DNA of 29,488 nucleotides from a virus. Location of the stretch: IMG/VR virus record IMGVR_UViG_3300038716_000200, positions 1 to 29,488 of that record; one strand, 5' to 3'. Both the position numbers and the translations under genes were made by a program. The notes under the pieces were generated by a model. That model saw only the letters and a list, made by a program, of their open reading frames with translations, searched no databases and was not told the origin of the DNA. Position 1 is the stretch's first letter. Every line of letters begins with the position of its first letter. Below, piece after piece: positions 1 through 29,488 of the stretch.

Positions 1-97
1 ATGTTGCTCCAGTGAGAGTGTCATACAAAACCACATTTCTATTCATCTGTTCAGGTGTCAGATCTGTTAGATGTCGGTAAAGATCGGAATACTTCAT
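1..97 (-). CDS. Partial small phage protein (C-terminus outside window)
   Basis: Read on the minus strand from ATG 97-95 and open to the window edge, giving the first 32 residues. It begins MKYSDLYRHLTDLTPEQMN and continues with a hydrophobic/aromatic stretch (VVLYD). The pattern 'L-x-x-L-T-P-E-Q-M-x-x-x-V-x-x-Y-D' resembles a short protein type that I recall from phages and cyanobacteria, with no known function. Its ATG overlaps the TGA stop of the upstream gene (94-282) as ATGA, the same coupling used throughout this leftward block, which is the main support for it being real. The 3' end and full length cannot be seen. Confidence 0.6.
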   Translation of the reverse strand, partial: MKYSDLYRHLTDLTPEQMNRNVVLYDTLTGAT

Positions 98-282
98 TTA
101 AAGGCTCTTTTAATCCAAGACATTAAGCGAGGTTTGGCTAGGCAATTATGCTTAGCTGGGTTGTTTAGTACATCAGTGAGTTTCTTGCAGAGAGTTACAT
201 CAAAGTGTTTTGCTGGGCAAGAACTTAGTGCATCTCTAGCAATTCTCACTTCTTCGAGTGTTAATTCATAGGCGAATTCCAT
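94..282 (-). CDS. Small hypothetical protein, 62 aa
   Basis: A 62-residue protein beginning MEFAYELTLEEVRIARDAL, probably mostly helical, with two cysteines in the middle and a basic end (WIKRAFK). I do not recognise a family. Its ATG overlaps the TAA stop of the next gene upstream (282-530) as TAATG, and its own stop overlaps the start of the partial gene at 1-97 as ATGA. It therefore sits inside a translationally coupled leftward operon. There is no Shine-Dalgarno sequence, so coupling may be how it is translated. An overlapping plus-strand frame of similar length has no coding support. Confidence 0.6.
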   Translation of the reverse strand: MEFAYELTLEEVRIARDALSSCPAKHFDVTLCKKLTDVLNNPAKHNCLAKPRLMSWIKRAFK

Positions 283-530
283 TAGTAGCTTGGTGGAATA
301 TTATTTAAAATTTCATCTCTTATCTCTTTAGCCATAGCTCTTAGCTCTAGGTCAGCAGGATTGGCCCTATGTGAAGCTACTACTAACTCGTCATATACTT
401 TGATCCATTTATCTATAGTCCATTCCATAGATAAGTAATTGTTCCTCTTACGTACCTTTGGAGTGTAAGGTCTTACATTAAACTCTGGAACATTGGGGTG
501 AGTTTCTTTAGAAAGTTCGATGCGTTTCAT
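282..530 (-). CDS. Small hypothetical protein, 82 aa
   Basis: An 82-residue protein with a basic N-terminal third (KVRKRNNYLSMEWTIDKWIK), followed by a probable helical region with alternating charged and hydrophobic residues (ELRAMAKEIRDEIL) and a short NNIPPSY tail. No catalytic motif is visible and I do not recognise the family. The ATG (530-528) overlaps the TGA stop of the 48-residue membrane protein at 527-673 as ATGA, and its stop overlaps the following start as TAATG. Reading through these overlaps supports one polycistronic leftward mRNA. Confidence 0.6.
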   Translation of the reverse strand: MKRIELSKETHPNVPEFNVRPYTPKVRKRNNYLSMEWTIDKWIKVYDELVVASHRANPADLELRAMAKEIRDEILNNIPPSY

Positions 531-673
531 TGGTTTAGCAGTTGTTGAATGTGCTGATCCCTTTGTTCTAGCCTTTGTTTTAGTGGTGAGTTCTTAAGTC
601 CATTGATAAGAGCTAGACCACACCAGCTAATCACTAGGAAGTACATTAGTGGGAGAATTAAAGACTTGTTCAT
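527..673 (-). CDS. Small single-span membrane protein, 48 aa
   Basis: Found by reading the minus strand directly; at 48 codons it escapes normal ORF cutoffs. It starts MNKSLILPLMYFLVISWCG, which is a short polar/basic N-terminus followed by about 18 hydrophobic residues (roughly 5-23) that form one transmembrane helix or an uncleaved signal anchor. Residues 26-48 are polar and helical (KQRLEQRDQHIQQLL), suggesting a small amphipathic or coiled-coil tail. The TGA stop overlaps the next ATG as ATGA, matching the rest of the block. The topology (N-terminal helix plus short helical tail) is seen in small phage membrane proteins such as spanin-like or superinfection-type proteins, but nothing identifies a specific function. 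There is no Shine-Dalgarno sequence. Confidence 0.5.
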   Translation of the reverse strand: MNKSLILPLMYFLVISWCGLALINGLKNSPLKQRLEQRDQHIQQLLNQ

Positions 674-721
674 GTGGTGTACAGATACATTGAAGCTAGT
701 TTTCACACACTAGCAATGGTG

Positions 722-750
722 GTTAGCAATTTGTTATAATAGTGCTAATC
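722..750. repeat. Inverted repeat flanking a TATAAT box
   Basis: The arms TTAGCA (723-728) and TGCTAA (743-748) are perfect complements, extending to 7 of 8 when one more base pair and a mismatch are included. They bracket a consensus TATAAT at 735-740 on the plus strand. On the minus strand the same stretch reads as the weaker TATAAC. It lies in the only sizeable gap (674-748) between two leftward genes. A second small inverted repeat (GCTAG...CTAGC, about 695-714) lies between it and the 527-673 gene. An operator, a promoter, or an RNA hairpin are all possible; no good -35 is seen for either strand. Confidence 0.3.
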
Positions 751-928
751 AAAAAGGTGTCTTGATAATAATATGTGGTGCATAGCCCCAGTCCTCTGTA
801 ACTGAGATACTGTCTGAATAGGAATTGAAATAAGATTGCAACTCCTCTGGTAGATGATCCCATTGAATATCATCATCTTCATTTAGTTCAATGACGCAAT
901 GAAAGTGATATTTAACTCGGTTAGCCAT
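749..928 (-). CDS. Small acidic hypothetical protein, 59 aa
   Basis: A 59-residue protein read on the minus strand from ATG 928-926 to TGA 751-749. It begins MANRVKYHFHCVIELNEDD, then has the acidic run EDDD, a WDHLPEEL motif, and a serine-rich stretch before a hydrophobic end (HIIIKTPF). No family is recognised. Support for a real gene comes from the TAATG overlap with the upstream MGLDMYL-type gene (928-1473) and from a GAGGGG Shine-Dalgarno sequence about 8 bases before the ATG, inside that gene's 3' end. This is one of the few well-placed ribosome binding sites in the leftward block. Confidence 0.6.
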   Translation of the reverse strand: MANRVKYHFHCVIELNEDDDIQWDHLPEELQSYFNSYSDSISVTEDWGYAPHIIIKTPF

Positions 929-1473
929 TACCAGTTCCCCTCATATTCAAATGAATCGAAGCACTGTCCACTATTCTTTTCTGCCTGTTGTTTTTGAAAT
1001 TTAATAATTTCATCTAGCCTTTCTTTGGTGTAGCGTAGGTCGGCATAATATCCTGATTCTTCTGATATTTCTTCAGTACCAAAGAAGAATCCTGAAGTAG
1101 ATGGTAATAAATCTTCAGCTACGCTTTGTCTCTTCTCTTCAGGGGTGTCTAGTACCTCATTGACTAGCTCTAGTAGCTTTATAAGGTGATCTATGTTGAC
1201 ATAGACTTTGGCGCAACTCTCATCCCTGCCATCGTTGCAGTTTTGAATGAAGAAGTTGTGTATTTGATTAGCCTTTCTCCATCTTGCTAGAGGGAAGGCT
1301 ACTGTGTAGTAACTGCTTTGGTGGTCAACTGGGATAGCTGTAGGCATCTTGACTGCTCTTCTAACAGTTTCGAAGTCTTTGCTACGTTCTCTGGGTTCAT
1401 CAGAAGTCCAGTCTGTAGGTTCAGCGAAGGCTCTCTTAGCAAACTTGCCTTCTAGGTACATATCTAGTCCCAT
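928..1473 (-). CDS. MGLDMYL-type conserved phage protein, 181 aa
   Basis: The N-terminus MGLDMYLEGKFAKR, the central segment WRKANQIHNFF, the tail-end motif STSGFFFGTEE...YYADL and the terminal FEYEGNW match, by eye, a widespread phage protein of unknown function that always opens with MGLDMYL and carries an 'RKAN.IH.WF' helix and a 'GFFFG' loop. Length (181 aa) and motif order look complete. Two cysteines (QNCNDGRDESC) lie close together before a predicted helical region (IDHLIKLLELVNEVL). A GGAG sequence about 7 bases before the ATG is a usable ribosome binding site. The function is unknown; location in the accessory block suggests takeover or defence-related activity, but that is inference only. 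Confidence 0.8.
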   Translation of the reverse strand: MGLDMYLEGKFAKRAFAEPTDWTSDEPRERSKDFETVRRAVKMPTAIPVDHQSSYYTVAFPLARWRKANQIHNFFIQNCNDGRDESCAKVYVNIDHLIKLLELVNEVLDTPEEKRQSVAEDLLPSTSGFFFGTEEISEESGYYADLRYTKERLDEIIKFQKQQAEKNSGQCFDSFEYEGNW

Positions 1474-1522
1474 GATTAATCTCCGATAGTAATGGTGGTA
1501 GTGGTGTGTGAGTTAAATTGAT

Positions 1523-1690
1523 TTAGTAGTCTCCTAAGGCTCCTTCACTAAAATAATCGTAGCCGGATCTCCAGTTTGCTTCATTTATGTGATGCTGCTC
1601 TTGGCTCCTAGCTACAACTTCTTTAGCTTTGTTAGCTGCCTTGGCTGAGTCCTCTATAAGATCATCAAGGCTCTTGTATGATTTGGACAT
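1523..1690 (-). CDS. Small hypothetical protein, 55 aa
   Basis: A 55-residue reading frame from ATG 1690-1688 to TAA 1525-1523, too short for usual cutoffs. It starts MSKSYKSLDDLIEDSAKAA, continues as an Ala/Lys-rich amphipathic helix (NKAKEVVARSQEQHH), then an aromatic acidic C-terminus (NWRSGYDYFSEGALGDY). The composition is protein-like and the frame fills the gap between its neighbours almost completely, which argues for a gene. It is not overlapped by neighbours: 49 bases separate it from the gene at 928-1473. No Shine-Dalgarno sequence and no recognised family. Confidence 0.5.
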   Translation of the reverse strand: MSKSYKSLDDLIEDSAKAANKAKEVVARSQEQHHINEANWRSGYDYFSEGALGDY

Positions 1691-1710
1691 CGAACTAATA
1701 GCAATGGTAC

Positions 1711-1766
1711 GGGGTGCAGTTTATAGTCATGCAGGACTGGTGACTATCCGTAGATAGACTCACCCC
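1711..1766. other. Nested stem-loop downstream of the ardC-like gene
   Basis: An inner perfect 7-bp stem, ATAGTCA (1723-1729) with TGACTAT (1741-1747) around an 11-base loop, is enclosed by GGGGTG (1711-1716) and CACCCC (1761-1766), which also pair. It lies just after the stop of the ArdC-like gene in the leftward transcript; the CACCCC arm overlaps that gene's stop codon. No U-tract follows on the minus strand, so a classical intrinsic terminator is not supported. It could stabilise the ardC mRNA end or cause pausing. Confidence 0.35.
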
Positions 1767-2674
1767 TTTAAATAAGTGTCTACTATCTTGACTATTTCTT
1801 GATAGGCTTTGTTGATTCTGTTACCAGCAGTCAACATTGTCTCTGTGATGTCCTTGTTATGCATGTTGTGACCAATAATGTAGTCAAATGCTTTTGCCTC
1901 TGTCTTTATTCCATAGTGCTTCATAACTAAGAAGGCTGTACTCTCTGCTTCTAGCTCTTTGATGCTCGTAGAGTCTGGAGCATTGGCCTCTAGATACTCA
2001 TCACGATTGTGCAAGATACTATGGGCTAACTCATGGGCTAGGGTTGACACTTCATTAGTAGGCTTTAGCCCCTCCCTTAGCTCAATCTTGTTAGCTGTTC
2101 CGTTCTTACCTAAGAACCAGCAAGTACCATGTGCCCCTCCCATGTCCTCTTTAGATACACCTCTATTGATAGTGATCTTCCTGGCTTTAGCTACCTGGCA
2201 GAGACCATTGTATAGTTTCTTTGGTACGTCTCCTTCTATGTCTCCCATGACGTGGGATGTATCAGGCTTGTCTGGTAGTGGTTCCCCATCAGTCTGGCGA
2301 TAGTCAAACACTGAGATGCCCCTAAAGCCACAAGGTCTCTTTGCTGGCTTGCCTAGAGTGTTTAAGATGGGGTTGCCGTTCTTATCTACTGCCGGAACCA
2401 TTATTGGAGCTAATATTCTGATACCCTTTTCCCCTTTCTTCACTGACCTTTTGCAATCCTTTCTCCAACTGTGAAAACCTTTGACCATTGGAGAGGGATC
2501 AAAACCTTTCTGGAGTTGTTGGATGTAAATCAATAAAGAGTTATTAAAAGAGTACTGAGCAAACTTTGCCATCACTTCTAGATACTCCTCCCAGTTGGTT
2601 AGAGCTTTGTTTAGCCCCTCTAGGAGTGTTTCTTGCATCTCTGGAGGGATCTTGGCGAGTCTTGAAGTAGTCAT
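1760..2674 (-). CDS. ArdC-like antirestriction protein, 304 aa
   Basis: The N-terminal two fifths (about 10-125) match the ArdC N-terminal, single-stranded-DNA-binding domain: WEEYLEVMAKFAQYSFNNSL, then the characteristic 'KGFHSWRKDCKRSVKKGEKGI' stretch (here split as KGFHSWRK and VKKGEKGIRI) and FRGISVFDYRQT. The C-terminal part is a zincin-like metallopeptidase domain with HELAH at 214-218 and a downstream glutamate-rich helix (KELEAESTAFLVMKHYG, about 239-255) supplying the likely third zinc ligand. Length and domain order fit the family, whose plasmid member protects incoming ssDNA from restriction. In a phage this could shield DNA on entry; whether the peptidase is active cannot be judged. 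No Shine-Dalgarno sequence is visible; a palindrome lies 40 bases upstream. Confidence 0.88.
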   Translation of the reverse strand: MTTSRLAKIPPEMQETLLEGLNKALTNWEEYLEVMAKFAQYSFNNSLLIYIQQLQKGFDPSPMVKGFHSWRKDCKRSVKKGEKGIRILAPIMVPAVDKNGNPILNTLGKPAKRPCGFRGISVFDYRQTDGEPLPDKPDTSHVMGDIEGDVPKKLYNGLCQVAKARKITINRGVSKEDMGGAHGTCWFLGKNGTANKIELREGLKPTNEVSTLAHELAHSILHNRDEYLEANAPDSTSIKELEAESTAFLVMKHYGIKTEAKAFDYIIGHNMHNKDITETMLTAGNRINKAYQEIVKIVDTYLKG

Positions 2675-2713
2675 AATCGTGTGTGCGTTTAATTAATTTA
2701 ATAGTAGAGAGGG

Positions 2714-2729
2714 ACACTGTTAACAGTGT
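2714..2729. repeat. 16-bp perfect palindrome upstream of the ArdC-like gene
   Basis: ACACTGTTAACAGTGT is a perfect 16-base palindrome centred between 2721 and 2722 around GTTAAC. It sits in the 62-base gap between the ArdC-like gene start (2674) and the stop of the next upstream gene (2737). Without a loop it is a better DNA-binding operator than an RNA hairpin. No -10 or -35 pair is obvious next to it. Confidence 0.45.
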
Positions 2730-2736
2730 TAAAGGT

Positions 2737-3006
2737 TCATAGCTTGTTGTATTTAATCCCCTCCCCCTCTGCATCTTGTAGTTGTTTGTACTGTTCATCA
2801 GATAGACAGACCCCGTAGTCCTCCCTATAGGGTCTAGGAATAGCTTTGAAGCCTATTGAAACATCCACCAAGGAGCCATAAGACCCCCTCGGCTTTTCAT
2901 TTCTATAGAACACCTCCCACCCCTCAAGCCCCTCCTTCAGGATACGGTCAACCATGGGGAGATCCTCCCTATTAGCTGAATATTTAAAGCGAATTTCATT
3001 AGTCAT
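2737..3006 (-). CDS. Hypothetical protein, 89 aa
   Basis: An 89-residue protein beginning MTNEIRFKYSANREDLPMV, with a central Gly/Trp segment (LEGWEVFYRNEKPRGSYGS), a short beta-like stretch (LVDVSIGFKAIPRPYRED), and a helical, acidic end (SDEQYKQLQDAEGEGIKYN). Mixed alpha/beta composition suggests a folded domain, but I do not recognise it. It is coupled by an ATGA overlap to the gene at 3003-3179 and has a GAGGA Shine-Dalgarno sequence 9 bases before its ATG, inside that gene's last codons. A different-frame reading over 2544-2798 is a shadow. Confidence 0.6.
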   Translation of the reverse strand: MTNEIRFKYSANREDLPMVDRILKEGLEGWEVFYRNEKPRGSYGSLVDVSIGFKAIPRPYREDYGVCLSDEQYKQLQDAEGEGIKYNKL

Positions 3007-3179
3007 AAAGCTTGATCCTCATAAATTTCATTGACTAGGGCGTTGTAGGCATCTAGGCAAGCCCCCAAGGATGCCCCCTCCCCCCATTGTTTCTTAATGG
3101 CTGCCCACTCCTCTGGGTGGGTGTAGGGCAAGTCATCATAGATAGCTTGCTTGGTGTCTTCACTGTGTAGAGTGCTCAT
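3003..3179 (-). CDS. Small hypothetical protein, 58 aa
   Basis: Read directly from ATG 3179-3177 to TGA 3005-3003; 58 residues. It begins MSTLHSEDTKQAIYDDLPY, then THPEEWAAIKKQW, a Gly/Ala-rich turn and a C-terminal helix (LDAYNALVNEIYEDQAL). It looks like a small acidic helical protein; no family is recognised. Both ends are joined to neighbours by ATGA overlaps (with 3176-3382 upstream and 2737-3006 downstream), which strongly supports it as a coding link in the operon rather than a gap. A run of G's mid-gene makes its base composition locally higher in GC than its neighbours. Confidence 0.6.
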   Translation of the reverse strand: MSTLHSEDTKQAIYDDLPYTHPEEWAAIKKQWGEGASLGACLDAYNALVNEIYEDQAL

Positions 3180-3382
3180 GGCGTGGGGTCTCCTGTAATA
3201 GTGTCTAATAGGTTGATAACTTCCTTTAATAGGTCGTCTACTTCCTCTAGGTCGTCTAGGTCTCCAGTTTTTAGGAAACTATCCATTAACCCTTTAGAGT
3301 ATTCTTCTTTGTTGGTTGTTTCTATCTCTTTAGAAATCGTTTCTAATTGATCTCTAAGGGTTTCTAATCTTGAATAACTCAT
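3176..3382 (-). CDS. Small coiled-coil protein, 68 aa
   Basis: A 68-residue acidic protein, MSYSRLETLRDQLETISKE followed by IETTNKEEYSKGLMDSF and a C-terminal acidic helix (DDLEEVDDLLKEVINLLD). The N-terminal 25 residues have hydrophobic heptad spacing compatible with a coiled coil. No motif points to a function. ATG 3382-3380 overlaps the TAA of the 47-residue gene upstream as TAATG, and the TGA stop overlaps the next ATG. Length is at the margin where chance ORFs occur, but the two overlaps and the protein-like composition support it. Confidence 0.6.
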   Translation of the reverse strand: MSYSRLETLRDQLETISKEIETTNKEEYSKGLMDSFLKTGDLDDLEEVDDLLKEVINLLDTITGDPTP

Positions 3383-3525
3383 TATCTGTTACGCTCCCAC
3401 GCTGTCAAAGCGGCGTTGTAGTAGCTTTCAGACTGTTCTATGTCTTCCAGTTCTTGGCGTTCTTCTTCTGTTAGTTCTGGGAGCTCTAGCGACTCTTCAA
3501 AACTTATCTTGTGCCGATAGTCCAT
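3382..3525 (-). CDS. Small acidic hypothetical protein, 47 aa
   Basis: A 47-residue frame from ATG 3525-3523 to TAA 3384-3382. It is strongly acidic: MDYRHKISFEESLELPELT then EEERQELEDIEQSESYY and a less acidic end (NAALTAWERNR). Small acidic proteins of this kind are common in phage early regions, where some act as DNA mimics or inhibitors of host proteins; nothing here identifies such a role. Coupling to the next gene by TAATG is the main evidence. No Shine-Dalgarno sequence is seen. Confidence 0.5.
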   Translation of the reverse strand: MDYRHKISFEESLELPELTEEERQELEDIEQSESYYNAALTAWERNR

Positions 3526-3544
3526 AGTAATTAATTAAATAGGG

Positions 3545-3745
3545 TTAGTTAGTGGCGCAAGTCTCACAGATTGGAACACTTAAGCGCATTTGATGCACTG
3601 TTATTGTTGAGCCGTTAAAGGTCTCAGCTTGTCCGTCTTGCTTACTTCCTAGGGTTATAGATCTCTGAGTATATAGAGAGCCTTTGTTGATAGTATTCTT
3701 GCAACTGTGGCAAGTTCTAGCCCGCCTAGTGGCTTTAAATTTCAT
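3545..3745 (-). CDS. Zinc-ribbon-like protein, 66 aa
   Basis: Two CxxC pairs, CHSC (Cys12, Cys15) and CETC (Cys60, Cys63), are separated by about 44 residues that look like a beta hairpin-rich core (SLYTQRSITLGS, GSTITVHQMRLSVPI). This is the layout of a treble-clef or zinc-ribbon fold binding one zinc ion. The N-terminus is basic (MKFKATRRARTCHSC), as in nucleic-acid-binding ribbons. Phages often encode small zinc proteins that bind host polymerase or DNA; the specific partner cannot be inferred. An AAGGT sequence about 9 bases upstream of the ATG is a plausible ribosome binding site. It lies downstream of the GP88-like gene across a gap with stem-loops. Confidence 0.7.
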   Translation of the reverse strand: MKFKATRRARTCHSCKNTINKGSLYTQRSITLGSKQDGQAETFNGSTITVHQMRLSVPICETCATN

Positions 3746-3770
3746 TAGATAGTTACCTTAGATAAAAGGA

Positions 3771-3819
3771 CAATAAGAAACCCGTTAGAGTCCCTTATTG
3801 AATCCCATAAAAGGGACTC
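3771..3819. terminator. Overlapping stem-loops between GP88-like and zinc-ribbon genes
   Basis: A perfect 9-bp stem, GAGTCCCTT (3788-3796) with AAGGGACTC (3811-3819), lies 20 bases after the GP88-like stop in the leftward transcript. A second perfect 7-bp stem, CAATAAG (3771-3777) with CTTATTG (3794-3800), shares bases 3794-3796 with the first, so the two cannot form together. The minus-strand bases after the first stem are only moderately U-rich. A leaky terminator or attenuator that lowers expression of the downstream block is the simplest reading. Confidence 0.45.
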
Positions 3820-3838
3820 AATGAGAGATACTTAACGC

Positions 3839-4696
3839 TTAAGCTATACAGAATGATTTCTTAAGCGCATCAGTCATATTAGGGACACGCTTGAAGCGTA
3901 ACCCTATAATGTATGTTTCGCCGTCCTTGTCACCTATTCTCCAATCTGTCTTATCGCCGTCTAGAACTTTAAAGGTAATGCCATTAATAGTGACAGTCTT
4001 AGGTAGTGGCTTGTTTCTGCCAATATCAAAGGCAGCAGCATAATTCAATTTATTCTCTAAAGCTGCCTGTAAGGTGTTGAACTTAGAACCGTGACTAAGT
4101 GTTAGGTGATAGCCCATATTATGGCACTTTAGAAAGTCTCTGTCCGTCCTTTTGGTGTAGTCGTAAGCGTGTAAGGTATCCCCAACCCTAGACTCTTTGT
4201 TGTAGTCATAAGCGTTCAAAATAGCTAATAGAATAGAGTCATAGCGTCCACAGTTTAAGTTGATGTTGAAAGTCTTTAAAATATATTTACTGTCAGTCTC
4301 TGTAATGTTTACAGCGATATTCTCCCAATGATAATCGGATGTACCATTTAAACGTAGGCCGAGTAGTTCATTTGTACTGTTCTTAGAATAGAATCTTAAA
4401 ACTTCAATAGTAAGTAGTCTTAAAAATAGGTTTGGTGATGTTCTAAAAGCTTTATCCCTTCTCGCTCTACATGCCAACTTTCCTTTTAAGTATGCTGGAT
4501 TGCCTGCAGTGTTTAGGCAAATATACTTACATGATCCGGCTGCCGGACATGCTGCCTTAGTTGGTAGAAGGTGTAGAACTGCAGTAGGTGCAATACTTTC
4601 AGACTTCAAAACTTTAGGATTAGTTAGAGTTAGAACGTTAGAAGGATTAAGCTTGAAAGCTTGCTTGAATTGTCTTAGATCGTTTGAGAGTTGCAT
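3839..4696 (-). CDS. GP88-like phage protein, 285 aa
   Basis: The cysteine cluster at 50-60 (CPAAGSCKYIC) followed by LNTAGN, a second cysteine in KLACRARRDKAF (Cys76) and the segment LGLRLNGTSDYHWEN matches, by memory, the GP88 family first named for a mycobacteriophage L5 gene product. The C-terminal 'DGDKTDWRIGDKDGETYIIGLRFK' region (quoted in parts: DGDKTDWRIGDKDG and YIIGLRFK) also fits that family. The biochemical role is not established as far as I know; the conserved cysteines suggest metal or iron-sulphur binding. This is the first gene leftward of the control region, so probably early expressed. Start ATG 4696-4694 has no Shine-Dalgarno sequence. A plus-strand frame over 4500-4739 is a shadow. 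Confidence 0.72.
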   Translation of the reverse strand: MQLSNDLRQFKQAFKLNPSNVLTLTNPKVLKSESIAPTAVLHLLPTKAACPAAGSCKYICLNTAGNPAYLKGKLACRARRDKAFRTSPNLFLRLLTIEVLRFYSKNSTNELLGLRLNGTSDYHWENIAVNITETDSKYILKTFNINLNCGRYDSILLAILNAYDYNKESRVGDTLHAYDYTKRTDRDFLKCHNMGYHLTLSHGSKFNTLQAALENKLNYAAAFDIGRNKPLPKTVTINGITFKVLDGDKTDWRIGDKDGETYIIGLRFKRVPNMTDALKKSFCIA

Positions 4697-4874
4697 AGTT
4701 AGATGCTTATTAGATATTTATATATTAGCGAACTTATAGAAGCATTTATAGGGTTATGTAAGCAAGTACATAGTTTGAAATAATGCTTTAAAAGTTTTCA
4801 ACATAGTCTCCCGCTTATTGTTCCTTCATAGCTGATACTCTGGCGACACTTGGCCCTAGTCTCTCAATAAATAC

Positions 4875-4936
4875 GCTAAAAACTGTCGAAATAGTGGAAA
4901 AAAGGCTAAAAATTGCGCAGATAATGGCGAAAAAAG
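4875..4936 (+). repeat. Imperfect tandem direct repeat (~31 bp x 2)
   Basis: GCTAAAAACTG...GGAAAAAAG (4875-4904) is followed directly by GCTAAAAATTG...CGAAAAAAG (4905-4936). The copies share both ends (GCTAAAAA and AAAAAAG) and differ in the middle. Adjacent A-rich repeats of this size resemble iterons or paired protein-binding sites; phased A-tracts would also bend DNA. There are only two clear copies. Confidence 0.4.
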
Positions 4937-5087
4937 CAAGTTAAAAAGACATAATTTGCAACAATTTGTCCAGTTTGTGTCCAGTTTTAAAATATACCTT
5001 GAGATCCCTTGATATAACTATCATTTCAAACTTGCATAACTGCTCAAATGACAGTTACGCAGCAAATTATATCAATTTATTACTATT

Positions 5088-5128
5088 ACTTGACATAAAA
5101 CCAGGCCGATTCCGCCTATTTGTCAAGT
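5088..5128. repeat. Inverted repeat with TTGACA in each arm
   Basis: ACTTGACA (5088-5095) and TGTCAAGT (5121-5128) are perfect 8-bp complements; inside them AGGC (5103-5106) pairs with GCCT (5114-5117), giving a possible bulged hairpin. Each arm carries TTGACA on one strand, so it could place two divergent -35 elements. No matching -10 at 16-18 bases was found for either arm. It could equally be an operator or an RNA hairpin. Confidence 0.4.
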
Positions 5129-5169
5129 ATTTCCTCCTAATATTTACACAAAGTTGTAAAAATGCTCTG

Positions 5170-5182
5170 ATTTGTAACAAAT
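5170..5182. repeat. Short palindrome ATTTGT-A-ACAAAT
   Basis: Perfect 6+1+6 palindrome. Related TTTGTTAC follows about 10 bases later and GTTGTAA lies about 17 bases before, so it may be part of a cluster of TTTGT(A/T)AC binding sites upstream of the rightward promoter. Confidence 0.3.
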
Positions 5183-5230
5183 GTACCTCTTTGTTACTAT
5201 ATGTTTCTTTTTTTTAAAAATCCTTGACAT

Positions 5231-5260
5231 TTGACCGAGGGGGCGCCAGATAGCTATAAA
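5231..5260 (+). promoter_or_regulatory. Probable sigma70-type promoter for the structural block
   Basis: TTGACC (5231-5236, 5 of 6 to consensus) and TATAAA (5255-5260, 5 of 6) are separated by 18 bases. Transcription would start near 5267 and give a leader of about 100 bases before the GTG at 5366. A perfect TTGACA lies just upstream at 5224-5229, but its spacing to the same -10 (25 bases) is too long. This is the only clear promoter facing the long rightward gene series. Confidence 0.5.
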
Positions 5261-5365
5261 AATTTTTTCCCAAAATCGATCTTTTTAAAGAGGAAGTAGG
5301 GTACAGAGAGTCCTAATGATGTACTAGACCTAAAATTACATCTATAGCGCTAATTTTTCAACCAA

Positions 5366-7384
5366 GTGGCAGTTTCACCTGCAGATTTCGAGTTATATTC
5401 CCGTGCAACCGGTGTTCCTTACCCTCGTACCCCTGAGGAAAGGATGAGAATGGCTCCAGAAGTACATCAATATGCTAGAAACTACGCTCGACGACCTAGT
5501 GCTCTCCAAAAAGTAGCTGGTGCTGTCGGTAAAGCAGCTCAAATTGGGGGTACATTAGCTGGTGCATACGGAATTGCTAAAGCTTTAGGTCCACAGGCGG
5601 GTGCGGTGGCTTCGGCAGTGGCAGATGAGGTTATAAATCAGTCTAAAGGTCCATCTGGAGTTGTAATTACAGATTTAACGACTCCTAAAGAGAAATTTCA
5701 ATATCATCGGGATTATTCAGGGAATAAGAGCGGTAATTATGGGGAAAGAGATAAAACTTATGAAAAACCTGGCTTTTATGACGAAATAGCGGAACACGAT
5801 TTTGATAGTCCACAAAGTGACGGTTTTGTAGAGCCACGTGTACGTATTCCTACTAGAAGAGAAGAAAAACCTCCTACTGAAAGACATCAACGTAAAACTG
5901 TAATACGTGAAGGAAAAAATTATGGAAATCCAGAACCTAAAAGGGATCTTGTAGCAGAAGCAGACGCAAAGGCAGCCGAAATACTTGGCGGTCAGTTAGC
6001 TACGAGAGAAGGGGGAGGACAAATAGAAGATCCATGGTTTGATGAAGGAAACACTCGTAGATATGATCGTTTTGAAGGTGCAGGATTAGCTACAAAAGGT
6101 AGAACTGATACAAGAGGAGGGCTACGTAAGACAGTTGAGGATGCTTCTCTGAATTATCCTGTTGAAAGAGACATGTTGGTGGGTGGAACTGCTGCTACTG
6201 CTGGGGCAGTAGGTAAAAATATTGCTGATGCTGCAAATATTGTTGCTGGTGGCGAAGGATTGGGTAATCCGGTCACTAATACGGTGACACAGGCACTGGG
6301 TGGAGTCAAAGAGGCGGCGTTGCAGAAAATACCTCCTTATCATGCTTTAACAGAGTCTATTCAGGGAGGAGTAGAAACTGCTCAAAATGCTTACGAAACT
6401 ATACGTGGACTTGGATTTGCACCTGGAGCAAACGTAGGGACTGTTCTTGATTGGGCTGGTACGCAAGCGTCTAATTTCCCTGGCGCGGCAACGGTATCTG
6501 AAATAGGAGGCAACGTACTTGAAGCAATGGGTCAGGTGGCTACGAATATGCCGATAGAGGCATTTTTTGGAATTACAGGGGCAGTAGGGGGAGCTACGGC
6601 TATGGGTGTTGCTAGAGGTTTAAATAAAACTAGTAAAGTTGGAAGTAATCTTTTAGAACAAGCAAGTCAAGCTTTTGATAAGACACAGAAAATTATAAAT
6701 AGTGTTAAGACAGACCACGCGCAGATTGATTCTCCAGGTCAAGATCAGAAACGTATTGCGCCAAATACAACTATCCATACTGAGGGTTCTATACAAGGTA
6801 GTGAGCCAGGGTTAGGAGCACACGTTGATTCTGGTACGCCACAAACTAATAGACGTAGAGAAGAGTTAAGGGAGACATTTAGGAAATCTCTAGGAACTGT
6901 TCCTCCTGAAAAAAGAGAAGCTTTAATTGATCAACAATTAGAGAAAGAGTCAAACTCTAAAGGACTTTCTCAACTTAAGAATTTTGTAAGTAAGGCAATG
7001 TCTTCTGATATTGCACAGGCTGGAGATCAAGCAGCAAAAAAAGTAGTTAGAAGTGTCTTGAGAACTGTTGCTGGAGAAGAAAAGTTTCAAGAGATGGCTG
7101 CAGAAAATCTTCGTGAACAACAAGCAGAACGTATGAGAGCTATGGCAGGAAATGAGGCTAGAATGGCAAATATAAGAGCTAAGTACAGTATGGATTACAA
7201 CCCTGCAGCGCCTAAATTACCGGGAGATGCAATTATAGGTTTAAATAAAGACAGGTTTGGTGGCTCAGCCTACATACCTACAGGAGGAATTGATATGTTA
7301 CGTGATGAATCGGTACCAGCTTCTGCTTATGATGTAAGGTTACCAAGAGAAGATGAAGACACACCATTGTGGTGGGAGGTATAA
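5366..7384 (+). CDS. Large virion protein, putative internal/ejection protein, 672 aa
   Basis: First gene of the rightward block. Residues 1-45 are Arg/Pro-rich (PRTPEERMRMAPEVHQYARN), 48-90 form an Ala/Gly helix-prone segment, 95-250 are polar and charged, and 265-420 are a long Ala/Gly/Thr-rich stretch with weakly hydrophobic segments (AFFGITGAVGGATAMGVARG). The C-terminal third is charged and probably helical (AAENLREQQAERMRAMAG). No catalytic motif is seen. Large proteins with this mosaic of amphipathic, Ala/Gly-rich segments are typical of podovirus inner-core proteins ejected into the host, but similarity alone is weak and I infer the role from composition and context. The GTG start lacks a Shine-Dalgarno sequence; no better in-frame start is near. 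Confidence 0.75.
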   Translation: MAVSPADFELYSRATGVPYPRTPEERMRMAPEVHQYARNYARRPSALQKVAGAVGKAAQIGGTLAGAYGIAKALGPQAGAVASAVADEVINQSKGPSGVVITDLTTPKEKFQYHRDYSGNKSGNYGERDKTYEKPGFYDEIAEHDFDSPQSDGFVEPRVRIPTRREEKPPTERHQRKTVIREGKNYGNPEPKRDLVAEADAKAAEILGGQLATREGGGQIEDPWFDEGNTRRYDRFEGAGLATKGRTDTRGGLRKTVEDASLNYPVERDMLVGGTAATAGAVGKNIADAANIVAGGEGLGNPVTNTVTQALGGVKEAALQKIPPYHALTESIQGGVETAQNAYETIRGLGFAPGANVGTVLDWAGTQASNFPGAATVSEIGGNVLEAMGQVATNMPIEAFFGITGAVGGATAMGVARGLNKTSKVGSNLLEQASQAFDKTQKIINSVKTDHAQIDSPGQDQKRIAPNTTIHTEGSIQGSEPGLGAHVDSGTPQTNRRREELRETFRKSLGTVPPEKREALIDQQLEKESNSKGLSQLKNFVSKAMSSDIAQAGDQAAKKVVRSVLRTVAGEEKFQEMAAENLREQQAERMRAMAGNEARMANIRAKYSMDYNPAAPKLPGDAIIGLNKDRFGGSAYIPTGGIDMLRDESVPASAYDVRLPREDEDTPLWWEV

Positions 7385-7424
7385 AGATGGTTGTTGTTAA
7401 ATTGTTCCTAGATAAAACTTTCAC

Positions 7425-7814
7425 ATGATTTTCCTCGAACCTATTATTGCTGCTCTCTTAGGTGCTGGTGTGACTGCACTTGCTGTTTTCTTTAAGAAAA
7501 ATATAGCTGCACAAATGGTCTTAAAATATGGCTCGTTAGTGAAGAAGGCATATGACATTATTGACCCAATTTTAGATAAGAATTTAACGAATTGGAATGG
7601 TGGTCAAGTTGATCAAGCTTTTGAATTAGCAGTTAAGTCTGCAGCCGATGGCGAACTAACAGAAGATGAAATTAAAAAGATAGCTGTTTATATGGCTGAC
7701 GCTTGGTTACCTGCTGCAGCTGCAGATAAAGTACGCATTCTTGAAGCTAAGGGTACAACTGAAGATCAAGATATAGTTACTAAATCAATTACCAAAACCG
7801 TTAACGCTTCTTAA
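7425..7814 (+). CDS. One-helix membrane protein, 129 aa
   Basis: A hydrophobic segment at about 4-23 (LEPIIAALLGAGVTALAVFF) followed by KK is a clear N-terminal transmembrane helix or signal anchor. The remainder is a soluble alpha-helical domain with ELTEDEIKKIAVYMADAW near the end. The topology would suit a holin-like, tail-channel-associated or virion membrane protein; no family is recognised. It lies 40 bases after the 672-residue protein and 2 bases before the next gene, inside the putative virion-protein operon. No Shine-Dalgarno sequence precedes the ATG. Confidence 0.7.
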   Translation: MIFLEPIIAALLGAGVTALAVFFKKNIAAQMVLKYGSLVKKAYDIIDPILDKNLTNWNGGQVDQAFELAVKSAADGELTEDEIKKIAVYMADAWLPAAAADKVRILEAKGTTEDQDIVTKSITKTVNAS

Positions 7815-7816
7815 TT

Positions 7817-8353
7817 ATGGCCGCTGGAGTTCAATTAACAGATCTAAGACCTTTTGCTGATAAAGCATTAAAGAAGCAACAGAAGTTAAAGCAACAAGAT
7901 AAGAATCTTGCATTAAACCCTTTTGCTGATGCTGGAACTCTTAGTAGGGATAAATATACTTCTCGTGATCCAAAGTCTGGAAGTTACCAATGGGCTCAGA
8001 AATTAAAAGATGAGAACCCAGTAGATGATGATTTTCATCTTGCCGCAAGATCATTTATTAGACCAGATGAGAAAGGGTTTAGACAGGCGGATGATGCCTA
8101 TCAAAAGTGGGAAAATTTTGCTTTTGTTCCTTTCCAACCAGGTAACAAAGTAGGGGCTTTAGCTGACCGAGTTGATACTCCTGATGTACAGGCGTTTTAT
8201 GATACATATACGAGATCGCGTTTAATAGACGACGAAACTTACGTAGGTTCATCTAACCTTGCATATATGTTTGAAACACCTGCCACTGAAGGAAGTACTG
8301 AGAATAATCCTAATGAGGCGAACGTCTCACCAAGTAAGGGGGTAGCAGTGTAA
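7817..8353 (+). CDS. Hypothetical virion-module protein, 178 aa
   Basis: A soluble, charged protein. The N-terminal half is Lys/Gln-rich (KALKKQQKLKQQDKNLAL) and leads into NPFADAGTLSRDKYTSRDP; the middle is aromatic-rich (AYQKWENFAFVPFQPGNK); the C-terminus is polar and low complexity. I do not recognise a family. It starts two bases after the membrane protein, and its TAA stop overlaps the next ATG as TAATG, so it is co-translated with the 261-residue protein that follows. Role inferred only from location among probable internal virion genes. Confidence 0.7.
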   Translation: MAAGVQLTDLRPFADKALKKQQKLKQQDKNLALNPFADAGTLSRDKYTSRDPKSGSYQWAQKLKDENPVDDDFHLAARSFIRPDEKGFRQADDAYQKWENFAFVPFQPGNKVGALADRVDTPDVQAFYDTYTRSRLIDDETYVGSSNLAYMFETPATEGSTENNPNEANVSPSKGVAV

Positions 8354-9138
8354 TGGCACAAGAAAAAAGTTGGTTTGATGATCCTGTAGTAAAACGAGTG
8401 AAAAGTAAAGTTGCGGATAAGGTTGTCGATAAAGGAATGGAAATGCTTGAAAAAGGAACTGGGGTACCTGTTAGACAGGTAGCTGGTTTAATGTCTCCCG
8501 AATTGTGGGGTAAAGCTAAGGAAGCTGCACAAGGGTGGTGGAATACTATGGCTGCTCCAGCTAGAGAGGGGACTCAGAATCTTCTTACAACTACTGCTAT
8601 GGAAGCAGGTGGTTTTAAAGGTCCTGCTCCTACAGACGATGTCAGCAGAGTACCTAGATTTAGAAGTGAGCGAAGTGTAGGTGAGCCTTATCAAGAGGGT
8701 AAAGGTTGGGATCAACGTTGGCGAAAAGAAGAGGGAGAATATCCTAGATGGGCAAAAGCCGCATATGAAAATCCAGAAGTTGTAGCAAATATTGCAGGTA
8801 GCATTGTTCCAGCCGCTGCAGTTGTAGGTACCGGTACTGCTCTTAATTGGTGGGCTCAAGGAGATAAGCCTAGATCTGATTATGCCTACAATGTGAATCC
8901 TGCTCGTGGTAGTTATAACTCCAGTGTTGAATCTGCTGAAGCTTCCGCTTTTTATAAGCATCAATTAGAAGAACAGAAATTTGCACATAAGATGGAATTG
9001 ATGAATGCAAGAGAACAATCTCGTACTCCAGGTGTTCAAAATACGTCTATGGGTTCTTATGGAGGAGGTCCAATGGATAACAGTGCCATTATTGGATTAC
9101 TTCAAAATCAATTTGGGAATACTAGAACTTACTTCTAA
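8353..9138 (+). CDS. Ala/Trp-rich virion-module protein, 261 aa
   Basis: Begins with an amphipathic helix (MAQEKSWFDDPVVKRVKSK), then helical Ala/Trp-rich segments (KEAAQGWWNTMAAPAREG), a basic/aromatic patch, and an Ala/Val-rich hydrophobic segment (IAGSIVPAAAVVGTGTALNW, about 153-172) that could insert in a membrane. The C-terminal half contains a helical stretch (QLEEQKFAHKMELMNAREQ) and ends FGNTRTYF. A very similar C-terminal signature (R-x-Y-F) appears in two other proteins of this block. No enzymatic motif was found. A candidate internal/ejection protein; family unknown. TAATG overlap with the upstream gene. Confidence 0.7.
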   Translation: MAQEKSWFDDPVVKRVKSKVADKVVDKGMEMLEKGTGVPVRQVAGLMSPELWGKAKEAAQGWWNTMAAPAREGTQNLLTTTAMEAGGFKGPAPTDDVSRVPRFRSERSVGEPYQEGKGWDQRWRKEEGEYPRWAKAAYENPEVVANIAGSIVPAAAVVGTGTALNWWAQGDKPRSDYAYNVNPARGSYNSSVESAEASAFYKHQLEEQKFAHKMELMNAREQSRTPGVQNTSMGSYGGGPMDNSAIIGLLQNQFGNTRTYF

Positions 9139-9176
9139 ATAAGTGAACGTATAATGAATAAAAAAGAGAGATAACA

Positions 9177-9668
9177 ATGTTACCAGGAGCAATTTTTTCC
9201 GGCAAAGATGGATCTAGGCAATACGAGGTAGGTGAACCAGGAGGAAACTATTTTAGTAATACCGGAAATGAGGGAGGAGGCTTCAGTGGAGGATTCTCTA
9301 AGAATTTTGGAAAGAACTTTCTAGATATTTGGAAGACTGGTGGAATGGGTGGCGGTGGTAGTGGCGGTGGTGATGGAGATATATCTTTTGGCCCTACCAC
9401 AATGGGGGGTGGCTCAGTATCACCTATAGGTAGTGGTGGTAAGCATTTCTTATTTCAATATACTCATCCACAGGCAACTATTATGCCATCGGCACCGTCT
9501 CAGCCTGGCTTCTTAGAAAATGTTGCCACAGCAGCAATACCTGCTGCAATTGGTGCATTTTGTGATGAACGTCTCAAAGTTGATATGGCACCATTAGAAA
9601 GTACTGAAGTTAATGATTCTTTAGCTGAGATTGCATTCTTTGTTAAGGGGCTCCGTGAGTGCGCTTGA
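9177..9668 (+). CDS. Gly-rich protein with N-terminal part of an S74-like domain, 163 aa
   Basis: Residues 20-90 are extremely Gly/Ser-rich (GGMGGGGSGGGDGDIS), followed by FQYTHPQATIM and an Ala-rich link to CDERLKVDMAPL at 129-140. That last motif matches the (S/T)DERLK start of peptidase S74 intramolecular chaperone domains, which trimerise phage fibre or spike tips and then cleave themselves off. Here Ser is replaced by Cys129, and the frame ends after RECA, before the usual remainder of the domain. The remainder is present in the +1 frame (next entry). Either a +1 frameshift, a GTG restart or an indel in the sequenced DNA is implied. A GAGAGA run upstream of the ATG is a weak ribosome binding site. 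Confidence 0.75.
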   Translation: MLPGAIFSGKDGSRQYEVGEPGGNYFSNTGNEGGGFSGGFSKNFGKNFLDIWKTGGMGGGGSGGGDGDISFGPTTMGGGSVSPIGSGGKHFLFQYTHPQATIMPSAPSQPGFLENVATAAIPAAIGAFCDERLKVDMAPLESTEVNDSLAEIAFFVKGLRECA

Positions 9669-9876
9669 GAAGTTAAAACAGTTAGAGCCGATTCAATTTC
9701 GGTATAAAGAAAATATAGATCCTAATCAGTCATTAAGAGCTGGTTTTTCGGCACAACAAGTACAAGAGATTATCCCTGAAGCTGTCCATGAAGTTGATGG
9801 AGTTTTGATGCTTGACTTAAACGTTTTGCGTAATTACTTATCATTAGCTAGAGAAGAGTTATTGTCTAAGAGTTAG
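9631..9876 (+). CDS. C-terminal part of S74-like chaperone domain, +1 frame
   Basis: This frame continues the S74-like domain: SALEKLKQLEPIQFRYKEN, then RAGFSAQQVQEIIPEAV and a terminal helix (LRNYLSLAREELLSK). The GFxAQxVQExxPE block is the most conserved part of the family. Possible starts are TTG 9631, TTG 9640 or GTG 9655; I favour GTG 9655, which follows AAGGGG by only 4 bases and overlaps the last codons of the upstream frame (stop 9666-9668). Alternatively the two frames make a single fusion by +1 slippage near AAG-GGG-CTC (9645-9653), or a one-base homopolymer error in GGGG (9647-9650) splits one gene. The sequence alone cannot choose. Confidence 0.65.
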   Translation: MHSLLRGSVSALEKLKQLEPIQFRYKENIDPNQSLRAGFSAQQVQEIIPEAVHEVDGVLMLDLNVLRNYLSLAREELLSKS

Positions 9877-9919
9877 AGACTTTAAAATAATTAAATATAG
9901 ATATTTAGTGTAAAAGAAA

Positions 9920-10708
9920 ATGCCATTGCCTGCTGCTGTAGCTACTTTACCTGCGTTAGGAAAAACTCTTTACGGACTTGGAAGTGCTGCTTTACCTTAT
10001 CTACCAGCATTAGGTGCAGCTGGTGGTGCTTATTCACAAAGAGATAGAGGCTTAGGAGGAATGCTTCAAGGAGGCATCGTGGGCGGTGCTTCTACATGGG
10101 GACTCGGCGGTCCACTAGCAGGAGTAATGAACCCTGCAGCTAGGTTGGCTGGTAACGCTGCCGTGCAAGCAGGATTACAAGGTGGGGCTGTACGTGCTCT
10201 TATGGGTGGAACAAGAGCCGCATTGCCAGTTGCTGCAGGTTTAGGTGTTGGTGGATTAAGTGCAGGATTAACTATGCCAGCAATAGGTGGAGCAGCCGGA
10301 GCTGGTGCAATGGGTTTAACTAGATCTGGTGGTGTTGGTCCTCAAGGTGATCCTTTAGGTAATTTGCCTCCAGGTACAACTGCTCGGATGAAAGGACCAG
10401 ATGGTGGTTGGTGGTACCAACTAGATCCTAGTAATGTGCCAATGGGTAACAGACTAGGTAGACAACTTGATGCAATAACAGATGCTTCAAATATTAATAC
10501 TTTAGGTAACGCAATTTATGGTCAAACTGAAAGAGCTGCAAAGTCTGAGTTAGCACGTCAAGCAGCTGCAACACAGTTAGCATCTAATATTCAGCAGGCT
10601 AGACAAATGTCTCTTAATTCTCAAGAGGCTGGCTTACGCATGGGTATTGACGCTGGTCAAAACATGGCGTCTGCACTCGCTAACAGACAAAACTTTAGGT
10701 ATTTCTAA
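9920..10708 (+). CDS. Ala/Gly-rich virion-module protein, 262 aa
   Basis: The first 135 residues are almost entirely small residues with weakly hydrophobic runs (LGKTLYGLGSAALPYLPALG, then further Gly/Ala repeats), typical of membrane-active or pore-forming segments in ejected virion proteins. A middle stretch (NLPPGTTARMKGPDGGWWYQ) looks like a small folded motif. Residues 190-262 are helical and Gln/Ala-rich, ending RQNFRYF. The terminal R-x-Y-F matches the ends of the proteins at 8353-9138 and 10709-11521. No known family recognised. Its TAA stop is followed immediately by the next ATG. Confidence 0.7.
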   Translation: MPLPAAVATLPALGKTLYGLGSAALPYLPALGAAGGAYSQRDRGLGGMLQGGIVGGASTWGLGGPLAGVMNPAARLAGNAAVQAGLQGGAVRALMGGTRAALPVAAGLGVGGLSAGLTMPAIGGAAGAGAMGLTRSGGVGPQGDPLGNLPPGTTARMKGPDGGWWYQLDPSNVPMGNRLGRQLDAITDASNINTLGNAIYGQTERAAKSELARQAAATQLASNIQQARQMSLNSQEAGLRMGIDAGQNMASALANRQNFRYF

Positions 10709-11521
10709 ATGTCAATTAGACAAAGCATAAATAATCTTTTAGGCGGAGGCCAAGGTGGAACTGTTTTAGGTCCTGGTTACACCGATAAGATGAATTACAT
10801 TGACAAATTCATTGCGAATGAGAAGTATGATATCGAAAAAGGAGGTAAACAATATGAAGATGACCCTGAAGGACTTGTTTGGGATGCTTATAGAAATCGA
10901 TTAGTTAGAGAAGGAGCTCCTACAGGTTTAAAAGGAAATATTCTTGGAATGATTGATTGGATGAATGCAAATCCTTTAGCTGCAAGACTTTTTACAGGAG
11001 GTAAGCTTCCTATAGGTTCGAGACCAACAGATTTAGATCAAGCAGGGGGATATGCAGATCCATATGGAAAAGGACCAGATCCAGGTACTTTAGGTGGTCA
11101 ACGTGTGGAAATAAAACCTAAGGTTAAAAATCCATATTATGATGCTGCCAAAGCGCGAACATTCCAATTACAACAAACTGGAGCAGTACCAGCAATAGAT
11201 CAAACTGGGAGATGGATTAATCAGTTTGCTACAGATGCCTATACAGGATGGCGTGATCCGAGGAGGATGGCAGGTAATCTCGGTATGGTTGGTAGTGCAT
11301 TGAAGGATGCCACTTACTATGGTCATCAGCTAGATAAAGCTCAGATGTATGACTTTATGAATTCGCCATTAGGACAGGCTAGGGCATCGTTAACGGCACA
11401 ACAGGCAATGGCTGTTCCACGTCTAACAAAAGCTGCTCTTATTGAAGCAATAGCGAAGAGACAGGGTGCAGCGAACGAATTTGGGCAATTAGGAACTCAG
11501 AGAACATATTTCACAGGTTAG
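10709..11521 (+). CDS. Hypothetical virion-module protein, 270 aa
   Basis: Starts directly after the preceding stop. N-terminus MSIRQSINNLLGGGQGGT, then a helical charged region (YIDKFIANEKYDIEKGGKQY), a helix with MIDWMNANPLAARLF, a Pro/Gly-rich linker, and a long C-terminal helical part ending GQLGTQRTYFTG. Shares the R-x-Y-F type terminus, followed here by two extra residues. The protein looks soluble with an extended central linker. No family recognised; it is grouped with the other putative internal proteins by context and terminal motif only. Confidence 0.68.
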   Translation: MSIRQSINNLLGGGQGGTVLGPGYTDKMNYIDKFIANEKYDIEKGGKQYEDDPEGLVWDAYRNRLVREGAPTGLKGNILGMIDWMNANPLAARLFTGGKLPIGSRPTDLDQAGGYADPYGKGPDPGTLGGQRVEIKPKVKNPYYDAAKARTFQLQQTGAVPAIDQTGRWINQFATDAYTGWRDPRRMAGNLGMVGSALKDATYYGHQLDKAQMYDFMNSPLGQARASLTAQQAMAVPRLTKAALIEAIAKRQGAANEFGQLGTQRTYFTG

Positions 11522-11577
11522 TTAACTTAACCATTGGTAGAATCTAGATACTGCTCATTTAAAAAGTATTTAGAAAA

Positions 11578-12849
11578 ATGGCTGATGATGTATTAAAAAA
11601 ACAACAAGCTGAAAATATAAAGGCAAAGACAGAGATAGATACTGGTGCAACGGGTTCAGATCGTGAGGGGAAGACGTATACAATTGCCGGTAATAAATAT
11701 ACGGTTGACCAGGAGACGACTAATCAATTAGTACTAGATGAGGCTGCAGCAGCACAAACTCGTCTCAATATGATGACGGCTGCAGATGAAGATAAATATC
11801 TGAAGACTCATTTCACAACTGAGGAGATGAGAGCCGCTGATCAGGCTTCATTGTTGAAACAGAATGAATATGCGACGATGGGTGAGCAGGATCGAGCAAC
11901 GGAAGCAGTTAAAGGAGTTGAGAGAAGAGCACAGCTAGAAACTGAAGGAGCTGAACAACGAGAAACTGCTGAAACTGTTGGCGCACAGACTCGTTTAACA
12001 GAAGCTGAAAAAGGAGCACAGGAACGACTTACTCAGCAAGAAGGATTACAAGAGAGTGGACGTCAAGCACGAGAAACACAAGCAGAAAGATATGTAGGAG
12101 AAAGAGGTTTAGAAGAGACTAGAGGAGCAGAGGCTCGTGCATTAGCTGGTAAGACAGCAGCTGAAGCTAGAGAAACTCAAGCTGAGCGTTTTGCTGGTGA
12201 AAGAAGTTTAGTTGAAACAGGAGGAGCTCAACAAAGGGAAACTCAAGCTGAGAAGTATGCAGGAGAAAGAGGTTTAGAAGAAACTAGAGGAGCACAGACA
12301 CGAGAGACTCAGGCAGAAAGATATGCAGGGGAAAGAGGACTAGTTGAGACAGGTGGCGAACAGCAAAGACAAACACAGGCTGAGAAATATATGGGAGAAA
12401 GAGGATTAGTTGAGGCTGGTGGTCAACAAGCACGAGAAACGCAAGCTGAACGTTATGCAGGAGAAAGGGGATTAGCAAGTACTGTTGCTCAAGAGGGCAG
12501 ACAAACTCAGGCAGAGAAGTATGCAGGGGAAAGAGGACTAGTTAGTTCTAAGGGTGCAGAAGAACGTCAGACTCAAGCAGAGAGATATGCGGGTGAAAGG
12601 GGATTATTAGGGGAAGGAGGGTCTCAAGCTAGACAGACACAAGCCGAGAGATATACAGGTGAGAGATCCTTATTAAGAGAGGGTGGTTCTGAAACCAGAA
12701 AAACTAGAGAGACTGAAGGAGAACAGGCCAGAGCATTAGAGAGAACTCGTGGATCTGAAACACGTCGTACAGATCTTCAAAGAGAATCTTTCCGTCGCTA
12801 TAAGGAAGATAGGGACTATAGTCAAGCTCGCACAGCAGCTAGAGCATGA
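11578..12849 (+). CDS. Hendecad-repeat coiled-coil protein, 423 aa
   Basis: Residues 1-115 are non-repetitive and acidic. From about 118 an 11-residue periodicity appears (for example AQLETEGAEQR, ETAETVGAQTR), and residues 165-373 hold nine 22-residue units with the half-consensus RETQAERYAGE and RGLVETGGxQQ, plus one 11-residue half unit after the first. The end (about 374-423) continues as Arg-rich degenerate repeats. Eleven residues correspond to three turns of helix, so the array should form a long, straight, nearly untwisted coiled coil or fibre, probably oligomeric. Candidate roles are an internal or tail fibre shaft or a scaffold. It lies directly before the terminase genes, with an ATGA overlap into the next gene. 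Confidence 0.8.
   Translation: MADDVLKKQQAENIKAKTEIDTGATGSDREGKTYTIAGNKYTVDQETTNQLVLDEAAAAQTRLNMMTAADEDKYLKTHFTTEEMRAADQASLLKQNEYATMGEQDRATEAVKGVERRAQLETEGAEQRETAETVGAQTRLTEAEKGAQERLTQQEGLQESGRQARETQAERYVGERGLEETRGAEARALAGKTAAEARETQAERFAGERSLVETGGAQQRETQAEKYAGERGLEETRGAQTRETQAERYAGERGLVETGGEQQRQTQAEKYMGERGLVEAGGQQARETQAERYAGERGLASTVAQEGRQTQAEKYAGERGLVSSKGAEERQTQAERYAGERGLLGEGGSQARQTQAERYTGERSLLREGGSETRKTRETEGEQARALERTRGSETRRTDLQRESFRRYKEDRDYSQARTAARA
12070..12696 (+). repeat. In-frame 66-bp repeat array (nine units plus one half unit)
   Basis: Unit 1 is 12070-12135, the half unit 12136-12168 and units 2-9 12169-12696. All have the same length at the protein level (22 aa) with variable codons, so the array is old and maintained by selection or gene conversion rather than newly expanded. 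The coding strand is purine-rich. Confidence 0.85.
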
Positions 12850-13331
12850 TCGAATGGGTTAAAGGACTTACCGAAAAAGATAGGGAAGCCTACTTAGCCT
12901 TTTGTAAACAAACTAAAAGCTCAATTCAAATGTATTTGTACGCCCGATTTCTTGGGTTTACAGGTACAATCGTTCAATGCGATAAATGGGCTCAAAGAAA
13001 GTTCAAAAGGCGTAACTTTAATGAAGTATTGGAAACCGAAATTGATTCAATGCAGCAAGATATTTCTAATTTAAGAATTGGTATTGAACAAGGTATGGTG
13101 AAACAGGATATGGGTACTGCCAGAATTGCAATGCTTCAAAAGGAATTGAGGGGAACGATTAAACAACTCAGTGACGAAAGGGTTTTGCTTGATAAACAAG
13201 GTTTAATTCTTGCTGGTGCAGATAGAGCTTTACGAGAAATGTTGTCTATTTTTAGAGACGATCCTATTGAAGGGCCTCTAACAGAAGCGTCAATGGGAGT
13301 TTGGACAAAAATATTACAAGAAGAAAGTTAG
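12846..13331 (+). CDS. Probable small terminase subunit, 161 aa
   Basis: Located directly before the large terminase, where the small subunit usually sits. N-terminal third (EAYLAFCKQTKSSIQMYLYA, FTGTIVQCDKWAQRKFK) could form a DNA-binding helix-turn-helix with a basic patch; the middle is a long helical hairpin (IDSMQQDISNLRIGIEQG, LQKELRGTIKQLSDERVLL) suitable for ring oligomerisation; the C-terminus is acidic and could bind TerL. The length fits typical TerS. I cannot confirm homology by sequence, so the call rests on position and architecture. Its role would be to recognise phage DNA and start packaging. The ATG overlaps the upstream stop (ATGA). Confidence 0.6.
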   Translation: MIEWVKGLTEKDREAYLAFCKQTKSSIQMYLYARFLGFTGTIVQCDKWAQRKFKRRNFNEVLETEIDSMQQDISNLRIGIEQGMVKQDMGTARIAMLQKELRGTIKQLSDERVLLDKQGLILAGADRALREMLSIFRDDPIEGPLTEASMGVWTKILQEES

Positions 13332-13355
13332 AGATTCTTAAGCTATGCTACGTGC

Positions 13356-14879
13356 ATGGCAGGTACAAGTATTTATAGCGTCTACAGACGCACTGCAAGA
13401 GCAGCCGCTAAACAGCAGGTAGTCAGAAAGACTTCCAATATCGACGTCGAACGTGCAAGAACAGATTTTGCATATTTTTGTGATGTTGTAGGTGATAAAC
13501 CTCCTGCGAGACATCATAGACAATGGCATAAATATTTATGTACGGGAGATAGTAGTGAATGTTTAGCTGGAATAGCTGGTCCGAATATTGATATTCTTGC
13601 TCCACGAGGTTCAGCTAAGTCAACGGTTCTCGGTTTATTTACAGCTTGGTCAATTGGTGTACATGCTTTAAAGCGTATGCCTTTGAAAATTCTGTATATT
13701 TCTTACACGGTAGATGTAGCAAGACCTAAGAGCGCAGCCATTAAAAGAATTATCGAAGAAAGTAAGACTTATAAAGAAGTTTTTCCAACAGTAAAAATTG
13801 CTAAAGGAATAAACTCAAACGAGTATTGGAGTATTGATTGGAAATTTGCAGGTATTAAGTCTACTGGTGAAGAAGAATTTACTGTTTGTTGTGCAGGTCT
13901 AAAGGGTGCTGTGACATCTAAACGTTCTCATCTTTGTATTATTGATGACGCAATTAAGAGTGCGGATGATATCAAGAATAGGGATATCCGCCAAGCTATG
14001 GAGGACAACTGGAATGCTGTTATTGTTCCAACTATGTTTGAGGGTGGAAGAGCAGTTTGTCTAGGTACTCGCTTTCGTCATGATGATATTCATAACACTA
14101 CTTTTACTCCAGCAAATGACTGGGTTCAGATTATTCAATCTGCAATAACGGTAGATAAGAACGGAGATGAAATATCTTATTGGCCTGAGATGTGGTCCTT
14201 AGATTATCTTCGTGATCGTCGAAGACAAGCTCCAATTGCTTATAGTTTTCAGTATCAAAATCAAATTGTACAAACAAGTGAATTATCTCTTTCACCAGAT
14301 TTAATTGTTAAGGGAACTATTGCTACTCAATTTGATGCAATGGGTGTGGGTGTTGATTTATCAGCGGGTGTAAGAGAACAAAATGACTATACAGTTTTTG
14401 TAATGGGGGGTCGTGTTGGCGACAAAATTCATATTATTGATTGCAAGAGGATACGTCTTATGGGTAATTTAGAAAAATTAGATAGTTTAATGGAAATGAT
14501 GGAAGAATGGGGTGTAATTCATAAAGATAATAAAAATTATTTTCCTACTGGGAGTGCTGTCCACATTTGGTCAGAAGCCGTTGCATATCAAGCATCGTTA
14601 GAAGCTGATTTTAAACGAATCTGTTTGGGAGAACAAGGTTTATATAACATGATATGGCATGCAGTCAAAGGATTTCGCGGGGATAAAGTTGCACGTTTCA
14701 GGGGAATTATGGGTCTATTTGAGCAGAGGAAAATTATATTTAATAAGTACAGAAGATTTACTAATCTAACTGATGAGATAGTTAATTTTGGAGTTAGTTC
14801 TCACGATGATTGTGTCGATGCATTGGTATGGCTGTGTAATGGATTAATGACCAAAGGAAAACTAGAGTTAGAGTATTGA
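13356..14879 (+). CDS. terL: Terminase large subunit, 507 aa
   Basis: Packaging motor ATPase and nuclease. Walker A is APRGSAKST at 82-90, Walker B is LCIIDD at 193-198, with GTRF at 237-240 as the likely coupling motif. The C-terminal RNase H-like nuclease domain has the acidic residues GVDLSAG (Asp334), an intermediate acidic residue around Glu407 (WSEAVAYQ) and DDCVDAL (Asp484/Asp488). Length is normal for the family. It would cut and pump DNA through the portal encoded just downstream. ATG start at 13356 lacks a Shine-Dalgarno sequence and follows the small subunit by 24 bases. The presence of all motifs suggests an active enzyme. Confidence 0.95.
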   Translation: MAGTSIYSVYRRTARAAAKQQVVRKTSNIDVERARTDFAYFCDVVGDKPPARHHRQWHKYLCTGDSSECLAGIAGPNIDILAPRGSAKSTVLGLFTAWSIGVHALKRMPLKILYISYTVDVARPKSAAIKRIIEESKTYKEVFPTVKIAKGINSNEYWSIDWKFAGIKSTGEEEFTVCCAGLKGAVTSKRSHLCIIDDAIKSADDIKNRDIRQAMEDNWNAVIVPTMFEGGRAVCLGTRFRHDDIHNTTFTPANDWVQIIQSAITVDKNGDEISYWPEMWSLDYLRDRRRQAPIAYSFQYQNQIVQTSELSLSPDLIVKGTIATQFDAMGVGVDLSAGVREQNDYTVFVMGGRVGDKIHIIDCKRIRLMGNLEKLDSLMEMMEEWGVIHKDNKNYFPTGSAVHIWSEAVAYQASLEADFKRICLGEQGLYNMIWHAVKGFRGDKVARFRGIMGLFEQRKIIFNKYRRFTNLTDEIVNFGVSSHDDCVDALVWLCNGLMTKGKLELEY

Positions 14880-14906
14880 CGATTTAAACTGGAAAGACAC
14901 CTACCA

Positions 14907-15089
14907 ATGTCAAACAGCTATTACAACGTAGAAATCGAACAGGACGCTTATGGTTCTGTTGTTATTCCTCTGCCTGACGAACTTTGTCACGATTTGGCTC
15001 TTCAGCCAAGTGAACGATTCGATGTAGAAGCCGAGGGTGACGTGATTACTTTAAAACGTTTGCATGCTGGTTATACCATTGACCAATAG
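14907..15089 (+). CDS. AbrB/MazE-like small protein, 60 aa
   Basis: The segment GSVVIPLPDELCHDLALQPS followed by RFDVEAEGDVITLKRL fits the swapped-hairpin AbrB/SpoVT/MazE fold ('G..vIPlP.el...L.l..Gd.l.v...gd.i.l'). Such proteins form DNA-binding dimers and act as transcription regulators or antitoxins. No toxin gene is next to it, so a regulator or an assembly-module protein is more likely than an antitoxin. It is placed between terminase and portal, an unusual place for a regulator. A GGAAAG run lies about 12 bases before the ATG. Confidence 0.65.
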   Translation: MSNSYYNVEIEQDAYGSVVIPLPDELCHDLALQPSERFDVEAEGDVITLKRLHAGYTIDQ

Positions 15090-15107
15090 ACAATTCGTTA
15101 AAAACTC

Positions 15108-17360
15108 ATGAGTAGTACTGCTATTAAATCCGAGCTCGATCCTATTATTAAGGCAGTAGTGAATCGAGACGGTAGCGGATCAGCTGACACGATGCTGGTT
15201 AATGCTCATTTATCCCAGATGAAAATGTTTGGGATACGCCAAGGAGTTGAGTTTTATCCTGATCAAGATAACTTTGGAACACAAAGATTTGATTTTATTC
15301 AACAGGTTATAAAGTTCAATAAGTTAGATGCAAGACTTGATTCAATATGGGACAGGTTTTTAGCATATGGAAAAGGTCTTTTTTATATTCGACCAACACA
15401 AAAAACTTATCGTCTCTATTGGTTTGATAAAGATTCTTATCGTACATATTATTCACCAGAAGGTGATTTAGAAGAAGTAATCATCATCTATCCTTATAAA
15501 GTTAAAGCTTCTAAAGGATTTAAAGGTGCAGGATTAAATACAGACAAACGTTATATGCGTTTACGTATTACTCCTGAAGAAATAGAAGAGTTTCATAGTG
15601 AACAAGAGATAACTTTTGAAAATGAAAATATGGATTATGCCGCCTTTGATAAAAAGGTACATGACAACAGTATGGAGTTTATTCCATGTGTTGAGGTATT
15701 TAATAATCCTGATGCTTTTGGTACTGACGGAGCTGGCGAATTTGAGTGGTTATCTAGTCAGATAGTAGCTCATGACGAGATGGTAAAGAATATTCGTGCA
15801 AATTTATCATTCTTTGGTAATCCAACTTTACTTTCTTCCCGTCCGAAGCAGGATATTATTGAGCAGAATTCAGATGATACAGCTCAAAGACCTAGTATTT
15901 CGAGTCAATCAGGTTTTAATTCTGACTTCAGCTTATCTAGTTCTACCTTTAAACAAGATCCATCCAGTAGGCAACAGCCTGGTTATATAGGTAAACCAGG
16001 AAGTGGATATCGCGTACCAAGAGTTATCGCTAATTTGGAGCCAACTGATCGTGTTGGTTTTATTACTCCTAATGCTGTAGGTACCGATCAAGCTCGCTAT
16101 GCAGAACAGCTAAGAAGTGAAATAAGATTAGCTTTAGGTGGTATTGATGATCTAAGCATCACAAACGTGACTGCAACGGAGATTAAATCAGCCTATGGAC
16201 GTGTTAGTGCCACAGCTAAGAAGAAATGCTTACAACTCTATACATATGGCGTTTGTAAGTGTTTTGAGTTAATGATCTTCCAAGAAGAGCAGATCTTCCG
16301 TAAGTCTCTTGCTTATAACTCAGGTATTAAATATCCTATTCCTCCAGAAGATCCTGATGATGAAGTCTTATTTGAAAAATATGTTAAACAAAAAGATAGA
16401 TATGAGAAGAAGTTACAGCAAGCTATTGATATGGCTGTTGAGACTAAAGAGATCCCCGATGGTGTTGTAGGTTTAGCTCCTGATGGAGATCGAACAGTTA
16501 GTTGGCGTTGGATGGGTCCAGTATATGAAGATACTGCACAGGATAAATTAAACCAATCTATCTTCACTCGTAACCTTCAAGAATTGGGTGTTGATAGTAT
16601 AGAAGCACTGAAGTATTTATTTCCTTCCAAAACTGACGACGAGATTGCAGGAATGCTATCTGGTTATCCGTTTAGAATGGTAGGAGAAGTACAAAGGGCA
16701 TATTCTCAACTCATTGACTTAGTCAATCAAGAGATGAGAACACCACATCCGCAGCAACCGAATTTACCGATGGCTGCAGATCCGAGGCTTGACCTCACCC
16801 CGTTTTTATACCGAACACTCGAATCATTACAGAAGGAAGTAACTTATGCAGGACGCTACCGTAGCGCCGACCCAATCGGCACCCCAAGTATCCCAGACCC
16901 AGCCGACCAGCTACGTGGCTCCAGCGGCTCAGTCAGCAGCCCAGGCACCGGTCGTGGGAACGTCTCCCCAATGGGTGGCGACCTCCCAGCCGATGGCGGC
17001 ACCAATGTCACAAGCGCCAGCGCAGACGGCGGTACCTTACCAGAATTCAGCCCCTACAGCGTACAGCCCCCAGGTATCCCAGGCGCCCCAACAGCAGGAG
17101 AGCCCCTACAAGGAGGCGTTCAACAAGGTGGTGGGTCTCCTGAGTTCACCAGTCCAATTCCCGTTCCAGGGTCAACAGTCGCCTCAGACTCAAGCAATAG
17201 ACCCGGCCAGCTACGCTTCCCAACAAACAACCCAGTTCGCCAATCAGGGTCTTCAGACCTCTATGCCTGGGATCAACAGCAACCAGGAATACTTGGACAA
17301 TTATTCCCAAACCTCGTTGCCGGAGATAACAGAGGACCAGCTCCTCGCAAACGGAGTTAG
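15108..17360 (+). CDS. Portal protein, 750 aa
   Basis: The dodecameric portal forms the DNA channel at one vertex. Evidence is position after TerL, length, and a portal-like build: helical N-terminal wing (AVVNRDGSGSADTMLVNAH), a beta-rich region with RLYWFDKDSYRTYYSPEGDL, a long helical stem region containing KCFELMIFQEEQIF, and a helical C-terminal part up to about residue 580. From residue 580 to 750 (16846-17360) it is Gly/Pro/Ser-rich and low complexity, and the same bases encode the N-terminus of the next gene in another frame. A natural portal crown would end near residue 580, so this tail is an overprinted extension. The predicted start has no Shine-Dalgarno sequence. Confidence 0.85.
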   Translation: MSSTAIKSELDPIIKAVVNRDGSGSADTMLVNAHLSQMKMFGIRQGVEFYPDQDNFGTQRFDFIQQVIKFNKLDARLDSIWDRFLAYGKGLFYIRPTQKTYRLYWFDKDSYRTYYSPEGDLEEVIIIYPYKVKASKGFKGAGLNTDKRYMRLRITPEEIEEFHSEQEITFENENMDYAAFDKKVHDNSMEFIPCVEVFNNPDAFGTDGAGEFEWLSSQIVAHDEMVKNIRANLSFFGNPTLLSSRPKQDIIEQNSDDTAQRPSISSQSGFNSDFSLSSSTFKQDPSSRQQPGYIGKPGSGYRVPRVIANLEPTDRVGFITPNAVGTDQARYAEQLRSEIRLALGGIDDLSITNVTATEIKSAYGRVSATAKKKCLQLYTYGVCKCFELMIFQEEQIFRKSLAYNSGIKYPIPPEDPDDEVLFEKYVKQKDRYEKKLQQAIDMAVETKEIPDGVVGLAPDGDRTVSWRWMGPVYEDTAQDKLNQSIFTRNLQELGVDSIEALKYLFPSKTDDEIAGMLSGYPFRMVGEVQRAYSQLIDLVNQEMRTPHPQQPNLPMAADPRLDLTPFLYRTLESLQKEVTYAGRYRSADPIGTPSIPDPADQLRGSSGSVSSPGTGRGNVSPMGGDLPADGGTNVTSASADGGTLPEFSPYSVQPPGIPGAPTAGEPLQGGVQQGGGSPEFTSPIPVPGSTVASDSSNRPGQLRFPTNNPVRQSGSSDLYAWDQQQPGILGQLFPNLVAGDNRGPAPRKRS

Positions 17361-17874
17361 CCCTAAGAGTATTGAGGTAATTGATCATTTTGGTCCTGAC
17401 ACTGCAGGAATCTTAAATGACTACTCTTGTGAGCTAGAAGATGCTGTAGTAGCTACTAATGGTCAGTTACAAGAAGCAGCTGGATTACTTAAGGAATTAT
17501 CTGACGAGCATAAAGTTTACGAAAGAATTCTTACTGATCCAGATATTCTTGCTGATTATACATGTGAGTTCTTTGGTAAGAATGGTCCTTATCCTGTACC
17601 TGATCCTCGTGTTGCTGCACCTCAGGGACAATCTGTTGGACAACAGTTTGCAAATGCTCCTCAAGTAACTGGTCAACCTAACGTTACTGGACAGGCTCCA
17701 GGACGCCCTGAAATGCCAGTTCCTCCACAGCCTCAGAGACCTGCAGATCCAAATGCTTTCTGGAATAGTTTCGGACAAGCTGCTGATCGCAATCCTCAGG
17801 AAGCTTGGAAGTACTTAAATGCAGCTCAGCAGAGTCCTGAGATCTTCCGCCAAAAGCTCCTTGTAATGGAGTAA
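16846..17874 (+). CDS. Pro/Gln/Ala-rich protein overlapping the portal gene, 342 aa
   Basis: Begins inside the portal gene in the +1 frame with a clear AAGGA ribosome binding site (16833-16837), 8 bases before the ATG, so translation from here is plausible. The first 172 residues are Pro/Gln/Ala/Ser-rich and disordered (SAPQVSQTQPTSYVAPAAQS); from about 173 on it is a folded-looking acidic region (IEVIDHFGPDTAGIL, ELEDAVVATNGQLQEAAG, VYERILTDPDILADYTCEF), then another Pro/Gln-rich linker and a C-terminal helix (AWKYLNAAQQSPEIFRQ). Position between portal and capsid, plus disorder and helices, suggest a scaffolding or head-associated protein; no family is recognised. It continues 514 bases past the portal stop and ends before a terminator. 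Confidence 0.75.
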   Translation: MQDATVAPTQSAPQVSQTQPTSYVAPAAQSAAQAPVVGTSPQWVATSQPMAAPMSQAPAQTAVPYQNSAPTAYSPQVSQAPQQQESPYKEAFNKVVGLLSSPVQFPFQGQQSPQTQAIDPASYASQQTTQFANQGLQTSMPGINSNQEYLDNYSQTSLPEITEDQLLANGVSPKSIEVIDHFGPDTAGILNDYSCELEDAVVATNGQLQEAAGLLKELSDEHKVYERILTDPDILADYTCEFFGKNGPYPVPDPRVAAPQGQSVGQQFANAPQVTGQPNVTGQAPGRPEMPVPPQPQRPADPNAFWNSFGQAADRNPQEAWKYLNAAQQSPEIFRQKLLVME

Positions 17875-17883
17875 TAAAAAAAA

Positions 17884-17926
17884 GGGGTGAGTGGAATAAA
17901 AACCTCCACCCCATTTTATTTTTTTT
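17884..17926 (+). terminator. Intrinsic terminator after the packaging module
   Basis: GGGGTG (17884-17889) pairs with CACCCC (17907-17912), followed by an interrupted T-tract up to 17926. An A-run before the stem partly complements the T-run, so it could work in both directions. The next gene starts only a few bases later at 17930, with no ribosome binding site, so read-through or a re-start must supply its mRNA. Confidence 0.75.
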
Positions 17927-17929
17927 CTA

Positions 17930-18334
17930 ATGGCAAAAAAGAAACCTAGCGCACAAGATAAAACAGCATCCTTTCTTTCAGGCTTTGGTACGGCTGGAGG
18001 AGGAATAGGTGCTCCTGGTTTAACTATGTTTGGTGCAGGAGATTCTCAAAGACAAGTTGTCTATGGGATGACAGATAATAATGCAGCTTTAAGAGGATCT
18101 GGTGTTGTAGATGGTGCTCCTATGCCTCCAGATTTAGATGCGAGTTACTTGAAATTAAATCTTCCAGGTTCTCCATTACCTATGAATGCTATGTCTTCTG
18201 TTCAGAATCTAAGGGCAAGTATTAATAATCAAAAAATGTTCATTGCACAGTACCAAATGACTTTGGCACAGATGATGCCACCTGCTGCTAACCAACAACT
18301 TCCTGTTGGATATCCACCTCCTAAGAAAAAATGA
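17930..18334 (+). CDS. Small hypothetical capsid-module protein, 134 aa
   Basis: Lys-rich start (MAKKKPSAQDK), then Gly-rich stretches (GFGTAGGGIGAPGLTMFGAG), a middle section with PMPPDLDASYLKLNLPGS, a short helix (SVQNLRASINNQKMFIAQYQ), and a Pro/Lys C-terminus (GYPPPKKK). The Gly/Pro-rich and helical pattern would suit a small head or scaffolding-associated protein; I do not recognise it. It follows the terminator by 4 bases, which is odd for a gene needing expression, and overlaps the next gene by ATGA. Confidence 0.65.
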   Translation: MAKKKPSAQDKTASFLSGFGTAGGGIGAPGLTMFGAGDSQRQVVYGMTDNNAALRGSGVVDGAPMPPDLDASYLKLNLPGSPLPMNAMSSVQNLRASINNQKMFIAQYQMTLAQMMPPAANQQLPVGYPPPKKK

Positions 18335-18519
18335 GTAAAGAAAGAGCTGCTGAAGCCGTTGAAAAGTCAAAAGACTATAAAGAAATAATGATGGCTCTTG
18401 CTGCAGAACAGGCAGCTTCTCAATCAGATTTACAACCTCCAAATATTAATCCAAATCCAAAACCTGATGGATTACCAGTTGTTCCACCTACTGGTTATTC
18501 TCAGTACAACATGGTCTAA
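18331..18519 (+). CDS. Small hypothetical protein, 62 aa
   Basis: A 62-residue protein with an N-terminal charged helix (KERAAEAVEKSKDYKEIMMA), an Ala/Gln patch, and a Pro/Asn-rich C-terminus (PPNINPNPKPDGLPVVPPTG). Reads as an amphipathic helix plus a disordered tail. Coupled to the upstream gene by an ATGA overlap. It lies just before the capsid gene, so a minor head or scaffold accessory is possible; the function is unknown. Confidence 0.6.
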   Translation: MSKERAAEAVEKSKDYKEIMMALAAEQAASQSDLQPPNINPNPKPDGLPVVPPTGYSQYNMV

Positions 18520-18559
18520 TAGACATCAAACTTACATAAGGCGATTGATAAACTCATAT

Positions 18560-18659
18560 TATAATTATTTCAATGGATTTTTTCCAGATATAGAGACTTC
18601 ATCCTCGTAAGAGGATTTTGTTCTCAGATATCAGCAAACTAAACGCTGAGAAAACAAAA
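18560..18659 (+). promoter_or_regulatory. Capsid-gene leader with TATAAT and two hairpins
   Basis: A TATAAT box is at 18560-18565; no matching -35 at the right spacing was found. ATCCTC (18601-18606) pairs with GAGGAT (18611-18616) around a GTAA tetraloop. A second stem, TTTTGTTCTCAG (18616-18627) with CTGAG (18646-18650) and AACAAAA (18653-18659), has a two-base bulge and ends at the capsid ATG. Stem-loops placed at the 5' end can stabilise capsid mRNAs, or control the start. Confidence 0.5.
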
Positions 18660-19804
18660 TGTTTATAGACAACGATTTCCCCAAACTGCTTGGTGCGGAG
18701 CTTTATAGGCCCCATCCAGCGTATATTGTGGAGATGGCTGCCGAACCAGTAGTCGTACATGACTTTACTAAACAACCTGGTCAAACTGTTCAGTTAGACC
18801 GCTACAGGTTCTTTGGTAACCCTGGCACTAAGACAAGCCGCGAGCGTACTCAGGATCAAACCATAGGTACAGCAAACAGCAGATCTATTGTCAAGGACAA
18901 GGTTCTAGTATCTCTTCGTGAATATACTGGCCCAGCAGATCCAAATAATACAAATCTCCCTAGCACATTCAAGATTGCTCGTGAGACATTGATGACCGCT
19001 CAGCGTCTACTGCTCGATACTGGGAACCTTAACATGTTCCATCAGTCGATTGGTTCGCTTACCCTTCTTGATGATTATCGCCGTTGGCGCGATAGAGTCT
19101 TCTTAGACGAGCTATTCAAGACTGAATCACGCGGTCAAAGTAGTGATTCACAAGGTGGTTACTACTATCCTAACGGAAAAGCTAAGAGTAATTCCACTAC
19201 TCTTACTGCTTACACAGCTACAGAGTATGCTTCTGAGCGCTTCAAGTTCAATGTAAAAACTGACCTTTTAGAAGTTGTAAAGAGCTTACGTAAGCGTCAC
19301 GTTCCAGTCTTCGCAGACGGCTACTATCGTTGCATAGCAGATCCTTCTCTAATGAAAGATCTACGTGCTGATCAAGGCTTCCGTGAAGTTGCACGTTACC
19401 CTGGCATGGGACAACCTAACCCTCTTATGGGTGCAATGGGTCCTAACCAAGCTATCTACGGTGGTGGTCAGTACGGCCAAGCACAATTCGTAGGTGGTGA
19501 GCCAGTAATGCCATCCGGCTTCGTATTTGAAGGTGTGAGATTCTTCGAATCCACAAACTTCCCTGCCAAAACTATCTCGGTCGATATCGGTGATGGAAAC
19601 GGAGCTTCCTCAAGAACTACTCCTGCTGGACTATTTTTCGGTCCTCAGGCGATAGGTGTAGGTATTGGTGGTCCAAATGCTCAAGTTCTAATTAATAACA
19701 ACGACGACTTTAGTCGCTTTATCATCTTGATATGGCAACTTTATGCTGGCTTTGCGAACTTGAATAAGGACTTCATTACAACAGCCTTCACTATCACTGA
19801 ATAA
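18659..19804 (+). CDS. Major capsid protein candidate (N4-gp56-like), 381 aa
   Basis: Residues 221-247 (GYYRCIADPSLMKDLRADQG and FREVARY) closely resemble the 'GYY...hPd...DLR.D..f.e...Y' block of N4 gp56-type capsid proteins with the HK97 fold. Further support: length, an N-terminal arm, an Asp/Arg-rich helix (LLDDYRRWRDRVFLDELFK) like the spine helix, and a C-terminal beta/hydrophobic end. C-ending codons such as TTC, ATC and CGC appear more often here than in its neighbours, as expected for the most abundant virion protein, though I judged this by eye. It would assemble into the shell around the portal; no protease is seen nearby and no obvious cleavage site is evident. Confidence 0.75.
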   Translation: MFIDNDFPKLLGAELYRPHPAYIVEMAAEPVVVHDFTKQPGQTVQLDRYRFFGNPGTKTSRERTQDQTIGTANSRSIVKDKVLVSLREYTGPADPNNTNLPSTFKIARETLMTAQRLLLDTGNLNMFHQSIGSLTLLDDYRRWRDRVFLDELFKTESRGQSSDSQGGYYYPNGKAKSNSTTLTAYTATEYASERFKFNVKTDLLEVVKSLRKRHVPVFADGYYRCIADPSLMKDLRADQGFREVARYPGMGQPNPLMGAMGPNQAIYGGGQYGQAQFVGGEPVMPSGFVFEGVRFFESTNFPAKTISVDIGDGNGASSRTTPAGLFFGPQAIGVGIGGPNAQVLINNNDDFSRFIILIWQLYAGFANLNKDFITTAFTITE

Positions 19805-19810
19805 GGAGGT
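19803..19810 (+). promoter_or_regulatory. Strong Shine-Dalgarno site overlapping the capsid stop
   Basis: AAGGAGGT starts inside the TAA of the capsid gene (19802-19804) and sits 8 bases before the ATG at 19819. This is the only full-consensus ribosome binding site I noticed; most genes in the window have none. It implies high translation of the following protein, matched to capsid levels. Confidence 0.8.
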
Positions 19811-19818
19811 ATTAACTA

Positions 19819-20640
19819 ATGGCATCTTATAAAGGACAATCTGGAGCCGTTCTCCAGCCAGGTAATCAGATCAATAGACTTTCTGGTTACAACGATGAAG
19901 GCGTTTTTGGCCTTCCAGGTGTTGAAGCATTTGAAATTGTTGGTTATGTAAAAGTTTCCAACGTAGCGGCTGACAAAGCCTCTTACAAGAGCTTCAATAT
20001 CACAGTACCTTCTCCTGATAGACGTTCTGGAGACAGAGTTCGTGATGATCGTACTAGCCTTGTTGTACAAGCTAGTGCTGCTCGTCCAGCTTATGTCTAT
20101 GGAGCTTCAATCGCTATTGGACAGGACGTACCTTCAGCTGCACAAGATAGAGCAGGCTTCCCTGCTGCACCTGTAACAGCTGATTTAGGAGCTACAAGTA
20201 CTGAGCTACTACTTCTAGGACCTGACAACAGTGGCGCACCACTTGGTGTTCCAGCTACTCAGTTAAATGGTCTAGCTGCAGCTAGTTCTTCAATTACTGC
20301 TGCTTCTAGTGCTTTTGCTCAAGGAGCTGCTGACACAACAACAGGTAACCTACCATTCTGGTCAGGCGTAACTAGCACAATTGCTGCTGCTGACGCTGCT
20401 GATTCCATGATGTATAAGGTCACAGCCGATACCACATTCAAGGTATACAATGTAAATGCAATCACTAACACTTCTGTGTCTGGTGACGGTGTTTATATTA
20501 GTGCTGACGATTCCGATGCTGGTCGCGCAGGCTACATTCTTTGCCGCGTGAACTATCTACGTCCTGCTGCTAATGTTTCTTGGAATGATATCCAAGGATT
20601 CATCGACTTCGCCTCTCAGTTAGGTGGTAACGACGAGTAA
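19819..20640 (+). CDS. Putative capsid-associated (decoration) protein, 273 aa
   Basis: A beta-rich, Ala/Ser/Thr-rich protein. Segments such as VEAFEIVGYVKVSNVAADK and SYKSFNITVPSPDRRSGDRV look like strand-loop-strand folds; the middle is Ala/Ser-rich (SSITAASSAFAQGAADTT) and the end has YILCRVNYLRPAANVSW. No family is recognised. It comes directly after the capsid gene with the strongest ribosome binding site, so a high-copy structural partner such as a decoration or cement protein fits well; a second, minor capsid protein is the alternative. Terminators follow the stop. Confidence 0.65.
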   Translation: MASYKGQSGAVLQPGNQINRLSGYNDEGVFGLPGVEAFEIVGYVKVSNVAADKASYKSFNITVPSPDRRSGDRVRDDRTSLVVQASAARPAYVYGASIAIGQDVPSAAQDRAGFPAAPVTADLGATSTELLLLGPDNSGAPLGVPATQLNGLAAASSSITAASSAFAQGAADTTTGNLPFWSGVTSTIAAADAADSMMYKVTADTTFKVYNVNAITNTSVSGDGVYISADDSDAGRAGYILCRVNYLRPAANVSWNDIQGFIDFASQLGGNDE

Positions 20641-20643
20641 TAG

Positions 20644-20688
20644 TCTTTTAGATTAAAAGAATTGGCGGGTCTTGATGACCCGCTTTTT
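20644..20688 (+). terminator. Tandem hairpins ending the capsid operon
   Basis: TCTTTTA (20644-20650) with TAAAAGA (20654-20660) forms a small hairpin with a 3-base loop. It is followed by GCGGGTC (20665-20671) with GACCCGC (20677-20683), loop TTGAT, and TTTTT (20684-20688). The second is a textbook intrinsic terminator; the first may pause polymerase or protect the 3' end. Confidence 0.85.
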
Positions 20689-20701
20689 CTTTGCTTATAA
20701 T
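20672..20701 (+). promoter_or_regulatory. Candidate promoter nested in the terminator
   Basis: TATAAT (20696-20701) matches consensus and lies 18 bases after TTGATG (20672-20677), which is 4 of 6 to the -35. The -35 includes the loop of the terminator hairpin. Transcription would begin near 20708 and serve the connector/tail genes. This would let the terminator cap the capsid transcript while tail genes start anew. Confidence 0.4.
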
Positions 20702-20724
20702 GGGATGTCTTCGGTTCTTTACTA

Positions 20725-20817
20725 GTGATTTTTGTTGCTCTTGCTATTCTTTTAATAATCACAATTATTTTTTGTTTTTTAATTCACGATAACTCTCACC
20801 CTAACCATCCGATCTAA
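20725..20817 (+). CDS. Possible 30-residue membrane peptide
   Basis: A GTG-started frame (20725-20727) runs to TAA 20815-20817. It encodes a strongly hydrophobic span (VIFVALAILLIITIIF) and a polar end (HDNSHPNHP). The frame is also open upstream to 20701, adding WDVFGSLL, but without a start codon. The composition is typical of a single transmembrane helix and the frame is immediately after a candidate promoter, but there is no ribosome binding site, and T-rich DNA often encodes hydrophobic residues by chance. A small holin-like or membrane peptide is possible. Confidence 0.28.
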   Translation: MIFVALAILLIITIIFCFLIHDNSHPNHPI

Positions 20818-20874
20818 ATTGAAAGCTTAGATTTAGTAGGGTTATTGTCATAACGTATTCAATCCAGTCCATTT

Positions 20875-21315
20875 ATGTTGTATCAATACAAAGTCACTGG
20901 AGGGCTTGTTGAAGTTATCTCTAATCATGGTGAAGGCATCATGATGTGCCTAGATGCACAAGATGAAGTTTTATATGTAGATGAGTGTGACTTGACTCCT
21001 CATATTGACGCCACTAATGAAAAGATACGTACAGAAGAACGTTTAACTGCAGAATTAGCAGCGGACGGAGTTAAGCCTGCCAAACTAACTACAAGAGAAA
21101 CTTTCCCAGTTGACACTCGTGTCAATATTAATACTGCTTCTGCCCGTCAAATTGCCGATGCATTACCTGGGGTAGGGCTTAAAACAGCTCGTGATATTAA
21201 AGATTTACAGACTTCTCAGTCTGGTGAAAGATTTCAGAAGTTAGAGCAATTGAGAAATATTAAACGAGTTGATTGGGATGAAATTTTTAAGGAGAACTTA
21301 GTACGGGTAGACTAG
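20875..21315 (+). CDS. ComEA-like helix-hairpin-helix protein, 146 aa
   Basis: Residues 83-131 (VNINTASARQIADALPGVG, then KTARDIKDLQ and FQKLEQLRNIKRV) match the ComEA/helix-hairpin-helix fold: a 'INiNtA' start, the PGVG hairpin at 98-101, and the 'F..leqL..i..v' end. Such domains bind double-stranded DNA non-specifically through the backbone. The first 80 residues are a separate small domain, beta-like then helical and acidic. Its place among head/connector genes suggests a protein that contacts DNA at the neck or completes the head, rather than a recombination factor; this is inference. Start ATG 20875 has no Shine-Dalgarno sequence. Confidence 0.75.
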   Translation: MLYQYKVTGGLVEVISNHGEGIMMCLDAQDEVLYVDECDLTPHIDATNEKIRTEERLTAELAADGVKPAKLTTRETFPVDTRVNINTASARQIADALPGVGLKTARDIKDLQTSQSGERFQKLEQLRNIKRVDWDEIFKENLVRVD

Positions 21316-21341
21316 AGACTAGGCTAAATTGATAACTTTTA

Positions 21342-21821
21342 ATGAAGCTTGATACGTATGTACAATCTAAGGTTCGTTGGCATTTAGGTTATAACTTAAC
21401 TTCAGTTCCAGCTGGTGACCAAGCTCGACTTGAAGAGGCTATGAATAATATTCAAGACTCTTTTTGGTACGACAAGATTGTTGAACAGGTTAGCCGTTGT
21501 GACGAAGCTGAAAAACGCACAGATATGACTGGTAGCGTTAATAATGACTCCGTGCCGAAGAGTAGAATCGAAAGCATTTTAGGTGATGTTGATAGAACAA
21601 TTTCAACATCTGATTTTAAAGAGACATTAAAGACGTGGACTCAGATTTATTTGTATGAAACAGATAGGTTAGCATTACATTTATACGTTCCTAATTATAG
21701 AAATCCTGAGCAAGCTCGTTATCGCTTTAATCGAGAAGGAGCAGAATTTATTCAGGCTTTACCTGGACCAGCAGATGTAGCTGTTGGGACAAGATTAATT
21801 CTTGAAACAACTCATCGTTAA
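21342..21821 (+). CDS. Putative connector/adaptor protein, 159 aa
   Basis: A helical protein: MKLDTYVQSKVRWHLGYNL, then EEAMNNIQDSFWYDKIVEQV, a charged section, and TLKTWTQIYLYETDRLALHL before a C-terminal beta-like section. Helical bundle proteins of about 160 residues in this position are common head-tail adaptors, but I see no family motif. Its context (after the capsid block, before tail genes) makes a neck or adaptor role the best guess. It is separated from its neighbours by 26 and 11 bases. Confidence 0.62.
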   Translation: MKLDTYVQSKVRWHLGYNLTSVPAGDQARLEEAMNNIQDSFWYDKIVEQVSRCDEAEKRTDMTGSVNNDSVPKSRIESILGDVDRTISTSDFKETLKTWTQIYLYETDRLALHLYVPNYRNPEQARYRFNREGAEFIQALPGPADVAVGTRLILETTHR

Positions 21822-21832
21822 ATTTTTTCATT

Positions 21833-23332
21833 ATGGCACTCGATACAAAAAGTACTGGAAGAGTATTTGCTTCAGATTTTGCAAAAGATGATCCTAGAAG
21901 GAAAAAGTTTCAGGATTCAGCTGATAAAGCACATGCTCAAGATATGCATGAACATCAAAAAAGTAAGTATTCGTCTGCGAGTCGTCATCAAGAAAAGAAA
22001 GGATCTACAGCACTTGGCAACGTTGTGAAGGCAGCTTCAAAATTTCCTGCAAGAGAAATATTTTCAACAGTTGGAAAGATAGCAAAGGATAGAGCAAAAG
22101 GTGGTTCTGACAACCGTTCAGCGGCGGTAGATGCAGCTAGTAGATATCAAAATACTGGTCTTAGATTCAATGAAGAAGCTAAAGAATGGCAACATCGTGA
22201 TACGGGTAAAGCAGCCACTGGAGAAGAAAGAGCTGCACAAGTAAGACACTATGGTGCATATACAGAAAAAGGAAGAGCAGGAATAGGTTATAGCGGTAAG
22301 GCTCCTACTAAACATGAGAAAGGATCAGACGCTTACTATGGACAAGAATTTGGACAGTCCCACGCAAGAGGTAGTGCTTGGACAGAACATCAACAAAAGC
22401 TTGATCCAACCTTAGATACTAAGGGATTACGGAGTAAATGGATTGAACAAAGAAGAGCTTTTGACACCGCTGGAGCTGGTGGTGGAGGTAAGCCAGTTAT
22501 AGGAATAAATCCACCTAAAAAAGGAAAAAAAATAAGAGAAGGGAAAAAAAATGGAAGACCAAGACCTGATATGCCAACTCCAAAACCTCCCGCATATATA
22601 CATCCGTGGGATAGAGACGATTGGGGAGCAGGAGATAGGGAGAAGATAGGTTTAGCACCACTTCCTAAACCACCTGTTGGAGCACCTGGGGGAACGCCTA
22701 AACCGCCTGTTGGAGGACCTGGAGATAGGATATATAAAACATTGCCTGTACCCATTAGAAGACCTCCTATTGGAGAAATTAAAAAACCAGGATTCCCTGG
22801 GGGCACTCCAAAGCCACCTCGTGAAGGAGGAGGAGGTATAAGGATAGGACTTCCAGGACCTCCAGGATTTTATGATAAAATGCCTGACGGTAGACAAAGA
22901 GGAGGAGGTAGAAGACCACCAATGTTCGGAGGAGGAAGAAGACCTCCTATGTATGGCGGTGGTAGAAGACCACCAATGTTTGGAGGCGGTAGAGGACCAA
23001 GACCTCCTATGTATGGCGGTGGAAGAGGTAGACCTCCAATGTTCGGAGGAGGTAGAGGACCAAGACCTCCTATGTTCGGAGGAGGCAGAGGTATACCTAA
23101 ATATGGAGGTTGGGGATCACCTGGTCACAACCTTCCACCAATGTTTGGAGGTGGAAGAGGTAGACCTACTCCTGGAAGAGGAGGAGGACTACACATACAG
23201 TGGGAGGCCCCTGGTAATCCATCTTGGGAAAGAAAGAATCCTAACTGGAGAGATAATCCAAGGTGGAAAGACCATGGATCTAAGTGGAGGAACTCTCTAC
23301 AAAACCGCTTTCCCCATTATAAGCACTTCTAG
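21833..23332 (+). CDS. Pro/Gly/Arg-rich protein with RPPMFGGG repeats, 499 aa
   Basis: N-terminal 200 residues are charged and helical (FQDSADKAHAQDMHEHQKS), with GRVFASDFAKDD at the start. From about 225 the protein is Pro/Gly/Lys-rich (PLPKPPVGAPGG, GDRIYKTLPVPIRRPP), then a repeat block at about 357-448 built on RPPMFGGG and RGPRPPMYGGG. The C-terminal 50 residues are Trp/Lys/Arg-rich (WERKNPNWRDNPRWKD). It looks disordered and very basic, as in DNA- or RNA-binding RGG/GRP proteins. A structural or DNA-condensing role inside the virion, or a fibre-like collagenous region, are both possible. No family is recognised. Confidence 0.7.
   Translation: MALDTKSTGRVFASDFAKDDPRRKKFQDSADKAHAQDMHEHQKSKYSSASRHQEKKGSTALGNVVKAASKFPAREIFSTVGKIAKDRAKGGSDNRSAAVDAASRYQNTGLRFNEEAKEWQHRDTGKAATGEERAAQVRHYGAYTEKGRAGIGYSGKAPTKHEKGSDAYYGQEFGQSHARGSAWTEHQQKLDPTLDTKGLRSKWIEQRRAFDTAGAGGGGKPVIGINPPKKGKKIREGKKNGRPRPDMPTPKPPAYIHPWDRDDWGAGDREKIGLAPLPKPPVGAPGGTPKPPVGGPGDRIYKTLPVPIRRPPIGEIKKPGFPGGTPKPPREGGGGIRIGLPGPPGFYDKMPDGRQRGGGRRPPMFGGGRRPPMYGGGRRPPMFGGGRGPRPPMYGGGRGRPPMFGGGRGPRPPMFGGGRGIPKYGGWGSPGHNLPPMFGGGRGRPTPGRGGGLHIQWEAPGNPSWERKNPNWRDNPRWKDHGSKWRNSLQNRFPHYKHF
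22901..23175 (+). repeat. In-frame RPPM(F/Y)GGG repeats
   Basis: About seven imperfect units of 27-33 bp encode RRPPMFGGG, RRPPMYGGG, RGPRPPMYGGG and variants. Codons vary (GGA, GGT and GGC), showing divergence since duplication. The out-of-frame stretch is also open over about 465 bases, an effect of the repeat composition. Confidence 0.8.
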
Positions 23333-23707
23333 ATGATGACAGATTCTGCTGCTAAAAGGGAACGAGCTAAGAGATTAGCAACCGATTATTCCGCCTCTCA
23401 AAGAGAACGGGATAATCAAGATAGGGCTAGAGGTGCTCAGAAGAGAGGAACTGTTACTGAAGGTGCTGAGAAGATGAGTATGGGAAGTATGGATAGACAG
23501 ACTAAAAGAGTAGATCGACCTCCTCTAAGTGAAACTACAGAAGTAGAAACTAAATTACACTCAGCTAATGAACGTGAAGGTCATCGACCTCAATCAAAAG
23601 TCAGTTCTGAAGCAGTGACTAATAGAAAAAATAGAGAGCAACCAGCTGAAGATACTAAAAAGTTTGCAAAAGATTATGCATCTAAACACAAAGAGAGGAG
23701 AAATTAA
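23333..23707 (+). CDS. Highly charged basic hypothetical protein, 124 aa
   Basis: Begins MMTDSAAKRERAKRLATDY right after the preceding TAG. Almost entirely polar: Arg/Lys/Glu/Gln with few hydrophobic residues (SQRERDNQDRARGAQKRGTV, NRKNREQPAEDTKK), ending FAKDYASKHKERRN. Both the start (AKRLATDYSASQRERD) and the end (AKDYASKHKERRN) hold a similar A-K-x-x-x-D-Y-(A/S)-S motif, and the same style occurs at the start of the 499-residue protein (FAKDDPRR). Probably disordered or helical, and likely nucleic-acid-binding or internal to the virion. No family. Confidence 0.62.
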   Translation: MMTDSAAKRERAKRLATDYSASQRERDNQDRARGAQKRGTVTEGAEKMSMGSMDRQTKRVDRPPLSETTEVETKLHSANEREGHRPQSKVSSEAVTNRKNREQPAEDTKKFAKDYASKHKERRN

Positions 23708-23914
23708 ATGTCTTTTTTTGATGATCTTGATTGGAACGCACGTGGCAGTACGTATGGACAAAAACATAAGACAGCTGGCGTTTCTTCTAAGTCACTAGGT
23801 GGGTTTAGAAGGTGGAGCAATCCTTCTTCTCAGACTGCTAGTACTAGAGCCAGTAAAGGTAGAGAATTTTTAAGTAGATTTGAAGACAAATTTAAAGATA
23901 AATTTAGAGATTAG
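23708..23914 (+). CDS. Small charged hypothetical protein, 68 aa
   Basis: MSFFDDLDWNARGSTYGQKH, then TAGVSSKSLGGFRRWSNPS and a basic/acidic C-terminus (FLSRFEDKFKDKFRD). A GAGGAG ribosome binding site lies about 8 bases before the ATG, which is better than most in this block. The Phe/Lys/Asp C-terminus has amphipathic-helix spacing. Function unknown; probably part of the same group of small basic virion proteins as its upstream neighbour. Stop TAG is followed by AGAC, a context shared by several genes here. Confidence 0.62.
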   Translation: MSFFDDLDWNARGSTYGQKHKTAGVSSKSLGGFRRWSNPSSQTASTRASKGREFLSRFEDKFKDKFRD

Positions 23915-23963
23915 AGACAGCATTTCCCCCTGTTATTCTAGGTAATAAGTCAGTTTTAGTTTT

Positions 23964-24308
23964 ATGGCTATAAATTATTTTCAAGATACTATTTTCAGTA
24001 CAGAAAGTACATTATCAGCACCAGCTGTTGGTACCGCTTTACAAGTAGCTGTTAATAATACGTTCTCTACAAGTGACTATACCTTTATCGTTACTGTTGC
24101 AAGTGTAGATACAAACGTAATTGTTAGGTTAGAAGGAAGTGTTGATGGAACTAATTATGCTCCAATAATAGCTAATCAAACAATAACTGCTAATGGGACA
24201 ACTGCTTATAGTGTTTCTGGAAGACCAGTTAAATGGATAAGGACAAACTGGGTAAGTGAGGCTGGCGGTACCGCTGCTACTGTTACTTTTAGTGTAGCGG
24301 CTGCTTAA
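23964..24308 (+). CDS. Beta-sandwich virion protein, 114 aa
   Basis: Alternating Thr/Val/Ile strands throughout, and the end block VRLEGSVDGTNYAPIIANQT plus TITANGTTAYSVSGRPVKWI matches a beta domain I know from many phages with the form 'v.GSlDGtnw..i......TanGty.y.v.grPvryiR..wvs..gGtaatv'. The fold is likely an immunoglobulin-like or decoration-type sandwich. It may decorate the head or tail. It runs two bases short of the next start. Confidence 0.68.
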   Translation: MAINYFQDTIFSTESTLSAPAVGTALQVAVNNTFSTSDYTFIVTVASVDTNVIVRLEGSVDGTNYAPIIANQTITANGTTAYSVSGRPVKWIRTNWVSEAGGTAATVTFSVAAA

Positions 24309-24309
24309 A

Positions 24310-24615
24310 ATGACTCTTCCTGCTGTCAATCCAACAACTAGGAATGGTTATATGTTTGGTGCAAGAAGGGAAGAAATACCTTGGGAATCTGAAGGTCCAG
24401 ATACCGGTAGACGTTTTCAAGAAGGAAGACCACAACGTATGGCTGGACAAAAGAATATTTTAGGTGTGCAACTTGGTCAAAAAGATGCACCTTATGGAGT
24501 AGGTCGTAATTTTGTACCAGAAGATAGGGATATTTGGGATGTAGATGCTGGTGATGATGCTTATGCACAGCAAGATCCTTGGAAAACTTTTGATGATAAT
24601 TTAAAATCGTGGTAA
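24310..24615 (+). CDS. Hypothetical protein, 101 aa
   Basis: A polar Gly/Arg/Asp-rich protein (RNGYMFGARREEIPWESEGP, GRRFQEGRPQRMAGQKNILG) ending in an acidic tail (EDRDIWDVDAGDDAYAQQDP, KTFDDNLKSW). No hydrophobic core is obvious, so it may be mostly extended. Located between two beta-rich structural genes and separated from the preceding one by a single base. I see no family. Confidence 0.6.
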   Translation: MTLPAVNPTTRNGYMFGARREEIPWESEGPDTGRRFQEGRPQRMAGQKNILGVQLGQKDAPYGVGRNFVPEDRDIWDVDAGDDAYAQQDPWKTFDDNLKSW

Positions 24616-24660
24616 AAAACCTTCGGCTATAATGATTTCTAAGTCTACTTGTAAATAAAC

Positions 24661-25452
24661 GTGTCAAGCAGTAGTTCAAATAAGCAACCATTAATGGTTG
24701 ATCGTCCGGCAACGACGTCTACATTATTAACTGTTGCGTCAGGACAAGCTTTTTCTACCAGTCTTATTCCAACTGCTGTTGGTAACTCTACAAAGGTTTT
24801 TGATTGTGATTCAGCTTTAACAGATACTTCTATTAGTGGAGCCTACATTGATGAAATCTGGTTTAGATATACTAAACGAGTAATTGAAAAAATTGATGCT
24901 AGAACAGCAACTTCTGGTACTTATTCAGCAGCATCTACTACTGCAACAATAACCATTTCTGGGGGTCATAATTTAGAAGTAGGTCAAGCAGTATTTTTAA
25001 ATTTCACTAGTTATAATTCTGGAGCTGTTCCTATTGATGGAACCTTTACCATTGTTACTATTACTCCGACAACATTTACTGTTACTATTCCTAACATTGC
25101 CAGTGGAACAATTACAGGTAATGTAGATGTTTATGATCCGATTGATTTTTGTTTTTACTTAGTAAATACAGGAACAGTTACTAATATTAACCAATTCTTT
25201 CCATTGTTTGTTGCAAGTATTGATGCTGTAGCTGCTACACAATATTGCAGTTTAACTTTAAAAGAAGTTTTACCTCTTATTAATCATCCTGTCGTTCAAG
25301 CTGGTTCTAATTTCGGTTCTGCTAATAATGAAATAGCGCCAAAACAACGTGGCTTAATGCTTAAGCGTGGACAGGCTTTATACGTCTCTGTTAGTGGTAC
25401 AGCGGCTTTGACGAATGGTTTCTATTGTAATATACAAGGTGGATATTACTAA
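24661..25452 (+). CDS. Tail protein with one E1-FCCH-like module, 263 aa
   Basis: GTG start at 24661, giving MSSSSSNKQPLMVDRPATTS. Residues 84-158 contain a beta module of the kind database annotation labels as ubiquitin-activating E1 FCCH-like in phage proteins: GTYSAASTTATITISGGHNL, VGQAVFLNF, then the strand TFTVTIPNIAS and GTITGNVDV. Remaining regions are beta-rich. The same module occurs three times in the next gene. It likely forms part of a tail or tail-tip assembly. The last residues are NIQGGYY. There is no Shine-Dalgarno sequence. Confidence 0.72.
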   Translation: MSSSSSNKQPLMVDRPATTSTLLTVASGQAFSTSLIPTAVGNSTKVFDCDSALTDTSISGAYIDEIWFRYTKRVIEKIDARTATSGTYSAASTTATITISGGHNLEVGQAVFLNFTSYNSGAVPIDGTFTIVTITPTTFTVTIPNIASGTITGNVDVYDPIDFCFYLVNTGTVTNINQFFPLFVASIDAVAATQYCSLTLKEVLPLINHPVVQAGSNFGSANNEIAPKQRGLMLKRGQALYVSVSGTAALTNGFYCNIQGGYY

Positions 25453-25460
25453 ATTGAAAG

Positions 25461-27725
25461 ATGCCTTTTGGTATAGGTAAATTTAATACTTCACCCAAGA
25501 CAAATTTCGATAAAGGGTTTTCAAAAAATTTAGATAATGGTGCTTTTTCCGTAGCCGCGAGTGGTGGAAGAAGTTATAAAAATAGTGAAATTAGGTTTTA
25601 TAATACCGATTCATTATGGAGTAGATGGCGTAAAGGATTTGAATTATATACCTTAACTCAAAGTATGTTAGGTTCCACTGCGGGAGAAAGACAACGCCGT
25701 GGAGACTATCGTTTATATTTTACTTTTCAGCAATTTCCAGGTGTATTTATTCCTGCAAGACTTTATACTTTTCCTTCTTCTAATCAAGAATTAGGAGAAC
25801 ATATTGTTGGTATGCGTGATACAGATGCATTTAGTTTTTATGACTATGGTTTACCAATACTCGGAGTAAGATATTTAGGTAAATCTGTCAGTGCTACATA
25901 TAGTCAATCCGGTACAACATTAACTGTCACTAAACAAGATCATGGTTTATATCCTGGAGAAAGTGTTTGGTTAGATATCTCAACTGGAGGAGGTGTTGAC
26001 GAAACACTATCAATTGTAAGCACTACGCAAAATACATTTACTGTCACTACTTCAGCATCGGCAACTAACAACGGAAATGTTAACTATTATTTATCGACTA
26101 CTTTTGGGGATTCGCGTTGGACTACTACAAGAGTTCGTCTTCGTTATTTGCCTACAGAGCTTTCTTTCTTTTCAGGCGAACGGTTAGCTGATCGGATTAT
26201 AGAAAAAGATCCAGGTCTTGCCTCCACTTACTCAAGAAGTGGCTCTACAGTTACGATTACATGTCCCTCTGCTCATGGTTTATCTTCAGGAAACAAGGTA
26301 TTTATTGATGTCACTAGTGGTACTGTTGCCTCTGGTAGATATACAGTTACTGTTACTAGTTCTACTCAGTTCACTTTAAGTACTCTTCTTAGTGGTACTA
26401 CTTCAGGTAATGTAACTGTTAGTCGTCTACTTAGAGGTAGAGATTACAAAAATTATGTAGGTTACACGGTTACTGGTTTAGACGCTGTAACAAAAGAAAT
26501 CATATTTCAAAGGCAAGATAGTTATGGAGCTACAACGACTGATGAAGTAACTTCAACTGTTGTACCTGCTCATCGTGGTTTTCTTGTAGGTAGATATTTA
26601 ACGACTGAATTACGATGGCAATGTTCTTGTCAAGACTTTTCAAGGCGTGATAGTTATAATTTATATAGTGATTTACTTTCTGACAAATTTCCAAGAACAA
26701 CTGTTAGATCAACTAAACCAGGTGGTGTTTTACAGCCAGATGGAACAGTTAGTGAAGAAAGAGATATTCCAGGTACTTTTAGAGATTTAGGCTTTACTGT
26801 TATTAATAATTTTTATGAATTACCAGAATATGAAGATACAAAATCAGTTGATTTCCAGAGTTTAATGTATTACCAGATGCGTTGGTGTAAGCATATTTAT
26901 GCAGCGATGTTTGCCATTACACATGATGAAGGAAACGAACCGATCGATTTAGCTGCTAAGTACGTTCAGGATGGTCCAAGTATAACTATTAATATTGACA
27001 ATCATAATTTACAAGCTAATACTAAGATAGAACTGACGTTTACAAGTGGCAATGCCGTTTCTGGTGAATACACCATTAGTTCGGTACCTAATCCAAATAG
27101 TTTTACTGTTGTTTATCCTTTCAGTGATACCGGTAGTGGTTATTGCACTGTTAGTAATTTAAAAAAACATGATTATGTTCGTTCTTGGTTATTAGAACCA
27201 AGTGATAAGCCTGTAGGAGCCGGTTTAGAGAAATTCGAAAAGAACTTTAGTAAAGAAAAATTAAAAGTACAAGATAATTATGAGTTATTAAAATTAACTC
27301 AACAAAATACAAAGTGGAGTGGAGGTAAAACTGTCATTGGTAATAGAAATCAACCCCAATCTATTTCTGATTTTGATCCATCTGTAATTGGGATGACTCT
27401 TACTGATGGTTTAAAACGAGATGCAGATGGAAATTTAAGTCGAGATGGAAAAGCAGTTAATACTACTAATCGAATGATTACATTAATTAATAAATTATTT
27501 AATCGAGCTCCAGCTTTATTAGAGGATACAAAACTCGGCATAGTTGATAAACCTATTAATGAGTTTGCTTCTGATTATGAAGCAGGTGTTATTGATGGAG
27601 GTGCTTTTATTAATGGTATTCCTACTAGTACTACGGCTTCTACAAGTACAATAGATAGCGATACTTATAATCCTATTACTGATCAGGATGTAGTTGTTGA
27701 TTCTGATCTTTATATTAATAGTTAG
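25461..27725 (+). CDS. Large tail protein with FCCH-like modules and a SWIM-like signature, 754 aa
   Basis: Three FCCH-like beta modules are at about 145-211, 255-320 and 498-562 (for example ATYSQSGTTLTVTKQDHGL, STYSRSGSTVTITCPSAHGL and SITINIDNHNL). Between modules two and three, WQCSCQDF (Cys388, Cys390) and RWCKHIYAAM (Cys476, His478) match the CxC and CxH halves of a SWIM zinc finger, though 85 residues separate them, longer than typical. The N-terminal part has a beta/aromatic region and the C-terminal about 180 residues are Lys/Asp-rich. The protein is probably a tail hub, nozzle or adhesion protein; no enzyme motif was noted. Confidence 0.75.
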   Translation: MPFGIGKFNTSPKTNFDKGFSKNLDNGAFSVAASGGRSYKNSEIRFYNTDSLWSRWRKGFELYTLTQSMLGSTAGERQRRGDYRLYFTFQQFPGVFIPARLYTFPSSNQELGEHIVGMRDTDAFSFYDYGLPILGVRYLGKSVSATYSQSGTTLTVTKQDHGLYPGESVWLDISTGGGVDETLSIVSTTQNTFTVTTSASATNNGNVNYYLSTTFGDSRWTTTRVRLRYLPTELSFFSGERLADRIIEKDPGLASTYSRSGSTVTITCPSAHGLSSGNKVFIDVTSGTVASGRYTVTVTSSTQFTLSTLLSGTTSGNVTVSRLLRGRDYKNYVGYTVTGLDAVTKEIIFQRQDSYGATTTDEVTSTVVPAHRGFLVGRYLTTELRWQCSCQDFSRRDSYNLYSDLLSDKFPRTTVRSTKPGGVLQPDGTVSEERDIPGTFRDLGFTVINNFYELPEYEDTKSVDFQSLMYYQMRWCKHIYAAMFAITHDEGNEPIDLAAKYVQDGPSITINIDNHNLQANTKIELTFTSGNAVSGEYTISSVPNPNSFTVVYPFSDTGSGYCTVSNLKKHDYVRSWLLEPSDKPVGAGLEKFEKNFSKEKLKVQDNYELLKLTQQNTKWSGGKTVIGNRNQPQSISDFDPSVIGMTLTDGLKRDADGNLSRDGKAVNTTNRMITLINKLFNRAPALLEDTKLGIVDKPINEFASDYEAGVIDGGAFINGIPTSTTASTSTIDSDTYNPITDQDVVVDSDLYINS

Positions 27726-27727
27726 CT

Positions 27728-28159
27728 ATGGCTGTACAAATCCTTTCTCGTCGTTCCAGTACTCTTCACGACCGGCCTTATCCTATTCGTCTTGGTACTG
27801 CTGAGTTGGCTGTTAATAATAATGCAGGTGACCCTGGACTCTTTTTTGCTGATAATACAGCTTCTCCTTCAACAGGTTTAATTAAAGTAGGACCTATCTC
27901 TGTTGGTTCAACTGCTCCTAATACTTCTGCAGCAGGTTTTAGTTCTCTTAGTAAAGGTGAATCTTGGTTAGATACAGCTAGTACTCAAATTTATAAAATA
28001 TATGATGGCTCCAATTGGCAGACAGCTAAAGCTGTAGCATCAGTAAGTGCTGGCTATCCTGCTAATCCTATAGATGGTCAATTGCATTACAACACATCTA
28101 CCAACAAGTTAGCTATTTACTTACTTGCAAGTACGTCTTGGGTTGTTATAGGTCCCTAG
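27728..28159 (+). CDS. Fibre-like N-terminal adaptor protein, 143 aa
   Basis: The start MAVQILSRRSSTLHDRPYP then IRLGTAELAVNNNAGDPGLF is typical of tail fibre N-terminal head-binding regions, where a 'RrS.....RP...l..GElAvN....p.lF' pattern recurs (phage adhesins such as major tropism determinant and T7/cyanophage fibres). The rest is Ser/Thr-rich with KIYDGSNWQTAKAV and SWVVIGP, typical of beta-strand shafts. At 143 residues it is far too short to be a full fibre, so it may be an adaptor or a fibre base plate joined to proteins encoded after it. Its TAG shares CTAG with the opposite-strand gene. Confidence 0.65.
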   Translation: MAVQILSRRSSTLHDRPYPIRLGTAELAVNNNAGDPGLFFADNTASPSTGLIKVGPISVGSTAPNTSAAGFSSLSKGESWLDTASTQIYKIYDGSNWQTAKAVASVSAGYPANPIDGQLHYNTSTNKLAIYLLASTSWVVIGP

Positions 28160-28401
28160 TGTTGAGCTAACAAATGATCTAGAATGCGATCCAATTTGTT
28201 ATGGACAGCTTGCATTTCTCTTAAGAAGTCTTCTTTTAACACGTAATCACGTACAACTCTATCTTCTAGATTATCAAGGTCACGCTCAATATATTCAAAT
28301 CGCTTTTCTAATTTTTGATTAAAATTTGAGAATGCTCGTGTAATACCAGCAAAGGCACCAATGCTTCCAGATAAGATGGCGGCTATTAACTCTGTTGACA
28401 T
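28156..28401 (-). CDS. Membrane-anchored coiled-coil protein on the opposite strand, 81 aa
   Basis: Residues 5-22 (LIAAILSGSIGAFAGITR) form one transmembrane helix, followed by a charged coiled coil (KLEKRFEYIERDLDNLEDRV, then a second helix to residue 78). A GAGGA ribosome binding site sits about 9 bases before the ATG on the minus strand, supporting translation. Small membrane plus coiled-coil proteins are seen as holins, spanin-like lysis factors or superinfection-exclusion proteins; I cannot choose. It is the only leftward gene in the structural half and its stop overlaps the stop of the plus-strand gene. It may be an insertion with its own expression. Confidence 0.7.
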   Translation of the reverse strand: MSTELIAAILSGSIGAFAGITRAFSNFNQKLEKRFEYIERDLDNLEDRVVRDYVLKEDFLREMQAVHNKLDRILDHLLAQH

Positions 28402-28468
28402 AGTTTGATCCTCTTTTTCTATTCTAAAGGAGTTTACAAATTAAAATGATATTTAATAGACAAAGATT

Positions 28469-28999
28469 ATGGCTACAGGATACGAACCTAATGTAGAAGG
28501 TGCGATAGCAGTCTTAGTAGATTTGTTAGATGCAAATTCATTTACTAAAACACGAATTCCCTATGAACCAAATTATCGTGGTTTAGTTGATGCATTAATA
28601 GATTTAAAGGAAGGTTTTCCTACGTATGCTCCTACACGTTTAAGTTTTGATGCAACCGCTTTTGAAAATGTAACTGAAGGTGATGCTTTATATATGAGAG
28701 CTTCAGATGGACAGGTAGGCAAAGCTAGTGCTGCTAATGGTTCGTTAGAAAATGCACATGTAATTGGATTGGCTGATGCAACTACTTCAGCTACTGGTAC
28801 GTGCAAAGTAATAACAACAGGCGTTAAAACACTTTCGAGTATTGATCCAGGTGATATTTATTATTTAAGTCCGTCAACTGCTGGTGCTATTACAACTACA
28901 GTTCCTTCTTCATCTGGTCAAGCTATTGTAAGAGTTGGTGAAGGTGCAACGACTACTCTTTTCAGTATTCGTGTAGAACCTCCTATTAGATTAGACTAA
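28469..28999 (+). CDS. Tail-associated beta protein, paralogue 1, 176 aa
   Basis: N-terminal repeats of a YEPNxxG(L/A)(V/I) helix (GYEPNVEGAIAVLVDLL and PYEPNYRGLVDALIDLK), then a beta domain with FDATAFENVTEGDALYMRAS, DGQVGKASA, VITTGVKTLSS, DIYYLSPSTAGAITTTVPS and QAIVRVGEG. The domain pattern 'nVt.GdalY.rasDGkvgkA...a..igla......g...vvt.G......tpG..YYLs....GaitttpP...g.yvvrvG.a' is common in phage tail and fibre proteins. It is about 42 residues longer at the N-terminus region than its paralogue. TAATG overlap with the next gene. Confidence 0.7.
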   Translation: MATGYEPNVEGAIAVLVDLLDANSFTKTRIPYEPNYRGLVDALIDLKEGFPTYAPTRLSFDATAFENVTEGDALYMRASDGQVGKASAANGSLENAHVIGLADATTSATGTCKVITTGVKTLSSIDPGDIYYLSPSTAGAITTTVPSSSGQAIVRVGEGATTTLFSIRVEPPIRLD

Positions 29000-29463
29000 T
29001 GTCAGGTGCAACTGATCATGATCCTTATGAACCTAATTCGGAAGGTTTAGTTGGGGTTTTACTTGATTTAAAAACAACAATAGCTGGTAAGCAGGTTTAT
29101 TCCATTATTGGTTTTACTGCACCTGCTTTTGAGAATGTAACTGCAGGAGAGGCTTTATACTCTCGTGCAAGTGATGGAAAAGTAGGTAAAGCCATTGCAA
29201 ATGATACTCTTGATAAAGCAACTTGTATTGGTTTTGCTAGAACAACAAAGACAACTGGTCAAGACGTAGATGTTGTAACTCATGGTCAATTATCTAGTTC
29301 GAGTTTAACTACAGGGAGTGACTATTATTTATCTGCAGCTACTTCAGGAGCTATTACAACTACACCACCGAGTGGTAGCGGTAAATATTTAGTTCGTTTA
29401 GGTAGAGCATCTGGCACTGCACAATTAATTGTCAAGATAGAAGCGCCTATGGGCAGGAGTTAA
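28999..29463 (+). CDS. Tail-associated beta protein, paralogue 2, 154 aa
   Basis: Same domain as its upstream neighbour: one YEPNSEGLVGVLLDLK helix, then FTAPAFENVTAGEALYSRAS, DGKVGKAIA, VTHGQLSSS, YYLSAATSGAITTTPPS and KYLVRLGRASG. Aligned by eye the two share many identities along the whole beta domain, so they arose by tandem duplication. The first copy has a doubled YEPN segment. They may form a heterotrimer or alternate subunits in a tail spike. It ends 25 bases before the window edge. Confidence 0.7.
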   Translation: MSGATDHDPYEPNSEGLVGVLLDLKTTIAGKQVYSIIGFTAPAFENVTAGEALYSRASDGKVGKAIANDTLDKATCIGFARTTKTTGQDVDVVTHGQLSSSSLTTGSDYYLSAATSGAITTTPPSGSGKYLVRLGRASGTAQLIVKIEAPMGRS

Positions 29464-29488
29464 TAACTTTATTATTGGTAAGATAGAT

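Follow-up and report, generated by a model that had tools for sequence, protein, structure and literature searches.

A long out-of-frame overlap between the portal gene and a probable scaffold gene is conserved in the lineage of Synechococcus phage S-EIV1

In the 29,488-base virus contig analyzed here (the window), the last 515 bases of the portal protein gene (16846-17360) are also the first 515 bases of a second gene, ORF2, read in another frame, and comparison of relatives indicates that both frames are coding. It is very likely that the two genes form an ancient overlapping pair of structural genes of the lineage of Synechococcus phage S-EIV1 (KJ410740), with ORF2 started internally and encoding a probable scaffold. 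Sequence identities place the contig in this lineage, since its terminase, portal, and major capsid proteins are all related to those of S-EIV1 (65%, 53%, and 69% identical, respectively). S-EIV1 is the only isolate among its relatives, which are a widespread and abundant lineage of aquatic phages.

The terminase large subunit, portal, ORF2, and major capsid protein genes, with the features inside them, are on the plus strand. The terminase large subunit gene (13356-14879; phrog_38, E = 4.5e-78) is directly followed by the portal protein gene (15108-17360; 750 aa; phrog_20475, E = 7e-215; phrog_64 portal, E = 6e-6), then by ORF2 (16846-17874; 342 aa; +1 frame relative to the portal) and, after one small ORF (17930-18334), by the major capsid protein gene (18659-19804; phrog_1357, E = 6.5e-16). 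A stem-loop with A and T runs on its flanks (17889-17911) lies directly 3′ of the ORF2 stop and is possibly a terminator. Elsewhere in the window, a 423-aa ORF (11578-12849) contains many copies of a unit like TQAERYAGERGL and had no PHROG match; it probably encodes a long coiled fibre. A 499-aa Gly/Pro-rich repetitive ORF (21833-23336) is overlapped in the +1 frame by a 154-aa Glu-rich ORF (22872-23336), and this overlap may be a mere mechanical result of the repeat.

A sequence search of solved structures gave no match to the first protein of the pair. Its predicted model aligned with the portals of SaPI1, SPP1, T7, and P22 and with other portals (Z 10-14.5 over approximately residues 1-510), and Foldseek matched the model to solved phage portals (E = 2e-8). 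The modeled fold, together with the place of the gene after the terminase and before the major capsid protein, confirmed the protein as a phage portal. The core fold covers approximately residues 1-560 and the tail residues 581-750. From residue 581 onward, the pLDDT was near 30 except at a short helix in the model, formed by the motif QPGILGQLFPN (17280-17312).

The initial annotation, made from the window alone, had described a 515-base overlap in which the third base of each ORF2 codon is the first base of a portal codon, preceded by AAGGA eight bases before the ATG at 16846. Both ORFs, the length, the frame relation, and the AAGGA (16833-16837) were exactly as claimed, and an in-frame TAA is located two codons 5′ of the ATG. 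The GC counts, made by hand, were right to within a few bases: 0.675 at 16860-16979, 0.40 at 16620-16739, and 0.383 at 17400-17519. Third-position T was indeed scarce in the overlap, occupying 12% of ORF2 third positions compared with 48% in the rest of ORF2. When the portal codons were shuffled inside the tail, 2.0 stops were expected in the ORF2 frame (P for none = 0.05), and when codons were redrawn from portal-body usage, 4.0 were expected (P for none = 0.005). In the reverse test, 2.2 portal-frame stops were expected given ORF2 in the within-region shuffle (P for none = 0.08), while the other codon-usage redraw gave 13.8, with a stop-free frame in 0 of 20,000 draws. From one sequence alone, the case for dual coding is moderate, with both within-region shuffles being weak.

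The relatives carried the argument much further. Two scans of IMG/VR yielded sequences that formed two deep clades in a tree, containing the window and S-EIV1, respectively, and the overlap was present in 158 of 158 relatives with a readable junction, with a length of 512-641 bases and a start at the same site. At least 120 further contigs came from a pattern scan that required a TATG start and were therefore selected on that start; this sample (about 120 contigs listed) behaved like the first 158, except for a frameshift in L175, a deletion in L204, and a stop near the contig end in L250. In L175, where a single base is shifted, and in L204, both overlap frames are disturbed, as would result from sequencing error or in broken copies. 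A scan by the portal motif upstream of the overlap, in which the start was not required, yielded a third, more distant clade, which two further scans enlarged, and a three-clade tree was built. The portals of this clade are 42-50% identical and the overlap is still present, being kept in all 74 distinct members with a complete portal (443-524 bases). Across the three clades, the overlap ranged from 443 to 641 bases at the same junction. Two kinds of homologue named by the initial annotation as counter-evidence were looked for, namely those with a portal frame broken right after residue 580 and those with a second frame lacking its N-terminal half; none of either kind was found besides the three disturbed contigs. 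In the third clade, the GC content of the portal body was 0.40-0.66 and that of the overlap 0.57-0.72, above the body in every member, which suggests that the composition is a lasting consequence of double coding and not of recent import. The high GC content and the lack of third-position T would both follow from double coding.

We aligned homologous pairs and measured constraint in both frames, as the initial annotation had advised. Changes in the overlap of 47 pairs were sorted by their effect in both frames, and the weighted rates were 0.0886 for changes silent in both, 0.0312 for those silent only in ORF2, 0.0198 for those silent only in the portal, and 0.0109 for those changing both. Few changes (22-79) fell into the doubly silent class. 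The rate of portal-silent changes in the portal body was 0.086-0.089, and a dummy second frame had no effect there (0.92-0.96). Since the rate of doubly silent changes in the overlap is close to the silent rate of the body, the mutation rate in the overlap appears to be normal, with each frame adding its own constraint. Changes per codon position in the same 47 pairs were 0.057/0.022/0.300 in the portal body, 0.121/0.043/0.088 in the overlap, and 0.074/0.045/0.291 in the remainder of ORF2, counted by ORF2 codons. The omega values in the overlap were 0.35-0.55 for the portal and 0.22-0.35 for ORF2. For pairs matched by overlap distance, counting isolated changes with kappa at 1.5-6, they were 0.17-0.40 and 0.10-0.23, respectively, and the bootstrap limits were all below 1. 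In the third clade, omega was 0.21-0.41 for the portal and 0.14-0.28 for ORF2 within the overlap and 0.03-0.05 in the portal body; a dummy frame in the body gave 1.4-2.5 there, so the absolute scale of these values is rough. No isolated change in the overlap-matched pairs created a stop in either frame, an absence that is partly by construction, because the overlaps are delimited by their stops. With that proviso, the avoidance of portal stops proposed in the initial annotation fits both this absence and the deficit of third-position T. The substitution patterns indicate that both products are under purifying selection within the overlap in three deep clades, and the comparative case for dual coding, built on aligned sequences, is overwhelming and, in our view, decisive.

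These rates also bear on where ORF2 begins. The GenBank annotation of S-EIV1 agrees with a second gene that starts only after the portal stop, the upstream +1 frame then being a by-product of tail composition, and the within-tail codon shuffle does leave that frame open in 5% of draws. We find this barely conceivable, given that the rate of portal-silent changes that alter ORF2 was about 4-6 times below that of doubly silent changes, that the start codon and Shine-Dalgarno site of ORF2 are kept, and that the ORF2 motif NPYKEAFNKVV..LLS.PVQ.PFQGQ, located inside the overlap, is conserved between clades. A frame open by mere chance was ruled out by the substitution classes.

The portal tail could conversely be a neutral read-through, with selection on ORF2 only and a portal that could end near residue 580. 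The tail is predicted to be disordered and is much less constrained than the core (omega of about 0.2-0.55 versus about 0.03-0.10), as this explanation would have it. It is nevertheless very unlikely. Among C/T differences at portal base 1, all of which are silent in ORF2, 60 of 283 sites differed when the change was portal-silent but only 110 of 2558 when it altered the portal, a fivefold deficit. No early stop occurred in complete junctions outside the frameshifted or truncated contigs. The tail also ends in a motif, QPGxLxxLFPN, that is kept in two clades, where Q725, P726, G727, L732, F733, and P734 are invariant or nearly so.

Within clades, silent divergence falls sharply from 16578 (portal codon 491), 268 bases before the overlap, and is near zero at 16578-16607. 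This dip would suit a nucleic-acid signal (DNA or RNA) or some mutational quirk as the source of the high GC content and low silent divergence in place of a second protein. Between clades, however, silent sites at 16578-16845 are as saturated as the rest and the dip is gone. Moreover, sites silent in both frames vary at a normal rate in the overlap, constraint depends on the codon position in the second frame and on the effect on its amino acids, and no Rfam family matched the site. Taken together, we attach almost no probability to a signal or quirk of this kind. Another ORF was considered as the cause of the dip and rejected, since every sense frame of 16578-16845 is interrupted by several stops and the dip is absent from between-clade comparisons. 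Silent divergence in this segment varied from 0.02 to 0.44 among single pairs, which, together with the absence of the dip between clades, fits recombination within clades better than constraint; the dip probably reflects frequent within-clade recombination affecting the portal gene's 3′ end. Comparisons of body and overlap are partly confounded by the dip, whereas comparisons inside the overlap are unaffected.

ORF2 appears to have a translation start of its own, as judged from a Shine-Dalgarno site and start codon conserved beyond what portal codon usage would give and from the rescue of lost ATG codons by GTG. The AAGGA, a probable Shine-Dalgarno site, lies inside portal Lys-Glu codons. In 141 distinct relatives, this codon pair was AAG GAG in 71, AAA GAG in 41, and AAG GAA in 29; AAA GAA, expected at ~41% from body codon usage, was found in 0 of 141. 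The ATG (16846-16848) is set by a portal Tyr codon, TAT, followed by G. All 141 distinct relatives, from two clades, use TAT for this Tyr, although the split among Tyr codons is 57% TAT and 43% TAC. Though not independent, both sets of counts cover many lineages. In a scan of all IMG/VR contigs, the TAC form of the portal motif, with which the ATG would be lost, had a single, unrelated match, compared with at least 120 matches in IMG/VR for the TAT form. Where the portal does use TAC and the ATG is lost, as in three of the 74 third-clade junctions and in L294, a GTG is found one codon downstream and the overlap is kept. The contigs with a probable GTG start one codon on are L294, L377, L378, and L379.

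Alternatively, ORF2 might be made as a fusion to the portal by a stimulated, programmed +1 frameshift, with which the +1 relation and the nearby upstream Shine-Dalgarno-like site would be compatible. Most relatives have an in-frame stop two codons before the ORF2 ATG, however, and the Shine-Dalgarno site is correctly spaced for initiation. Moreover, TAT is kept so as to form the ATG, and GTG is used where the ATG has been lost. We regard frameshifting as highly improbable, and these features point to separate internal initiation at the ORF2 ATG.

The ORF2 protein was poorly modeled (mean pLDDT, 49.8). In the model, residues 1-85 are disordered and are followed by a short conserved helix (87-100) and a second disordered stretch that extends to about residue 160; further helices span 163-243 and, at the C terminus, 302-341. 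The helix at 87-100 (17104-17145; AFNKVVGLLSS region) lies within the overlap and contains invariant columns, with a pLDDT of about 50. The central helical part (17332-17574; pLDDT of about 65-86) includes a long helix at residues 186-230, and the C-terminal helices (17749-17868; pLDDT of about 50-64) are conserved in all three clades. The N-terminal half is rich in Pro, Gln, and Ala, and the overlap is predicted to be disordered in both proteins. ORF2 is acidic, with pI values of 4.1 and 4.5 for its two halves. Neither a sequence search of solved structures nor Foldseek, run with the ORF2 model, returned a match for ORF2, and no sequence or fold match to known scaffolds was detected with this poor model, scaffolds being proteins that diverge quickly.

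From its place between the portal and major capsid protein genes, its acidity, and its helical make-up, we consider ORF2 to be probably, though by no means surely, the capsid scaffold. The dual-coding pair might also be read with ORF2 as another head protein (internal, decoration, or portal-associated), for which the lack of homology to known scaffolds and a Pro/Gln-rich disorder unusual in scaffolds would speak. We take this to be a real but less probable alternative: the gene position, acidity, long helix, and C-terminal helices favor a scaffold, and in the window nothing else encoded from the portal gene to the major capsid protein gene fits the role better.

The initial annotation had suggested overprinting, with either the portal tail or the disordered N terminus of ORF2 being new. 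The dual coding that this implies was borne out, with both frames conserved and under selection in three clades, but the idea that one part is new did not gain such support. The overlap occurs in all three clades and so predates their divergence, and neither the IMG/VR scans nor one scan of genome contigs turned up a relative lacking it. Two relatives identified by TerL, MW202796 and HTVC023P, were tried as an outgroup; their portals are of a separate family (phrog_1216), showed no recognizable relation to those studied here, and were unusable for this purpose. Codon usage was atypical in both overlap frames, with scores of -0.27 for the portal tail, -0.47 for ORF2, and -0.51 for the unused frame, compared with about 0 to 0.35 for the genes of the window. 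Either frame could be the older one, or both tails could have arisen together.

We propose that some ribosomes would translate the whole portal gene, as far as the stop at 17360, so that the portal carries a disordered, approximately 170-residue Gly/Pro/Ser tail. Others would initiate at the internal ATG (16846), directed there by the AAGGA, and translate ORF2 in the +1 frame. In the product, a disordered Pro/Gln/Ala N-terminal half with one conserved short helix would lead into a long helix, which a linker would connect to the C-terminal helices. The disorder of both overlapping stretches may be what allows one stretch of DNA to serve two proteins. A more speculative extension, which we put forward only tentatively, is that the junction is obligatory throughout the lineage, the portal tail and the N-terminal half of the scaffold having co-evolved so that neither can change alone, and that the two tails possibly act together as head assembly starts at the portal vertex.

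In phage lambda, the scaffold Nu3 is made by internal initiation inside the upstream head gene C, in the same frame, and has its sequence in common with C. If ORF2 is a scaffold, it would likewise be internally initiated inside an upstream head gene; the differences are that Nu3 is in frame with C, whereas ORF2 is in another frame, and that the upstream gene here is the portal gene. The lambda genes Rz and Rz1 are a +1 overlap of two selected genes, as are portal and ORF2, also in a tailed phage. Rz1, however, is a short, embedded lysis gene, unlike the long terminal overlap of head genes described here. In viruses, +1 overlaps have a median length of 14 bases (interquartile range, 8-26; PMC8903798), compared with 443-641 bases in three deep clades of this lineage of tailed dsDNA phages. 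Overlapping genes are typically enriched in C, proline, serine, and disorder-promoting residues (PMC6195259), and portal and ORF2 share this bias and disorder as well as a terminal out-of-frame overlap. We found no description of the portal/ORF2 overlap in the open literature searched, which excluded the S-EIV1 genome paper. The overlap is a new, unusually long, and stable case among known overlapping genes.

The S-EIV1 junction has the same gene order, the start context AAAAGGAGATGAGTTATGCAGGACGCTACCGT, and an overlap of 554 bases, and its portal and ORF2 are 53% and 38% identical, respectively, to those of the window. In GenBank, by contrast, its second gene is annotated only after the portal stop (L001 8312-8713 rather than 7736-8713), and the overlap is absent from the record. 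The full ORF2 of S-EIV1 comprises 325 aa from L001 7736, of which the annotated CDS from 8312 covers the last 134 residues only. Two other genes of that record differ from expectation. The S-EIV1 terminase (L001 2529-5069) is annotated with 846 aa versus 507 aa in the window and matches in two pieces; it probably contains an insert, for example an intein. In place of the major capsid protein gene (L001 9233-10459; record 60859-61983, plus strand), GenBank lists a hypothetical gene on the antisense strand and a short ORF, which looks like a misannotation.

Annotated tailed-phage genomes seldom show a long out-of-frame overlap of two structural genes, in part because such overlaps are removed by gene callers, and in this lineage the record of the only isolate contains that error. 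A correct ORF2 start matters for structural or proteomic work on these phages. Hundreds of natural variants with GC contents of 38-66% make the junction a very good test bed for two disordered proteins encoded by one DNA sequence. If ORF2 is the scaffold, the portal and the scaffold, both nucleators of the head, would be tied together genetically.
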